A DNA stretch of 64,000 nt from Chloracidobacterium sp. N (lineage in GTDB: Bacteria > Acidobacteriota > Blastocatellia > Chloracidobacteriales > Chloracidobacteriaceae): NCBI RefSeq assembly GCF_018304765.1, contig NZ_CP072642.1, positions 417,501 through 481,500 on the forward strand, read 5' to 3'. Shown piece after piece: positions 1-64,000 of the stretch (position 1 is the stretch's first letter; every line of letters starts with the position of its first letter). The translations under genes and the position numbers were made by a program. The notes beneath the pieces are model-generated. The model did no database searches. It saw nothing but the letters and a program-made list of their open reading frames with translations, and was not told the DNA's origin.

Positions 1-30
1 GTTGCGTCTCGGCAAGCGCCGTCAGGGGAG

Positions 31-2853
31 TTGCCGTCCACGCCGCCAACCCTCGATGAAATCGAGCGTGAACTCAATGAGCGTCTGAGCCGGCTTGGCC
101 TGCCGACGCTGGTTTCGGGGGATGCGGCGGCGGCTCGCGAAACGGCTCCACTGCGGGGGGAAGCCGGACGCGCCACGCAGGTCCTGAATCTGAGCGAGTT
201 GCGGACGGCGCTGCGCCAGCAGGTGCGGATTGCGGAAATCAAGGATCAGATTGCCGTCGTCATCGCTGATTGGCATCGGGAGCAGTTCCGCACCGGCGAA
301 ATTCGCATCGCCGAGTTTGAGGTTCGCGCGGCCGACATCCTGCTCCCCTATTGCCGTGAGTTCATTCCCAACTTTCCGCCTGCCATGCGGCCGGTTGAAC
401 TGGCCGTGGACCTCAACCTGGAAACCATCCTTCGTGCGACGCTGCCACGGGGACAAAACCAGGAGCTGACCCACGAGGTCATCGAACGATGCGCGGTGCA
501 GGTGCTTCAGTCCCTGCTCCGGCATCCGCTCATTCCACAGATGGCGGCCGACCGCGCCGAAGTCAGCCTGCAGACGACGGTTCTCAAGGACAAAAACGGC
601 ACCGCCGTGTACTCACCTTCGGATGCCGCCTACCTCAAGCGCCTGATCGAGGAGCAAAACCTGCTGGATCGGGAGGGTGAAATTGGCTTGCTGGCCATGC
701 TCATCAGCGCCCGCAAGTGGCAGAAAATCACGGATGACACGCTGTTTTCCGCCGCCGTGGAATACACCCTTGAAGCCCTGGCCAAACGCCGTGGTATCCC
801 TACCATCCAGGTACGCAATCAGGGACCCGATCATCCCGTGGCCTACATCCTGGGTGAGTACATTCAGCATCACCTGTCCGGGTCCCTCGAAGGTCAGATT
901 CACTTCGTCGAAAACTTTCTGACGGTGACGGCCAACGCCCTCGCCGAGGACGGCTCCCGGTTCGTGGACGCCGTTCGACAGGCTTACCTGCCGTTGCTCC
1001 GGGAAATTTTCTTCAATCTGTTTCCAGAAGTCCTCCACCGCTTTCTCCACAGCTTCGAGCGGGAGTTTCTGGGATCGTCCATGACATTGCGCAGCAAGCT
1101 TTTTCTGCTCAAGCGGGTTGGGGACTTCTGTGAGCTGACTTTTTACTGCCACGACGCGATACGAAAGTTTGCCACCCCGACCGGCGACATCTATGCCGTC
1201 GAGCGGCTGACGGAAGGCACAGCCCACTTTGCCCGGCGCAACGGGCTGCCGCTGGCCGACGGCATGGATGTCTTCAATCAGCGCAATACCCTGGCCGAAC
1301 TGCTCATCAGCGCCATCAAGCACCGGCGCTCCCTGTTCCCGGCTGCGGATGGCACGGCAGAACTCCGGCTTCACTCCGAAAACCTGATGACCGGTGACCT
1401 GCTCAACTGTCTCAACCACCTGCGGCGGGCGTTTGACTGTGACTATGCCCGGGCGCGGGAAAACAACTATGAGCACTACCTCCACTGGCGGAGCCTGGTG
1501 CTCGAATGGAGCCGCACCTACGTCCGGCTTCTCACCGGACGGACGCCCAACGATGTCGAACAGTATCACCTGGACGGGCTGGCCGCCTGGCACATCGAAC
1601 AGGAGCTTTCCTTTACCAAGGTCAGTTTTCCCCTGATGCTCTACACCAACCGGGAAGCCGGACTGTCCAGCCTGCCCACCATGCGCCAGCCCCAGGACAT
1701 TCTGAAAGAAGCATTTTTGCGGTTCTGGCGGGCCTTTCACATCAGCATTCTCACCCGCGCCCAGGAGCACGCTGATCTGGAGGAGCAAATCTTTTCGGGC
1801 GAAACCTCGGCCCGGCATGCCGCACGGGTGTCGGTGGATGATCTCGGCAAACGGGCCTTTCTGGCGCGAAGCGACTTGCCCATGGCGACCTACACTTTTG
1901 AGCGTCTGGCGCAGCACGTCACGCCCCAGACCCACGATGTGGCGGTGCTCACCCAGTCCATCGAAATGGCGCTCGAACTCGGAAGCCAGGCCTACACCTA
2001 CGAAGAAATGGTGGCCGCGCGAACCTGCCTGCGGCGCATCCAGCGGCGACTCGATGACCTGCTCGTGCTGGGCGAGACCGAACGCGCCGAGTACCGCTCC
2101 CGGCTGCCCGCCCTGATTCGCGATCTCGACCGCCGGGAACCCATCCGTCTGGCCTCGTCTCTGGTGGCGCTGGCCGATCTGGAAAATCCAGACCTGACGG
2201 ACGAGCGGGTGCTGACCGAGTGGAAAGCCTTGGAGACGACCATTCAGCGTCTCAAGCAGATTTCGGTGGCGCTGCTGATGGTGCGTTCCCGGGCGGAACT
2301 CCGGGCGCTGGCCCGGACCTTCGGTGAATGGTACGCTGCCTTGCCGGAAAGCACCGAGCCACCCGAGCGCCGCACCTACACGCAGCGGTGGCAGGACATC
2401 CAGGAACTGGCCCGTCTGAGCTGGCCGGCGTGGCTCATCCGCCGCTGGTTTCTGCATCTGGTCTGGACGCTCCAGTGTGTGATCTCCGTACCGGACTGGC
2501 AGCCGCCGGACACCTACCTGCTCGAAGACTTTCTGGGACTCGACACCCCGCCGGTACGTCTGCGTGACCAGGAAATGGTGCTCGCTTCCTATCCGCCGCC
2601 GAAATTGGCGCAACTGGTGAAACAGCTCCAGGAAACCCTGACCGAACGCCTTGCCTCTGCCGGCGGCGCCTACTACACCCATGAGGAGCGGGCCCTGCTC
2701 GAACGGCGGCTGCAACGTCTTGAGCAACTGACCCGCCGTTCCCCATGGAAGGCTGCCCTGACCCGTTGGACCTACATCGTCCTTCGGATGCTGGTGTCTC
2801 CCTTTCGCCGCGCGGCATCCCCTGCGAAGGAAAGCCATCCGCAACGCTCATGA
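31..2853 (+). CDS. Large protein of unknown function, possibly 5'-truncated by the window edge
   Basis: The frame encodes 940 residues from a TTG at 31, but it is open to base 1, so the true start may lie outside the window. I recognise no family. The protein is mostly helical in character, rich in Leu, Arg and Glu, without a signal peptide. A Trp-rich hydrophobic stretch lies near residues 800-820 and a basic tail follows residue 910. The stop overlaps the ATG of the yraN-like gene (ATGA), which suggests translational coupling with yraN and purN. Codon use resembles that of its neighbours, so it is probably a resident gene. That it is a real gene is near certain; its function is unknown. Confidence 0.8.
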   Translation: MPSTPPTLDEIERELNERLSRLGLPTLVSGDAAAARETAPLRGEAGRATQVLNLSELRTALRQQVRIAEIKDQIAVVIADWHREQFRTGEIRIAEFEVRAADILLPYCREFIPNFPPAMRPVELAVDLNLETILRATLPRGQNQELTHEVIERCAVQVLQSLLRHPLIPQMAADRAEVSLQTTVLKDKNGTAVYSPSDAAYLKRLIEEQNLLDREGEIGLLAMLISARKWQKITDDTLFSAAVEYTLEALAKRRGIPTIQVRNQGPDHPVAYILGEYIQHHLSGSLEGQIHFVENFLTVTANALAEDGSRFVDAVRQAYLPLLREIFFNLFPEVLHRFLHSFEREFLGSSMTLRSKLFLLKRVGDFCELTFYCHDAIRKFATPTGDIYAVERLTEGTAHFARRNGLPLADGMDVFNQRNTLAELLISAIKHRRSLFPAADGTAELRLHSENLMTGDLLNCLNHLRRAFDCDYARARENNYEHYLHWRSLVLEWSRTYVRLLTGRTPNDVEQYHLDGLAAWHIEQELSFTKVSFPLMLYTNREAGLSSLPTMRQPQDILKEAFLRFWRAFHISILTRAQEHADLEEQIFSGETSARHAARVSVDDLGKRAFLARSDLPMATYTFERLAQHVTPQTHDVAVLTQSIEMALELGSQAYTYEEMVAARTCLRRIQRRLDDLLVLGETERAEYRSRLPALIRDLDRREPIRLASSLVALADLENPDLTDERVLTEWKALETTIQRLKQISVALLMVRSRAELRALARTFGEWYAALPESTEPPERRTYTQRWQDIQELARLSWPAWLIRRWFLHLVWTLQCVISVPDWQPPDTYLLEDFLGLDTPPVRLRDQEMVLASYPPPKLAQLVKQLQETLTERLASAGGAYYTHEERALLERRLQRLEQLTRRSPWKAALTRWTYIVLRMLVSPFRRAASPAKESHPQRS

Positions 2854-3287
2854 GGCTCCTGAAACTGCTCGGCTTTTCTGAAGCAACACCTTCCGAAACG
2901 AACCGTCAAAGCCTCGGTCAACAGGGTGAACGCCTGGCCGCGCGCTTTCTGACCCGGTGCGGTATGCAGGTGGTGGCTTACAACGTACGGGTGCCGGTTG
3001 GACGGACCCGGACCGGTGCGCGCGTCTATGGCGAACTGGACATCGTGGCCTTCGATGGGCCAACGCTGGTGTTTGTCGAGGTCAAGACCCGGACAACAAC
3101 CGACTTCACCACGCCGGAAAGCGCCATCACGCCCCGCAAGCAAGCCCGGCTGGCGCGTGCTGCCCGACGTTACCGCACCCTCATTGGCCCGTTTGACGCG
3201 CCATACCGCTTCGACGTGGTGAGCATTGTTGCTGCGCCGGGTGCACAACCGACCATCCGACTTTTCAGGGACTTTTTCCGGCCATGA
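2850..3287 (+). CDS. YraN/UPF0102 family endonuclease-like protein
   Basis: The 145-residue protein matches the small UPF0102 (YraN) family, which has a PD-(D/E)XK nuclease-like fold and no firmly settled role. Visible hallmarks are QQGERLAARFL near the N terminus, then GELDIVAFDG and LVFVEVKTRT, which supply the D, E-x-K pattern of the fold. The start is taken as the ATG at 2850 that overlaps the upstream stop; an in-frame start at 2745 would lie deep inside the upstream gene. The 3' end overlaps purN by four bases. The linkage looks like an operon of convenience. Confidence 0.88.
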   Translation: MRLLKLLGFSEATPSETNRQSLGQQGERLAARFLTRCGMQVVAYNVRVPVGRTRTGARVYGELDIVAFDGPTLVFVEVKTRTTTDFTTPESAITPRKQARLARAARRYRTLIGPFDAPYRFDVVSIVAAPGAQPTIRLFRDFFRP

Positions 3288-3900
3288 GCGAACGTCCAGG
3301 TCTTGTCGTCCTGATTTCCGGGCGTGGGTCGAATTTGCGGGCCTTGGCCGAAGCCATCCGGCAGGGGCGTCTCCGGGCCTCGTTGGCGGCGGTCATCAGC
3401 AACCGCGCAGATGCCCCAGGGCTGAATTTTGCCACGGAGCAGGGAATCCCAACGCATGTGGTCTCGCACGTCGGGTTGTCGCGCGCTGAGCACTCAGCCG
3501 CTTTGCTTGAGGTCATCCGTCCCTATAACCCCCGGTTCATCTGTCTGGCCGGCTTTATGCGGTTGTTAGCTCCGTCGTTTATCCAGGCTTTCCTACACCG
3601 CGTTGTCAACATTCACCCGTCGTTGCTTCCGGCTTTTCCCGGTCTGGACGCCCAACGTCAGGCGCTTGACTATGGTGTGAAAGTCTCCGGCTGTACGGTC
3701 CACCTCGTGGACGAGGAACTCGACCACGGCCCCATCGTCATGCAGTCGGCCGTGCCGGTCCTCGATGACGATACGCCGGAAACCCTGGCCACGCGCATCC
3801 TGGCCGCCGAGCACAAAACCTACCCGGCGGCTATTGAGCGATTGCTGTACGAACCCTGGACACTGGAAGGACGCCGTGTTGTCTTTCAGTCGGCACAGGG

Positions 3901-3922
<22 letters not shown>
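3284..3922 (+). CDS. purN: Phosphoribosylglycinamide formyltransferase (GART, PurN)
   Basis: PurN transfers a formyl group from 10-formyltetrahydrofolate to GAR, the third step of de novo purine synthesis in the cytosol. The 212-residue protein shows GRGSNLRAL at the N terminus, LAGFMRLL, the catalytic NIHPSLLPAFPG segment with Asn and His, and HGPIVMQ near the end. Length is normal. The start codon overlaps the yraN-like stop. The 3' end overlaps the convergent rhomboid gene by 22 bases. purD lies at the far end of the window, so purine genes are dispersed. Confidence 0.96.
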
Positions 3923-4635
<713 letters not shown>

Positions 4636-4688
4636 CGGGCGTGCTTCTCCCTGCGTTCTGTCAGTGTGACACCGTTTGGGAAAACCTT

Positions 4689-5111
4689 ATGGAAAGCCAT
4701 AACATTCTGCTTCACGGACTGGCCCGTCCGCGGGCGAACTATCCCCATGCGCGGCGGGTCGGGAATTTCATTTTTGTCTCCGGGCTGTCGTCGCGGCAGC
4801 CGGACGACTCGATTGCCGGCATGACCCGCACACCCGACGGGCGCATCATACGTGACATTGCCCGGCAAACCGAAGCTGTCATTGAAAACCTGCGGCTTGT
4901 CCTGCAGGCGGCCGGAGTTGACCTGGCGCAGGTGGTGGATGTGACCGTGTTTCTGGTGGACATGGCCGACTACGCGGCGTTCAACGCCGTGTATGACCGC
5001 TACTTTACGGCTGAAACCGGCCCGACCAGAACGACCGTGGCCGTACGCGAGCTGCCGCATCCGGATTTGCTCATCGAAATAAAAGCCGTGGCCTCTGTGC
5101 CTGCGCCCTAG
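4689..5111 (+). CDS. RidA (YjgF/YER057c/UK114) family protein
   Basis: A 140-residue protein of the RidA family, whose best-known members hydrolyse reactive enamine/imine intermediates made by PLP enzymes. Visible features are RVGNFIFVSGLSS, the conserved Arg in PTRTTVAV and the Glu in LIEIKAVAS near the C terminus. The ATG at 4689 is chosen because the family homology begins there; an upstream start at 4593 would overlap the 5' end of the divergent rhomboid gene. It may instead be an aminomuconate deaminase-type member; the exact substrate is not determinable. Confidence 0.88.
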   Translation: MESHNILLHGLARPRANYPHARRVGNFIFVSGLSSRQPDDSIAGMTRTPDGRIIRDIARQTEAVIENLRLVLQAAGVDLAQVVDVTVFLVDMADYAAFNAVYDRYFTAETGPTRTTVAVRELPHPDLLIEIKAVASVPAP

Positions 5112-5127
5112 TGCCGGTGCGGTTGGG

Positions 5128-5958
5128 CTATGAAGTCAGGTCGGAGACGAGGCGTGCCAGCCAGGGTTGCCGGTGATGCTCCCGGACGGCTGCTCCAATC
5201 CGCTTCATCCACTGGAGTTCGGCTTCTGACATCGGGCCGCGGTCAAGGGCGGTAAAGGCGGCTTCGAGTTCCTGGGCGTCTTTCGGCCCGGCCAGGCAGA
5301 CATCGACATTTGGGTTGGTTAGTACAAAACGGTAACAGTCAGCCGCAGTCGGCGTCGGTTCGCCCTTTGGTGTCAGGCGCGCATCGAGCAGCGAGCCCCA
5401 GCGCGTGGCTGTGTAAGCCACCACACCTACCCGGCGCTGGCTGAGGTAGGGAAAGACTTCGGTTTCAGCGCCGGGATGCGCGGCGTTGTACCGCACCATG
5501 ATGGCATCGAACACCGGCTCACCGATGAAGGCTTTGAACATCTGCCGCTCGTGGCAGGAGATCATAATCGAACGTACCCGGCCGGACTCTTTGAGCCGCA
5601 GGGCGGCGTCGCGGATGCGGCGCGGCGGCATGTCATTCCACCAGCCCAGCAGCAGAACGTCGGCGTAGTCGGTGTCAAGTTCCCGCAGGGCGGATTCGAG
5701 CGCAGGCTTCATCAGAAAACCGACGCGGGTGTACGTCTGCACGACGATGACGAGCCGTTCCCGGTCGCGCGCTGCCAGACGGCGGATGGCCTTGCCAAAG
5801 TCAGGGCGCTGGATCGAACCCCAGTAGAGGTAGTTGATGCCGCGTTCGTAGGCGGCTTCGACCTCACGGCCGCCAATACCGTAGCTCGAACCAAGCCCAA
5901 TCCGGCTGACCTGCAAGCCCGTGCTGCCGAGCGGTACGCTTTCCAAAACCGATGCCAT
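5128..5958 (-). CDS. Aldo/keto reductase family protein
   Basis: A 276-residue (beta/alpha)8 aldo/keto reductase-like protein. It starts with LGSTGLQVSRIGLGSSYG, continues with ALRELDTDYADVLLLGWWND and ends with an LTNPNVDVCLAGPKDAQEL segment typical of NAD(P)H-binding AKRs. The usual catalytic Asp motif (GINFFDTA type) reads GINYLYWGS here, so the classical tetrad is altered and the activity is uncertain. The start ATG at 5958 lies just beyond the end of the tRNA remnant. The first 51 codons are duplicated at 8751-8903 on the far side of the R-M island. Confidence 0.85.
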   Translation of the reverse strand: MASVLESVPLGSTGLQVSRIGLGSSYGIGGREVEAAYERGINYLYWGSIQRPDFGKAIRRLAARDRERLVIVVQTYTRVGFLMKPALESALRELDTDYADVLLLGWWNDMPPRRIRDAALRLKESGRVRSIMISCHERQMFKAFIGEPVFDAIMVRYNAAHPGAETEVFPYLSQRRVGVVAYTATRWGSLLDARLTPKGEPTPTAADCYRFVLTNPNVDVCLAGPKDAQELEAAFTALDRGPMSEAELQWMKRIGAAVREHHRQPWLARLVSDLTS

Positions 5959-6073
5959 CGTTTGCTGGGTGTCGGATGCGCCAAAACCGGACCCAGGACC
6001 GGACCAAGGCGCAGTCTGAAGAAGTGGTGGGACTTGCAGGATTCGAACCTGCAACCAACGGATTATGAGTCCG
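5806..6073. repeat. Left 268-bp direct repeat flanking the R-M island
   Basis: This block covers the 5' part of the aldo/keto reductase gene, the intergenic gap and the 3' half of a tRNA gene. It aligns without gaps to 8751-9018 (constant offset 2945) with nine substitutions that I count by eye. Homology stops abruptly in the anticodon arm at 6073. This copy adjoins the intact reductase and a broken tRNA. Confidence 0.93.
6025..6073 (-). pseudogene. Remnant 3' half of a CAU-anticodon tRNA gene
   Basis: On the minus strand the sequence keeps the anticodon loop CTCATAA, a complete T arm, the 3' acceptor strand AAGTCCC, discriminator A and encoded CCA. The D arm and 5' acceptor strand are replaced by unrelated sequence beyond 6073, so no cloverleaf can form. 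It is the displaced 3' half left by insertion; the intact gene is at 8970-9045. The T stem differs from the intact copy by a compensated pair (GCAGG/CCTGC against GTAGG/CCTAC). Confidence 0.88.
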
Positions 6074-6291
6074 TCGCTAATGCACTATGCTTGGCAAAAT
6101 CAAGCACAGGCGAGTGTGAGCTAAAGAACAAAAAGCTAGTTGCCACAGTAGCTTAGTGCCAACAGCACCGAAAGCCTGCTGCTTTGCCGCTTGGCCCTGA
6201 GCCTTGACTTTGGCTCCAACGCCTTGATGAAGTGGATGTTAGATCGGACACTCATCCCCAATCAAACACGTTGACGCAAGCATCTTTGCGC
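6074..6291. other. Non-coding left end of the R-M island
   Basis: About 218 bases between the tRNA remnant and the 3' end of the endonuclease-like gene. There is no full gene. A plus-strand frame from about 6156 to 6275, opened after a TAG, would encode roughly 39 residues ending in a TGA and has no recognisable homology. It may be a decayed gene fragment. A weak short hairpin near 6275-6290 could help end transcription of the endonuclease gene. Confidence 0.4.
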
Positions 6292-7830
6292 TTATCTCAC
6301 CATGATGAAACCGCGCTGAGATAGAGCTTCGATGTCCGCAGCAAATGTCTTTTGATCAGAAAAGTCATCGCGCAGCTTTCCTGCACTTTGGGTCACTATT
6401 GTGAATAGGTCGTCCCTTTCCAGACCAAAGAACGCTCCGTACCCGGGAACCAAGACCTTGTCACCCGATGTCGTAGTAACTGATTGCATATCTTGCCCAT
6501 GAAGCGATAAGACATCAAGCAGCAGGTATTGTCGCACAACTTCCCGGCGGTCAGGGCGCAAGTCCAACTTAGTGCCACGCTTCTGGATGAAACTGTGACT
6601 GATTGCATGCGCTAAAGCCCGATGCACTTCAGCCTCCCGGTACTCCTGCTTCACGAGGGCTTCCCCAGTCTCTTGCTCATCACCTGATGACAGGACAATG
6701 GCATGCTCGATCTCAAGAGGGGTCACAAAGCCTAAGACCTGCAACTCCCGGCGCAGACGAATGGGGGCACTCCGAATCTGGGTGAAAGAGTGCGTGGTAG
6801 GCATCTTCAGAATCTTGCGCAGGTCACCATTCAGCGATGAGAAGTAACCAGCACCGTCCACATACTCTATGAATCGGATACCTTTGAATTTCTGCAATAT
6901 GTGATCACGGGAATTCTTGGTCTGGTCAATATTCTTATGGGATACGCTACCTGAGTCGCCTGCATAGAACTGACTTTGTATCAGAATCCGGTTGTTCCAC
7001 TCTTGGTGCCATCCAGGCGTCTTGTATGGTAAGACAAAATCATAGGCACGGGTTTTTTCGTTTGGCCCTTGCCCGTCGCTATCCACGATCACGTCAGTCG
7101 TGTTGAAATCTACTTCAGAAACCAAACCCCAACTTTCGAGATAACTTCGGAGAATAGTCTCTGGTTTGTGCCCACCTGATGCACTGACTGAACCGCGCAC
7201 CTTGAAGATCACGATAGGAGAAAGCAGATTGCGCTCGTAACCCTTTCCAAGGCTTTTGAGTGCGTAGTAGCTGAAACCAAGGCTCCAGAACTGGCGTATG
7301 GCATCTTCGTCCATCAGCAGGAACGACACAAACTGTTCCAGCAACCGTGATTTCTCAGCACTATTTTCAATGGCAGTGACCAGTTCCACAAAGTCATCAC
7401 TCTTGATTGTACGCGGAAGCGGACTTTGCTCAATCACAACGGATCTTTTGCGACGTTTCAAAGATGGGAAAGTGTTCCACTTGGCCACGTCACGCAGGAA
7501 CAATGGGAACTGACACTTGGAGTTATTGTCAGACTTGCCAGTGACCAAGTAAAGCGTCGAGGCTAGGCACTTGAAGAGTTCGGCTTGTTCAGCGTCGGAA
7601 CGTCCATTAGCGAGTTGCGCGAAGCTTTGCGCGATAGCGCCAGGTGTACAGCGATGCTCATCCTGAAAATTGTTGGTTGCTTGCCCGAGTTCCTCGAAGG
7701 TTCGCGTAACACGGGCGAGCTCCTCCTTGAACTTTTCAGTATCAGGTATTTCTCCCAGAGACGGGGTAATCCAGATGTCAAATTCTTTAAGATCACGCTG
7801 CAGGTTGGGGGCAGGGATTGGTAGCTTCAT
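6292..7830 (-). CDS. Putative type II restriction endonuclease partner of the adjacent methyltransferase
   Basis: The 512-residue protein has no family I can name with certainty. Its position and 38-bp overlap downstream of a DNA methyltransferase argue for the cognate endonuclease. A segment in the middle reads AYDFVLPYK, then ILIQSQFYAGDSGSVSHKN, which resembles a PD-(D/E)XK-type core (acidic residue, then Q-x-Q and Lys). The start ATG at 7830 lies within the methyltransferase 3' end. Base composition is lower in GC than the flanking chromosome, suggesting horizontal acquisition. The recognition site is unknown. Confidence 0.75.
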   Translation of the reverse strand: MKLPIPAPNLQRDLKEFDIWITPSLGEIPDTEKFKEELARVTRTFEELGQATNNFQDEHRCTPGAIAQSFAQLANGRSDAEQAELFKCLASTLYLVTGKSDNNSKCQFPLFLRDVAKWNTFPSLKRRKRSVVIEQSPLPRTIKSDDFVELVTAIENSAEKSRLLEQFVSFLLMDEDAIRQFWSLGFSYYALKSLGKGYERNLLSPIVIFKVRGSVSASGGHKPETILRSYLESWGLVSEVDFNTTDVIVDSDGQGPNEKTRAYDFVLPYKTPGWHQEWNNRILIQSQFYAGDSGSVSHKNIDQTKNSRDHILQKFKGIRFIEYVDGAGYFSSLNGDLRKILKMPTTHSFTQIRSAPIRLRRELQVLGFVTPLEIEHAIVLSSGDEQETGEALVKQEYREAEVHRALAHAISHSFIQKRGTKLDLRPDRREVVRQYLLLDVLSLHGQDMQSVTTTSGDKVLVPGYGAFFGLERDDLFTIVTQSAGKLRDDFSDQKTFAADIEALSQRGFIMVR

Positions 7831-8677
7831 GCGTTGTTATCACTTTGAGCAGGCGGGTGATTTCTGCTGCAATATCCAGCCGCTCGATACCAATACGTTT
7901 CTCGACTAGCTTCGTGTATTCTTCGGAGGCGTCGCACAGGATTGCTCGGAAACCACGCTCCTTTGCAACTACTCCCGTTGTTCCCGAGCCACACATCGGG
8001 TCAAGAATCAGTCCTCCTTCTGAAACAGTCATTTGCAAAAGCTGGTCATAGACCTTAAGTGGCTTTTGCGATGGGTGTCCAGTTTGCTCATCACGCCCAA
8101 CAAAGCCGACAAGTAGTGGTTGCTCAATTACATCAGCAGGTGAGTGTTCAAGGACGCTGGTAGGACCCGGCATGTACCGCAGCTTCCCTTTTTCTTTGAG
8201 GGCGCGTTGTTTCTCATTTAGAAAACGCTCTGGATACATTGCCGCACCAGGTTTAGCCAGATGCAAACAAGCATTCTGACTGGATCGCCAGCCTCGAATG
8301 ACAGAAGGATTGTTCTTGTAGTACCAAGTCAGCCAGCAAACAAGCTCAAGTGGCTTTGGAATTCGTTCAACAAATGGCGCAACAATCTCCGGGAAACCCC
8401 AAAAATAAACATGCTTGGATACGTTTCCAGACTGACGGATGATATCGAGGAAAAACAGCAGATAATTATCCTGTACTCCTCCAAAGCCTTTGTTGTACCA
8501 AGGATCAAGCATCACTGTGTCGAAGTGGTAATCTAACAAACACGCCAGCGCCAGAGTCTGTTTCACATCTTGTGGCGGCAGGATCGCAACGCCGTCATGC
8601 GTTAGGGCATCGTCAATGATGTTTTTCACACCAGCGATACCTTGCAGCGTGGATAACTCAGCAATGACCTGGTTCAT
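7793..8677 (-). CDS. DNA methyltransferase of the R-M island (beta class)
   Basis: A 294-residue SAM-dependent DNA methyltransferase. Motif IV is DPWY near residue 58, and the SAM-binding motif I, DPMCGSGTTGVVAKERG, lies near the C terminus after TGHPSQKPLKVYDQLL. The order IV, recognition region, I defines the beta class; DPWY suggests N6-adenine or N4-cytosine methylation. The ATG at 8677 is preferred because GAGG sits five bases upstream; a GTG at 8683 is the alternative. It overlaps the endonuclease-like gene, so the modification enzyme is made first. Confidence 0.9.
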   Translation of the reverse strand: MNQVIAELSTLQGIAGVKNIIDDALTHDGVAILPPQDVKQTLALACLLDYHFDTVMLDPWYNKGFGGVQDNYLLFFLDIIRQSGNVSKHVYFWGFPEIVAPFVERIPKPLELVCWLTWYYKNNPSVIRGWRSSQNACLHLAKPGAAMYPERFLNEKQRALKEKGKLRYMPGPTSVLEHSPADVIEQPLLVGFVGRDEQTGHPSQKPLKVYDQLLQMTVSEGGLILDPMCGSGTTGVVAKERGFRAILCDASEEYTKLVEKRIGIERLDIAAEITRLLKVITTHEATNPCPQPAA

Positions 8678-8750
8678 CTCCACCTCGTTATTTTTCAGTT
8701 GCTTGTGTAACTACGCTAACGTGTCTGTAAATCGTGGTTTCAAGCACACT

Positions 8751-9045
<295 letters not shown>

Positions 9046-9092
9046 ACGCCGGAAGGAAATCGTAACGTGCGCGGCCAGCTCCGGCAAGTCAT

Positions 9093-9890
9093 TCACTTCC
9101 CGCCAGTCACCAGTGCGAACACCACCGAACCCAGCAGCCCCAGCAGCCACAAACTGCCGGGAATGATGGCCATCTGCTGGGGTGTCTTCCGGTAGGCCAC
9201 TGCCGCCAACCCGATGGCCATCAGCACAATGAACCACAGGGAGAAAACATCCACCCAACTCACTGCCGCGAGCATCCAGCCCGGCAAGGATTCAGGAAGC
9301 AGCGGCGCCGGATTGCTGATGACGAAACTGCCCCGCGCCTTGAGAATCTGCTCAGCATCCGGCGGACGCAGGAGGATGATGAGGATGTTAAGCACGTACT
9401 TGACGCTCTCTGTGGCATAGGTCGCGTAGGCGGTGACGGAGAGCACCTGCCGGAACGTGGCCTGACCGCGCGCAAGCAGCATGCCCAGGTAGTACACTCC
9501 CGCCAGCGCCAGGGTCGCCAGGACGCTAACGCCAATCCCGATGAGCGGAGCAAAACGCTGGAGTCCGGCGCTGAATTCAATGCCCTGTTCAAACTGGCGC
9601 TGTTCAGCATCGGAAAGATCACTCCACCGCTTGCCCTGACTTTCGAGCTGGCGCTCAATGGCCCGGCGGGCAACTTCTTTGGGATCAACCTTGACCCAGA
9701 CGGTGAAAAACACCGAAAACCCGGCTGTCAGCAACGCCATGACCAGTATCGGGGCCAGGAAGTCAGGTTGGTGGCGCAGCGCCGCAAACACGGTGCCAGG
9801 CGTGAAAAACATGCCCGTCAGCCGTTGCCAGACGGTTGCCGGAACCGGGTGCGCTTCTGCGCCGGGAGAGTGTTCATTGGCATCCTGCAT
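9093..9890 (-). CDS. Yip1-like multi-pass membrane protein
   Basis: The 265-residue protein has a short hydrophilic N terminus, the motif RLTGMFFTPGTVFAALRHQP and about five hydrophobic segments, the layout of bacterial Yip1/YIP1-domain membrane proteins of unknown role. A charged, extracytoplasmic-looking segment lies between the first and second membrane helices. The ATG at 9890 is chosen because AAAGGAG lies a dozen bases upstream. It is transcribed divergently from the photolyase, with about 100 bases between starts. Confidence 0.75.
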   Translation of the reverse strand: MQDANEHSPGAEAHPVPATVWQRLTGMFFTPGTVFAALRHQPDFLAPILVMALLTAGFSVFFTVWVKVDPKEVARRAIERQLESQGKRWSDLSDAEQRQFEQGIEFSAGLQRFAPLIGIGVSVLATLALAGVYYLGMLLARGQATFRQVLSVTAYATYATESVKYVLNILIILLRPPDAEQILKARGSFVISNPAPLLPESLPGWMLAAVSWVDVFSLWFIVLMAIGLAAVAYRKTPQQMAIIPGSLWLLGLLGSVVFALVTGGK

Positions 9891-9991
9891 GCTCGGACGT
9901 GCTCCTTTGGACGTGCGTTTTGTTTCGCAAGCCACGGCGTGCGACAAGTGGCTTCTGCCAGAGTGTCGTTCCCCCATCCACCGACGACACC

Positions 9992-11419
9992 ATGACCAAA
10001 CGCATTCTCTGTTGGTTTCGGCGCGACCTGCGCCTGGACGATAACACGGCTTTGCTGGCGGCTTACGCTGCGGCGGAAGAAGTTGTTCCGGTGTTCATTT
10101 TTGACGACGCCATCCTGTCCCGTCCTGACACTGGCGCCGTGCGCGTGGCGTTTTTGCTGGAAAGCCTCCGCAACCTGGACGAAAACCTGCGCGCGCGCGG
10201 CAGCCGATTGCTTCTCCGCCGTGGCCGGCCGGAGCATGTGCTGGCGCAGCTCGTCACGGAAACGGCCGCCAGCGCCGTTTATTTCAACCGCGATGTGGAA
10301 CCGTTCGCCTTGGTGCGGGATGCCCGTGTGCGGGCGCATCTGGAAGGACGGTGCGCCGTCGAAGGCTTCGACGATGGCGGACTCACCGCACCGGAAGCCG
10401 TCAGAACCAAGGCCGGAACGCCCTACACAGTTTTTACGCCTTACAAACAAGCTGTTCTGGCACAGGCTGTTCCGCGTCCCCGCCCGGCGCCGGCGGCGCT
10501 CAGGACGCCGGCCGATGTGCCGGGCGACCCATGGCCATCGCTGACAGACCTCGGTTTTACCACTTCGGTCAGTTTGCCGCCGGGTGGAGAAACCCCGGCT
10601 CAGGCACGGTTGCACGACTTCATACAAAACGGACTGGCTCGCTATGCCACCGAACGCGATGTTCTTTCCGCTGAGGGCACATCCCGGCTGTCGCCCTATC
10701 TGCGGTTTGGCTGTCTGTCACCACGCCGCGCCTACTGGGCGGCGCGGGAAGCTGTCCCGGAAGGCTCGCCCGGCGTGGAAAGCTGGATTGCCGAACTCAT
10801 CTGGCGCGACTTTTACCGCCAGATTCTGTTCCATTTCCCCCATGTCGAAAGCGGCGCATTCCGGCGCGCCTACGATGACCTGGCCTGGGAAAACAATGCG
10901 TCCTGGTTTGACCTCTGGTGTCAGGGAAAGACCGGTTTTCCAATCGTGGATGCCGCCATGCGCCAACTGCTCACGACCGGCTGGATGCACAATCGGGCGC
11001 GCATGATTGTGGCGTCCTTTCTGACCAAAGACCTGCTCATTGACTGGCGATGGGGCGAGCGGCACTTTATGAAACATCTCGTGGATGGCGATCTGGCGGC
11101 CAACAACGGCGGCTGGCAGTGGGCGGCTTCGACGGGCACCGATGCCCAGCCGTACTTCCGCATTTTCAATCCAACCGCCCAGGGGAAGAAATTTGACCCA
11201 ACCGGGAGTTACGTCCGACGTTATGTACCGGAACTGCGCGCCGTGCCGGACCGCTGGATTCACGAGCCAGCCCAGATGCCTGTGGAGGTGCAGCGGGCTT
11301 TTCGCTGTGTCATCGGCGTGGACTACCCGGCGCCGCTGGTTGACCACGGCCGCCAGCGTGTCAAGGCACTGACCATGTTCGGACGCTTCGCCAGCCCGGA
11401 AAAAAGGCCGGGCAGGTGA
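9992..11419 (+). CDS. phrB: Deoxyribodipyrimidine photolyase (class I, cryptochrome/photolyase family)
   Basis: The 475-residue flavoprotein repairs UV-induced pyrimidine dimers using blue light. The N-terminal domain begins with CWFRRDLRLDDNTAL. The FAD domain shows SRLSPYLRFGCLSPR, ELIWRDFYRQIL, TGWMHNRARMIVASF, WRWGERHFMKHLVDGD and NNGGWQWAASTGTDAQPYFR, all hallmark segments with the Trp residues for electron transfer. Length is normal. The ATG at 9992 starts directly at the conserved N terminus. The last bases overlap the terminator of the convergent TonB receptor gene. Confidence 0.97.
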   Translation: MTKRILCWFRRDLRLDDNTALLAAYAAAEEVVPVFIFDDAILSRPDTGAVRVAFLLESLRNLDENLRARGSRLLLRRGRPEHVLAQLVTETAASAVYFNRDVEPFALVRDARVRAHLEGRCAVEGFDDGGLTAPEAVRTKAGTPYTVFTPYKQAVLAQAVPRPRPAPAALRTPADVPGDPWPSLTDLGFTTSVSLPPGGETPAQARLHDFIQNGLARYATERDVLSAEGTSRLSPYLRFGCLSPRRAYWAAREAVPEGSPGVESWIAELIWRDFYRQILFHFPHVESGAFRRAYDDLAWENNASWFDLWCQGKTGFPIVDAAMRQLLTTGWMHNRARMIVASFLTKDLLIDWRWGERHFMKHLVDGDLAANNGGWQWAASTGTDAQPYFRIFNPTAQGKKFDPTGSYVRRYVPELRAVPDRWIHEPAQMPVEVQRAFRCVIGVDYPAPLVDHGRQRVKALTMFGRFASPEKRPGR

Positions 11420-11446
11420 GGACGTGGGCGGCGACACCTGCCCGGC
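11400..11446 (-). terminator. Rho-independent terminator of the TonB receptor gene
   Basis: A perfect 12-bp inverted repeat (11407-11418 with 11435-11446) is followed on the minus strand by six T residues (11400-11405 on the plus strand are A). It lies 25 bases past the receptor stop and overlaps the 3' end of the photolyase gene. Confidence 0.85.
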
Positions 11447-11470
11447 CGTTCTGCCCGGATTCGGAAAAAC

Positions 11471-13969
11471 CTAGAAGTTCAACCGGAAGCCGGCCTGCAC
11501 CAGCCGTGGTGGCCCGGGCAGGATGCCTCGCACGCGGTCGGCGATGTAGAGCCGATCGGTCAGGTTTTTCGCCGTGATGAAGAAGGTCGTCCGCCACTGC
11601 TCGACGCGGTAGTTGGCCGTGGCATTCCAGATGGTGTAGGCCGGAAGCACGCCAAGCTGCCCGTTGGCAAACACGGATGGGTTCACCGGCGAGGTCGGGC
11701 GCAGGTTGAGGTCATCGCCAAACTGTTCTCCGACGTGGACGGCTTCCATCTGTACGTCAAAGCCTTTGGGATGGGCATACCCGAAAGCGCCGGTGAACAT
11801 GTGGCGGGGCGTGTAGGGAATCCGGTTTCCCGTCACCAGCACGTTCGTAAAGCCCGAAACACCGCTGAAGCGGCGGCCCTCGAAACGGGCATCACCGACG
11901 AAGGTGTAATTGACCCGTGCAAAGACATTGTGCGCCGACTTGAACAGCAGTCCGCTGTCAATCCGGCCAAACAGTTCCAGTCCCTGATGGAGCGTCTTGC
12001 CGCCGTTGGTCAGGGTTGAGCCGACGCCGCCGGCCAGACTGGCCGGCACAATCTGGTTCGAGAAGTCCATGCGGAAGTAGGAAGCGTCGAGGCGGATACC
12101 CTGCACCGGAACGCTGCGGATGCCAACTTCCGTGTTCCAGCTCAGCTCCGGGTCAAGATCAACGACGCCGCCCGTGTTGGAGATGATGTCTTCCGTGCGC
12201 GGCGGGGCAAATCCCCGGTGAATGCCGGCAAAAATGGTCGCCCGCTGCTGGATGTTGTACGAGGCGCCAATGCCCGGCACCACCTGCGTCAGGACGACTT
12301 CACCCCGTGCGCCCAGCCCGTTGTTGGCCAGACGGTTGGCCCGCACAAAGGAAACCCGCTCCACCCGCACACCGGGCGTCACGGTCAGGTTGCCGAAGAT
12401 GAAGCGATTCTGGATGTAGCCGGAAAAGGCATCGTTGCCGCGAAAGTTGTTTTCGACCGTGACGCCGGTACGCGCCGTTGGCGTCGAGCCGTTGATTTGC
12501 CGCCGCTCCTGGTTCTCGCGGTGATAGCGAAAGCCGGTGTCCAGCTCATTGCGCAGCCGCCCGAATCCAAAGCTGGCGCGCACCTGTGGCGTGACGCCGA
12601 AGGTGTAGTAGCTACGTACCCGCCCTTCGTTGCCGCACGTCGTAAAGAGATCGATCATGCCACGACAGCCGCCAACGCCGATGCGATTGGGGCGCTGGGC
12701 CGAGTTGCTCGACTGCCGCCACCAGGCCCGGTCGAACGTCGAGCCGTAGATGCTCGTCGTCAGCAGGATGTTCTGGTTGACGACAAAGCTGTGCACGGCG
12801 GCGGCCCCGAACCGTCTGAAATCCGTGGCATCGTTGCGAAACGGATTCTGGCGTGGATTGGCCTGGTATTCGTCAAGGCGCAGTCCCGAATAGGTCAAAC
12901 GCGAGTCTTCATCGTAGTAGTTGGCCTTGAACGTCAAGACCTGCCGCGCGCCGAAGGTGGAAACCGACTTGAAGTTGAAGTCATAGACGCCGCTGCGCGT
13001 GTTGTCCCGCGCCCCTTCACCCTGCTTGCGCATGAAATCAAGAAGAAAGCCCGTGTTTCCGAGTTTCCACCCGTAGGTGATGAGTCCGTTGAAGTAGTCA
13101 CGGTTGCCGCCCACGAGCAGGAGCGACCCACTCGGCGTATCTGGCGGATTAGGTGTGATGTAGTTGATGACGCCGCCAACCGTAACCGGGCCGTAGAGAA
13201 TCTGTCCCGATCCTTTGACCACTTCAATGGTTTCAAAGCGTTCGATGGGTGGATGGTAGTAGGAGGCGTTGTCGCCATAGGGCGCAAAGGCCAGCGGCAG
13301 CCCGTCTTCAAGCAGCAGTACCTTCGTCGAGCGCGTCGGATTGAGTCCACGGATGCCGATGTTGGGGCGGAGGCCGAAGCCTTCCTCGTCCCGGACGTGG
13401 ATGCCGGGCAGCTTGCGCAGCGCCTCGTTGGCGTTGAAGACCCGGCTGAGCTGCAAGGTGCGCTCGTCGAGAATATCCACCGTGCCGGGGATACGGTTGA
13501 GGGATTCGCTCGTCCCGACGATGCTGTTGATGCTGACGATGATGTTTTCCGCCAGCGGCGAAATATCAAGCGAAACGGTGACGGAAGTGACTTCGCTTCC
13601 GCTGACTTTGACGATTTTCGTACCTGCCTGGTACTGCTCGCCTGTGACGGTGATTTCGTAGTCACCGGGCGTCAACTGGTCAAACCGGAATTCGCCGTTG
13701 GCATCGGTTTGAGCCGTCTGGACGGTGCCGGCGGTCAGCCCCCGCAGCCGCACGGTAGCGCCTGCCACAGGCGCATCGGCTACTGTCACGGCGCGCCCGG
13801 CAATGGCCGGCTGCGTCGTTGTCGAGGTTGTCGGGGGCGTTTGAGCCGCCGTGAAGCCGATGGAAGTCAGGATGATTGAACTGATCAGGGAAAGCTGGAG
13901 CAGGAAGTACCAGTGGACGCCCGACTGCCAGGGGCGTGCCGGCCGGATACATAGGGCAAGGTGGTTCAT
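11471..13969 (-). CDS. TonB-dependent outer-membrane receptor with N-terminal carboxypeptidase-regulatory domain
   Basis: The 832-residue protein has a signal peptide (hydrophobic core near residues 22-40, ending near AAQT), a carboxypeptidase-regulatory-like beta domain (about 45-140), a plug domain (LRKLPGIHVRDEEG, NIGIRGLNP, GQILYGPVTVGGVINYI) and a beta barrel ending in Phe. The architecture resembles ferric citrate or siderophore receptors of the FecA type. The ATG at 13969 follows GAGGA. A Fur box sits in its promoter, so iron-repressed siderophore or ferric-chelate uptake is the likely role. A Cys pair lies in an extracellular loop (GGCRGM, TTCGNE). Confidence 0.9.
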   Translation of the reverse strand: MNHLALCIRPARPWQSGVHWYFLLQLSLISSIILTSIGFTAAQTPPTTSTTTQPAIAGRAVTVADAPVAGATVRLRGLTAGTVQTAQTDANGEFRFDQLTPGDYEITVTGEQYQAGTKIVKVSGSEVTSVTVSLDISPLAENIIVSINSIVGTSESLNRIPGTVDILDERTLQLSRVFNANEALRKLPGIHVRDEEGFGLRPNIGIRGLNPTRSTKVLLLEDGLPLAFAPYGDNASYYHPPIERFETIEVVKGSGQILYGPVTVGGVINYITPNPPDTPSGSLLLVGGNRDYFNGLITYGWKLGNTGFLLDFMRKQGEGARDNTRSGVYDFNFKSVSTFGARQVLTFKANYYDEDSRLTYSGLRLDEYQANPRQNPFRNDATDFRRFGAAAVHSFVVNQNILLTTSIYGSTFDRAWWRQSSNSAQRPNRIGVGGCRGMIDLFTTCGNEGRVRSYYTFGVTPQVRASFGFGRLRNELDTGFRYHRENQERRQINGSTPTARTGVTVENNFRGNDAFSGYIQNRFIFGNLTVTPGVRVERVSFVRANRLANNGLGARGEVVLTQVVPGIGASYNIQQRATIFAGIHRGFAPPRTEDIISNTGGVVDLDPELSWNTEVGIRSVPVQGIRLDASYFRMDFSNQIVPASLAGGVGSTLTNGGKTLHQGLELFGRIDSGLLFKSAHNVFARVNYTFVGDARFEGRRFSGVSGFTNVLVTGNRIPYTPRHMFTGAFGYAHPKGFDVQMEAVHVGEQFGDDLNLRPTSPVNPSVFANGQLGVLPAYTIWNATANYRVEQWRTTFFITAKNLTDRLYIADRVRGILPGPPRLVQAGFRLNF

Positions 13970-14044
13970 TGTGCCATTCCTCAAACATTGGTTGTGCTGC
14001 TACGCCAAGGGCCGGAGCAGCGTCTGGTCCTTATGGGGTGCTCC

Positions 14045-14073
14045 AATGTAGATAAAATGATAATCATTTTCAA
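14045..14073 (-). promoter_or_regulatory. Fur-regulated promoter of the TonB receptor gene
   Basis: On the minus strand TTGAAA (14068-14073) and TACATT (14045-14050) are separated by exactly 17 bases. The spacer and the -35 edge hold the palindrome AAATGATAATCATTT (14055-14069 on the plus strand), which matches the Fur box core GATAATGATAATCATTATC. Binding of Fur-Fe would occlude RNA polymerase. A Fur-family gene is at 38306-38866. Confidence 0.85.
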
Positions 14074-14138
14074 TAAAAAAGAAGCCAACACCGGGACGTG
14101 CCTGTTGCCGGTGCCTGGCGGACAGGAGTGGGTCCAGA

Positions 14139-14699
14139 TCAGACGCGCATGAGTTCTTCTTCCTTGGCTTTGGCCAGGTCGTTGAGCTTGTGTGTGAAAG
14201 CGTCAGTCTGTTTCTGGATTTGTTCCAGGGCGACCTTATGCTCGTCTTCCGAGATGAGTTTTTCCTTGAGCAGTTTTTTGACCTCTTCGTTGGCATCCCG
14301 GCGGATGTTGCGCAATCCCGTGCGGTGCTCTTCGGCTGTGTCACGGACGGTGCGTGCCAACTGTTTCCGGCGTTCTTCCGTCAGCGGTGGAATCGGGAGG
14401 CGGATGATCTTGCCGTCGTTGGAGGGCGTGATGCCAAGGTCAGATGACTGAATGGCGCGCTCGATAGCGCCCAGCAGGGAGGTGTCCCATGGCTGGACGG
14501 TGATGAGGGCCGCTTCCGGGGCGCTGATGTTGGCAAGCTGGTTGAGCGGCATCACCGTGCCGTATGACTCCACCTGGATGCCATCCAGCAGGTTCACCGA
14601 GGCGCGTCCGGTCCGAATGGCGCTGAACCGCCGGCGGGCGTCTTCGAGGGTGGTTTCCATGCGCGCTGTCGCTTCTTTGACGATGTCCTGAATGGTCAT
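14139..14699 (-). CDS. frr: Ribosome recycling factor
   Basis: RRF, with EF-G, splits post-termination ribosomes. The 186-residue protein has the standard length and motifs: an N-terminal helix (MTIQDIVKEATARM), FSAIRTGRASVNLLDGI, YGTVMPLNQLANIS, PWD and IPPLTEERRKQLARTV, then the long C-terminal coiled-coil helices. It is the last gene of the rpsB-tsf-pyrH-frr cluster, an arrangement conserved across bacteria. Confidence 0.97.
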   Translation of the reverse strand: MTIQDIVKEATARMETTLEDARRRFSAIRTGRASVNLLDGIQVESYGTVMPLNQLANISAPEAALITVQPWDTSLLGAIERAIQSSDLGITPSNDGKIIRLPIPPLTEERRKQLARTVRDTAEEHRTGLRNIRRDANEEVKKLLKEKLISEDEHKVALEQIQKQTDAFTHKLNDLAKAKEEELMRV

Positions 14700-14827
14700 G
14701 CGGATTCCTCATTCCAAATGTTGTTTACGGATGCCTGTTTTCCGTGCCTGCTTCCATAGTGCCGGTTGCGAGCGCCCGGTCCGTCAAGGCTGCCGTCACA
14801 AACTGGGGACGCCTGCCGGATGAGCGC

Positions 14828-15613
14828 CTATGATGCACAGGCAACCGCCGTCGGCGGCGCGGCACTGACCAGTGTCCCGATGGATTCGCCGGTGACGACG
14901 CGGTAGATGTTGCCCTTGGTCAGCAGGTCGAAAACGATGATGGGCAGGTGGTTGTCCTTGCACAGGGCAATGGCTGAAGCGTCCATGACGTTGAGGCTCT
15001 GTTCCAGTACCTGCTGGTACGTCACATGGCTGTACCGGCGCGCCGAGGCATCCTTCGTCGGGTCGGCCGTATAGACGCCATCCACTTTGGTGGCTTTCAG
15101 GAGGACTTCAGCCTTGATTTCACAGGCGCGGAGCGCCGCTGTGCTGTCTGTGGTGAAAAAGGGACTGCCGGTGCCGGCGGCAAAAATGACGACCCGCCCC
15201 TTTTCGAGGTGGCGCACGGCGCGGCGTGGGATGAACGGTTCCGCCACCTGCCGCATTTCGATGGCCGACACGACACGAGTCGCCACGCCGAGCTGTTCGA
15301 TGGCATTTTGCAGCGCCAGACTGTTGATGACCGTGGCGAGCATCCCCATGTAATCCGCCGAAGCGCGGTCCATCCCGGCGGCGCTGGCTTCAGCGCCCCG
15401 CACGATGTTGCCACCTCCAACCACCAGCGCCAGTTCAACGCCGAGCTGGTGAACATCCCGCACCTGCTCGGCAACTTCCTGAACGGTGACGGGATCAATG
15501 CCAAACCCCCGTTGCCCTTCGAGAAACTCTCCACTCAGTTTGAGCAGAACCCGTTTGTAAGCTGGCGCCGGTGTCAGTGGGGAGGGCAAGGATGAGGCTG
15601 GCGTGGCGTTCAT
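14828..15613 (-). CDS. pyrH: Uridylate kinase (UMP kinase)
   Basis: PyrH phosphorylates UMP to UDP using ATP. The protein of 261 residues carries an amino-acid-kinase fold with [59 protein letters not shown] and [13 protein letters not shown]. The ATG at 15613 is preferred: GGAG is placed a few bases upstream and the family homology begins about 18 residues later. A far upstream start at 15754 would run through the tsf terminator hairpin. It sits between tsf and frr as usual. Confidence 0.95.
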
Positions 15614-15714
15614 ACTGGCTCCGAAAGGCGACTCCATCGGAGTCGGCGGAAGTACCCGGCCGCAGGCATCCGGCGGCGCAGACGGGAGCTGCCTGGCGGG
15701 AATACCAGGCGCGC

Positions 15715-15745
15715 AAGAAAAACGCCCCATCCGGGATGGGGCGTT
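15715..15745 (-). terminator. Rho-independent terminator after tsf
   Basis: A perfect 12-bp stem with a single-base loop (15721-15745) is followed on the minus strand by TTTTTCTT (15715-15722). It lies six bases past the tsf stop, so part of the rpsB-tsf message ends before pyrH. Confidence 0.88.
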
Positions 15746-15750
15746 GGGGG

Positions 15751-16419
15751 TCATTGTTTGGCCGTCATTGCGGCCACTTCGCTGGCGAAGTCATCGGATT
15801 TCTTTTCGATACCTTCACCCATCTTGAAGCGCACGAAGCGGCGAATGCGGATGTTTTCACCCGTTTTGGCAATGAGCTGCTTGACCAGCTCCGCAACGGT
15901 AACGCCCTGATCCTTGACGAAGGGCTGTTCGAGAAGGCAGGTCTCCGCGCGAAACTTTCCAAGCCGGCTTTCAATGATGTTTTCGATAATATGGGCTGGC
16001 TTGTTGGCCGTCTTGGGATCGGCAGCGACCTGCGCCCGCGCAATTTCGCGCTCTTTTTCGAGCACTTCCGCCGGGATTTCCTCGGCTGAAACATACTCGG
16101 CGTTGAGCGCGCAGATTTGCAGGGCGATGTCGCGCACGAACTCCCGGAAGTCCTCGCTGCGGGCCACGAAATCCGTTTCGCAGTTGACTTCAACCAGAAC
16201 GCCGATGCGCCCGCCGGTGTGAATATAGGCTTCAACCAAACCTTCAGCCGCTACCCGTGATTCCTTCTTGCCCGCAATGTGCTTGTTGCGTTCACGCAGA
16301 ATGGTAATGGCTTTTTCTTCATTGCCCTGGGCTTCTTCCAGGGCTTTCTTGCATTCCATCATGCCGGCTCCGGTTTTTTCCCGGAGAGCTTTGACTGCTG
16401 CTGCGCTTACATCTGCCAT
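15751..16419 (-). CDS. tsf: Elongation factor Ts
   Basis: EF-Ts is the guanine nucleotide exchange factor for EF-Tu. The 222-residue protein starts with an N-terminal UBA-like helix set ([19 protein letters not shown]) and has the signature [16 protein letters not shown]. The length is that of the short EF-Ts type with a reduced core, as also seen in cyanobacteria and others. It is 70 bases downstream of rpsB and is followed by a strong terminator. Confidence 0.96.
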
Positions 16420-16489
16420 GAATGCTTCCCCTCAACGGAAATATCGGTGGCAACCATCAGCCGGATCATCGGTTGCCCACCGGATGACC

Positions 16490-17293
16490 TCAGGCTGGTA
16501 CGGCTTCCGCCGCAGACACAACCGGGGTGGACGTGGTGGGGGGCGTCGCCCCGGCGGGGGCATCGGCGCCGCTCATCTCGGACTTGCCGCCGTCTCCCTT
16601 TTCGATCCCCATCGTGCGGCCTTCGATGACCGCATCGGCAATCTTGGCGCTGATGAGACGCACCGAGCGCAAAGCATCGTCGTTGCCCGGGATGACATAG
16701 TCAACCCCAAGCGGGGAACAGTTTGTATCCACGAGAGCGACGACTGGAATTCCTAAGCGGTTGGCCTCAGCAATGGCAATTTCCTCTTTCTTGGTATCAA
16801 TGACGAAGAGTGCCTGGGGGAGGCGGTTCATCGTGCGGATACCCGAAAAGTTCCGTTCGAGCTTGGCAAACTCTTTCTCGACGCGCAGGATTTCCTTCTT
16901 CGTCAGGGATTGGTAGCGCCCGTCCGTACGCATCGCTTCCAGCTCACGCATGCGCTTCATCGAACGCTGGATGGTCTGGAAGTTGGTCAGCAGTCCACCC
17001 AACCACCGCTGGTTGACATACGGCATGCCACACCGGGTGGCTTCCTCCGCGATGGCGTCCTGGGCCTGGCGTTTCGTCCCCACGAAGAGCACCGTCCCGC
17101 CCTCAGCCGCCGTTTGTCCGATGAACCGGACCGCCTCACGCAGCAACCGCTGGGTCTTCTGGAGATCAATGATGTAAATGCCATTGCGTTCACCGAAGAT
17201 GTACTCCTTCATCTTCGGATTCCACCGCCGTACCTGATGCCCGAAGTGAACTCCGGCTTCGAGCAATTCCTTCATAGTGACTGCAACTGCCAC
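16490..17293 (-). CDS. rpsB: 30S ribosomal protein S2
   Basis: The 267-residue protein has the S2 signature regions: [62 protein letters not shown] and [20 protein letters not shown]. The start is a GTG at 17293 preceded by AAGGCGG at good spacing; an ATG six codons later is possible. The C-terminal 30 residues are Pro/Ala/Thr-rich and not conserved. It heads the tsf-pyrH-frr cluster. Confidence 0.97.
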
Positions 17294-17467
17294 TCACGAC
17301 CGCCTTTCTCTACAAGCCTTGGCTTGTGTTGTGGATGGTTTGTGTACTTGCCACGCACGCCCCCGGCGGCAACTGGGTCGCCGGCGGAACACACCCGCTG
17401 CGTGGCAATGAAATACCAGTGTCAGCCGCCCATGACCGACGCTGACCGGCCACAGACTGGCTGTAGC

Positions 17468-17863
17468 TTACCGTTTCGAGAACTGGAAGCGCTTGCGCGC
17501 ACCTTTTTGTCCGTACTTCTTGCGTTCCTTCATGCGGGGATCGCGCGTCAGAAAACCGGCTTTCTTCAGGCGGCGACGCAGTTCGACATTGAAATGGAGC
17601 AGCGCCCGCGCAATCCCGTGCCGGATGGCGCCGGCCTGGCCCGACACGCCACCGCCGGAAACACTGACCAGCACATCGAACTTGCCCAGCGTCTCCGTGA
17701 CCTGAAGCGGCTGGCGGATGATCATCCGCAGCGTCTCATTCGGAAAGTAGCCTTCAAAGGTGCGTTTGTTGACCGTGATGTTGCCGTCGCCCGGACGCAG
17801 ATACACCCGCGCCGTGGCGGTTTTGCGGCGACCTGTCCCATAGTATTGAATGAGCATCCCCAC
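17468..17863 (-). CDS. rpsI: 30S ribosomal protein S9
   Basis: The 131-residue protein shows the S9 pattern: [57 protein letters not shown] and the terminal basic KR that reaches the P-site tRNA. The start at 17863 (MGM) or two codons later (17857) are both plausible. It follows rplM by 120 bases; the two genes are normally co-transcribed and balance each other in the ribosome. Confidence 0.96.
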
Positions 17864-17983
17864 GCTTGACTTACCTCATCAACTTCAAATCACAACCGTT
17901 GTCTTCATTCCCACTGTTACGCTTTCCCTCTGCGCCCGGACGCCCTTCCGATCACGCCGGAAGCTGCCCCGGGGCCGCGCACC

Positions 17984-18550
17984 TCACAAGGCGCGCAGGG
18001 TGTCGAGCGCCAGCGGCTCCGGGCGCTGTGCCTGGTGTGGATGGTTCGGGCCGGCATAGATGCGGAGCTTTTTGGCCATCTGGCGGCCGAGCTTCGTCTT
18101 CGGCAGCATCCCGACAATGGCATGCTGCAAAATACGGGTCGGAAACCTGGCCAGCAGGTCCTTGGCGGTCATCTCCCGCAATCCGCCGGGGTAGCCGCTG
18201 TGCCGCCGGTAAAGTTTCTGGTTCCACTTGTTGCCCCGGAAGACAACCTTCTCGGCATTGATGACAATCACGCCGTCGCCCATGTCCATGAAGGTCGTGT
18301 ACCGGGGATGGTGCTTGCCCATCAGGATTGGGGCAATCTGCGATGCCAACCGCCCGACGGTCAGCCCCGTGGCATCCACGAGAAACCACTTGCGCGCCGG
18401 TTCGGGCAACGGGCCCTTGGGCACGAAGGTCTGCCCGGTGTACGCCTTTTGTGGACGGCGACGGACGGCCGTTTTCGGCGAGCTGCTCGCCGTGGGGGTG
18501 GACTCAGCGGACGCCGCCGCCTGCGTTGTTTCGGATGTCGGTTCACTCAT
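17984..18550 (-). CDS. rplM: 50S ribosomal protein L13 with an N-terminal extension
   Basis: Residues from about 38 onward are a standard L13, including WFLVDATGLTVGRLAS, GDGVIVINAEKVVFRGNKW and HAIVGMLPKTKLGRQMAKKL. About 40 Ser/Thr/Ala/Pro-rich residues precede this, making the protein 188 residues against the usual 142-150. A start within the extension cannot be excluded, but no Met occurs between residue 1 and the conserved core. The gene lies behind a near-consensus promoter at 18685-18714. Confidence 0.94.
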   Translation of the reverse strand: MSEPTSETTQAAASAESTPTASSSPKTAVRRRPQKAYTGQTFVPKGPLPEPARKWFLVDATGLTVGRLASQIAPILMGKHHPRYTTFMDMGDGVIVINAEKVVFRGNKWNQKLYRRHSGYPGGLREMTAKDLLARFPTRILQHAIVGMLPKTKLGRQMAKKLRIYAGPNHPHQAQRPEPLALDTLRAL

Positions 18551-18678
18551 GACAGCTTGAATGCGCTCCTCACAGCAGCCTCATGCCCTTTGTCATCCAG
18601 CCTGATACGATCCGGGACAATGCGCTGAAACAGCGCACATCACACCCTTGGGATGCTCCACGGCCGGAAGCAAAGCGA
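18551..18678 (-). other. 5' leader of rplM-rpsI with a hairpin
   Basis: About 127 bases separate the predicted transcription start from the rplM ATG. A perfect 7-bp stem with a three-base loop (18621-18637) lies inside. Ribosomal leaders often bind a protein of the operon; the placement fits such a role for L13 or S9, but only the hairpin itself is visible. Confidence 0.35.
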
Positions 18679-18684
18679 ACGACT

Positions 18685-18714
18685 AGACTACGCAACTCCC
18701 GGCTGAGCTGTCAA
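18685..18714 (-). promoter_or_regulatory. Promoter of rplM-rpsI
   Basis: On the minus strand a perfect TTGACA (18709-18714) is followed after 18 bases by TAGTCT (18685-18690). It points toward rplM, which begins about 130 bases downstream. Confidence 0.6.
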
Positions 18715-18799
18715 GGGCAGGCGTTCCCAAGCCACGGGACGGGCCATCCCGGCCGGATGAGGCCACGTCGTTTCAGGAGACGCGCGGGAGAGGCCCGGC

Positions 18800-19843
18800 T
18801 CAGGAAACCTCGCTGCCGACCCGTTTGCGCTTTTCCAGCAGGGACGCCCCAACCCCCAGCGCCAGCAGACCCAGAACAACGCTCAGGCTGACCAGCGGCG
18901 GCAGGTGAAACCAGTCAAAAGCCAGCGCCAGCATCTTGATGCCGATGAACAGCAGGATGACAAATACAGCTTTGTCGAGGTGAACAAGCATGCGCTTGGC
19001 TGCCGCCACCAAAAAATACATCGAGCGCAAACCAAGCACGGCAAAGATATTGCTTGTATAGACCAGGAAGGCATCCTGCGTGACCGCAAAAATCGCCGGT
19101 ACGCTGTCGAAGGCAAACATGATGTCCGAGGCCTCAATCACCACCAGGCACAGAAAGGCCGGAGTCAGCGCATGGTAGTGCCGCCCCTGCCCATCCGTGA
19201 CCCTGGTCAGGAAGCGCCCGCGATCAAGCTGTGTCGCAATCCGGTTGGGAAAAAACTGGCGCAGGAAGCGGACAGCCCAGTGGTTGGTGTAGTCCGTTTC
19301 CTCTTCGGTCGTGTCCTTCCGCCCGGCGCGAAAGAGGGCATACACCGACCACAGAATGACCAGGCCGAAACCAAAAAAGACCACGCGCTGGAGTTCGATA
19401 TGCCAGCCGAAGATGGTCAGTGCCCCCAGCGCCTGCGCACCAAACAGCAGCCCGACGCCCAGTCCGATGAAAATGGCACGGAAAATCAGCGCGCCAATGA
19501 TGCCCCAGTACAGAATCCGGTGGTGCAGATACTCTGGAATGGCGAAGGCGGAAAAAATCGCCAGAAAGACGAAGAGGTTATCTACGGCCAGGGATTTTTC
19601 GAGGGCATAAGCCGTCAGAAACAGGATGGCGTCGTCCGTGCCGCGAATCGAGGCCACATAGCCGGCAAAAGCCAGCGAGACCGCCACCCAGATGCCCGAC
19701 CAGGTGGCTGCCTTGAGCATTGAAACCGGCCGGTCCGTTTTGCCGGAAGCCAGATCAACCCAGAGAAAGCCGATAACAAGCGTAATGAAAACAACAAAAT
19801 GAACCGGATGGGTGGTGGCCGCCGACGCCAGGTGGGGCTGCAT
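18800..19843 (-). CDS. TerC/Alx family integral membrane protein
   Basis: The 347-residue protein has about nine hydrophobic segments and TerC hallmarks: FLTAYALEKSLAVDNLFVF near residue 75 and VVIEASDIMFAFDSVPAIF near residue 230, where acidic residues lie in membrane helices. Family members are linked to manganese export or tellurite resistance. It is 16 bases after yajC and ends a four-gene run (SDR, tgt, yajC, terC). No manganese riboswitch of the yybP-ykoY kind fits in the short gap. Confidence 0.92.
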   Translation of the reverse strand: MQPHLASAATTHPVHFVVFITLVIGFLWVDLASGKTDRPVSMLKAATWSGIWVAVSLAFAGYVASIRGTDDAILFLTAYALEKSLAVDNLFVFLAIFSAFAIPEYLHHRILYWGIIGALIFRAIFIGLGVGLLFGAQALGALTIFGWHIELQRVVFFGFGLVILWSVYALFRAGRKDTTEEETDYTNHWAVRFLRQFFPNRIATQLDRGRFLTRVTDGQGRHYHALTPAFLCLVVIEASDIMFAFDSVPAIFAVTQDAFLVYTSNIFAVLGLRSMYFLVAAAKRMLVHLDKAVFVILLFIGIKMLALAFDWFHLPPLVSLSVVLGLLALGVGASLLEKRKRVGSEVS

Positions 19844-19859
19844 TGAAGGTCAGCTTTCG

Positions 19860-20165
19860 TTACTTGTTGGGCTGGTCACGCAGGCCGATGATGGCATTTC
19901 TGGAAAATTCAATCTTGACCGACGGCGCGACGAGCAGGTGCAGAGTGTTTTCTTTCTCGTTGATGCCGGCCACGGTTCCGTAAATCCCGCCTTCGGTAAC
20001 AACCCGGTCGCCGTTCTTGAGGTTGTTGCGCATGGTTTCGAGTTCTTTCTGGCGTTTCTGCTGGGGACGGATCACCAGAAAGTAAAAAATGGCGACCATC
20101 GCCAGAATCGGAACAAGCTGGATGAGAAAACTTCCTCCACCACCCTGTGCCAGGACGATGTTCAT
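19860..20165 (-). CDS. yajC: Preprotein translocase subunit YajC
   Basis: The 101-residue protein has one N-terminal membrane helix (LIQLVPILAMVAIFYFLVI) followed by RPQQKRQKELE and a small cytoplasmic beta domain (GDRVVTEGGIYGTVAGI), the YajC pattern. YajC joins SecDF in assisting Sec-dependent export. It overlaps tgt by four bases, matching the common tgt-yajC order; secD and secF do not follow here. Confidence 0.95.
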   Translation of the reverse strand: MNIVLAQGGGGSFLIQLVPILAMVAIFYFLVIRPQQKRQKELETMRNNLKNGDRVVTEGGIYGTVAGINEKENTLHLLVAPSVKIEFSRNAIIGLRDQPNK

Positions 20166-21304
20166 GTTGAAAGAGACTCCTCGGATGAAAGCTGCCGACG
20201 GTGGAAGTCAGCCCGGAAGCGGCCGAACCCGCCCTGTTCCAGAGCGTGCCGAATCTGCCGCATCAGGTCAAGATAGTGATACACGTTGTGATAGGTCGCC
20301 AATACGGAGGCGAGGATTTCTCCCGTCCGCAGCAGGTGCGCCAGATAGGCCCGCGAGTACCGCCGGCAGACCGCACAGGTGCAGTCCGGGTCAAGCGGTT
20401 GTTCATCGCGGACGTAGCGCGCATTGCGCAGGTTGAGCCGGCCGGTCGTGGTGAACACCGTGCCGTTGCGCGCGTGGCGTGTGGGCATGACGCAGTCGAA
20501 CATGTCCACCCCGCGCGCCACGGATTCAACCAGGTCGGCCGGCGTCCCCACGCCCATCAGGTAGCGGGGCTTGTCCGCCGGCAGGCGCGGCGCGATGAAC
20601 TCCGTCGTGTCGTACATCAGGTGTTTTTCCTCGCCAACGCTGAGGCCGCCGATGGCATAGCCCTCAAAGCCAATCTCCAGCAGTCCCTCTAGGGAACGGG
20701 CGCGCAGTTCCGGGTACACACCGCCCTGCACAATGCCAAACAGCGACTGGCGCTCCCGGTCGGCGTGGGCGTCGAAGTACGTCCGGCACCGCCGCGCCCA
20801 GCGTTCGGTCAGTTCGAGTGAGCATTGCACCTGTTCAGGCGAAGCCGGATAGGGCGGGCACTCATCGAAGGCCATGACGATGTCAGAGCCGAGCGCAATC
20901 TGAACCTCCATGGAGACTTCCGGCGACAACAGCAACCGTGCGCCGTCAAGGTGGGACCGAAAGGTGACGCCTTCCTCGCTGATGGTACGCAACTCGCCCA
21001 GTGAGAACACCTGATAGCCGCCGCTGTCGGTGAGAATCGAGCGCGGCCAGCTCATAAAGCGGTGCAGACCGCCCAGTTCCCGGATGACCTCGTGGCCGGG
21101 GCGCAAAAACAGGTGATAGGTGTTCGCCAGAATGATGCGCGCATCCAGGGCTTCAAGCATGTCCTGGGTGAGCGCCTTGACGGTGGCCGCCGTCCCGACG
21201 GGCATAAACACCGGCGTTTCAATGACGCTGCGGGTCGTCGTAATCCGCCCCCGCCGCGCTGCCGTCCCGGCATCACTGGCCAGTAGCTCAAAGCGCAGAC
21301 TCAT
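20162..21304 (-). CDS. tgt: tRNA-guanine(34) transglycosylase
   Basis: Tgt exchanges guanine 34 for preQ1 in GUN-anticodon tRNAs on the way to queuosine. The 380-residue protein contains ILTDSGGYQVFSL with the catalytic-site Asp, GYAIGGLSVGE, VDMFDCVMPTRHARNG with the nucleophile Asp, and the zinc site CTCAVCRRYSRAYLAHL (three Cys and one His). The start overlaps the upstream SDR stop and the end overlaps yajC, giving a tightly packed operon. Confidence 0.97.
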   Translation of the reverse strand: MSLRFELLASDAGTAARRGRITTTRSVIETPVFMPVGTAATVKALTQDMLEALDARIILANTYHLFLRPGHEVIRELGGLHRFMSWPRSILTDSGGYQVFSLGELRTISEEGVTFRSHLDGARLLLSPEVSMEVQIALGSDIVMAFDECPPYPASPEQVQCSLELTERWARRCRTYFDAHADRERQSLFGIVQGGVYPELRARSLEGLLEIGFEGYAIGGLSVGEEKHLMYDTTEFIAPRLPADKPRYLMGVGTPADLVESVARGVDMFDCVMPTRHARNGTVFTTTGRLNLRNARYVRDEQPLDPDCTCAVCRRYSRAYLAHLLRTGEILASVLATYHNVYHYLDLMRQIRHALEQGGFGRFRADFHRRQLSSEESLST

Positions 21305-22095
21305 CGCGCTTTCATGATGTTGCCGGCAATGCGGGCGGCAATGTCACGTGGCACAAACCGCGTCGCCTGTGACAGCAGGCTGTTGGCCAGTCCTGACACG
21401 ACGGAACTGCTCCGCCGGCGGATGCCGGCAAAGGCGGCTTCAACGACTTCTTCCGGCATCTGGGCGCGGCGGAGCATGTCGCGGGCCGTGCCTTCGGCGA
21501 CCTGCGCCGTGTCGAAAAACTCCGTTGCCGTGGCCCCCGGGCACAGCGCCATGACGAGCACGCCCTCGTCCCGGCATTCCTCGTGCAACGCCTCGGAAAA
21601 GCTCAGCACATAAGCTTTCGTAGCCGCATAAGCGCCCAGATAGGGCACCGCCTGGAAGGCGGCCGTCGAGGCCACGTTGACAACGACGCCCTGCCGGCGC
21701 GCCAGCATTCCCGACAGGTAGCGATGGGTCAGCTCGGTCAGGGTGACAATGTTGAGCTGAAGCATCTCCAGGTTGCGCTTGAGGTCGGTTTCCACAAACC
21801 GCCCTCCAATGCCAAAGCCGGCGTTGTTGATGAGACCATCCACCTGGAGGTTCAGCCGTTCGGTTTCCTCAAAGACTTCCCCGGCTGCTTCCGGCAGGCT
21901 GAGGTCTTTGGCCAGCACATCCACGGTGATGCTGTGCTGCTTGGCCAACTCGGCGGCCAGGCGCTGGAGCTTGTCTTCCCGCCGCGCCACCAGCATCAGG
22001 TTGGCTTTTTCCCGCGCAAAACGCCGGGCAAAGGCTTCTCCAATCCCAACTGAGGCGCCGGTGATGAGTACCGTTTTGCCCGCCCACGTCTCCAT
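21301..22095 (-). CDS. Short-chain dehydrogenase/reductase (SDR) family protein
   Basis: A 264-residue classical SDR with the NAD(P)-binding TGASVGIGEAFAR, NNAGFGIGG (NNAG motif), the Ser of NVASTAAFQ and the catalytic YAATK. The C-terminal part (RFVPRDIAARIAGNIMKAR) resembles DltE/YqjQ-like SDRs. The substrate is unknown. It heads the run SDR-tgt-yajC-terC with a four-base overlap to tgt. Confidence 0.88.
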   Translation of the reverse strand: METWAGKTVLITGASVGIGEAFARRFAREKANLMLVARREDKLQRLAAELAKQHSITVDVLAKDLSLPEAAGEVFEETERLNLQVDGLINNAGFGIGGRFVETDLKRNLEMLQLNIVTLTELTHRYLSGMLARRQGVVVNVASTAAFQAVPYLGAYAATKAYVLSFSEALHEECRDEGVLVMALCPGATATEFFDTAQVAEGTARDMLRRAQMPEEVVEAAFAGIRRRSSSVVSGLANSLLSQATRFVPRDIAARIAGNIMKAR

Positions 22096-22211
22096 GTTGC
22101 ATATCCTTCCAGCCAGTCAGAGTCGCTCGGTTTGAGCCTGTGCGATATGCCTGCTCGCGTGTCGCTTGTCAAAGGGGAATGCCTGCTTTCAGGAATGGCG
22201 GCGCTGCCCCG

Positions 22212-23171
22212 TCAGTGGGCCGCAGGGCCGGCCGGCTCGGCAAGCACCTGACGGAAGTAGGCAATCGTCCGGTCAAGGCCGACATCAAGCGGGATGTGCG
22301 GCGCCCAGTTCAGGCGTTCACCGGCCAGGGTGATGTCGGGACGCCGGCGCTGCGGATCATTTTCCGGCAGCGGGCGATGCACGATGGGCGACGCCGAACC
22401 CGTCTTGGCCAGCACCTTCTGCGCCAGCTCGGCGACCGTGAACTCATCCGGGTTGCCAAGGTTGACCGGCCCTGTGAACGCTTCGGTCTGCATCATACGG
22501 AACATGCCTTCCACCAGGTCATCCACGTAGCAGAAGGAACGGGTCTGCGAGCCATCGCCATAGACGGTCAGAGGTTCCTCCCGCAGCGCCTGGCAGATGA
22601 AGTTGCTGACCACGCGCCCATCGTTTTCAAGCATGTTCGGGCCGTAGGTGTTGAAAATCCGCACGATCCGCACATCCACGTGGTGCTGGCGGTGGTAGTC
22701 CATCGTCAGCGTTTCGGCGACGCGCTTGCCTTCATCGTAGCAGCTTCGCGGCCCAATGGGATTGACGTTGCCCCAGTAGTCCTCACGCTGCGGATGCACG
22801 AGCGGGTCGCCATAGACTTCCGAAGTCGAGGCGAGCAGAAAACGCGCGCCAACCCGTTTGGCCAGCCCCAGCATGTTGAGCGTGCCCAGAACGCTGGTTT
22901 TGACGGTCTGAATGGCATTGGCCTGATAGTGGACGGGCGAGGCCGGACAGGCCAGATGGTAGATTTGCGTGACTTCAAGCCGGATTGGCTCGATGACATC
23001 GTGGCGGACCAGCTCAAAGCGCGGGTGGGAAAGCAGCGGCCGGATATTGGCGCGTTGGCCCGTGTAGAAGTTGTCAAGACAGATGACTTCGTGACCTTCA
23101 TCCAGAAGTCGTTTGCAGAGATGTGTGCCGATGAAGCCGGCCCCGCCAGTGACAAGGGTTCGTTCGGTCAT
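22212..23171 (-). CDS. UDP-glucuronate decarboxylase-type NAD-dependent epimerase
   Basis: The 319-residue extended SDR has the [10 protein letters not shown] nucleotide-binding motif, [41 protein letters not shown] (Tyr-x3-Lys) and [10 protein letters not shown]. These features match UXS, which converts UDP-glucuronate to UDP-xylose for polysaccharide synthesis. Length is that of the soluble bacterial form. It sits 48 bases after the cyclic-nucleotide-binding gene and may be co-transcribed with it. Confidence 0.92.
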
Positions 23172-23219
23172 ACGTAGGGTGGTCTGACATTGGTGTTGAT
23201 AAGGATGTGGTGCTGGGTC

Positions 23220-24320
23220 TTATGGGGTGTCCAGCCCGGAGGGTGGGTTCTGGTTGATGTCGGAGATATTGGTCAACGCCCTGGAATCCGGCTGGTGGGC
23301 GCTGATCTGCATGGTTTCCAGAAGGTGATTCAGAATGGAAAGTACTGTGTAGTGAGACGCCGGTATGCTGTCGAGCAGATCGCGTACCGTCGGCTCTTCG
23401 GCATGCAGGCGATACCAGATGTCATAGGCGATGGGCAGCAGGTTCTCGTCGCCTTCCCAGCGCAAATCGTCGTCGAGGGGGCGATACCGCTGGTTGGCCG
23501 GAAACTGGCGCCGCAGCGCCCCGATCTCATCCTGCATGCGGACGGCTTCCATCAGCATCGTCATGCCGGGCAGAAGAATGTCGCAGGTGGCGCCTTCCGC
23601 CACTTCCCGCTCACCGCCTTTGAACTCGAATGTGCCTTCCGTCGGTGGCGGCTGAAAGAGCTGGAAAAAGGCTTCGCTGCCGGTCAGATGGCCCATGACA
23701 GAACGGCACAGGTGTCCGCCGTCAAAGTAGATTTCGGCCAGGGTGATGCCCAGCGGGTCGTCCACGCGCAGCGTGCCGGTCATGCCGGAGCTGATGATGG
23801 TCTGGATGACCGTCGGCAGGTCGAAAAACTTGAGGTTTCCGCCCAACTGGCGCTGGCGTTCCTTGCGCATGTTGCGCACAGTGGATTCGAGCCGCTGGGC
23901 AAAGGTGAAGCACAGCCGCAGCGCGAGGTCCGGGAAGCCGGCGACAACCGAGTGAAAGTTGTCACGCGAAATACGGAAAATTTCACCGCCGCCGGGCATA
24001 CGCGCCGCCGAAGCGCGATGGGAGCGGGTGAACATGGCGACTTCGCCGATCACGTCCCCGGCTGCCACGTAGGCCACCGGCGTCAGCTCTGCCGAGCCTT
24101 CCATTGCCGGCCGGCGAATCTCCACGACCCCTGATTTGATGACATACAGGTAATCGGCCGGGTCGCCAATGTGGAAAACATCCTCGCCGGGTTCAAAAAC
24201 AACGACCTGCCCGCGCAGGAACAGCGCCTGCAACGTCAGGTCGGAAAGCGTCGAAAACAATTCGCATTCCCGCAAGAACGAAAATTCCGGCGGTGACGAA
24301 CGTGGTTCTGGAGAAGACAT
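23220..24320 (-). CDS. Cyclic-nucleotide-binding and DUF4388 (PATAN)-like domain protein
   Basis: The 366-residue protein begins with a cNMP-binding domain (about 15-140), with FEPGEDVFHIGDPADYLYVI and the phosphate-cassette-like GDVIGEVAMFTRSHRASA. After a basic helix comes a DUF4388/PATAN-like region (about 160-260; NLKFFDLPTVIQTIISS, GTLRVDDPLG, AEIYFDGGHL). Such proteins link second-messenger sensing to two-component or gliding/pilus outputs. There is no DNA-binding HTH, so it is a signalling adaptor rather than a CRP regulator. Confidence 0.82.
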   Translation of the reverse strand: MSSPEPRSSPPEFSFLRECELFSTLSDLTLQALFLRGQVVVFEPGEDVFHIGDPADYLYVIKSGVVEIRRPAMEGSAELTPVAYVAAGDVIGEVAMFTRSHRASAARMPGGGEIFRISRDNFHSVVAGFPDLALRLCFTFAQRLESTVRNMRKERQRQLGGNLKFFDLPTVIQTIISSGMTGTLRVDDPLGITLAEIYFDGGHLCRSVMGHLTGSEAFFQLFQPPPTEGTFEFKGGEREVAEGATCDILLPGMTMLMEAVRMQDEIGALRRQFPANQRYRPLDDDLRWEGDENLLPIAYDIWYRLHAEEPTVRDLLDSIPASHYTVLSILNHLLETMQISAHQPDSRALTNISDINQNPPSGLDTP

Positions 24321-24476
24321 AGGCGCGTCGCACCCCGGAATCAGACGGAATGGCTCGGTACGGCCTATTGTGCACGATGCCGCCCGTGGCGAACAGTGCC
24401 ACAGCGGCCTGCCCGTTCCAGGTGGCGCATTTTGAGGTCAATACCCCACCTGGAGGGCAGAACCCAAAGCGTGAAA

Positions 24477-26369
24477 TCAGGACGACCGGCGCAGTTCCTG
24501 CTTGACCGCATCGGTGATGCCGGCCGCCGACAGGCGCGGCAGGTAGATGTATCGCCCGCCAAACAGCTCTGCGAGTTGCTTGGCTTCACCACGTGAGACA
24601 AAGCGGTTCTGGGTGTCGAAGACCACGAGGCGGATGGTGCCGGCGGCGTACACCCGCGCCATGTCTTCCAGTTCACGCCGGATGGCGTCGGTGCGGGAAA
24701 GGTTCCCGTCGGGTTCGGGCGTCCGGGCCGGGATGTTGCCGCGTCCGTCGCCAATGACAATGACAAGCGCCTCGGTGTAGGCCCCAGTGCGCCGGACTTC
24801 CTCGATGAGCGCCTGTGCCCGCCGGAGTGCATCGTTGAGCGGCGTGGCTCCGCCGGTCGGCAGGGTTTCGAGCTGGCGCTTGGCCGCTTCGACGCTTTGC
24901 GTCGGAGCGAGCAGCACCCGGCTTTCATCGCCATAGCAGCCAATGAGGGCAACTTTGTCCCGGTTGACATAGGACTGGCGCAGCAGTTCGACGACAGCCC
25001 CTTTGGCCTGTCCCATGCGGTTGGCGGCCATGCTCCCGGAAGCATCCACGATGAAGACGATGAGTGCGCCGGTGCGCTGGCGGAGTTTCTTGAGCCGGAC
25101 ATCGTCTTTTTTGAGCAGTATCCGGTCGGGCGTCTGCCCCTTGGCGAGCAGCTTCTGGCGGCGGGCCGGCTGGTGCGGTGCGGCCTGGCGCAGCGTGGCT
25201 TCGATGGCGACGCGCCCCCGCGAGGGTTCGCCCGGCACGGAGCGGACGTGCCGCCCGGATTGAAAGTTGTCGCGCTCGGAGCGTTTCCCGTAGCGCCCCA
25301 GCCGCGCCTTTTTGGCAAAAAAGTCGAAGTCGGCGTCGAGGGCCGCTTCTTCGGCGTCGAAAACCAGCGCCAGGTCTTCGAGTTCTTCCGGCGGTGAGGG
25401 CGGTTCCGGCTCGTCTTCCGAGCTTTCCGAGGGCGGAGGAGGAGGTGGTGGTGGTGGTTCGGGTTCGCTTTCGGGACGCTGTGTGGCGCGTGGCAGCAGG
25501 ACGAAAAACTCGGCCGTCCGGCAGTCGTCTTCATTGACCGTGGTCCGTCCTTCGAGCGCGGCATTGGCCCGGGCCGCCAGCGTGGCAAAGTATTCTGCCC
25601 GCTGCCCGACGGTGCCCAGCGCCGCCGCACGCGCGCAGAGCCAGTGCAGGGTTTCATCGCCCAGCGTGACCTGCGGCAACCGCTGCCGTGCATCAGTCAG
25701 GAGATTCCGAAGCAGCGTGGTTTCTTCGGCGTAGAGCATCTGCAGGGCTTCCGGGTCGCGCTCGAAAGCCGCCACGGTTTCGATGACTTTCTGCCGGGTT
25801 TCGAGGTCAGACTGGCGCGAGGCGGCCACGATGAGGCCCAGCCGGTCGAGGATGTGCCAGCGTACGGGGCCGTCACCCGGATTGAAGGCCGCAATCAGCC
25901 CGAAGTCTGCGGGCGAGGTCAGTGAGACCCCTTCCCGTTCGACGCGCAGGCAGCCTTCGTCGAGGCAGGTCAGCAGGGCGTTTTCCACCTGGGTCGGCAG
26001 CAGATTGAGGTTGTCGGCAAAGACGTAGCCGCCGTGGGCTTGCGCCAGAATGCCCGGCGCGAAGCGTCGCCGGCCACCAGCGAGTGTGGCTTCGAGGTCG
26101 AGGCCGCCAAAAAGGCGGTCTTCACTGATGTTGCCGGGCAGGATGACGAACGGCGGGCGCCGGCCGTCCACGTCGGGGACAATCTGCGCAAAACCGCGCG
26201 CCAGAACCGACTTGGCACTGCCGGCCGGAGCGGCAAAGGCGACGCCGCGCAGCCGGGGTTCAATGGCCAGTAGCAGCAGCGCGCGTTTGACCGGAGCATG
26301 GCCCACAACGGCAACAAAGGGCAGCGTGACGAGCTGAAGGGAAGGGCTGGTTTGGGCGTAAGACATCAT
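24477..26369 (-). CDS. bchD: Magnesium-protoporphyrin chelatase subunit D
   Basis: BchD, with BchI and BchH, inserts Mg into protoporphyrin IX, the committed step to (bacterio)chlorophyll. The 630-residue protein has an N-terminal AAA+ domain with a degenerate Walker A (APAGSAKS, residues about 47-54) as usual in D subunits, a long acidic and proline-rich linker (about 296-345, with a run of nine Pro) and a C-terminal VWA domain with the MIDAS motif DASGSMA near residue 440. A chelatase of the cobalt type is less likely given the architecture. bchI and bchH are not in the window. Confidence 0.9.
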   Translation of the reverse strand: MMSYAQTSPSLQLVTLPFVAVVGHAPVKRALLLLAIEPRLRGVAFAAPAGSAKSVLARGFAQIVPDVDGRRPPFVILPGNISEDRLFGGLDLEATLAGGRRRFAPGILAQAHGGYVFADNLNLLPTQVENALLTCLDEGCLRVEREGVSLTSPADFGLIAAFNPGDGPVRWHILDRLGLIVAASRQSDLETRQKVIETVAAFERDPEALQMLYAEETTLLRNLLTDARQRLPQVTLGDETLHWLCARAAALGTVGQRAEYFATLAARANAALEGRTTVNEDDCRTAEFFVLLPRATQRPESEPEPPPPPPPPPSESSEDEPEPPSPPEELEDLALVFDAEEAALDADFDFFAKKARLGRYGKRSERDNFQSGRHVRSVPGEPSRGRVAIEATLRQAAPHQPARRQKLLAKGQTPDRILLKKDDVRLKKLRQRTGALIVFIVDASGSMAANRMGQAKGAVVELLRQSYVNRDKVALIGCYGDESRVLLAPTQSVEAAKRQLETLPTGGATPLNDALRRAQALIEEVRRTGAYTEALVIVIGDGRGNIPARTPEPDGNLSRTDAIRRELEDMARVYAAGTIRLVVFDTQNRFVSRGEAKQLAELFGGRYIYLPRLSAAGITDAVKQELRRSS

Positions 26370-26550
26370 GGTGCAGTGTCAGGGCCGGAACGGATGCGAC
26401 TGCGTAAGAGGATGGCAGGCGGCCGGGTGGATGGCGTAGCTACGGATTCAACTTACACCAAAAGGCTGCCCGGCCAAGGCTTCGGCGGCTGGGCCGTGAC
26501 GGGTTTGGTGACTTGAGTCTGCGGCCGGCGGTTTCTAAGATGGCATCACT

Positions 26551-27570
26551 ATGGCTGACCGTACTTTTACCCGCCGTGATCTCCGCCCGGAACGCAAACC
26601 GGCGTGGCTGAAAATCCGCCTGGATGCCCGTGACAGGTTTCAGGAAGTCGCCCACATGGTGGACGATCTTTCCCTCAACACCGTGTGTCAGGAAGCGCGC
26701 TGCCCGAACATCTGGGAGTGTTTCTCCAACCGGACGGCGACCTTCATGCTCATGGGCGACATCTGCACGCGGCACTGTGGCTTCTGCGCCGTGACAAAGG
26801 GTGCGCCCCGGCTGCTCGATCCCGCTGAGCCGCGCCACGTCGCCGAAGCCGTCCGCAAGCTGGGCCTGCGCCACGCGGTCATCACTTCGGTGAACCGTGA
26901 TGACCTGCCCGATGGCGGCGCGCACCATTTTGCGGCGACGATCCGGGAAGTCCGGCGTCACAACCCCGGCTGCCGTGTGGAAGTGCTCATCCCGGACTTC
27001 TGCGGCAACTGGGAAGCCCTCGATGTGGTGATGGAAGCGCGTCCCGATGTGCTCAACCACAACACGGAAACGGTCAAGGCGTTGTACCGGCGGGTGCGTC
27101 CCGATGCCATTTATGCCCGCTCGATGGAGTTGCTGCGCCGGGCGGCCGCCTGGCGTTCAGCGGACTATCCCGTGTTGACGAAGTCCGGCGTCATGCTGGG
27201 TCTGGGCGAGACACGGGATGAACTGCTGGAAACGATGCACGATCTGCGTGAGAACGACTGCGACATTCTGACGTTGGGGCAGTATTTGCGGCCAAGTCTC
27301 CGTCACCTGCCGGTCGAGAAGTTTTACCACCCGGATGAATTTGCCGAACTCAGGCAGATTGGGCTGGCGATGGGGTTCCGGCATGTCGAAGCCGGCCCGC
27401 TGGTGCGCAGTTCTTACCACGCGCACGAACAGGTTGCGGAAGTGGATGCCCCTGTGCCGGCAGCCCCGCCGACACTTGTGCCGTTGATGCGCCGCCGGTC
27501 AACGGCATCAGCACCGGACCTGCCGGGAAACACCCTTCCCGGTGCCCTTCCTCGTGAAAGAACGACCTAG
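26551..27570 (+). CDS. lipA: Lipoyl synthase
   Basis: LipA is a radical SAM enzyme that inserts two sulfurs into protein-bound octanoate to form lipoate. The 339-residue protein carries the auxiliary cluster Cys set in CQEARCPNIWEC, the radical SAM motif CTRHCGFC, SVNRDDLPDGGA, LNHNTETV, KSGVMLGLGE and the C-terminal RSSYHAHEQ. A tail of about 45 residues rich in Pro, Ala and Thr follows the conserved end and is unusual. It is divergent from bchD with 180 bases between. Confidence 0.96.
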   Translation: MADRTFTRRDLRPERKPAWLKIRLDARDRFQEVAHMVDDLSLNTVCQEARCPNIWECFSNRTATFMLMGDICTRHCGFCAVTKGAPRLLDPAEPRHVAEAVRKLGLRHAVITSVNRDDLPDGGAHHFAATIREVRRHNPGCRVEVLIPDFCGNWEALDVVMEARPDVLNHNTETVKALYRRVRPDAIYARSMELLRRAAAWRSADYPVLTKSGVMLGLGETRDELLETMHDLRENDCDILTLGQYLRPSLRHLPVEKFYHPDEFAELRQIGLAMGFRHVEAGPLVRSSYHAHEQVAEVDAPVPAAPPTLVPLMRRRSTASAPDLPGNTLPGALPRERTT

Positions 27571-27579
27571 CCACAGGGC

Positions 27580-28305
27580 CTAGCCAAAGAGCCGGGGCAC
27601 GATGTCGCCGGCCCGGCCGCGCAGCGAAAGCGTCATGTGGGGCGTCAGGTCGGTGCTCTCCGGGTTGACCTCGATAACGGCTGCGCCGGCATCGCGCGCG
27701 GCAAAGGGAATGAGTGCCGCCGGATAAACCACGCCGGATGTGCCGATGACGAGGCAGACATCACACCGGGAAGCTACAATTTCAGCTTCCTCAAACGCGC
27801 CGGCCGGAAGCATTTCACCAAAGAGAACGACATCGGGGCGCAGCGGCTCGTCGTGGTCGCCACGGGGCGGCAGCGTCGGCAGCGGCGTTTCGGGCAGCGG
27901 ATAGCGTTTGCCCGTACGCAACCCGCGCCCCCGCCAGATGTTGCCGTGCAGCTCGATGATGCGCTGGCTGCCGGCCTTCTGGTGCAGGCCGTCCACGTTT
28001 TGCGTGACCACCAGAAAATCCTCAAACCGCGTTTCCGCCTGGGCAACGGCGATGTGCGCGGGGTTGGGAACGACGGTTTTGAGCAGCGTCCGCCGGTAGT
28101 CAAACCACTCCCAGGCCGTGGTGAGGTCCTGTTCGAGCAGTCCGATGGAAGACGCAACGGCGGCCGGCATCCCCTTCCAGGTCGCATCTTTGCCACGAAA
28201 GGTCGGCACGCCGGATTCGGCCGAAATGCCGGCTCCCGTGAACACTACAACGCGCCTGGCGGCGGCAAGGTACTGACGGGCTTGCTGGAGCTGGTCGTCG
28301 GTCAT
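27580..28305 (-). CDS. Sirtuin-family NAD-dependent protein deacylase lacking the zinc-binding cysteines
   Basis: The 241-residue protein has the NAD-binding VFTGAGISAESGVPTFRG, TQNVDGLHQKAG (101-112), catalytic His120 in IIELHGN, RPDVVLFGEMLP and IGTSGVVYPA. It is a class III (SIRT5/CobB-like) sirtuin by these motifs. All four structural zinc Cys, normally between residues 125 and 155, are absent; the segment reads RTGKRYPLPETPLP and PRGDHDEPLR. The class III acyl-binding Tyr is Phe68, while Arg71 is kept. The ATG at 28305 is chosen over upstream starts that would run into pssA. Confidence 0.88.
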   Translation of the reverse strand: MTDDQLQQARQYLAAARRVVVFTGAGISAESGVPTFRGKDATWKGMPAAVASSIGLLEQDLTTAWEWFDYRRTLLKTVVPNPAHIAVAQAETRFEDFLVVTQNVDGLHQKAGSQRIIELHGNIWRGRGLRTGKRYPLPETPLPTLPPRGDHDEPLRPDVVLFGEMLPAGAFEEAEIVASRCDVCLVIGTSGVVYPAALIPFAARDAGAAVIEVNPESTDLTPHMTLSLRGRAGDIVPRLFG

Positions 28306-28321
28306 ACGGGCAAGTGGTTGG

Positions 28322-29224
28322 TTAGAGGGTTTCGGCCGAAGTGGGCGTCGGAACGGAAGCCGTCCTGCGGCGGAAAAGGCTGGCCAGTTTCCCGGCCGGC
28401 CCCTGCCCGGCGTAGATGGTGGCCAGGATGAGCAGCGTCCATTGCGAGTAGTTATAGACAAGGAAAATGAGCAGTCCCAGGGAAAGCAGCACGATCTGCG
28501 GATGCCGGGCGTACGGCCCCAGGTCCTTGAAGCTGTTGAACCGCAACGTGCTGACCATAAGCAGCGCCAGCGTGATGGCCAGCACGAACAGCCCCAAGGC
28601 CCATTCCGTCGGGGTGATGAGCAATTCCTGCCCGAAGAGGCGGTAGTAGGTTTCCTGATACACAACCGGCAGCGGCGTGAAGTGCACAATGGCGGCGAGC
28701 AGCCCGGCCGCAGCCGGGGTTGGAAGGCCGACAAAGAAGCGTTTGGCGGTTTTGGCGTCGCCGGGGACGGGTTTGGTCGCCTGGACGTTGAAGCGTGCCA
28801 GACGCAGCGCACAGCAGATGAGGTGAATGAAGGCCGCCCCCCACGCCAGCTTCTGAAACGCCGGAATGCCGGAAAAGCCCCAGGTGTAGAGCAGAACCGC
28901 CGGAGCAATACCAAAACTGAGCACGTCGGCCAGGCTGTCGAGCTGGACGCCAAACTCACTCGTGGCATGCATCAGGCGCGCAATGCGTCCGTCGAGAAAG
29001 TCGCACAGCACCGACCAGCCAATGCACAGCGCCGCAATGTCGAAGTGCCGCGTGGCCATTTCCGGGTCGTTGAGCGCCACGTACTTGTAGCCCTTCAGGC
29101 TTTCGACCACGGCATAAAAGCCCATGTAGATGTTGATGCAGGTGATGAAGCTCGGCAGGACATACACGCCCTTGCGCAGGCGGCGGCGGGTGAGACGATG
29201 TCTGGCTTCAGCTTCACGGTTCAT
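28322..29224 (-). CDS. pssA: CDP-diacylglycerol--serine O-phosphatidyltransferase
   Basis: PssA makes phosphatidylserine from CDP-diacylglycerol and serine at the inner membrane. The 300-residue protein has the CDP-alcohol phosphotransferase signature DGRIARLMHATSEFG followed by QLDSLAD (DG-x2-AR-x8-G-x3-D-x3-D) and about eight membrane segments. It follows psd by 36 bases, so both steps to phosphatidylethanolamine are encoded together in the eno operon. Confidence 0.94.
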   Translation of the reverse strand: MNREAEARHRLTRRRLRKGVYVLPSFITCINIYMGFYAVVESLKGYKYVALNDPEMATRHFDIAALCIGWSVLCDFLDGRIARLMHATSEFGVQLDSLADVLSFGIAPAVLLYTWGFSGIPAFQKLAWGAAFIHLICCALRLARFNVQATKPVPGDAKTAKRFFVGLPTPAAAGLLAAIVHFTPLPVVYQETYYRLFGQELLITPTEWALGLFVLAITLALLMVSTLRFNSFKDLGPYARHPQIVLLSLGLLIFLVYNYSQWTLLILATIYAGQGPAGKLASLFRRRTASVPTPTSAETL

Positions 29225-29260
29225 GGCGACAAGGCGTTGGCGCCGGCAAAGGCGTTGGCG

Positions 29261-29899
29261 CTAGTCCAGTGGGCGAATCCGTCCGATGATGGTAGCGCCG
29301 CCCTTGACCCGCTGCCCCTGGCGCACCTGGAGTTCGACTTCGGCCGGGACGATGAGATCAGTCCGTGAACTGAACTTGATGAGACCAATCCGCTCGCCAC
29401 AGGCGACCTGATCGCCGACGCCTTTCCACAGAACGCACCGGCGGGCAATGAGTCCGGCGATTTGTTTGAGGGTGACGGTGATGTGCGTTCCTTCCAGCAC
29501 GACGATGAACTGCTCGTTGATGAGCGCCGCATCTTCCCGCAGGGCGCTTTTGAACTGTCCGGGCCGGTGCAGGACATCCCGGATGATGCCAGCGATGGGC
29601 GCCCGGTTGATGTGCACGTCCAGCGGCGAGAGAAAAATGCTCACCAGCCACGGTGAAGCCGGGTCGCCGGGCGTCACCGGAGCCAGGCGGGTGATGCGCC
29701 CGTCGGCCGGCGAGACGACAATATCGCTGCCTGGCGGAATCTGGCGCTCCGGGTCACGAAAAAAGTAGGCCACGAAGGCGGCCACAAGGCCAACCACGGC
29801 TACGAGTCCCCACGCCGGAGGCCACCAGAGCGCCGCCGGGGCAAGCAGCGCCGCGGCCAGACCGCACCAGAGCAGGTAGGGATAGGCTTCCTTGGCCAT
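29261..29899 (-). CDS. psd: Phosphatidylserine decarboxylase (short, archaeal-type) proenzyme
   Basis: Psd converts phosphatidylserine to phosphatidylethanolamine using a pyruvoyl group made by self-cleavage. The 212-residue protein has an N-terminal membrane helix pair, FFRDPERQIPP, SPADGRI, FLSPLDVHINRAPIAG and ERIGLIKFSSRTDL. The cleavage site in this subfamily is normally Gly-Ser (FGSR); here it reads Ser177-Ser178 (FSSR), an altered residue before the scissile bond. It is 3 bases after eno and upstream of pssA. Confidence 0.92.
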   Translation of the reverse strand: MAKEAYPYLLWCGLAAALLAPAALWWPPAWGLVAVVGLVAAFVAYFFRDPERQIPPGSDIVVSPADGRITRLAPVTPGDPASPWLVSIFLSPLDVHINRAPIAGIIRDVLHRPGQFKSALREDAALINEQFIVVLEGTHITVTLKQIAGLIARRCVLWKGVGDQVACGERIGLIKFSSRTDLIVPAEVELQVRQGQRVKGGATIIGRIRPLD

Positions 29900-29902
29900 T
29901 GC

Positions 29903-31255
<1,353 letters not shown>

Positions 31256-31444
31256 TCAGTGCAAGGGAATGCGGAACGTCGTGGCTTGAAAAAGGCGTAA
31301 AAATGAAGCCAGGCTTTCGAGTTTCCCCGCACACTCCGCAAACTCACTACCGTTGCTGTATCTCTACCCTGGCGGGGTTCGTGAGCCCTTGGACGCGCGG
31401 GACCCGAAAGCCTGATAAGCGCCTGCCGTGTGACAAGCCCAAAG

Positions 31445-31473
31445 ACTATAGGCCGCAAAAGCCGGGGTGTCAA
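31445..31473 (-). promoter_or_regulatory. Near-consensus sigma-70-type promoter of the eno operon
   Basis: On the minus strand TTGACA (31468-31473) and TATAGT (31445-31450) are separated by 17 bases. The predicted start near 31438 leaves a 5' leader of roughly 200 bases before eno, in which I see no known riboswitch. Confidence 0.8.
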
Positions 31474-31535
31474 TTCACCGGCCGGGAAACAGGAAATGGC
31501 ACGTGCGTCTGGAGTGGGCGTTATGACCGACAGTT

Positions 31536-31562
31536 GCCTTGGTCGTTCGATCCGACCAAGGC
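31536..31562. other. Perfect 10-bp inverted repeat between eno and the downstream plus-strand gene
   Basis: GCCTTGGTCG (31536-31545) and CGACCAAGGC (31553-31562) form a perfect 10-bp palindrome with a seven-base spacer. It ends 22 bases before a TACAAT candidate -10 (31585-31590), so it overlaps the -35 region and may be an operator. It lacks a T-run on either strand long enough for a convincing terminator. Confidence 0.45.
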
Positions 31563-31590
31563 TTTCCAAGCTGTCAGTTTGGGTTACAAT
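31563..31590 (+). promoter_or_regulatory. Candidate promoter of the secreted-protein gene
   Basis: TTTCCA (31563-31568) and TACAAT (31585-31590) with a 16-base spacer point to the gene that starts at 31600 or 31642. The -35 match is weak and the assignment is tentative. Confidence 0.35.
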
Positions 31591-31599
31591 GCCCAGCTT

Positions 31600-32205
31600 A
31601 TGCTTAAGCTTCGATTCCGTCTGCCATATTTTCCAACCTGCATGCGTTTTTTGTTCTGTCTCATTGCTTTGGTGTGTTTTTCTCTGCTGCCTGTTTCCGT
31701 GGCTGCCCAGTGCAACATGCGCGTGATGGAGACGCGCGAACTCGTCCTGAGTGCTGATCTCATTGCGCGGGTGCGCGTGCGCTCCACCAAAAACATTCGC
31801 AACCCGATGTATGGACAGCTTGCGACACTCGAAATCATCGAGGTCATTTATGGCGATCCGCGCCGTCAGGAAGTGCGGGTATGGGCCATGAGCACGACCT
31901 ACTGCGCCCGCGATGCGTATGCACCCCAGCAGGAAATGCTGGTCTTTCTGGCGCGTGATCAAACCCTGTTTCATACGGTCAACTGGCAGTATGGGCAGTT
32001 TCTGATGAGTGGGGAGACAGTCGAGGAATGGCGTGGACGTTCCGGTGAGGTGGCAGATGGGGGGGCGACAACCATGGCCGCCGGGGCATCCGAACGGCGG
32101 GGAGAACCCCCACGCGGGCAGCCGCGGTCTTTTGCGGAAGTCAAACAGGAAATACTGACTCTGCTGGAGGAAGCCCGGCAGAACGGCAAGGCCCGCCGCC
32201 CGTGA
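31600..32205 (+). CDS. Secreted protein of unknown function
   Basis: The protein (201 residues from 31600, or 187 from an ATG at 31642) has a clear signal peptide with a hydrophobic core from FLFCLIALVC and a cleavage site near VAAQC. The mature part begins with Cys-Asn-Met and contains SADLIARVRVRSTKNI, LEIIEVIYGDP and YAPQQEMLVFLARDQTLF. This beta-rich region resembles small exported domains annotated in other bacteria without known role. The start at 31642 gives the better signal peptide; 31600 is the first ATG. It is followed by the palindromic repeat field. Confidence 0.7.
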   Translation: MLKLRFRLPYFPTCMRFLFCLIALVCFSLLPVSVAAQCNMRVMETRELVLSADLIARVRVRSTKNIRNPMYGQLATLEIIEVIYGDPRRQEVRVWAMSTTYCARDAYAPQQEMLVFLARDQTLFHTVNWQYGQFLMSGETVEEWRGRSGEVADGGATTMAAGASERRGEPPRGQPRSFAEVKQEILTLLEEARQNGKARRP

Positions 32206-32223
32206 GGGTGCTCGGCTGGTTGC

Positions 32224-33085
32224 CTGGGGAGTGCGGGCGTCCCGCCCGCACCTTTCCGGGAGCATGGGACTCTTGCCCGCGCGAATCTCCGACGGAGGGC
32301 ATTGAACCGTCGCTGACGCGACGGGGTGTGTAGGGATGCCGCGATCCGTGGGTTGAAACCCACGGCTAAAATCAACTGTCGCTACGCGACGGGGCTGGGA
32401 GCGCAGGCGTCCCGCCCGCACCTTCCCGGAAACATGGGCATTCTGCCCGCACGAAATCTCCGACGGAGGGCATTGAGCCGTCGCTGACGCGACGGTGAAT
32501 GGGTGGATGCTGCGATCCGTGGGTGAAACCCACGGCTAAAATCAACTGTCGCTACGCGACGGGGCTGGGAGCGCAGGCGTCCCGCCCGCACCTTTCCGGG
32601 AACATGGGCATCCTGCCCGCACGAAATCTCCGACGGAGGGCATTGAACCGTCGCTGACGCGACGGGGTGTGTAGGGATGCCGCGATCCGTGGGTTGAAAC
32701 CCACGGCTAAATTCAATCGTCGCTACGCGACGGGGCTGGGAGCGCGGGCGTCCCGCCCGCACCTTCCCGGAAACATGGGCATCCTGCCCGCACGAAATCT
32801 CCGACGGAGGGCATTGAGCCGTCGCTGACGCGACGGTGAATGGGTGGATGCTGCGATCCGTGGGTTGAAACCCACGGCTAAAATCAACTGTCGCTACGCG
32901 ACGGGGCTGGGAGCGCGGGCGTCCCGCCCGCACCTTCCCGGAAACATGGGCATCCTGCCCGCACGAAATCTCCGACGGAGGGCATTGAGCCGTCGCTGAC
33001 GCGACGGTGAATGGGTGGATGCTGCGATCCGTGGGTTGAAACCCACGGCTAAAATCAACTGTCGCTACGCGACGGGACTGGGGGC
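32224..33085. repeat. Five tandem units of about 171 bp
   Basis: A reference string (CCGACGGAGG) recurs at 32289, 32460, 32630, 32801 and 32972, giving a period of 170-171 bp. Each unit is a chain of palindromes: GCGGGCGTCCCGCCCGC, CCGTCGCTGACGCGACGG, CCGTGGGTTGAAACCCACGG (with small variants) and GTCGCTACGCGAC. Units differ at a few positions. Because 171 is a multiple of three, a minus-strand frame stays open for about 240 codons, but it has no independent support as a gene. Confidence 0.92.
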
Positions 33086-34276
33086 GCGGGCGTCCCGCCC
33101 GCACCTTTGTTTTTGGTGGGCAATTGGGGGGCTAAAATCAACTGTCGCTACGCGACAGTGGGATATTCAACCCGGCCGTGTGGCGTTGGTGTGACATGAT
33201 GGGTATTCCAACCGGCAGCACGATGGCGGGAGGCTCAACCCGTCCGTGTGGCATTGGGCTTACGCGATCAACATTCCAACCGGCGGCGCAATGGTCGCTC
33301 ATACGTGACGGGCGAGGATTGACGGGATGCCCGTGACATTTATGGAGGTAGCTTTTTTCCCATGCCAATGGTTAGTTGTACGCGACGGGCAAGGGATACC
33401 TTTGGGTCGTGGTATTGGTCGCGGGTTAAAATCGCGGGTCACAACCGTATTTTTGCCGCGTAGCGGCAACAGAGTTTAGCCCGGCGTTTCAACGCCGGGG
33501 AAACGGTGGCACATCGTCCACCGTCGCGTCAGCGACGGTTGAATTTCAGCACTGGTTAACCCAAGGGCATCCCCAGATTGCCTCCCAAAAATGGGCGGGA
33601 TGCCTGCGTTGTCGGGAATGAAATTCAACCGTCGCTACGCGACGGGGATATGTGGGATGCCTGCGATCCGTGGATTGAAACCCACGGCTAAAATCAACTG
33701 TCGCTACGCGACAGACAGATTTCATCTACTGGGGATGCGGACGGACAAAATCCCCCTGTTCGATAGGAATCTAACCCATTGGTATCCCAAATTGCTCGCC
33801 AAAAACAAAGGTGCGGGTGGGATGCCTGCGTTGTCGGGAATGAAATTCAACCGTCGCTACGCGACGGGGGCGGTGGGGGATGCCCGTGCTCCGTGGGTTG
33901 AAACCCACGGCTAAAATCAACTGTCGCTACGCGACAGACAAATTTCATCTACTGGGGATGCGGACGGGCAAAATCTCCTGTTCGATGGAAACCCCAACCC
34001 ATTGGCATCCTCCCCAATTGCCCGCCAAAAACAAAGTGCGGGCGGGACGCCCGCGCTCCCAGGGGCCGTCGAGTCAGCGACGCCTGATTTTAGCCGTGGG
34101 TTTCAACCCACGGGTCACAGGTGTCCCACACCCCCCGTCACGTAGCGACGGTTGAATATGACCCCAACAACACAGGTGACCCGCCTGTACATTTTGGCTT
34201 GTTGTACGCCGCATAGGCGAGACACGCCCAAGCTGAACAGAAAGCATGCGGGCGGGACGCCCGCGCTCCCAGGCTT
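33086..34276. repeat. Dispersed palindromic repeat field without a supported gene
   Basis: About 1.2 kb of non-coding sequence continues the palindrome families in degenerate form. A 222-bp period links two similar blocks at about 33590-33740 and 33810-33965, both with a GTCGCTACGCGAC palindrome, the CCGTGGATTGAAACCC type and the string CATCTACTGGGGATGCGGAC. Near 34060-34155 the same palindromes appear in inverted order, and GCGGGACGCCCGC recurs at 34250-34263. No promoter, RNA gene or coding region is convincing. Confidence 0.85.
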
Positions 34277-34951
34277 TCAGGTCTTCCCGCTAATCCGGTC
34301 GTACAGCCGCCTGGCGTGGTTGCGCGCAATGAGCGACAACCGCAGGTCATTGGCCAGACTCGCCAGCAGGTCAGCCAGGGCTGCCGGCTCGGCGATGCGC
34401 CTGGCATTGAGGTCGGCTTCCAGGTCACGCAGCAGTTTGGGCATGTCAAGCGGTTGATAGCGCCGTGCCACTTCAATCTGACTGACCCGCTGGTGCTGCG
34501 TGACGATTCCCCGAAAGAACTGCCCCAACTCAAGCAAAGCCGGATGAGGCGTGTAGGTAAAAGCCACCGTAACCGGTTGGCCGTTGACCACCAGCGACAG
34601 CTTGCTCAACCCCAGGTTGGAATGTTTTTCCGAAGGCGGAGCGGACGGCAGGGCCGCCACCTGTTCCGCCAGCCGTCGAAGACGCGCCAGCGATTCAGGG
34701 CGCAGCGTCACCGGAGCGCGGGTCGGCGCCGGTATGTCCTTTTCGACATATTCGAGCGTGCCGCGTCCCTCCGCATCGAGAACGATGACAATCCGCGTCA
34801 CAAGGAAGTTGGGCTGCTCAAACTCATAGCGGTAGGTTTCGCCCTGTGCCCCTGCGGCGGGCAGATACCACCCAGGTGCCCACCCCAGCAGCAGCCCAAC
34901 CGACAGCGCCAGATTAAGTGCCAACCTGAGCCAACGTCGTCCCGGGTTCAC
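34277..34951 (-). CDS. Exported protein of unknown function
   Basis: The 224-residue protein starts with a signal peptide (basic MNPGRRWLR then LALNLALSVGLLLGWAPGW, cleavage near AAGA). The mature part has a beta-rich region (YRYEFEQPNFLVTRIVIVLD), then ALPSAPPSEKHSNLGLSKLSL, and a helical C-terminal half. I recognise no family. It is the downstream neighbour of the acyl-CoA ligase on the same strand with a four-base overlap, so both are probably co-transcribed. Confidence 0.75.
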   Translation of the reverse strand: MNPGRRWLRLALNLALSVGLLLGWAPGWYLPAAGAQGETYRYEFEQPNFLVTRIVIVLDAEGRGTLEYVEKDIPAPTRAPVTLRPESLARLRRLAEQVAALPSAPPSEKHSNLGLSKLSLVVNGQPVTVAFTYTPHPALLELGQFFRGIVTQHQRVSQIEVARRYQPLDMPKLLRDLEADLNARRIAEPAALADLLASLANDLRLSLIARNHARRLYDRISGKT

Positions 34952-36573
34952 AGCTTGCCTTCGGCGTACATCTGACGGAGCACCTTCTTGTCAAACTTGC
35001 CCACCGAGGTTTTGGGGATGCTCTCAACAAAGCGAAACTCATCGGGAACCCAGAACCTGGCACACTGCGCCGCCACCAGTTCGTGGAGTTCCTCCGGCGT
35101 CGGGCGGTCATCAGGGTTGCGCGGGACGACCAATGCCAGCGGCCGTTCGCTCCACTTTTCATTCGGGATGGCAATGACCGCCGCTTCCAGCACCTTCGGA
35201 TGCGCCATGATGACGCTTTCCAACGCCACGCTCGAAATCCATTCACCGCCGCTTTTGATGAGGTCCTTCGTCCGGTCGGTGATGGTCAGCAGCCCTTTGG
35301 GATCAATGGTGGCCACGTCACCGGTACGAAACCAGCCGTCGGGGGTGAACTGCGCCGCGGCCGAGTCGTCGTTGTAGTACGCACCGACAATCCAGGGACC
35401 ACGCACCTGGATTTCGCCCACCGACTGGCCATCCCAAGGCATTTCACGGCCATCATCGCCCACGATACGCATTTCGACGCCGGGTGGGGCATAGCCCTGG
35501 TGGGTTTTGATGGCGATTTTCTCGTCAATGGAAAGGTCTGTGCGATGACTGAGCGTGCCAGTGGAGGTGCCCATCGGCGACATCTCGGTCATACCCCAGG
35601 CGTGAACGACCGGTATGCCCAGTTCTTTCTCGTAAGCTTCAATCCAGGTTTTGGGAAATGCCGCGCCGCCAACGATGAGCGCCCGCAGACTGGAGACATC
35701 GAAGCCATGTGCCTTGATCGCCTGATACATCCCAATCCAGAGTGTGGGAACGCCGGCCGCCACCGTGACTTTTTCATCCTGGATGAGTTGCGCCAGGGTT
35801 TCCGGCTTGAGGTGCGGCCCCGGCAAAACAAACTTGAAGCCGAGCGAAGCACTCAGATAGGGCAGTGCCCAGGCATTGGCGTGAAACATCGGCACGACGG
35901 CAATCACTGTATCCGTCCCGCTGAGCGAGAGGGCGTCTCCAGCGCCGGCCGCAATCGTGTGAATGAACTGCGACCGGTGGCTGTAGAGAACGCCTTTCGG
36001 CTTCCCCGTCGTTCCGCTGGTGTAGCACAGCCCGGCCGCCGCCCGTTCGTCCAGCCGGGGAAATTCATACGTCTCCGGTTCACCCTCAAGCAGCTCTTCG
36101 TAGTGCCGGACGTTGGGCAGTTTCGTCGCAAAGTCCGGCGGGGCATTGATGATGACAAAGTGCTGGACCCCCGTCAGGTGCGGTTGAATGGCTTCCAGCA
36201 GCGGGACCAAGCTGGCATCCACGAAAATGATGCGGTCGGCGGCGTGATTGATGACGTAGGTCAGTTGGTCGGGTGCCAGGCGCAGGTTGAGCGTGTGCAT
36301 CACCGCCCCGTAGCAGGGAACGGCAAAGTACAGCTCAAGGTGCTGGTAGTGATTCCAGGCCAGGGAGCCAATCCGGTCGCCCTGTTCGACGCCCAGTTTG
36401 GCCAGCGCATGCGCCAGACGACAAACCCGCCGGTACGCTTCGCCATACGTGTAGCGGTGCAGTGAGCCGTCGGGGCGTTTGGTGACGATTTCGACATCGT
36501 GGTGATAGCGCCGGGCACGTTCGAGAAAATGTGTCATGGTCAGGGGATAGTCCATCATCAAACCCTGTAACAT
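34948..36573 (-). CDS. Long-chain fatty acid--CoA ligase (AMP-binding)
   Basis: The 541-residue enzyme activates a carboxylic acid to an acyl-adenylate and then to acyl-CoA. It has CYTSGTTGKPKGVLYSHRS (P-loop A3), VVPMFHANAWALPY, HAWGMTEMSPMG, GWFRTGDVATIDPKG, LTITDRTKDLIKSGGEWIS (A8) and the catalytic Lys region KTSVGKFDKKVL (A10). The ATG at 36573 is used; AAGGAG lies 13 bases upstream, and the ATG at 36558 is an alternative. It is a medium/long-chain-type ligase; chain length is not evident. Confidence 0.93.
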   Translation of the reverse strand: MLQGLMMDYPLTMTHFLERARRYHHDVEIVTKRPDGSLHRYTYGEAYRRVCRLAHALAKLGVEQGDRIGSLAWNHYQHLELYFAVPCYGAVMHTLNLRLAPDQLTYVINHAADRIIFVDASLVPLLEAIQPHLTGVQHFVIINAPPDFATKLPNVRHYEELLEGEPETYEFPRLDERAAAGLCYTSGTTGKPKGVLYSHRSQFIHTIAAGAGDALSLSGTDTVIAVVPMFHANAWALPYLSASLGFKFVLPGPHLKPETLAQLIQDEKVTVAAGVPTLWIGMYQAIKAHGFDVSSLRALIVGGAAFPKTWIEAYEKELGIPVVHAWGMTEMSPMGTSTGTLSHRTDLSIDEKIAIKTHQGYAPPGVEMRIVGDDGREMPWDGQSVGEIQVRGPWIVGAYYNDDSAAAQFTPDGWFRTGDVATIDPKGLLTITDRTKDLIKSGGEWISSVALESVIMAHPKVLEAAVIAIPNEKWSERPLALVVPRNPDDRPTPEELHELVAAQCARFWVPDEFRFVESIPKTSVGKFDKKVLRQMYAEGKL

Positions 36574-36599
36574 AGGCAACCTTGCGCTCCTTGCGTGGA

Positions 36600-36629
36600 A
36601 TGATTCGTCTTGTACAATCCTTTTGACAA
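36600..36629 (-). promoter_or_regulatory. Candidate promoter of the acyl-CoA ligase gene
   Basis: On the minus strand TTGTCA (36624-36629) and AATCAT (36600-36605) are separated by 18 bases and lie just upstream of the ligase start. A plus-strand TACAAT (36613-36618) within the same segment could serve the divergent M48 protease gene. Confidence 0.35.
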
Positions 36630-36815
36630 AGCCTTTCTGCCCCGAAACCAGGGTGCGGTGAGAGGCAGCGCCTGTCGCTGGTCGTTCATCGAAAGGCTGG
36701 CCTGGCAAACCGCAGCCGTCTTGTTGAGTGATTCAGGCTTGTTCAGTGATTTCAGGTACGTGGTGATGTCGTCTGGATGCTTGATACCGCAAACCATCAG
36801 AAAGGGATGATACTC

Positions 36816-38243
36816 ATGTCAGGCAGGGATTTGAAGTCACAGTCGGGAGAAGTGACTGCTGTGGGACGGAGCGAGGCAGGACTTCGACGCAGCCGGATGA
36901 CGCGCAGCATGGCCATGCTTCTGGTCGGTCTGGTGCTGGTAAGCGCCATGGGCGGGCCAGTGTGGGCCGCCGACCGCAACCGTTCTGCCGGACCCAACCC
37001 GTACGACAAGTTCCGGCGGCTCGACGACCGGGCGCGCGCCCGTGGGGCCATGTCTGTCCGGGATGAGCTGGCGTTTGCGGAAATGGCCCATCAGGAAATC
37101 GCGAAACAGTACCGTTTTGTGACCGACCCGGTCATCGTCAACTATGTCAACCAGGTCGGACGACGGGTGGCGGAAGTGTCCGGGCGACCAGACCTGCCCT
37201 ACCAGTTCTATGTCGTGGAAAACGACCAGATTAACGCTTTCACACCCGGCGGCGGGCGCATTTACATCCACACGGGACTCATCAAACAGGCGACGACTGA
37301 AGGGCAACTGGCCGCCGTTCTGGCGCATGAAGTCGGCCACAATGTTGGCTATCACCTGAGCGCCACACTCCGCCGGACGCAAACGACGGGTCTCATCATC
37401 GGGATTGCCGGGATTCTGTTGGGCAACGGCGCCATCGGTCAGCTTGGGCAGTTGGCCGTGACCCTCGTCGCCGGCGGCAAACTGTTTCAGCGGTCGCGCG
37501 ATCAGGAGCGCGAAGCCGATTTTCTTGGGCTGTACGACATGCACCACGCCGGCTACAACACCGAGGAAATGAACAACATGTTCCGGCTGCTTGGCTCGCT
37601 GATGCAGCGTAGTCCCGGCACGTTCGACAAAATCTTTGCTTCCCACCCGCCGCCGGCGGAACGTCTCCAGAATACCCAGCGCGAAATCGCGCAGTATCTG
37701 GCGGGATCGGATCAGCGCGGGGTACGGACAACCCAGGCTTTCATTGATGTCCAGCGCCGCCTGGGAGTGACGGGACGGGCAGTGCCACCAACCCCGGATG
37801 ACGAGGTGTGGCCGGCGTCACGGGATACGGGGGCGGACACAACGGCATCTGAGCCGCCGCCACCCCGCAGCCGGGAAGTCACCTACGAAGACGCGGAAGC
37901 AATTTTCAGCCGCGCCGATCTTCAGGGCGCCAATCCGCTGCGCGCCGTCCGCGGAGACATGCTCGGCAGTGATGCGGTTGGCAACGATACCGTAATTGCC
38001 TATGAGCAGGGGGGGCGCGTCGGCGCACTGGTGGACGTGAGCGGACGGGTCTATCCGCTGTTCATCGAAGACCGTGGGCAACGGACCAACGTGCTGCCGC
38101 TTGCGCCAAGAGAGGTCGCGGCCGTCGGCATCATCCCGGTCAGCAGCCAGCAGCGGGCGCAGGTTGTCGTAGTCAGCCAGCGGCGACTTCGCTATGTTTG
38201 GGAGTGGACCGGCCGCGGCTTCCGCTATCTTGGCAGTCAGTGA
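36816..38243 (+). CDS. M48 family metalloprotease
   Basis: The 475-residue protein has a signal/anchor segment near residues 20-45 ([16 protein letters not shown]) and an M48 zinc protease domain: [17 protein letters not shown], the HEVGH zinc motif in [12 protein letters not shown], and READFLGLY with the third ligand Glu. The middle and C-terminal part has an unrecognised beta-rich extension. The ATG at 36816 is preferred because AAGGG lies nine bases upstream. The family includes BepA-like periplasmic quality-control proteases, which fits the exported topology. The Fur gene follows by 62 bases. Confidence 0.88.
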
Positions 38244-38305
38244 GTCCACGTGGCCGTTCCGTCAGCCCGGCGGTCGGGATGAACGGTGTCAGAGGAAGCG
38301 TACGC

Positions 38306-38866
38306 ATGCCGGAACATCTTGAGCAGCAGGAGACAACACCACTGCCCCAGAGCCAGCCAGCCACCGATGCTTTTCACGAGGAGTTCGAGCTGTTTCACCG
38401 TCACTTGGTCAAGCATCGGCTCAAGCGGACGGCCCAGCGTGACCTCATCCTGCGGACGTTTCTGGAAACCGAGGCGCACCTGAGCGTCGAGGAACTCTAT
38501 GACCTCGTCAAACAGCGTGACAAAACCGTTGGCTTCACGACGGTTTATCGAACCCTGCGCCTGCTCGTCGAAGCCAAACTGGCCCGGGAAGTCAACTTCA
38601 ACGATGGGCGCGCGCGCTATGAACACGAATACAAGCACGATCACCACGACCACCTGATCTGTACGGAGTGTGACGCGCTCATCGAATTTTTCAGCCCGGA
38701 GATCGAACGCCTGCAAGAGGAAATTGCCAAACAGTACGGCTTTGTCATTGCCGACCACAGCCATCGGGTGTTTGGGATGTGTCAGGCGTATTACACCAAC
38801 AGCGACGACTACCCCCCCTATTGTCGCAAGCGTCCGGGAGCAGCTCAGGAAGGGAAGATGCGCTAG
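38306..38866 (+). CDS. fur: Fur family transcriptional regulator
   Basis: The 186-residue protein has a winged-helix N-terminal domain ([32 protein letters not shown]) and a dimerisation domain with the metal-site [12 protein letters not shown] and a second Cys pair near the C terminus (CQAYY and YC). These features match Fur, which represses iron-uptake genes when bound to Fe. The ATG at 38306 follows AGAGGA by nine bases. A Fur box controls the TonB receptor at 11471-13969. Zur or PerR specificity cannot be ruled out from sequence alone. Confidence 0.9.
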
Positions 38867-38905
38867 GCCGGGTCGGCCACACCGTCTGGCCACAGCCGAC
38901 ACTGC

Positions 38906-39805
38906 ATGTTTGTCTCCTATGCGCCGGGTTACTTCGTGGACATCGGTGATGCCCACGTGTTTCCGATGGTCAAGTTTCCGCGCGTCCATGCCCAACTGAT
39001 TGAAGAGGGCACGCTGTCGCCGGAAGATGTCGTTGCCCCGGCCCCCGCCCGCGAGGAAGACATTCTGCTGGCCCATACCCGTGATTACTGGACGCGCCTG
39101 GCGGCCGGGCAGTTGACACCACGCGAACTGCGCCGTCTGGGGCTTCCCTGGTCGGAAGGACTGGTGATGCGCGCGCGGCTGGCGGCCCAGGGGACACTCA
39201 ATGCCGCCCGCCACGCCCTGGCAGAGGGCGTCGCCGGCAACCTTGCCGGGGGCACGCACCATGCCTTTCCCGATCATGGCGAGGGCTTCTGTGTCCTCAA
39301 CGACATTGCGATTGCTGTCCGGGTGCTCCAGCGTGAGGGCGACGTCGGCCGGGTAGCGCTCATTGACTGCGATGTTCACCAGGGAAATGCCAACGCCGTC
39401 ATTTTCGCCGGCGAGTCGGATGTCTTCACCTTTTCCATGCACGGCCGGAACAACTATCCGCTGCGCAAACCGCCGGGTTCGCTTGACCTGGAGCTGCCGG
39501 ATGGCATGACGGACGCGGCCTATCTGGAGGTGCTCCGCGAGTACGTGCCGCGCCTTCTGGCGGCGTTTCGCCCGGACCTGGTGTTTTATCTGGCCGGGGT
39601 GGACCCCTACGTCCACGACCGCTTCGGTCGGCTGGCGCTGACGCTGGAGGGCCTCATGCGCCGGGACGAGTTCGTGCTGCGTGCCTGTCGGCAGGCCGGC
39701 ATCCCGGTCACCATCACGCTTTCAGGCGGCTATGCCCGTGACCGTCAGGATACGGTTGAAGCCCACTGCAACACCTACCGCGCGGCCCGCGAGGTCTTTG
39801 GGTGA
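38906..39805 (+). CDS. Histone deacetylase-family (acetoin utilisation/deacetylase-like) protein
   Basis: The 299-residue protein has the class II HDAC-like arrangement: LAGGTHHAFPDHGEGFCVLND (tandem His), LIDCDVHQGN with zinc ligands Asp and His, FYLAGVDPY with the second Asp, and LSGGYARD at the end. Bacterial members hydrolyse acetyl-lysine, acetylpolyamines or acetoin-related amides. It follows fur by 39 bases on the same strand and converges on the permease gene. Confidence 0.9.
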   Translation: MFVSYAPGYFVDIGDAHVFPMVKFPRVHAQLIEEGTLSPEDVVAPAPAREEDILLAHTRDYWTRLAAGQLTPRELRRLGLPWSEGLVMRARLAAQGTLNAARHALAEGVAGNLAGGTHHAFPDHGEGFCVLNDIAIAVRVLQREGDVGRVALIDCDVHQGNANAVIFAGESDVFTFSMHGRNNYPLRKPPGSLDLELPDGMTDAAYLEVLREYVPRLLAAFRPDLVFYLAGVDPYVHDRFGRLALTLEGLMRRDEFVLRACRQAGIPVTITLSGGYARDRQDTVEAHCNTYRAAREVFG

Positions 39806-39835
39806 AAACCGGCCCGGCGGTGGTGAAGGGGGGCT

Positions 39836-41062
<1,227 letters not shown>

Positions 41063-41107
41063 AGCCCACTGACTCTAACAGAGCCGGGCCGCTGTCCGGT
41101 AGGGAAA

Positions 41108-41158
41108 CAGCCCCACGACAGCCATCTCGCACCGGGCAGGATGGCTGTCATGGGGCTG
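41108..41158 (-). terminator. Large inverted repeat, probable terminator of the exported-protein gene
   Basis: Two 19-base arms (41108-41126 and 41140-41158) pair with one mismatch around a 13-base loop. On the minus strand the hairpin lies 30 bases past the stop at 41190 and is followed by TTTCCC, a short T-run. It may also act on the plus strand or as an operator for the permease gene, whose start is 46 bases away. Confidence 0.55.
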
Positions 41159-41189
41159 GCAAAAGGAAACGGTGGCTCACCGCCACCGG

Positions 41190-42488
41190 TCACTGCACAA
41201 AGGCCGGCGCCCGCAGCGATGGCTTGAGGTTGCACACAATGCCTTTGGGCCTGGTTGACGCGCCGGTGTCCGATGGACGCGGCCGCCGGGGCGGCGGGTT
41301 TGTCGCCCGGGCTTTCCGGGGTTGCCCGTTCGGGGTGACAATCTCCACTTCGAGCGTGTTTTCTCCGTAGCCGACGACGGGCGCCTTGAATTTCATTCCA
41401 CCAGCTTCAAAAGTCTGGTCATTGAAGAAGTTGTAGAGATCGAGCACCTCCAGCGTCGTTTCAACCGTCATGCGGTCGCCGACGCCGCCGACGCCAAGCG
41501 TCACATAGGCATTCTGCGCCTGCAGCGCCTTGATGATGGCCTGTGTCTGCTGGGGCGAGGTTTTGCCATAGACGGTCAGGGCGATGTTGTTCCTGAGCTG
41601 CTTCTGATCGTAGATGACATCGCTATCTGCGAAAATGGACTGGTACAGTTGCCCGACGGCGCGCGTCATCAGGATGGGGGCCGCTTCGTCCATGGCTTTG
41701 CCGAACGCCACCATCCCGGAGTTGGCGCTGCCACGGGTTGTAATCACGCCTTCGCCCAGGATGCGGTTGTCGTTGGGGCGCATGACCGTGTAGATGAAGT
41801 TCGCGTCGCAGATATGGCCGCCGATGCTGGCCGGGCGGTTGTCGGTTTCCGGGTCCACATAGATGAGGTAGTCCGCTCCATACTGAAGCGCCTGCTTGGC
41901 GAGCACCCGCAGCCCGTTGGGCGATTGCTTGATTTGCACCGAGGTAATCTCCGTCACCCCCTCGAACGCCACCGATTGCAGCCCGGCCTGGCGCATCTGC
42001 TCATAGACGAGGGCGCGCAGCGTCTTGGCTGCTTTCGGGTCATCAAAGCGGCTGGAGGGCAGGAACATCACGCGCGGCGGGCGCTCGCCAAAACTGAGCA
42101 CCTTGTTTTGAACCAGGGCCGACACCATGGCCGGCAGGTTGACGTCGCCTTCAACCGTCAGAATGATCTTGGTTTCATCGTCGTTGAAGCGTGTGTTGGT
42201 AATTTTGAAATCGGTCAGGAACTCATCCGGTGGATCGAGGGCAATGTCAATTTCCTCGGCCAGGCTCTCGATGATGGCGCGGGAGAACTTGGCTTCAAGG
42301 AAGTCCGCCAGGAATTGCTTCCGGGCTTTTGATTTGGCGCGTGCTTCCGAAGCCGAACGGGTGGCCGGGTTGTAGTCGAAGGTGTAGCGTTTCTTGAGCG
42401 TCTCGGCCTGAGCCGGGAGGGCTACGGCGAGCAGCACCGCGCCGGCGGCCATGAGGAAACGCAGAGTGGATTGGCGTACGAGTTTCAC
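41190..42488 (-). CDS. Exported protein with FlgT-like N-terminal region, unknown function
   Basis: The 432-residue protein has a signal peptide (STLRFLMAAGAVLLAVALPAQA) and a mature region beginning with ASEARAKSKARKQFLADFLEAKF, which resembles the first domain of flagellar assembly protein T. Later come TLRALVYEQMRQAGLQ and YGADYLIYVDPE. The C terminus is basic and Pro/Arg-rich. The GTG at 42488 is preferred since GGAGGAGG lies just upstream. It is next to the CsgG-type gene but separated from it by a terminator. Confidence 0.75.
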   Translation of the reverse strand: MKLVRQSTLRFLMAAGAVLLAVALPAQAETLKKRYTFDYNPATRSASEARAKSKARKQFLADFLEAKFSRAIIESLAEEIDIALDPPDEFLTDFKITNTRFNDDETKIILTVEGDVNLPAMVSALVQNKVLSFGERPPRVMFLPSSRFDDPKAAKTLRALVYEQMRQAGLQSVAFEGVTEITSVQIKQSPNGLRVLAKQALQYGADYLIYVDPETDNRPASIGGHICDANFIYTVMRPNDNRILGEGVITTRGSANSGMVAFGKAMDEAAPILMTRAVGQLYQSIFADSDVIYDQKQLRNNIALTVYGKTSPQQTQAIIKALQAQNAYVTLGVGGVGDRMTVETTLEVLDLYNFFNDQTFEAGGMKFKAPVVGYGENTLEVEIVTPNGQPRKARATNPPPRRPRPSDTGASTRPKGIVCNLKPSLRAPAFVQ

Positions 42489-42520
42489 AGGGACCTCCTC
42501 CAAAGCCCACGATGGTCAAC

Positions 42521-42554
42521 AAAAAGACCCCGGCAGGTGGGCCTCCGGCCGGGG
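42521..42554 (-). terminator. Rho-independent terminator after the CsgG-type gene
   Basis: CCCCGGC (42528-42534) pairs with GCCGGGG (42548-42554); on the minus strand the stem is followed by TCTTTTTGTT. It lies 16 bases past the stop at 42570 and separates the CsgG-type gene from the FlgT-like gene. Confidence 0.85.
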
Positions 42555-42569
42555 CTGGGAATGACCAGA

Positions 42570-43553
42570 CTATTTGTTGCGGCGGGGTGGCGGGGCCGTC
42601 ATCCGCGCGACCTGCCGCACGGTCATGTCGGTCTGGATGCGTCCGAGGTTGGGCGTCGGATCGGCCACCTTTGAATTCGGATCGAAGGTCTGAACCACAT
42701 CGCAGTAGGTGACTTTCTCACTGACCTTCGCAGCGCGCAGCGTGGCCACGCGGTTCGTGATCCGTTCCAGAATGCTTCCGTCTGCATCCCGGATGGGTTC
42801 CCCTTCGAGGATGACATCGAACTGAATCCCCTCCTGGACGCCGTCGGCCGACCCGCTGCGGATGATGACCTGCCCATCCCGCACCATGGCCACCGTGGTT
42901 TCAAACGGTACTTCCAGGCTGACGACTTCGGCGAAACGCTGCGCAAAGGTCTTCATCATCTTGGTGAAGGATTCCTGTCCGGGCGCATCGGCCGTATTGC
43001 CGCCAAAACTGCCCACCTGCGTCGAGGTGGTGGCATCGCTGGCGTCATAGTTTTCTGACTTGATGACCGAGCCGGTCTCGGCATTGATAAGCTGTATGTT
43101 GACCTTGGTGGTCATCTTCTTTTCGCGGCGTCCAAAACCGCCGATACTGACGCCACCTTCCTTCACATCAATCGAAACGCACTTGGCGACGATGATGTAC
43201 TGCGCCGAGCCAAGTCGCCCAACTTTGATGGCGTTGTTGGGATCGGCCAGATCGGAGTTGGCGAGCTTTTGTTCTGCAATGATGGAGTTGAGGGAGTCAC
43301 GGGACAGGATGTCGAACCGGCCGCCGGTGAGCGCCGTCTCCAGTTCAGCCACCATAATGTCCTTGGTCCAGCCGCGCTGGTTGTCCTGCGGAATGATGGC
43401 CACCTTGATTTTGCCTTTCTTCGGCTGGTTGCTCCGCATGTCACTTGCCGGGGAGTCGCTGGTCTGGCGTTGCGCAAAGACCTGCGTCCCCCCAACGACG
43501 GCGAGCAGGCAGCCGCCGACGACGAATGCCAGGAAAAACTTGTGATACTTCAT
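42570..43553 (-). CDS. CsgG/HfaB-family-like exported protein
   Basis: The 327-residue protein starts with a hydrophobic signal (FFLAFVVGGCLLAVVGG). The mature region shows IKVAIIPQD, MVAELETALTGGRFDILSRDSL, AQYIIVAKCVSIDV and VNIQLINAETGSVI, matching the CsgG fold that forms outer-membrane pores for curli or holdfast secretion, though many bacterial CsgG-like proteins have other roles. Cys15 follows VVGG, a weak lipobox. The start ATG at 43553 is the likelier of two. Confidence 0.75.
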   Translation of the reverse strand: MKYHKFFLAFVVGGCLLAVVGGTQVFAQRQTSDSPASDMRSNQPKKGKIKVAIIPQDNQRGWTKDIMVAELETALTGGRFDILSRDSLNSIIAEQKLANSDLADPNNAIKVGRLGSAQYIIVAKCVSIDVKEGGVSIGGFGRREKKMTTKVNIQLINAETGSVIKSENYDASDATTSTQVGSFGGNTADAPGQESFTKMMKTFAQRFAEVVSLEVPFETTVAMVRDGQVIIRSGSADGVQEGIQFDVILEGEPIRDADGSILERITNRVATLRAAKVSEKVTYCDVVQTFDPNSKVADPTPNLGRIQTDMTVRQVARMTAPPPRRNK

Positions 43554-43722
43554 AGTGGGTCGTGTCATCTCCAGTAAAAAAATGGCTGTGGCGTTTGACG
43601 TTCAGGTGAAGCTGGAAAGTAGCACAGAGCGTTGTGTAATGTGAGAAAACCTACATCCGATGTTCTGGTTGCCAGGCGGGGGCCGCGCTGGCGGGTTCGG
43701 TCCTGTTTGGTTGGGTGCTTTC

Positions 43723-44028
43723 ATGACGTTGCATGAGTACCGGCGGTTGATTGATGAAACCGATGCCCAGTTGCTGGCATTGCTGAATCGGCGCGCCGAA
43801 CTGGTCATTGCCATTGCGCACCTCAAACACGCGCAGGGGCTGCCGGTACACATCCCGGCGCGCGAAATGGAAGTGTTGACGCAGGTCATCACCAGCAATA
43901 CCGGGCCGCTTGATGACCAGGCGGTGCGGCGGCTTTTTGAGTCCATTATTGCCGAGTCACGCCGGCTTGAACATCGGGTTCTGGGAACACCGGAAGACAC
44001 GCCGGCGGCTTCTCACGAGGGCCGGTAG
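43723..44028 (+). CDS. Chorismate mutase (AroQ type)
   Basis: The 101-residue all-helical protein has the AroQ signature: YRRLIDETDAQLLALLNRRA, VIAIAHLKHAQG with the Lys that binds chorismate, PAREMEVL and LFESIIAESRRLE. It converts chorismate to prephenate in Phe/Tyr synthesis. The ATG at 43723 is preferred over 43660, which would add a Gly-rich segment without family support. It is monofunctional, with no prephenate dehydratase domain. Confidence 0.9.
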   Translation: MTLHEYRRLIDETDAQLLALLNRRAELVIAIAHLKHAQGLPVHIPAREMEVLTQVITSNTGPLDDQAVRRLFESIIAESRRLEHRVLGTPEDTPAASHEGR

Positions 44029-44260
44029 GCTTGAAAGCCAACAGGCTGAAAGCCAGCAGGCTGCCTGCGTCACCGCGTTGCGTACGCTCGGCAGATGTCA
44101 GCCACTTTTCAGTCGTTGCCCGGCCGGTGCTGTGCTAAAAAGGAATGCTGCCTGCCGGTCAGCCGAAACAATGACCTGCCAAACCGCCCGGCAGCCTGGA
44201 AAGGCATGCGGGAAATGGCTGACAATGGCGCGGAACCCTAGTTGAGAGTGGACAACCTCG

Positions 44261-45085
44261 ATGACCGAAACCCCTCGGCGGTTGGCCAAACCTCCAAAGG
44301 CCTATCGCAATCACGAATTTCTCGAAAGCCGCGCGGCGCGCATCATTCGTATCCAGAGTGAATACCTCGAACCGGCCGTCCGGTTGCAGCAGCACCAGGT
44401 ACGCGACACCATCGTGTTTTTCGGCTCGGCCCGCATTCACCCCCATCCTGAAGGCAAGTACCCACCGGAGTACGAACCGGAGGAAACCAACGGAGAGCAC
44501 GCGGACCCGGCGCTGTCCCATTTCTATGATGACGCGGTGGACCTGTCCCGGATGCTCACGACCTGGGCCATGAGTCTGCCAACGACGCAGCGCCGGTTTC
44601 TGGTCTGCTCCGGTGGCGGCCCGGGGATTATGGAAGCTGCCAATCGTGGCGCTGCCATTGCCGGCGGCAAGTCGGTCGGGTTCAACATCAGCCTTCCCTT
44701 CGAGCAGTATCCGAATCCCTACATTTCGCCTGAACTGTGCTTTGAGTTTCACTACTTCTTCATGCGGAAGTTCTGGCTGGTCTATCCGGCCAAGGCGCTG
44801 GTCATCTTTCCGGGTGGGTTCGGAACGCTCGATGAGTTGCTCGAAGTCCTGACACTCCTTCAGACGCGCAAACTCAACCGCCGGATACCGATTGTCATTT
44901 ACGGTGAAGCCTACTGGCGTGAGGTGCTCAACTTTGAAGCGTTGGTCAAATGGGGCATGATTTCGTCTGCCGACCTGAATTTCTTTCGCTACGCCAACAG
45001 CCCGGAAGAGGCTTTTGTCTATCTGCGGGACTGTCTGCTGGAGATTTACGGCCAGCCGGAAGACGGGCCGGCTTTCAGTGACTGA
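44261..45085 (+). CDS. LOG family protein (cytokinin riboside monophosphate phosphoribohydrolase-like)
   Basis: The 274-residue protein has the LOG motifs CSGGGPGIMEAANRGA, PGGFGTLDELLE and FMRKFWLVYPAKALVIFPG. LOG enzymes split N6-modified AMP into base and ribose phosphate; many bacterial members act as general nucleotide phosphoribohydrolases. An N-terminal extension of about 60 residues with a basic helix is present, as in the longer bacterial subgroup. It is 35 bases upstream of livG. Confidence 0.9.
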   Translation: MTETPRRLAKPPKAYRNHEFLESRAARIIRIQSEYLEPAVRLQQHQVRDTIVFFGSARIHPHPEGKYPPEYEPEETNGEHADPALSHFYDDAVDLSRMLTTWAMSLPTTQRRFLVCSGGGPGIMEAANRGAAIAGGKSVGFNISLPFEQYPNPYISPELCFEFHYFFMRKFWLVYPAKALVIFPGGFGTLDELLEVLTLLQTRKLNRRIPIVIYGEAYWREVLNFEALVKWGMISSADLNFFRYANSPEEAFVYLRDCLLEIYGQPEDGPAFSD

Positions 45086-45120
45086 ACTTCTGGGGATAAG
45101 CGAGGCGGAAACAGGCTTCC

Positions 45121-45894
45121 ATGTCGTCTGCGCCAGCACTTTTGGCCACCAGGTCCACGACCGTCCGTTTCGGCGGACTGGTTGCCGTCAAAGACCTTGA
45201 CCTGACGGTTGCACCCGGCCAGGTCTTTGGCCTCATCGGCCCGAACGGGGCCGGTAAAACGACGATTTTCAACGTCCTGACCGGCGTCTATCGGCCGACT
45301 TCAGGCGATGTACAGTTTGAAGGCCAGAGCATCGTCGGGTTGCCGCCCCACGCCATTGCGCGGCGCGGGCTGGCCCGGACGTTTCAGAACATCCGTCTTT
45401 TTGGTGAACTGTCGGTGCTGGAGAATGTCATGACGGCCTGCCATAACCAGAGTCGGTCGGGTGTGCTGGCCACCATCCTGCGTACGCGCCGCCAGCAGGC
45501 CGAAGAACGCGAACAACGCGAGTTCGCTCTGGAACTTCTGGAGCGTTTCGGGCTGGCCTCCCAGCAGCATGCCCCGGCGAAGAGTCTTTCCTATGGCAAC
45601 CAGCGGCGGCTCGAAATTGCCCGCGCCCTGGCCACCCGCCCCAAGGCCCTGCTGCTGGATGAACCGGCAGCCGGTATGAACCCCCAGGAATCTCTCGCCC
45701 TGATGCGTCAGATTCGTCAACTCCGCGAGGATTTCAAGCTGACGGTCGTTCTGGTTGAACACAACATGCGGGTGGTGATGGGGGCTTGCGAGCAGATTCA
45801 CGTCGTCGAGCAGGGGCAGACCATTGCCGTGGGCACGCCGGATGAGATCAAACAGGACGTCCGGGTGATTGCTGCCTACCTTGGCCGGGCCTGA
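45121..45894 (+). CDS. livG: Branched-chain amino acid-type ABC transporter ATP-binding protein LivG
   Basis: The 257-residue ATPase has GLIGPNGAGKTT (Walker A), FQNIRLFGELSVLENVM, LSYGNQRRLEIARAL (signature), KALLLDEPAAGMNP (Walker B) and VLVEHNMRVVM, with the LivG C-terminal tail. It powers uptake through LivHM permeases with a LivK binding protein, none of which is in the window. A DNA methyltransferase gene and then livF follow. Confidence 0.92.
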   Translation: MSSAPALLATRSTTVRFGGLVAVKDLDLTVAPGQVFGLIGPNGAGKTTIFNVLTGVYRPTSGDVQFEGQSIVGLPPHAIARRGLARTFQNIRLFGELSVLENVMTACHNQSRSGVLATILRTRRQQAEEREQREFALELLERFGLASQQHAPAKSLSYGNQRRLEIARALATRPKALLLDEPAAGMNPQESLALMRQIRQLREDFKLTVVLVEHNMRVVMGACEQIHVVEQGQTIAVGTPDEIKQDVRVIAAYLGRA

Positions 45895-45901
45895 GGAAAC
45901 G

Positions 45902-46984
45902 ATGTTGATTGCAGGCGATACCTACAAGCCGGAGTTGGGAGTATCCGTTTCAGAACAGGAAGCGACCGGACCTGTATCACTCCCTCGGGACCGGATTCTG
46001 TGCGGGGACAGCCTGGTTTTGTTGTCATCGCTGCCGTCCGGTACGGTGGATTTGGTGTTGACCTCGCCGCCCTACTTTCGCCAGCGGGATTACGGCGGCG
46101 GCATCGGCAACGAAACCAGCCTGCAGGACTATCTGGAAGGCTTGCTGAGTATTTTGGGGCACTGTGTACGCCTGCTCAAACCGACGGGCAGCATCGTCAT
46201 CAACATCGGGGACAAATATGCCCACCGGGGGTTGGCGCTGATCCCGTATCGCTTCGCCGTGGCTGCCATGGAGCGTTTTCCGGTACGCCTCGTGAATGCC
46301 ATCACCTGGGTCAAGCGTAATCCCACACCACGTCATTTTCGGCGGCGGCTTGTCTCCAGCACCGAACCGTTTTTTCACTTTGTCATTTCGGATGCCTACC
46401 AGTATTTCCCGGAGAGTTTTCTGTGCCAGACAAAGCCACCCGACGCCACCCGCCGGGGAAACCGGATCGGACAGCGGTATTTTCGCCTCATCGAGGCCTC
46501 GACGCTGACTCCTGACCAGAAAGCACAGGCGCGCCTGGCGCTGGAAAATGCGATTGCCGAGGTGCGGCGCGGTGAGATTCAGGACTTCCGCATGAAAATC
46601 CGTGGCATCCATTCCGTGCCTTTTGGGGGGCGGGAAGGGGGGCGAAACATTCATCTGGAACGCGATGGCTTCACCGTCATTCGCATGCATGGTGCGCGAC
46701 TCAAACGCGATGTCATTGAAACGCCGGTCGAATCGCTCAAGGGTTGTCCCCACCGGGCTGTCTTTCCAGAGGCGGTCGTAACGGAGTTCATCCGGCTGTT
46801 GACGCGCCCTGGGGATGTCGTCCTCGATCCCTTTCTTGGTTCGGGAACGACAGCGGTTGCCGCCAAGAGGCTGAACCGCCACTACCTGGGAGTGGACATC
46901 AATCCTGACTACTGCGACTATGCACGTCGGCGGTTAGCCGGCGTGGCCCTGCAGACCTCGCTGCTCGATGTGACCTTGCCGTAG
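45902..46984 (+). CDS. DNA methyltransferase (beta class, TSPPY) inserted between livG and livF
   Basis: The 360-residue protein has RDRILCGDSLVLLSSLPSG near residue 30, motif IV LTSPPYFRQRDYGGG and, after a long recognition region, motif I LDPFLGSGTTAVAAKRL and YLGVDINPDYC. SPPY favours N4-cytosine methylation. The order IV, then I, gives the beta class. No endonuclease gene is adjacent, so it is an orphan methyltransferase. The ATG at 45902 follows GAGGAAACG. It starts 7 bases after livG and lies 49 bases before livF, in the same direction. Confidence 0.9.
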   Translation: MLIAGDTYKPELGVSVSEQEATGPVSLPRDRILCGDSLVLLSSLPSGTVDLVLTSPPYFRQRDYGGGIGNETSLQDYLEGLLSILGHCVRLLKPTGSIVINIGDKYAHRGLALIPYRFAVAAMERFPVRLVNAITWVKRNPTPRHFRRRLVSSTEPFFHFVISDAYQYFPESFLCQTKPPDATRRGNRIGQRYFRLIEASTLTPDQKAQARLALENAIAEVRRGEIQDFRMKIRGIHSVPFGGREGGRNIHLERDGFTVIRMHGARLKRDVIETPVESLKGCPHRAVFPEAVVTEFIRLLTRPGDVVLDPFLGSGTTAVAAKRLNRHYLGVDINPDYCDYARRRLAGVALQTSLLDVTLP

Positions 46985-47033
46985 CGCCCATCAAAGCGCC
47001 CCACAGAAGCCCTGTTTTGGAAAAGAGGCAACG

Positions 47034-47783
47034 ATGTCGGTTGCACCCAACCACCACCTGCCGGCTGATGGAACGCCGCTGCTGACCGTGGAGAACCTTG
47101 GTGTGGCCTATGGGGCCATCGAGGCGCTGCACGATGTGTCGCTGACGGTGGGCAGGGGGGAAATCGTGACCCTCATCGGCGCCAACGGGGCCGGCAAAAC
47201 GACGACGCTGAAAACCATCGTCGGACTGCTCAAGCCGAAGCGGGGCCGGGTTGTGTTCAATGGCGAAAGCATCACGGCACGTCCCACGCACGAGATTGTT
47301 GCACGCGGCATTGCCCTCGCCCCCGAAGGGCGGGGCATTTTCCCCGACCTGACGGTGCTCGAAAATCTCGAACTCGGCGCTTACCGCCAGCCGGACCGGA
47401 AGCAGTTTCGCCGCGACCTCGACCACGTGTGTACGCTGTTTCCGCGCGTCAGAGAGCGGCTCCGGCAGCGGGCCGGAACGCTTTCCGGGGGCGAGCAGCA
47501 GATGGTGGCCATTGGAAGGGCGCTGATGAGCCGTCCGACGCTGCTGCTTCTGGATGAGCCATCGCTGGGGCTGGCGCCACTCGTCACACAGGCGATTTTT
47601 GACGCGCTTGGGGAACTCAACCGCGAAGGTTTGACGATTCTGCTCGTCGAACAGAACGCACACCTGGCGCTGAGCTGTTCCAGTCGCGGGTATGTGCTGG
47701 AAACCGGGCGTGTCCTGCTGACCGGCAGCGCCGCCGAACTTCTGCAGGACGCCCGTGTACGGGAGGCCTATCTGGGGCAATGA
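47034..47783 (+). CDS. livF: Branched-chain amino acid-type ABC transporter ATP-binding protein LivF
   Basis: The 249-residue ATPase has VAYGAIEALHDVSL, LIGANGAGKTTTLKTIVG (Walker A), ALAPEGRGIFPDLTV (LivF-type), LSGGEQQMVAIGRAL (signature), LLLLDEPSLGLAPLV (Walker B) and LLVEQNAHLAL. It would pair with LivG, but its gene is separated from livG by the methyltransferase gene. It overlaps the FkbM gene by four bases. Confidence 0.94.
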   Translation: MSVAPNHHLPADGTPLLTVENLGVAYGAIEALHDVSLTVGRGEIVTLIGANGAGKTTTLKTIVGLLKPKRGRVVFNGESITARPTHEIVARGIALAPEGRGIFPDLTVLENLELGAYRQPDRKQFRRDLDHVCTLFPRVRERLRQRAGTLSGGEQQMVAIGRALMSRPTLLLLDEPSLGLAPLVTQAIFDALGELNREGLTILLVEQNAHLALSCSSRGYVLETGRVLLTGSAAELLQDARVREAYLGQ

Positions 47784-48514
47784 AAAAGTTCATCCGACAG
47801 CTTATCGAGAAGGCCGGATACACGGTTTTCAAGACCGCGTACGCGCCCAAACAAATGGATGTCATCCTCGACATCCGGCGGCTTGTCCCGCTGTCATCGG
47901 TACAGGTCATTTTTGATGTCGGGGCCAATGTCGGCGAAACCGTTTGCTGGCTTCGGGGGGCGTTTCCACACGCTCACATCGTGGCCTTTGAGCCGGTCAA
48001 GGCTACCTTCAATGAGCTTGAGCGTCGGGTTGGCCACCTTCCGAACGTGACACTTTTGAATGTTGCTTTGGGGGAGCAGCCCAAAGTTGAAGTCATGCAC
48101 CTGCAAAGGTATTCAGCGCATAACTCACTCAATCCAGCACTCAACCAGCCTTCACCAACTGGTCAATCTGAGGAAGTTCAGGTTGAGACAGCACAAAACA
48201 TCGCCAAGAAGCTAGCTCTTCCGCGAATTGATTTCTTCAAGATTGATACCCAAAACTATGAGATTCCGGTTCTGGCCGGAGCGGTGGATTATCTGCCGAC
48301 GACGACGTTTATTTATGCTGAAATGGGCTTTGAGAAAGCTGGAGAAGCTACTAACTTTTTTGCCTTGCATGAGTTTCTAAGCCGTCATGGTTTCGCCTTC
48401 TTTGGCCTTTACGAACTGTCTCATCATGAAGATGGACGGCTGTATTATGCCAACGCCCTGTTCATCAACCCTGCCCGACTTCGCGCGCCGGTGGGTGGCG
48501 CGGCGACGGCCTGA
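47780..48514 (+). CDS. FkbM family methyltransferase
   Basis: The 244-residue protein has VIFDVGANVGETV (SAM motif I), HIVAFEPVKATFNELE, NVALGE and FFKIDTQNYEIPVL, the FkbM pattern of O-methyltransferases acting on sugars or polyketides. The middle third (48060-48400) is noticeably more AT-rich and uses different codons from its neighbours, suggesting a transferred gene or segment. The ATG overlaps the livF stop. The acceptor is unknown. Confidence 0.88.
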   Translation: MKKFIRQLIEKAGYTVFKTAYAPKQMDVILDIRRLVPLSSVQVIFDVGANVGETVCWLRGAFPHAHIVAFEPVKATFNELERRVGHLPNVTLLNVALGEQPKVEVMHLQRYSAHNSLNPALNQPSPTGQSEEVQVETAQNIAKKLALPRIDFFKIDTQNYEIPVLAGAVDYLPTTTFIYAEMGFEKAGEATNFFALHEFLSRHGFAFFGLYELSHHEDGRLYYANALFINPARLRAPVGGAATA

Positions 48515-48640
48515 GTCCGATGTTTGTCGCTTGCGGGGGGGCACGTATGGCATCCTCTGCAACAGTCCATTTGCGTCAACTGATGTGGTGCATTCTGTTT
48601 CCGTGCACGCTTGCGTGCATCCTGAACCTTGGAGGTAACG

Positions 48641-49273
48641 ATGCGAAACAACGTCCGACTGGCGTCCGTTTGGGGGCTGGCGCTGCTTGCCAGTCTGATC
48701 CTCTGGCTTCCATCCACCGGTTTGGCGCAGGCAGGTACGCCAAATGAGCCGACACTGGTGGTCTATGGTGGTCTCAACCCACCAGCGCATATTGCGCAAA
48801 TCACCTACACCCATCCGCAAACCAAAGTTTCCAGCACATTCGACATCCCGCTGCTGACGACACGTGAGCACCACCGCCACGAGATCAGGCTTTCAGCCGA
48901 CAGGGATTGGCTGCGTCACCTCACCGTGCACCTTCAATGGATTGAACGCCCCCAGATGGTCGAGCGTCTGGATGTGGCGTTGCTGCTGGACATACAGGGC
49001 CGGCAGGTCAAGATTCCGCTCAAGTCTGACGATGGATTTCAGACGTTCCATGTGGATGAGCGGCATTACAATGGTATGAGCAGCCCCGGACTGATGGGCG
49101 GCCGCCTGTCTTCGCCGGCAACGGCCCGGGTCGCCATTATATCCGTCGCTTTCCAGGATGGACGGCAATGGGCGCCTACGTTGGGCTACTACCAAGTGCG
49201 GCAACTGCCGGATGGCAAACGCGCCATCGAGGTTGATGATAAACAAGGGGGGGCAGAATCCCCTGAGCGATGA
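48641..49273 (+). CDS. Secreted protein of unknown function
   Basis: The 210-residue protein starts at an ATG preceded by GGAGGTAACG. It has a signal peptide (VWGLALLASLILWLPSTGLAQA) and a mature beta-rich part with LVVYGGLNPPAHIAQITYTHP, FDIPLLTTREHHRHEIRLS and YYQVRQLPDGKRAIEVDDK. I recognise no family. A terminator follows at 49343-49376. Confidence 0.78.
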   Translation: MRNNVRLASVWGLALLASLILWLPSTGLAQAGTPNEPTLVVYGGLNPPAHIAQITYTHPQTKVSSTFDIPLLTTREHHRHEIRLSADRDWLRHLTVHLQWIERPQMVERLDVALLLDIQGRQVKIPLKSDDGFQTFHVDERHYNGMSSPGLMGGRLSSPATARVAIISVAFQDGRQWAPTLGYYQVRQLPDGKRAIEVDDKQGGAESPER

Positions 49274-49342
49274 ATTTTGCGGCTGTGCCAGGCTGTTGGA
49301 AAGCTGGCGTGAGGCCTGTCCGGGCGTAAACGACTGAACTGG

Positions 49343-49376
49343 AACCGGGCGGTGGCTCAACCGCCCGGTTTGTTTT
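49343..49376 (+). terminator. Rho-independent terminator after the secreted-protein gene
   Basis: An 11-bp perfect stem (49343-49353 with 49360-49370) is followed by TGTTTT. The stop codon of the last Uma2 gene (minus strand) lies inside the loop, so the convergent messages share this site. Confidence 0.8.
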
Positions 49377-50328
49377 CTGGCTGGTTTTGGAGCAGGCGTC
49401 GCAGCCGCTCAATCTCGGCAGCCAGAGCTGCTGCCTGTGCTTCGGCCGCTTCAGCGCGTTTTCGTTCAGCTTCCGCCTCAGCCTGGGCAGCTTCGGCACG
49501 GGTTCTTGCCGTCTCAGCTTCCGCCTGGGCGGCTTCAGCCCGCTTTCGTTCGGCCTCAGCTTCCGCTTGGGCACGTTCCGCCTCGGCTTGGGCGCGTTTG
49601 GCTTCCGCTTGGGCACGTTCTGCTTCGGCTTGGGCGCGTTCGGCTTCCGCCTGCGCAGCTTCCGCTTCCGTCGGAATCAACCGCCCCTCGGCATCATACA
49701 GCCGCAACCACCGACTCCGCGCCCCGTGATACTCGCCTTCCCACTCCCCCACCCACGCCCCAAACACCCGACTCCACAACCACCCACGCTCATCCGCCGC
49801 CAGCGCCTCGTACCCATCACGCCCCAGCACCCACCCCAGCAACTCCGGCTCTCCACCCTGTGTCGGGTCCGGCCCGTAGCAAAAATACTCCCGCGTCCGA
49901 AACACCCGCTCGTACAACGCCTTCTTCGCCCCCAAATCCACTCCCCGCGTCGAGGGCGACAGCAACTCCACAATCACGTCCGGCAACCGCCCGCCTTCCC
50001 GCCACGCCACCCAGCACGGTCGCACGTACGACCCGTTCACGTCCTTCACCACGAAAAAGTCCGGCCCCTTGTAGTCCTGCCGCTGCACCTGCTGAAGGCT
50101 GTAATAGACAAACATGTTACCACCGGCATAAAAGTCCGTCCGCCCGCGCCAAAGCTGGTGAACGCAGTCGTCAAGCAGGTTGATTTGCAGCCGATGCCAG
50201 AGATTCTCCAAGGGTATCCCGTCCTCACAGGGCAGTTCCCGGGTGAAGTCTTCCGTGAAGTCCAACGCCTGCCCCACGGCTTCCACAGGTCCAGCTTCCA
50301 CAGATACGGCTTCCACGGGTGATGTCAT
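49357..50328 (-). CDS. Uma2 family endonuclease-like protein, tandem copy D (longest tail)
   Basis: Last of four tandem genes in transcription order. Residues 1 to about 215 are a Uma2 (DUF820) PD-(D/E)XK nuclease-like core almost identical to the other copies: DFTRELPCEDGIP, LPDVIVELLSPSTRGVD with the catalytic Asp and Glu, DLGAKKALYE with the Lys, and EYFCYGPD. The tail from about residue 220 is a charged coiled coil with units such as ERAQAEA repeated at least six times, ending in RLRRLLQNQ. At 323 residues it is longer than its siblings; the extra length is tandem 21-bp units. RBS GGAGG lies nine bases upstream. Confidence 0.9.
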   Translation of the reverse strand: MTSPVEAVSVEAGPVEAVGQALDFTEDFTRELPCEDGIPLENLWHRLQINLLDDCVHQLWRGRTDFYAGGNMFVYYSLQQVQRQDYKGPDFFVVKDVNGSYVRPCWVAWREGGRLPDVIVELLSPSTRGVDLGAKKALYERVFRTREYFCYGPDPTQGGEPELLGWVLGRDGYEALAADERGWLWSRVFGAWVGEWEGEYHGARSRWLRLYDAEGRLIPTEAEAAQAEAERAQAEAERAQAEAKRAQAEAERAQAEAEAERKRAEAAQAEAETARTRAEAAQAEAEAERKRAEAAEAQAAALAAEIERLRRLLQNQPENKPGG

Positions 50329-50397
50329 TGGTTGTCCCTCCCGCCTGATGTCAGCGGTGCAGCCACCGGGTGAGATTGTTCCAGCCTGAAATCCACG

Positions 50398-51243
50398 CTA
50401 GGGCTGCGATGGTTTTTCGGGTTGACTTGATAGCAATGCCTGCACCCGTGCCAGTTCCGCCTCCAGCGCCGCCGCCCGCGCTTCAGCCGCTTCCGCGCGT
50501 CTCCGTTCAGCTTCGGCCTCGGCCCGGGCACGTTCTGCCTCCGCTTGGGCGCGTTCGGCTTCCGCCTGCGCAGCTTCCGCTGCCGTCGGAATCAACCGCC
50601 CCTCGGCATCGTACAGCCGCAACCACCGACTCCGCGCCCCGTGATACTCGCCTTCCCACTCCCCCACCCACGCCCCAAACACCCGACTCCACAACCACCC
50701 ACGCTCATCCGCCGCCAGCGCCTCGTACCCATCACGCCCCAGCACCCACCCCAGCAACTCCGGCTCTCCACCCTGTGTCGGGTCCGGCCCGTAGCAAAAA
50801 TACTCCCGCGTCCGAAACACCCGCTCGTACAGCGCCTTCTTCGCCCCCAAATCCACTCCCCGCGTCGAGGGCGACAGCAACTCCACAATCACGTCCGGCA
50901 ACCGCCCGCCTTCCCGCCACGCCACCCAGCACGGTCGCACGTACGACCCGTCCACGTCCTTCACCACGAAAAAGTCCGGCCCCTTGTAGTCCTGCCGCTG
51001 CACCTGCTGAAGGCTGTAATAGACAAACATATTGCCCCCGGCATAAAAGTCCGTCCGCCCGCGCCAAAGCTGGTGAACGCAGTCATCGAGCAGGTTGATT
51101 TGCAGCCGATGCCAGAGATTCTCCAAGGGTATCCCGTCCTCACAGGGCAGTTCCCGGGTGAAGTCTTCCGTGAAGTCCAACGCCTGCCCCACGGCTTCCA
51201 CAGGTCCAGCTTCCACAGATACGGCTTCCACGGGTGATGTCAT
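50398..51243 (-). CDS. Uma2 family endonuclease-like protein, tandem copy C
   Basis: The 281-residue copy has the same core as its neighbours (MTSPVEAVSVEAGPVEAV at the start, DFFVVKDVDGSYVRP, PDVIVELLSPSTRG). The tail is shorter than copy D: AAQAEAERAQAEAERARAE, then a RRRAEAAEARAAALEAELA segment and VQALLSSQPEKPSQP. The ATG at 51243 is preceded by GGGAGGGACAACCA. The 67-70-bp gaps between copies are also conserved, so whole gene-plus-leader units were duplicated. Confidence 0.9.
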   Translation of the reverse strand: MTSPVEAVSVEAGPVEAVGQALDFTEDFTRELPCEDGIPLENLWHRLQINLLDDCVHQLWRGRTDFYAGGNMFVYYSLQQVQRQDYKGPDFFVVKDVDGSYVRPCWVAWREGGRLPDVIVELLSPSTRGVDLGAKKALYERVFRTREYFCYGPDPTQGGEPELLGWVLGRDGYEALAADERGWLWSRVFGAWVGEWEGEYHGARSRWLRLYDAEGRLIPTAAEAAQAEAERAQAEAERARAEAEAERRRAEAAEARAAALEAELARVQALLSSQPEKPSQP

Positions 51244-51310
51244 TGGTTGTCCCTCCCGCCTGATGTCAGCGATGCAGCCACCGGGTGATTGTTCCAGCCT
51301 GAAATCCACG

Positions 51311-52093
51311 CTAGGGCTGCGATGGTTTTTCGGGTTGGTTCGACAACAGCGCCTGCACCCGTGCCAGTTCCGCCTCCAGCGCCGCTGCCCGCGCTTCAGC
51401 CGCTTCCGCACGTCTCCGTTCGGCTTCGGATTCCGTCGGAATCAACCGTCCCTCGGCATCGTACAGCCGCAGCCACCGACTCCGCGCCCCGTGATACTCG
51501 CCTTCCCACTCCCCCACCCACGCCCCAAACACCCGACTCCACAACCACCCACGCTCATCCGCCGCCAGCGCCTCGTACCCATCACGCCCCAGCACCCACC
51601 CCAGCAACTCCGGCTCTCCACCCTGTGTCGGGTCCGGCCCGTAGCAAAAATACTCCCGCGTCCGAAACACCTGCTCGTACAACGCCTTCTTCGCCCCCAA
51701 ATCCACTCCCCGCGTCGAGGGCGACAGCAACTCCACAATCACGTCCGGCAACCGCCCGCCTTCCCGCCACGCCACCCAGCACGGTCGCACGTACGACCCG
51801 TTCACGTCCTTCACCACGAAAAAGTCCGGCCCCTTGTAGTCCTGCCGCTGCACCTGCTGAAGGCTGTAATAGACAAACATATTGCCCCCGGCATAAAAGT
51901 CCGTCCGCCCGCGCCAAAGCTGGTGAACGCAGTCGTCAAGCAGGTTGATTTGCAGCCGATGCCAGAGATTCTCCAAGGGTATCCCGTCCTCACAGGGCAG
52001 TTCCCGGGTGAAGTCTTCCGTGAAGTCCAACGCCTGCCCCACGGCTTCCACAGGTCCAGCTTCCACAGATACGGCTTCCACGGGTGATGTCAT
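51311..52093 (-). CDS. Uma2 family endonuclease-like protein, tandem copy B (shortest tail)
   Basis: The 260-residue copy shares the core and the last 35 residues with copies A and C but has the shortest tail (ESEAERRRAEAAEARAA). One core difference (Gln for Arg in YEQVF) is visible. It shows that the nuclease core is kept while the coiled-coil stem can be nearly eliminated. The RBS and gap match copy C. Confidence 0.9.
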   Translation of the reverse strand: MTSPVEAVSVEAGPVEAVGQALDFTEDFTRELPCEDGIPLENLWHRLQINLLDDCVHQLWRGRTDFYAGGNMFVYYSLQQVQRQDYKGPDFFVVKDVNGSYVRPCWVAWREGGRLPDVIVELLSPSTRGVDLGAKKALYEQVFRTREYFCYGPDPTQGGEPELLGWVLGRDGYEALAADERGWLWSRVFGAWVGEWEGEYHGARSRWLRLYDAEGRLIPTESEAERRRAEAAEARAAALEAELARVQALLSNQPEKPSQP

Positions 52094-52160
52094 TGGTTGT
52101 CCCTCCCGCCTGATGTCAGCGATGCAGCCACCGGGTGATTGTTCCAGCCTGAAATCCACG

Positions 52161-52985
52161 CTAGGGCTGCGATGGTTTTTCGGGTTGGTTCGACAACAGC
52201 GCCTGCACCCGTGCCAGTTCCGCCTCCAGCGCCGCCGCCCGCGCCTCGGCCGCTTCCGCGCGTCTCCGTTCAGCTTCCGTCTCAGCTTGGGCGGCTTCGG
52301 CGCGTTTTCGTTCGGCTTCAGCTTCCGTTGGAATCAACCGCCCCTCGGCATCATACAGCCGCAGCCACCGACTCCGCGCCCCGTGATACTCGCCTTCCCA
52401 CTCCCCCACCCACGCCCCAAACACCCGACTCCACAACCACCCACGCTCATCCGCCGCCAGCGCCTCGTACCCATCACGCCCCAGCACCCACCCCAGCAAC
52501 TCCGGCTCTCCACCCTGTGTCGGGTCCGGCCCGTAGCAAAAATACTCCCGCGTCCGAAACACCCGCTCGTACAGCGCCTTCTTCGCCCCCAAATCCACTC
52601 CCCGCGTCGAGGGCGACAGCAACTCCACAATCACGTCCGGCAACCGCCCGCCTTCCCGCCACGCCACCCAGCACGGTCGCACGTACGACCCGTCCACGTC
52701 CTTCACCACGAAAAAGTCCGGCCCCTTGTAGTCCTGCCGCTGCACCTGCTGAAGGCTGTAATAGACAAACATATTGCCCCCGGCATAAAAGTCCGTCCGC
52801 CCGCGCCAAAGCTGGTGAACGCAGTCATCGAGCAGGTTGATTTGCAGCCGATGCCAGAGATTCTCCAAGGGTATCCCGTCCTCACAGGGCAGTTCCCGGG
52901 TGAAGTCTTCCGTGAAGTCCAACGCCTGCCCCACGGCTTCCACAGGTCCAGCTTCCACAGATACGGCTTCCACCGGTGATGTCAT
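52161..52985 (-). CDS. Uma2 family endonuclease-like protein, tandem copy A (first in transcription)
   Basis: The 274-residue first copy has the same core as the others and a tail of two related units (EAERKRAEAAQAETEAERRR) before the shared C-terminal block. Unlike B-D its leader is unique: GGGGGAGGGTAGGTT directly precedes the ATG, and the leader can form two alternative hairpins. It follows hemE on the same strand by 119 bases. Uma2 proteins are expanded in cyanobacteria and some other phyla and their biological role is not settled. Confidence 0.9.
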   Translation of the reverse strand: MTSPVEAVSVEAGPVEAVGQALDFTEDFTRELPCEDGIPLENLWHRLQINLLDDCVHQLWRGRTDFYAGGNMFVYYSLQQVQRQDYKGPDFFVVKDVDGSYVRPCWVAWREGGRLPDVIVELLSPSTRGVDLGAKKALYERVFRTREYFCYGPDPTQGGEPELLGWVLGRDGYEALAADERGWLWSRVFGAWVGEWEGEYHGARSRWLRLYDAEGRLIPTEAEAERKRAEAAQAETEAERRRAEAAEARAAALEAELARVQALLSNQPEKPSQP

Positions 52986-53044
52986 AACCTACCCTCCCCC
53001 ACGGCAACCCGGTCCGGCCGGGCAGAACCAGGTAGGTTGCCGTG
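52986..53044 (-). promoter_or_regulatory. Leader of the Uma2 array with two mutually exclusive hairpins
   Basis: Helix 1 pairs 53000-53009 with 53035-53044 (perfect 10 bp) and leaves the ribosome site free. Helix 2 pairs 52986-52993 (GGTAGGTT on the minus strand, directly before the ATG) with 53031-53038 (perfect 8 bp). The helices share bases 53035-53038, so only one can form. The arrangement is like a translational switch or attenuator at the first gene of the array; function is inferred only from the pairing. Confidence 0.55.
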
Positions 53045-53104
53045 TGATCCGTCAGAAACCGCCGGTGGTTGTGAGTGCACGGCTGCGGCAATTACAAGCG
53101 GGGC

Positions 53105-54133
53105 TTACAATCGTCCCTGAGCTGCGGCAATAAACGTCTGGGCGTTTTCCACCGGCGTTGGCGGCAGGATACCATGCCCCAGGTTCATGATATGACCCGG
53201 CGCATCCTTGGCTTTGGCACGGATGTCTTCGACGCCACGCAGGATACCCTCGCGCGGCCCAAGCAGGCGGCAGGGATCGAGATTCCCCTGCAGCGCGACC
53301 CGTCCCTGAGTACGCCGTACCGCCTCGGCCAGGTCAGTCCGCCAGTCAATGCTGAGCACCTCGGCGCCTGAAGCGGCCATGCCTTCGAGCAGGTGGGTGC
53401 TGCCGTTGACATAGAGGATACGCGGCACAGCCGACCCGACCTGCTCAAAGACCCGCTGAATGTAGGGCAGGGCAAAGGTGGCAAAATCTTCCGGCGACAG
53501 TTCGCCCGCCCACGAGTCAAAGAGTTGCAGGGCGTCAATTCCAGCTTCAATCTGGGCTTTCAGATAGAGTGCCTGCGTGTCGGCCAGCTTTTCCATAAGC
53601 CGGTGAAAGATGGCCGGCTCGCTGTACATCAGGCTCTTGATAATGTGGTAGTTCTTCGAGCTGCCGCCTTCGATCATGTAGGCCGCAAGCGTCCACGGCG
53701 CGCCGGCAAACCCAAGCAGCGGAACGGCATCGGCAATCTCGCGCTTGAGCGTCCGAATGATGTCATAGACAAACGGCATCGTTTCGACCGGGTCCGGGAC
53801 GCGCAGGGCTTCCACATCGGCGGCCGAGCGTACCGGATGCGGCATTTTGGGCCCGATTTTTTCCGTCAACTGCACCTCCAGCCCCATCGCCTCGACCGGA
53901 ATGAGGATGTCGGAAAACATGATGACGGCATCCACTCCCAGAATGCGGAGTGGTTGCAGGGAAACTTCGACGGCCAGATCAACTGCTTTGCACAGGGTCA
54001 GAAACGGCAGGTCCTTGCGTACGGCGCGGTACTCCGGCAGGTAGCGTCCGGCCTGGCGCATCATCCAGACGGGCGTACGTTCAACGGGCTGGCAGCGCGC
54101 AGCGCGAACCAACAGGTCATTTTTGAGAGGCAT
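53105..54133 (-). CDS. hemE: Uroporphyrinogen decarboxylase
   Basis: HemE removes four carboxyl groups from uroporphyrinogen III to give coproporphyrinogen III, on the shared path to heme and bacteriochlorophyll. The 342-residue protein has the N-terminal signature RTPVWMMRQAGRYLPEYR, IMFSDILIPVEAMG with the catalytic Asp, GFAGAPWTLAAYMIEGG, FDSWAGELSPEDF and LQGNLDPCRLLGP. Length is normal. The Uma2 array follows on the same strand. Confidence 0.97.
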   Translation of the reverse strand: MPLKNDLLVRAARCQPVERTPVWMMRQAGRYLPEYRAVRKDLPFLTLCKAVDLAVEVSLQPLRILGVDAVIMFSDILIPVEAMGLEVQLTEKIGPKMPHPVRSAADVEALRVPDPVETMPFVYDIIRTLKREIADAVPLLGFAGAPWTLAAYMIEGGSSKNYHIIKSLMYSEPAIFHRLMEKLADTQALYLKAQIEAGIDALQLFDSWAGELSPEDFATFALPYIQRVFEQVGSAVPRILYVNGSTHLLEGMAASGAEVLSIDWRTDLAEAVRRTQGRVALQGNLDPCRLLGPREGILRGVEDIRAKAKDAPGHIMNLGHGILPPTPVENAQTFIAAAQGRL

Positions 54134-54319
54134 GGGCGTGAGACTCGCAGGTGGCGAAAGAGTTGTCGCCGCGCAGGGGCGACCTTGAAGGCAATCTACA
54201 TTGCCCGTCCGACGAAAGTCATTGTCGAATTGGCCCGCCCAGGCATGCTACGAATAGGGTGCTGCGCCCGAAACCGGCCGCACTGCCGACGGAAGCCATC
54301 CCAAAGGACACCCAACACC

Positions 54320-54763
54320 ATGCCTGCGGTTGCCACCAACCACGCCAAAACCATTGAACTGATCTATCAACTCCTGTGCGACGACGTGCGGCTCGAAGTC
54401 GGCAACAAACTGAGCTTCATGGGGGTGTTCCAGGAAATTCACGTGCCGGAAGTACCCTTCGGTCTCCCACGCATAGCCGTCTGCAATCACTGGCGTGGCA
54501 CCGGGGATTATCTGGCCGAAGTGCGCATTCTCTATCCGGGACGCCAGCAGGCGCTGGCCGCTTCGACACCTTCCCAACTGTCTCTGCCGGCGGCCGGCGG
54601 GTTCAACACCAACATCACCTTTTTCTTCAACCTGCACTTCACGCGACCCGGCGATTACATTGTGCAGACCCTGCTCGATTCCAACCTCTTCTGTGAAGCC
54701 ATCCTGCCTGTGCGTTGTGCCAAGTCGCCAGACGATGGTTACGCCAATCCACTGCTCAACTAG
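54320..54763 (+). CDS. Small protein of unknown function (resembles DUF6941)
   Basis: The 147-residue protein has TIELIYQLLCDDVRLEVGNKL, FMGVFQEIHVPEVPF, and a beta-rich domain with NITFFFNLHFTRPGDYIVQTL. This arrangement is seen in a widespread small cytosolic family of unknown role, annotated as DUF6941; the assignment is from memory of the pattern. The ATG at 54320 is used; the frame extends further upstream only over sequence antisense to hemE. It is followed by hslV. Confidence 0.75.
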   Translation: MPAVATNHAKTIELIYQLLCDDVRLEVGNKLSFMGVFQEIHVPEVPFGLPRIAVCNHWRGTGDYLAEVRILYPGRQQALAASTPSQLSLPAAGGFNTNITFFFNLHFTRPGDYIVQTLLDSNLFCEAILPVRCAKSPDDGYANPLLN

Positions 54764-54895
54764 CCGCCCACGTCTGTCTTTGGCGCCACGCTCCGGCCGA
54801 AACCTGTGTCGCTGGCGTCCCGTTTGCACGCAGGGTTGGGCTGTGCTACAGACCGGGACGCACCTTGTAACGCCTTATTTTTCAGGGAACATCCC

Positions 54896-55462
54896 GTGAC
54901 CCGATCAACCAGCGCCTACTCCCCGACACGCCCCCGGATTCGCAGCACAACCGTGCTGGCCGTCCGGCGCGATGGGAAAGTCGTCATGGCGGCCGATGGG
55001 CAGGTGACCATGGGAGCCAACGTGGTCAAAGGCAACGCCCGCAAGATTCGTCGGCTGTACAATGACAAGATTCTGGCCGGATTTGCCGGCGCCACGGCCG
55101 ATGCGTTTTCACTCTTTACGCGCTTCGAGGCCAAACTCGACCAGTACCACGGCCAGCTCCAGCGGGCGGCCGTCGAGCTGGCCAAGGACTGGCGCACCGA
55201 CCGCATGCTGCGCCACCTGGAAGCCCTGCTCCTGGTGGCCGATGAGAAAGCCACCCTGCTGCTTTCCGGCACCGGCGACATCATCGAGCCGGATGCCGAC
55301 TGCATGGCCATTGGTTCAGGTGGGCCGTACGCGGAAGCGGCAGCGCGCGCCCTGCTGCGGCACACGGACTTTCCGGCCCGGCGGGTGGCCGAAGAAGCCA
55401 TGCAGATTGCCGCCCGGATATGCATCTACACCAACGACACGATTGTGTATGAAGAACTGTGA
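54896..55462 (+). CDS. hslV: ATP-dependent protease subunit HslV
   Basis: HslV is the proteasome-like peptidase core that works with the HslU ATPase. The 188-residue protein has the Thr nucleophile in [19 protein letters not shown] at Thr18, [56 protein letters not shown] and [10 protein letters not shown]. The 17-residue leader before the Thr would be removed by processing and is longer than usual. The start is a GTG at 54896 after AGGGA. hslU is not adjacent, contrary to the common hslVU pair. Confidence 0.95.
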
Positions 55463-55495
55463 CCTGACCGCTTCGGCCGGGTAACGGGGCAAGCC

Positions 55496-56464
55496 ATGGC
55501 CCGCGAGCACGACTTCATCGAGCGCCGGCGCGCAAGCTGGCAACGGCTGGAAAGTCTCCTCTCCACAGTGCAGAAGGGCGGTCTGCATCGCCTGCAGCGG
55601 GAGGAAGTCCGGGAGTTCGGGCGGCTTTACCAGCGGGCGGCGGCCGATCTGGCCATTGCCCGGCAGGAAGTTCGTGATGCCCAGCTCGTCAACTATCTCA
55701 ATCACCTGGCCGTGCGGGCGCACGGGGCGATCTACCGCACCGAAAGCGGAAGCTGGCGCAAGCTCTGGCACTTTTACCGCTACGACGCACCGGCGCTCTT
55801 CCGCGCCTACCGGGGCTACGTGCTGGCGGCCTTTCTGGTCTTTGCCGGCTTTGCCCTCGGCGGCGGTCTGTTTGTGTGCTACGACGAAGCCTTTGCGTCC
55901 GTGATCGGGCTGTCCGGTGCGCTGGAGCAAATCAAACGCGGGCAGGACTGGACGGCGAATATCAACGGTGAAAACCAGCTTGTGGCTTCGCTCATTATGA
56001 CCAACAACCTGCAGGTGGCCCTGGGTGCGTTTGCCTTCGGCATCTTTGCCGGTCTGGGCACGTTCTACATTCTGGCGTTCAACGGTCTCCACATCGGCGG
56101 CATTCTGGCGCTGGCCGTGAAATACAGCTTTACGCCGCTGCTGGTCTTCGTCTGCGCCCATGGCGTTTTCGAGCTGATGGCCATTTTCATTGCCGGGGGA
56201 GCCGGTTTTCTGATGGGAGGCGCGCTGATTGCACCCGGCGACCGAACACGCGGCGAGGCGCTGCTGGAGCGCGGCATCGCCGCGATCAAGCTCCTTTCCC
56301 TGTGCTTTCCGCTGCTCGTCGTGGCCGGTCTCATCGAGGGCTTTCTCTCGCCGGCCAATGTGCCCGGCGTCTTCAAATTCTCGGTAGCCCTGCTTTGCGC
56401 GGCTTTCCTGGTCATCTATCTTGCTGTACCGGCATCGCGCCCGCTGTCCTCGGACGTGGCGTAA
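55496..56464 (+). CDS. SpoIIM-like (DUF95) integral membrane protein
   Basis: The 322-residue protein has a charged N-terminal helical region (about 1-105, with FGRLYQRAAADLAIAR) and then about six membrane segments, including LMTNN-type MTNNLQVALGAFAFGIFAGLG and HGVFELMAIFIAGGAGFLMG, the SpoIIM/DUF95 signature. Outside spore formers the role is unknown; a link to membrane remodelling or to RDD/MoxR loci is seen elsewhere. It follows hslV by 33 bases. Confidence 0.85.
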   Translation: MAREHDFIERRRASWQRLESLLSTVQKGGLHRLQREEVREFGRLYQRAAADLAIARQEVRDAQLVNYLNHLAVRAHGAIYRTESGSWRKLWHFYRYDAPALFRAYRGYVLAAFLVFAGFALGGGLFVCYDEAFASVIGLSGALEQIKRGQDWTANINGENQLVASLIMTNNLQVALGAFAFGIFAGLGTFYILAFNGLHIGGILALAVKYSFTPLLVFVCAHGVFELMAIFIAGGAGFLMGGALIAPGDRTRGEALLERGIAAIKLLSLCFPLLVVAGLIEGFLSPANVPGVFKFSVALLCAAFLVIYLAVPASRPLSSDVA

Positions 56465-56520
56465 GTGGCTCCCCCAAGTCGCGTGGGCTGGATTGAATTA
56501 TCCTGTGCAGGTTGAAAGCT

Positions 56521-56970
56521 ATGAAACCCATTCTCGAAGACATTGATGTTGAGCAGACGACGGCGCTGCTTTCTGAAATCATGGAGTGCGAACTGGCCGG
56601 CGTCGTGTGCTACACCCACTTTGCCCTCATGGTGACCGGGCCCAACCGGATTCCCATCGTAAACTTCTTCAAGCAGCAGGCGACAGAATCGCTGTCCCAC
56701 GCCCAGCAGGTGGGTGAAATCCTGACCGGACTGGAGGGGCATCCCAGCCTGCGGATTGCCGCCATCGAGGAAACCCACCGCCATAGCGTCCGCGACATTC
56801 TCGAAGAAAGCCTCGCGCACGAACGCCGCGCGCTGGACCTGTACAAAAAGCTCCTGGCGCTGGTGGCTGACCGGAGTGTGTACATCGAGGAATTTGCCCG
56901 GACGATGATTGGGCAGGAGGAGCTGCACTGCATCGAACTCAAGAAGATGCTGCGTGATTATGGTCAGTGA
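56521..56970 (+). CDS. Bacterioferritin-like ferritin family protein
   Basis: The 149-residue protein is a four-helix-bundle ferritin-like protein with ligand motifs [27 protein letters not shown] (E-x2-H type), [14 protein letters not shown] and [12 protein letters not shown]. These supply a di-iron centre. Its length is near that of bacterioferritins, but the heme-ligand Met is not evident. The ATG at 56521 is used, since an upstream TTG has weaker support. Confidence 0.82.
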
Positions 56971-57520
56971 TGGCGATGGTGGCCAACCCTTCCGTTGTCT
57001 GACGGCGGCCGTGAACAGCCTGCACCACAAGTGCTATGACCTGTCTGACCTGGTGGCCCAGCGGTCCGAGTGGCGGCGACGTGGACAACGTGTCGTCTTC
57101 ACCAATGGCTGTTTTGACTTGCTGCATCCGGGTCACGTGACCTACCTGCATCAGGCGCGCGCGCTGGGTGACGTTCTCATCGTTGCCCTCAACAGCGACC
57201 GCTCCATTCGGGAACTCAAAGGTCCGGGGCGTCCCATTCTGACGGCCGCCGAACGCTGCCAGGTCATGGCGGCGCTCGCGGCTGTGGACGCCGTAACGGT
57301 TTTCGACGCGCCAACGCCGCTTTCCATCATCGAAGCACTGGCGCCGGATGTGCTTGTCAAGGGCGGCGACTGGCCCATTGAGCAGATTGTCGGCCGGGAA
57401 ATCGTCGAAGCCCACGGGGGCGCTGTGTACTCCCTGCCGTTCGTCCCTGGTGTTTCCACGACGGACCTCATTGACCGCATCCTTTCGCGTCAGGCCGCCC
57501 TGGTGCGGCCCCAACCGTGA
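56960..57520 (+). CDS. rfaE2: D-glycero-beta-D-manno-heptose 1-phosphate adenylyltransferase
   Basis: The enzyme forms ADP-heptose for lipopolysaccharide core synthesis. The 186-residue protein has the nucleotidyltransferase motif [50 protein letters not shown] and [14 protein letters not shown]. From the ATG at 56960 it overlaps the ferritin gene by 11 bases; a GTG at 57011 would give 169 residues, closer to the family. It is a stand-alone version of the HldE C-terminal domain. The stop overlaps the mfd start. Confidence 0.9.
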
Positions 57521-60500
57521 AGTCAACCGCTGCCGTGTCCACCGCGACGCCCCAACTCGTCTTGCCTGCGCCATTCAGCGACCTGGCGCGTACCCCTGAA
57601 GGCAGCGAACTCCTGCGTCAGCTTCGCCAGACACGACCGGTCAGTGTCGTCTCCGGGGTGACGGGAAGCGCCCGCGCGCTCATCCCGGCGCTGCTCCATG
57701 CCGTGACCGGGCAGCCGGTGGTGTTTGTTGTCCCGACGCCCCAGGATGGCGAGCTGCTCGAAGCCGATGTGCGCTACTTCGTCCGCCTCACGCAACGACT
57801 GGCCGCCGATTCCCCGGATGGGGTGCAGGTATTTCCGGTGGTGGAAGGCGGCCCCTACTGCGCCACGTCGCCGCATCCCGATGTCCTTGAAGCCCGCGCC
57901 CTATGTCTGAACCGGCTGCTGCAGGGCGAAAGCCGGGTCACGCTCGTTCCGGCGCGGGCGTTGGCGGAAAGACTCGCACCGCCACAGGCATTGACGGTGG
58001 GGCGGGTGACGCTTGAAGTCGGCGAAGAATATCCCCTCGATGACCTGCTCAAACTGTTGAGTGGGACCGGGTACGTGCGGCGCGAGCCGGTGATGGCCCC
58101 GGGCGAGTTCAGCCTGCGAGGGGGCATTCTGGACATTTACTCGCCGGCCCAGGACAACCCCGTACGGCTGGAGTTCTGGGGCGACACGCTGGAGTCCATC
58201 CGGGAGTTTGACATCGAAAGCCAGCGTTCCATTGCCCGCCGGACGAGTTGCCAGGTGCTTCCCCTGCGCGAGTTTGCGACCCTGCCGGAGGGGTTGCGCG
58301 CCTGGGCCGCCCGTGCCCGTGAGCACTGGGCCGAGGCACGCTTTGCCGACGAACTGCGCCCACGGCTGACACTGGCCGAGCGTGGGGAACTGTTCGACGG
58401 CTGGGAATCGCTCCTGCCGCTGGCGCATCCGCTGACCGGCAGCCTGTTTGACTACCTTGGCGCGGTGCGGTTCGTCATCGAGGAGCCGGCGGCTGTCGAG
58501 CGATCGCTGGAAAAGTATGCCCGGCAGCTCCACGACCAGTTCACGGCGGCCAACGACGCTGGTGAACTGGTGCTGGCGCCCGATTATTTCCTGCTCGATG
58601 CGGAGGCGCTGCGGACGGCACTGGCCAGGTATCCCCGGTGCGAACTGCGCGCGCTGGGCATCACGGCCGACCGCGTGGACGCCGGTTTCATGGGTGAGCT
58701 GACGCCCCGCGAACCTTCGGACAACGGCGCGGCGGCGGCCGGTGCGCCGTGGTTTCTTTTTCCGCCGCCGGAAGACGCCGCTGAACTGGCGCTCGCCACG
58801 CCGCCGATGCGCCGTTTCCACGGCCGGATGTCACAGCTCGTCACCGAACTGCGCGAACTGCGCCAGCGTGGGGTCACGACCCTCTTTGTCATGCCTTCGT
58901 CCGGGGTGGCCGAGCGGGTTCGCGACATGCTGCGCGAATATGACATCGCCGTTGGCTGTTATCCCGACCTGCTGACGCTCTGCCAGGCACTGGCTGAAAC
59001 CCAGCGCGCAAGCTGCTTTGTCACGGTGGGCAGCCTGCTCAACGGCTTCCGTTTTCCGGCCGCACAACTGGCCTTTGTCGTCGAGCGGGAGCTGTTTGAT
59101 GAAGCGCCGTCGGTTGAGGAAGTGCGGCTGACGCCGGCCGGCAGCCCCAAGCGCAAGGTCTCGGTGAGCAGCTTCCTCTCCGATTTCCGCGACCTCAAGG
59201 TGGGGGATTTCGTCGTCCACGTCAACCACGGCATCGGACGTTTTCTGGGCTTGCAGCAGGTGCAGGTGGACCATCGGACGCCGCCCTGCGAAGTCATGGT
59301 GCTCGAATACGCCGACCAGCAGCGGCTTTCCGTCCCGGTCGAGCGGCTCGATCTGGTGCAGAAGTTTTCCAGCGCGGAAACCAGCACGCCCCGGCTCGAC
59401 AGGCTGGGTGGCAATGCGTGGGCCAAGACCAAGGCGCGGGCCAAGCGCGCCATGCGCGACATGACCGAGGAGTTGCTCCGGCTCTACGCCGAGCGGCAAC
59501 TCGTGCAGGGCGCAGCCTGCGCCCCCGATACGCCGTGGCAGCAGGAATTCGAGGACGCCTTTCCCTACGAACTCACCCGCGACCAGGCCACCGCCCTGAC
59601 CGACATCAAGCGCGACCTCGAATCGCCCGTGCCCATGGACCGTCTGCTCTGTGGCGATGTGGGCTTCGGCAAAACTGAAGTCGCCATGCGGGCGGCTTTC
59701 AAGGTCGTGATGGAAAACCGGCAGGTGGCCGTCCTGTCGCCAACGACTGTCCTGGCCTTTCAGCACACCAAAACCTTCCGTGAGCGGTTTGCGTCTTTTC
59801 CGGTCACGATTGAAATGGTGTCGCGTTTTCGGACGGCCAAAGAGATTGCCGATGTGCTGGCGCGCACGGCGCGTGGCGAGGTGGACATCCTCATCGGCAC
59901 GCACCGGCTGCTCTCAAAGGATGTGACGTTCAAGCACCTGGGGCTGGTCATCATTGACGAAGAACAGCGGTTTGGCGTGGCGCACAAGGAAAAGCTCAAG
60001 CAGTTGCGGCGGAAGGTGGACGTGTTGACGCTTTCGGCCACGCCCATCCCGCGCACGCTCAATCTGGCGATTGCCGGGCTGCGTGATATGTCCGTCATCG
60101 AAACGCCGCCCCGCGACCGCCTGCCGATCCATACCGTCGTGGCGCAGTTTTCCGAAAATGTCGTCCGCAGCGCCATCGAGACCGAACTGGCGCGCGGCGG
60201 ACAGGTGTTTTTTGTCCACAACCGGGTCGAGAGCATTTTCACCATCGCCGAGCTGATTCAGCGTCTGGCGCCAGCGGCGCGGATTGGCGTCGGACACGGG
60301 CAGATGGGTGAAAAGGAACTCGAAGCCGTCATGATGCGCTTCGTCAATCACGAACTGGATGTGCTGGTTTCGACGACCATCATCGAAAACGGCATTGACA
60401 TCCCGCTGGCCAACACGATTGTCATCAACCACGCCGACCAGTATGGTCTGGCACAGCTCTATCAGTTGCGTGGCCGGGTCGGACGCTCCAACCGCCGGGC

Positions 60501-61203
60501 CTTTGCCTACCTGCTCATTCCGCCGGAGACGGAACTGTCCAGTGTCGCCCGCCAGCGGCTGGCGGCCATCCGGGAGTTTTCCGACCTTGGCTCAGGCTTC
60601 CGCATTGCCGCTCTTGATTTGGAGCTGCGCGGCGCAGGGAATCTGCTCGGCGGGCAGCAGTCGGGCCACCTCGACACCATCGGGTTCGATCTCTACTGCC
60701 GGTTGCTGGACGAAACCGTGCGCGAACTCCGTGGGATGCCCATCGAGGAAGACATCCAGACCGCTATCAACCTGCGGATGGACATTCGGATACCGGAGAC
60801 CTACATCGCCGATGTCGGACAGCGGTTGCGCACCTACAAACGGATTTCCTCGGCGGCGGATGATGCGGCGCTGGAGGCGCTGGGGCAGGAACTCGATGAC
60901 CGCTACGGCCCGCGCCCGCCGCAGGTTATCGCCCTGTTCGAGTATGCGCGGCTACGGCATCGCGCTTCGGCGCTGGGTATCTTGTCGCTGGACTGGGATG
61001 GCGGTACGCTCAGTGTCAGGTTCGCCGACAAGCCACACATTGACGTTGCCGCTCTGACCCGGCTGGTGGCGGAAGTTCCCGGGGCGCGGCTGACAGGCGG
61101 GCAGATGCTCCGGTTGCCGTTGGCCGCCGCTGAACCTGCGGACGTGTTTGCGGTCATCCACAGGTGGCTGGAACGTCTCACACCGGAAGAGACACAAGGT
61201 TAG
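57517..61203 (+). CDS. mfd: Transcription-repair coupling factor Mfd
   Basis: Mfd dislodges RNA polymerase stalled at lesions and recruits UvrA. The 1228-residue protein has the UvrB-like N-terminal part, the RNA-polymerase-interacting domain with [18 protein letters not shown] near residue 560, a RecG-like helicase with [15 protein letters not shown] near 711, [10 protein letters not shown] near 814, [18 protein letters not shown] (motif VI) and the C-terminal TRCF domain. The start is a GTG overlapping the upstream stop. With the photolyase it fits a cell exposed to strong light. Confidence 0.98.
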
Positions 61204-61308
61204 CCGGATGGATGAGGGGACAGGGAAGACAGCCAAGGCCGGCAGATGGAATTTCGACGCCAGCCCGACCGCTCATGGTGAAAGCTATCGCTTCGTGACG
61301 AGACGTGT

Positions 61309-62592
61309 ATGAAAGTTCTGGTGCTTGGCGGCGGCGGACGTGAATCCGCCATGGTGTGGAAAATCCTCCAGGCGGCGCGGGTGGAGAAAGTCTATTGCGT
61401 GCCGGGCAATGCCGGCATCGCCCGCATGGCTGAATGTCTTGACCTCGACCTGAAGAAGCCGGACAAGCTGGCCGCGGTGGCCAAAGACCTGGGTATTCAT
61501 CTGACCGTCTGCGGGCCGGAACAGCCGTTGGTGATGGGCGTCGCCGATGCCTTCACGCGCCTGGGACTGCGGTTCGTCGGCCCGTCGCGCGCCGCCGCCT
61601 GCCTGGAAGGAAGCAAGGTCTTTGCCAAGGAATTCATGTCCCGCCACCATATCCCGACGGCCACTTTTGCCGTCTGCGAGACGGTGGAAGAGGCCGAGGA
61701 CATTTTCGACTCCAACCTGCTCGACGGTTTTCCGGTGGTTGTCAAGGCGGATGGCCTGGCGGCCGGCAAGGGCGTTTTCATCGTGCCTGACCGGGAGCAG
61801 GCGCTGGAGGTCATCCGGGGGCTGCTTATCGAGCGCAGGCTGGGCGAGGCCGGACGGCGCATCGTTCTCGAAGAATGCCTGTCCGGGGTGGAAACGTCTT
61901 TCCTCGTGTTTACAGATGGCAAAGCCATGCTGCCCCTCGTGCCGGCGCGCGATTACAAGCGCCTCGGCGACGGCGACACCGGCCCCAACACCGGCGGGAT
62001 GGGCGCTTATTCCAGCCCGGATATGCTGGAGCCGGGACTGCAACGGAAAATCCTGCGCCACATCGTGCAGCCCACCCTGACCGGGCTACAGTCGGAGGGC
62101 ACGACCTTCAAGGGGGTGCTCTACGTCGGGCTGATGCTGACCGAACAGGGGCCCAAAGTGCTGGAATACAACGTGCGGTTGGGCGACCCGGAAGCCCAGG
62201 TCATCCTGCCGCGTCTGAAGACCCCGTTCATTGACGTGCTGACCGCCATTGCCGATGGCACCCTCGAAGGCCTCGAACTCAACTGGTCCGATGAATCGGC
62301 AGTCTGTGTCGTGTTGGCTGCGGACGGCTACCCGGAAGCGCCGGTTTGCGGGCATCCGATCACAGGTCTCGAAAAAGCTGAACTCCACCCCGGCGTGCTG
62401 CTCTTTCATGCCGGAACCAAACGCGATGAAGCGGGGCAGCTCATCACCAGCGGTGGACGGGTGATTGGCGTCACGGCCCTTGGCGACACGCTGGCGCAGG
62501 CCCGGCAGCGCGCCTACGCTGCCGCCGCCGAGATTGAGTTTGCCGGCAAGCAGTACCGGAAGGACATTGCCAGCCCCCTGCCAACACCCTGA
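61309..62592 (+). CDS. purD: Phosphoribosylamine--glycine ligase (GARS)
   Basis: PurD joins phosphoribosylamine and glycine, the second step of purine synthesis. The 427-residue ATP-grasp enzyme has LVLGGGGRESAMVWKI, GPSRAAACLEGSKVFAKEFM, VVVKADGLAAGKGVFIV, NTGGMGAYSSP, LEYNVRLGDPEAQVILPRL and a C-terminal domain. Length is standard. The ATG is followed directly by the conserved N terminus. It is 105 bases downstream of mfd and converges with the hydrolase gene. Confidence 0.97.
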   Translation: MKVLVLGGGGRESAMVWKILQAARVEKVYCVPGNAGIARMAECLDLDLKKPDKLAAVAKDLGIHLTVCGPEQPLVMGVADAFTRLGLRFVGPSRAAACLEGSKVFAKEFMSRHHIPTATFAVCETVEEAEDIFDSNLLDGFPVVVKADGLAAGKGVFIVPDREQALEVIRGLLIERRLGEAGRRIVLEECLSGVETSFLVFTDGKAMLPLVPARDYKRLGDGDTGPNTGGMGAYSSPDMLEPGLQRKILRHIVQPTLTGLQSEGTTFKGVLYVGLMLTEQGPKVLEYNVRLGDPEAQVILPRLKTPFIDVLTAIADGTLEGLELNWSDESAVCVVLAADGYPEAPVCGHPITGLEKAELHPGVLLFHAGTKRDEAGQLITSGGRVIGVTALGDTLAQARQRAYAAAAEIEFAGKQYRKDIASPLPTP

Positions 62593-62613
62593 AACGCCTG
62601 CCTGGGGGTGAAA

Positions 62614-63618
62614 CTAGCGCCCCAGGTGGCGGCGGAAGAAGTCCGGCAGCCGCACCTGGTGTTCCTCCATGGCGGCGCGGTAGCACCGGGCATGCGTGGC
62701 TCCCTCCACAAGCCACAGGTCTTTTTCCCGGGCGTTGACCAGCGCCTCGAAAATGGCCTGCGAGTGATGGGGGCGCACGAAGTCGTCGGCCAGACCGTGC
62801 ACAAGCTGCACCGGGCAGGTAATCCTGCCGGCCACGGCCAGCGGATTGACATCCGAGATCGAAAAGTTGCCCCGGTAGTTGGCGATGAGTTCAGCCACCC
62901 AGGTGGTGGGGGCTATTGCCGTGGAGGGCATGTGCAGCACGTCGGCGACATACTCGCGTGAAATTTTTTGCAGCGATGAAAACGGGCTTTCGGCCCAGAC
63001 AGCGGCAATGCGCGGGTCCCGCGCCGCCGTCTGAAGGGCAATGGCAGCGCCCATGGAAATTCCAACCAGACCGAAGTGCTGGTCCCGCAGGCGGAACTTT
63101 TTGGAAATGTGGTCAAGCGCCGCGCTGACATCGCGTACCTCGTGGTAGCCGTAGGTGACAAAGCGCCCGCCGCTGTACCCGTGGGCGCGGCCGTCGAACA
63201 AAAACACGTTGAACCCGGCGTCGTAGAGGATGACGCCAAACCGGATGAGGCTCGTCCGGTTGCCGGTCACGCCGTGCAGACCGACCACCGTGGGCCGCCA
63301 CCAGCCACGGTCCAGAAACCAGCCGGTGAGTTTCGTGCCGTCGTAGGAGGTAAACTGCGTTTCGCGGTAGGGAATGCGCCGTGCCCAGAGGTAATCGCGC
63401 AGCCGCATGCTCTCCAGGTGGCGGCGGCGCTTGGGGCGCGGGGAAACCAGCAGTACGGAAAGCGGAATGGCAATGGCCACCGAGGCAGCGACATAGCCGG
63501 CCGTGACTCCGGCCGCGACGAGTCCAAGCCGCTTCAGCCAGCGTCCCCAGGAAGAGGTGTCCTCACGCGGGGTGGCTGTGGGCTGGGTGGTGGTGGTGAC
63601 GGGATGCGGTGACGCCAT
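62614..63618 (-). CDS. Membrane-anchored alpha/beta hydrolase
   Basis: The 334-residue protein has an N-terminal membrane helix (LGLVAAGVTAGYVAASVAIA) and a hydrolase domain with VVGLHGVTGNRTS (oxyanion), FDGRAHGYSGG, the nucleophile elbow VGISMGAAIALQ, VQLVHGLADDFV with the acid Asp and GATHARCYRA with the His. It matches the family of BAAT/dienelactone-like or YqkD-type hydrolases. The substrate is unknown. Confidence 0.88.
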   Translation of the reverse strand: MASPHPVTTTTQPTATPREDTSSWGRWLKRLGLVAAGVTAGYVAASVAIAIPLSVLLVSPRPKRRRHLESMRLRDYLWARRIPYRETQFTSYDGTKLTGWFLDRGWWRPTVVGLHGVTGNRTSLIRFGVILYDAGFNVFLFDGRAHGYSGGRFVTYGYHEVRDVSAALDHISKKFRLRDQHFGLVGISMGAAIALQTAARDPRIAAVWAESPFSSLQKISREYVADVLHMPSTAIAPTTWVAELIANYRGNFSISDVNPLAVAGRITCPVQLVHGLADDFVRPHHSQAIFEALVNAREKDLWLVEGATHARCYRAAMEEHQVRLPDFFRRHLGR

Positions 63619-63826
63619 CGGTGACAGTCGTCAGGGCCCGTGAAGGTTGCCATCGGGGCCCGGAAAGAAATGGGAGCCGGGCCGCGTACGGCCTGACCTG
63701 TATTGTGGCGGCCGGGTGGGGCAGAAAACAAGCCGTCGGCTGCGGGCGTCCGGCCGGGGCGTCCGGGCCGGACAGGCACTGGTGTCCGCCCGCACGAAAA
63801 CTTCGGAACTTTCTTTCCGGGGGGCG

Positions 63827-63835
63827 TGCTATACT
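63827..63835 (+). promoter_or_regulatory. Extended -10 promoter element of the PilC-like gene
   Basis: TGCTATACT gives the extended -10 pattern (TG-n-TATACT, -10 at 63830-63835) about 45 bases before the ATG at 63881. No strong -35 is evident, which is typical for extended -10 promoters. Confidence 0.55.
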
Positions 63836-63880
63836 GGCAAGCCTGACCTGATTGGATGTTGTTGCTGACGGTTGGAAAGC

Positions 63881-64000
63881 ATGCCTGAGTTTACCTGCCG
63901 CCTGGGGACTCCCAGCGGTGACATTGTGACCCGGATCGTTGAAGCCAACGGGATTGAAGAGCTGCGAGCCCGCCTGCAAAACGAGGGGTTTCGCATTTTC
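63881..64000 (+). CDS. Type II secretion/type IV pilus inner-membrane protein (PilC/GspF family), 3' end outside the window
   Basis: Only the first 40 codons are visible: MPEFTCRLGTPSG, then VEANGIEELRARLQNEGFRI. This matches the cytoplasmic start of the PilC/GspF/TadC-related platform protein of type IV pili or type II secretion, with the family's E-A-x-x-x-x-E-L-x-x-x-L pattern. An extended -10 promoter lies upstream. The gene continues past base 64000. Confidence 0.75.
   Translation, partial: MPEFTCRLGTPSGDIVTRIVEANGIEELRARLQNEGFRIF

Follow-up and report, generated by a model that had tools for sequence, protein, structure and literature searches.

Results

The window, i.e. the whole stretch of 64,000 nucleotides of the Chloracidobacterium sp. 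N genome that was analysed, contains four intact Uma2 (PF05685) genes on the minus strand, arranged head to tail after hemE. The host is a hot-spring bacterium. From the hemE-proximal to the distal copy (A, B, C and D) the ATG-start reading frames have 274, 260, 281 and 323 codons, and the gaps A–B, B–C and C–D are 67, 67 and 69 bp. Note that a program-made list of open reading frames gives longer GTG-start forms for gene B (282 aa) and gene C (337 aa). The features are as follows:

53105..54133, minus strand: hemE (uroporphyrinogen decarboxylase), upstream neighbour; PF01208, E 3.9e-132
52161..52985, minus strand: Uma2 gene A, 274 aa, hemE-proximal; tail of 54 aa, type-1 end
52326-52868, minus strand: core of gene A, codons 40-220
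52094..52160, minus strand: spacer A-B, 67 bp; same sequence as spacer B-C; GGGAGGG before the next ATG
51311..52093, minus strand: Uma2 gene B, 260 aa; tail of 40 aa, type-1 end; Asn98, Gln141
51244..51310, minus strand: spacer B-C, 67 bp
50398..51243, minus strand: Uma2 gene C, 281 aa; tail of 61 aa, type-1 end
50329..50397, minus strand: spacer C-D, 69 bp; a 2-nt insertion and one substitution relative to the other two spacers
49357..50328, minus strand: Uma2 gene D, last of the four, 323 aa; tail of 103 aa, type-2 end
49444..49668, minus strand: 21/42-bp tandem repeats, heptad tail of gene D
49342..49371, plus strand: terminator-like strong hairpin of 12 pairs, then a T-rich stretch, between the convergent gene D and 214-aa gene
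48629..49273, plus strand: 214-aa ORF, convergent neighbour of gene D

The Uma2 genes are adjacent, on the same strand and not interrupted by any other gene, i.e. they form a tandem Uma2 paralog cassette, and they are probably co-transcribed. The earlier note had described four tandem Uma2 genes with near-identical cores, and reading frames, Pfam matches and repeat finding bear this out. Its copies and lengths were also right; the array is on the minus strand, and the copy next to hemE is the 274-codon gene.

All four proteins match the Pfam Uma2 profile with 45.7-46.4 bits (E 4e-12 to 6e-12), where the gathering cut-off is 27 bits, and the match spans residues 45-154 and profile positions 32-132 of 172. 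The predicted PD-EXX-K residues D90, E121 and K135 are kept in every copy. All 21 aligned proteins have D90, E121 and K135, whereas position 117 varies, and the first catalytic Asp is therefore best placed at D90 in the motif GPDFF rather than at D117 in PDVIVE. The predicted catalytic pattern is intact in all copies, as the earlier note had it, but its first Asp is better placed outside PDVIVE. D90, E121 and K135 were equated with D83, E111 and K127 of all3650 from the motifs and their spacing rather than from a direct alignment. The variable core residues are limited to the two that had been claimed, 98 (Asp/Asn) and 141 (Arg/Gln), and the protein core of gene C is identical to that of gene A.

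A profile of the subfamily matches the solved chains 9y1l (E 1.4e-10) and 6okh (E 2.2e-7). The likeness lies around the E and K motif, and these chains are shorter (188 and 190 aa), whereas the array proteins carry the heptad tail in addition. The solved Uma2-like structure TT1808 (1wdj; PMC551604) was not among the chains matched in the structure-profile searches. In the AlphaFold2 model the core is of low confidence (mean pLDDT 55.5), and residues 221-314 in the tail of gene D are modelled as one helix. Judged from sequence, each product would combine a metal-dependent nuclease domain, with D90, E121 and K135, and a long helical heptad tail that is probably oligomerising.

The array does not look like a type II toxin–antitoxin system: the gaps of 67-69 bp have no room for an antitoxin gene, and this check was made by gaps and neighbours only, the array being flanked by hemE and the convergent 214-aa ORF. 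Of the four proteins, two were scanned against PDC-S03 of PADLOC, a candidate defence gene, and both gave a weak match (E 6e-6 and 8e-6), covering 75 residues of a 188-position model at 24 bits, with no cut-off given. A literature search for an anti-phage role of Uma2 returned no paper on Uma2 among the matches listed.

The 214-aa ORF has no Pfam or NCBIfam match. It is found in the sister genome (G001); in another genome, G005, the interval from hemE to the FkbM gene lacks it. The terminator-like hairpin has a folding z of -4.4, and four such sites were found in the region where 3.0 are expected. The idea of a regulated hairpin in the leader that separates hemE from gene A was rejected, the leader being no better folded than shuffles (z 1.1; leader of G001, z -0.6). 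No sigma-70 promoter was found in the array where 0.4 are expected, a search that is uninformative for this phylum.

Near-identical repeats of 0.85-0.9 kb are a classic error site in assembly, and the array could in principle be an artefact. PacBio reads are normally longer than 4 kb. The copies of the array have private differences and unequal lengths. Moreover, the genome of strain N (3,715,176 bp) is closed and was assembled with Canu from PacBio Sequel reads (PMC8245765, Table 1), so we consider an artefact extremely improbable. Long reads showing a single copy had been named as evidence that would overturn the array; the PacBio assembly answers in the opposite way.

Repeat finding returned 300-nt core blocks present four times at 98-99% identity (families D1-D4), far beyond chance, and blocks extending into the tails at 87-97% identity (families D5 and D6). 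The 181-codon cores of A to D are 3-9 of 543 nt apart. Their distance to O1, the single syntenic copy of G001, is 15-19 of 543 nt. Core dS is 0.024-0.065 among the copies and 0.087-0.140 against O1; for hemE, dS between the two genomes is 0.099. The array copies resemble one another more than any of them resembles the O1 ortholog, which is the pattern of concerted evolution. Across the whole unit, the groupings AC|BD, AB|CD and AD|BC are backed by 5, 5 and 2 informative sites, and in the core alone by 4, 1 and 1. The conflict in the core rests on two sites (one AB|CD, one AD|BC), and the other conflicting sites sit in the tail, which is rich in repeats and hard to align with certainty; a few conflicting sites could be parallel substitutions. 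The order in which the sites follow each other shows at best a weak departure from randomness (like-neighbour test, p 0.24; the first four sites are alike, p 0.02, a pattern picked after inspection).

The 3' ends of the genes are of two kinds. Over 94 nt of tail end, D differs from O1 at one position, and A, B and C differ from D at 30, 30 and 31 positions (about 32%). Among themselves A, B and C are 4-9 of 94 nt apart. The type-1 end of A-C together with the spacer (152 bp, the end of gene B and spacer B-C) was found in one of the 10 genomes searched, namely its own (E <= 0.001); it was not found in the nine related genomes, G001 and eight others, and no donor was found among the 10. The tail lengths of the array (40, 54, 61 and 103 residues) and of O1 (131) differ by multiples of 7. 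Tail length varies in single genes too (O1 131, P0 71, P1 78). The varied tail of the earlier note is therefore present and can be put more precisely, as 7-residue (21-bp) repeats and two distinct C-terminal ends.

At the site beside hemE, six other genomes of the genus have a single copy (1/6), none (3/6) or an undecided state (2/6). The single copy is O1 of G001, which lies behind hemE with an upstream side like that of A and a tail like that of D; it may stem from a 454 assembly, a type in which repeats are liable to collapse. G005 shows a similar picture in two tandem genes of a different Uma2 subfamily, with cores 15 of 606 nt apart and tails of 64 and 70 residues, which differ by 6, not 7, residues overall and are unlike in their last residues as well. 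Two scans of viral_contigs for viral relatives gave 18 and 25 pattern matches, none of which was confirmed. The search of genome_contigs yielded one relative, in a Deltaproteobacteria MAG, where the contig ends within the gene.

Discussion

The array could be explained by a plain recent tandem duplication of an ancestral gene from one to four copies, followed by point mutation and tail slippage. One syntenic copy in the sister genome agrees with this, and so does the nearness of the array copies to each other. However, such a duplication predicts junctions in which a D-type end and the downstream flank are joined to the upstream flank and the start of A. The actual junctions consist of a tail end about 32% off D and a spacer that was not found in G001 or the eight other relatives. 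Plain tandem duplication as the whole story was rejected on account of these junctions, and we regard this explanation as unlikely.

Near-identical cores sit on two old 3' ends, and we therefore favour recombination between Uma2 genes. The array is, with fair probability, a tandem Uma2 paralog cassette that encodes putative PD-(D/E)XK nucleases and undergoes concerted evolution by this route. Uma2 genes with different 3' ends would have been combined, either as an ancestral neighbouring pair or when one copy took over the end of a different Uma2 gene; as no donor was found in the 10 genomes, the origin of the second 3' end is inferred rather than seen. Core-to-core homologous recombination, i.e. 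unequal crossing-over and/or gene conversion, would then have made or kept the cores alike and changed copy number, and slippage in the 21-bp repeats would have altered tail length. O1 would be the ancestral state or the remnant of a core-to-core deletion. Amplification and/or gene conversion had already been suggested in the earlier note, and it gains support from copies that are nearer to each other than to O1 and from cores at most 1.7% apart on ends about 32% apart.

It was also proposed there that a conserved core with a varied tail points to selection on dosage or on tail-mediated assembly. Selection of this kind, for dosage or for tails of different length with different assembly, could keep four copies, and it fits the four intact frames and the constraint on the cores (dN/dS 0-0.12 among copies). 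However, the comparison with the single-copy O1 shows the same constraint (dN/dS 0.04-0.13), tail length varies in single genes too, and conversion alone can preserve copies for a time. Slippage of the 21-bp repeats would suffice for the tails, because A-D and O1 differ in length by whole numbers of 21-bp units and tails of single genes are variable as well. Selection is not needed to explain the pattern, and we find it quite unlikely as the reason for four copies; the extra copies may be a mere by-product of recombination.

Feder and Bujnicki (2005; PMC551604) proposed that the nuclease provokes recombination which multiplies and homogenises its own gene, and they list tandem Uma2 genes in several cyanobacteria and in Thermus. 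Nearby Uma2 pairs in relatives of the same phylum point the same way, seven of nine being 83-92% identical in protein; these pairs were chosen by eye among the matches listed, some from this subfamily alone, and are not a survey. The other two pairs are not alike, however, ordinary homologous recombination between direct repeats yields the same picture, and nuclease activity is putative here. We consider this explanation very unlikely for the array. A further step, which we also consider very unlikely, would be a self-maintaining recombination cassette, in which the Uma2 products cut or nick within or close to their own 21-bp heptad repeats or cores and repair from adjacent copies homogenises the catalytic core. 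If this were true, old 3' ends would be shuffled, tail length and copy number would switch fast between strains, and each strain would have a different set of nuclease assemblies.

Comparison with known systems

To our knowledge, Uma2 is a large bacterial family for which no role has been established. The locus offers a clean natural case: the sister has one copy, a relative has an empty site, the contrast between core and 3' end is traceable and the strains are culturable. One can therefore ask directly whether the number of Uma2 copies makes a difference to the cell.

The closest likeness in arrangement is in Crocosphaera watsonii WH 8501, with four consecutive COG4636/Uma2 genes (Feder and Bujnicki 2005, PMC551604). 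Both arrays consist of four Uma2 genes in tandem that are closely related within the set; the Crocosphaera array is from another phylum, and the section devoted to it does not describe homogenised cores or tails with two kinds of end. For the family, the same authors observed neither recurring neighbours nor an association with mobile elements. Makarova et al. (2009; PMC2701414) proposed that Uma2 'cassettes of paralogous genes' are solo toxins. In those cassettes, as in the array, paralogous Uma2 genes are adjacent and lack a recognised antitoxin, but they are cyanobacterial and their toxicity is a proposal in that work. Uma2 expansion is reported in Thermosynechococcus TA-1 and CL-1 (PMC9403480). 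The likeness here is the change of Uma2 copy number among related hot-spring phototrophs, while the copies there are counted per genome and the tandem arrays named are rpn genes. Tandem Uma2 cassettes, a four-gene one included, are already published (2005, 2009), and the locus alone is an added example rather than a new kind of system.

Results

The four near-identical tandem Uma2 genes behind hemE that the earlier note described are present, and lie on the minus strand in this order of transcription:

52161-52985, minus strand, Uma2 gene A
51311-52093, minus strand, Uma2 gene B
50398-51243, minus strand, Uma2 gene C
49357-50328, minus strand, Uma2 gene D

The gaps A-B, B-C and C-D are 67, 67 and 69 bp. 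All four proteins match Pfam Uma2 at 45.7-46.4 bits (cut-off 27 bits), and the strain N genome holds 8 Uma2 matches in total, four of them at other places. This genome totals 3,715,176 bases, split between two contigs (2,639,773 and 1,075,403; the window is C1:417501-481500); it is described as a Canu 1.8 assembly of PacBio Sequel reads with two chromosomes (PMC8245765). At 50329-52160 the frames 5' of B, C and D are open across the spacers, for 340, 347 and 346 codons in all, so longer GTG-started forms of these genes are possible from the sequence.

Residues 1-39 are identical in A-D, and within the core (codons 40-220; 181 codons, 543 nt) just two residues vary: 98 (D, N, D, N) and 141 (R, Q, R, R). 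Both columns also vary among relatives in a 21-protein alignment (the four copies, the gene of the sister genome G001 and 16 relatives) and the differences therefore carry little meaning. D90, E121 and K135 are invariant in this alignment. The Uma2 active site has been predicted as PD-EXX-K with the lysine shifted to the next helix (Feder and Bujnicki, PMC551604), and by motif and spacing these residues fit it. The catalytic 'PD' had earlier been placed in PDVIVE, which is probably wrong: position 117 can also be Glu, Leu or Val in relatives. Two solved chains matched the alignment profile in the region of its E and K motifs, 9y1l at E 1.4e-10 and 6okh at E 2.2e-7; with a single-sequence query 9y1l was a weak match (E 0.72), ranked under the unrelated 7e85 (E 0.15). 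AlphaFold2 with five sequences modelled the core poorly (mean pLDDT 55.5) and residues 221-314, the heptad tail, as a single helix, most of which is predicted with confidence. This helix is most naturally read as a coiled coil, and we take the products to be predicted nucleases with a helical tail.

The tails of A, B, C, D and O1, the single Uma2 gene of G001 at hemE, have 54, 40, 61, 103 and 131 residues, all differences being multiples of 7, and their DNA carries 21- and 42-bp repeats. Two genes at P, the place of a related Uma2 gene that is syntenic in strain N, G001, G005 and G006, have tails of 71 and 78 residues. Heptad-like tails also occur in many relatives of other genera. Gain and loss of 21-bp units suffices for the length differences and keeps the heptad register. 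The tail lengths are no evidence that selection favoured varied assembly. At the P locus of G005 (L043:7290-8080) the Uma2 gene is split by a frameshift, its orthologs in strain N, G001 and G006 being open, and a 325-bp direct repeat of 98.8% identity lies near that of G001 (L041:13021-13666).

The nearest relative is G001, which has two contigs (2,683,362 bases in C1) and is probably C. thermophilum; the 2011 assembly of C. thermophilum strain B is described as made from 454 reads (PMC8245765), which concerns G001 if the assembly is the same. The two outer sides of the array, that of A facing hemE and that of D downstream, both align to O1. Among seven genomes of the genus the hemE site has four copies in one, one copy in one and none seen in three, G002, with ~220 bp available behind hemE, and G004, whose hemE occurs only in pieces where contigs end, being undecided. 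In G003 and G006 array-type Uma2 was not matched within 1.5 kb behind hemE. Matches to hemE and an FkbM methyltransferase gene lie ~115 bp apart in G005, with no match between them to array-type Uma2 or to the 214-aa gene that is the convergent neighbour downstream of D. The last 43 hemE residues match two contig ends of G004 with equal score (L052 on C25, L053 on C35); the assembly probably breaks within hemE. The hemE-side Uma2 genes form a separate branch (100/100) in a 14-protein tree.

The 214-aa gene (48629-49273) has a possible signal peptide, judged by eye, and no match in Pfam or NCBIfam. It is found in G001 and absent between hemE and FkbM in G005, and so may have arrived together with the Uma2 gene. 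Within 47780-49273 the FkbM-type and 214-aa genes differ from those of G001 at 6/735 and 5/645 nt; hemE, on the other flank, differs at 30/1026 nt. The low divergence of the two genes perhaps reflects recent interspecies exchange, or strong constraint.

Cores differ at 3-9/543 nt among A-D (dS 0.024-0.065) and at 15-19/543 from O1 (dS 0.087-0.140), hemE dS between the two genomes being 0.099. The copies are closer to each other than to O1, and therefore multiplied or became alike after the lineages split. The 94 nt compared at the tail end group differently: D differs from O1 at 1 position and from A, B and C at 30, 30 and 31, with 4-9 differences among A, B and C. Of the 10 genomes searched for the 152-bp stretch of A-C end and spacer, one matched, strain N itself (E <= 0.001, with scoring in some genomes covering 40 of as many as 49 first-look candidates). 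Near-identical cores on different ends indicate that sequence was exchanged between genes with different ends. Had one gene merely been copied in tandem, the junctions would consist of the end of D, the flanks and the start of A, which is not so here.

Twelve informative sites over the whole unit support all three groupings (5, 5 and 2). Within the core the counts are 4, 1 and 1; the other sites fall in the tail, which is rich in repeats and uncertain to align. Site order is weakly non-random (like neighbours, p 0.24; first four alike, p 0.02, chosen post hoc). The case for recombination therefore rests on the contrast between cores and ends.

Discussion

Two histories could give this contrast. 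An ancestral pair with different ends may have had its cores homogenised, followed by expansion here and perhaps collapse to one gene in G001. Alternatively, the end of one copy would have been replaced from another Uma2 gene before multiplication. Since the 10 genomes searched for end and spacer gave no donor of the A-C end, we can only infer either history. Over the last 22 tail residues D and O1 are nearest P of strain N and G001 (19/22) and A-C nearest P of G005 (17/22), a likeness too short to decide origin.

With a core dN/dS of 0-0.12 between copies and 0.04-0.13 in comparison with O1, the Uma2 protein has been under constraint. Published hints at its role are proposals and diverge: a solo toxin (Makarova et al. 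2009, PMC2701414), a DUF820 gene adjoining toxin-antitoxin genes in the Synechocystis hox operon (PMC4963859), a putative restriction or defence gene (PMC9716671) and an accessory gene of type III CRISPR clusters in Microcystis (PMC11855584). A PADLOC scan of two of the four proteins gave weak matches to candidate PDC-S03.

Of 60 genomes sampled from the phylum, 22 had Uma2 genes of one subfamily or another. Among the matches listed for the A-D-type protein (22 of 39 genomes with matches), three or more in a row occur in strain N alone. Nine sites where two Uma2 genes lie close together were picked by eye from these matches: seven pairs share 83-92% protein identity, one 59%, and one is not truly alike (58% across 19 residues); in three of the nine, 1.1-2.4 kb separate the matches. 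A G005 pair of another Uma2 subfamily (L065:1032-2816), whose cores differ at 15/606 nt and whose tails, of 64 and 70 residues, are unlike in make-up, is a similar case within the genus.

Makarova et al. 2009 place Uma2 genes mostly in cassettes of paralogs (PMC2701414), and expansions are described in Thermus (PMC1274311) and Thermosynechococcus (PMC9403480). Our literature search found no work on Chloracidobacterium together with Uma2. Feder and Bujnicki 2005 report further tandem duplications in the family, call them rare in general, describe no recurrent neighbours and propose that cutting by the nuclease might promote recombination and duplication (PMC551604).

The array is real and was well read in the earlier note, as an example of a kind already known. 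What is new is that near-identical cores stand against two old 3' ends while the sister genome has one copy. The array is not a new system, and offers a good setting for tests on a family that has no established role. Its closest counterpart is in Crocosphaera watsonii, where, as here, four closely related genes of the Uma2 family are consecutive (Feder and Bujnicki 2005, PMC551604).
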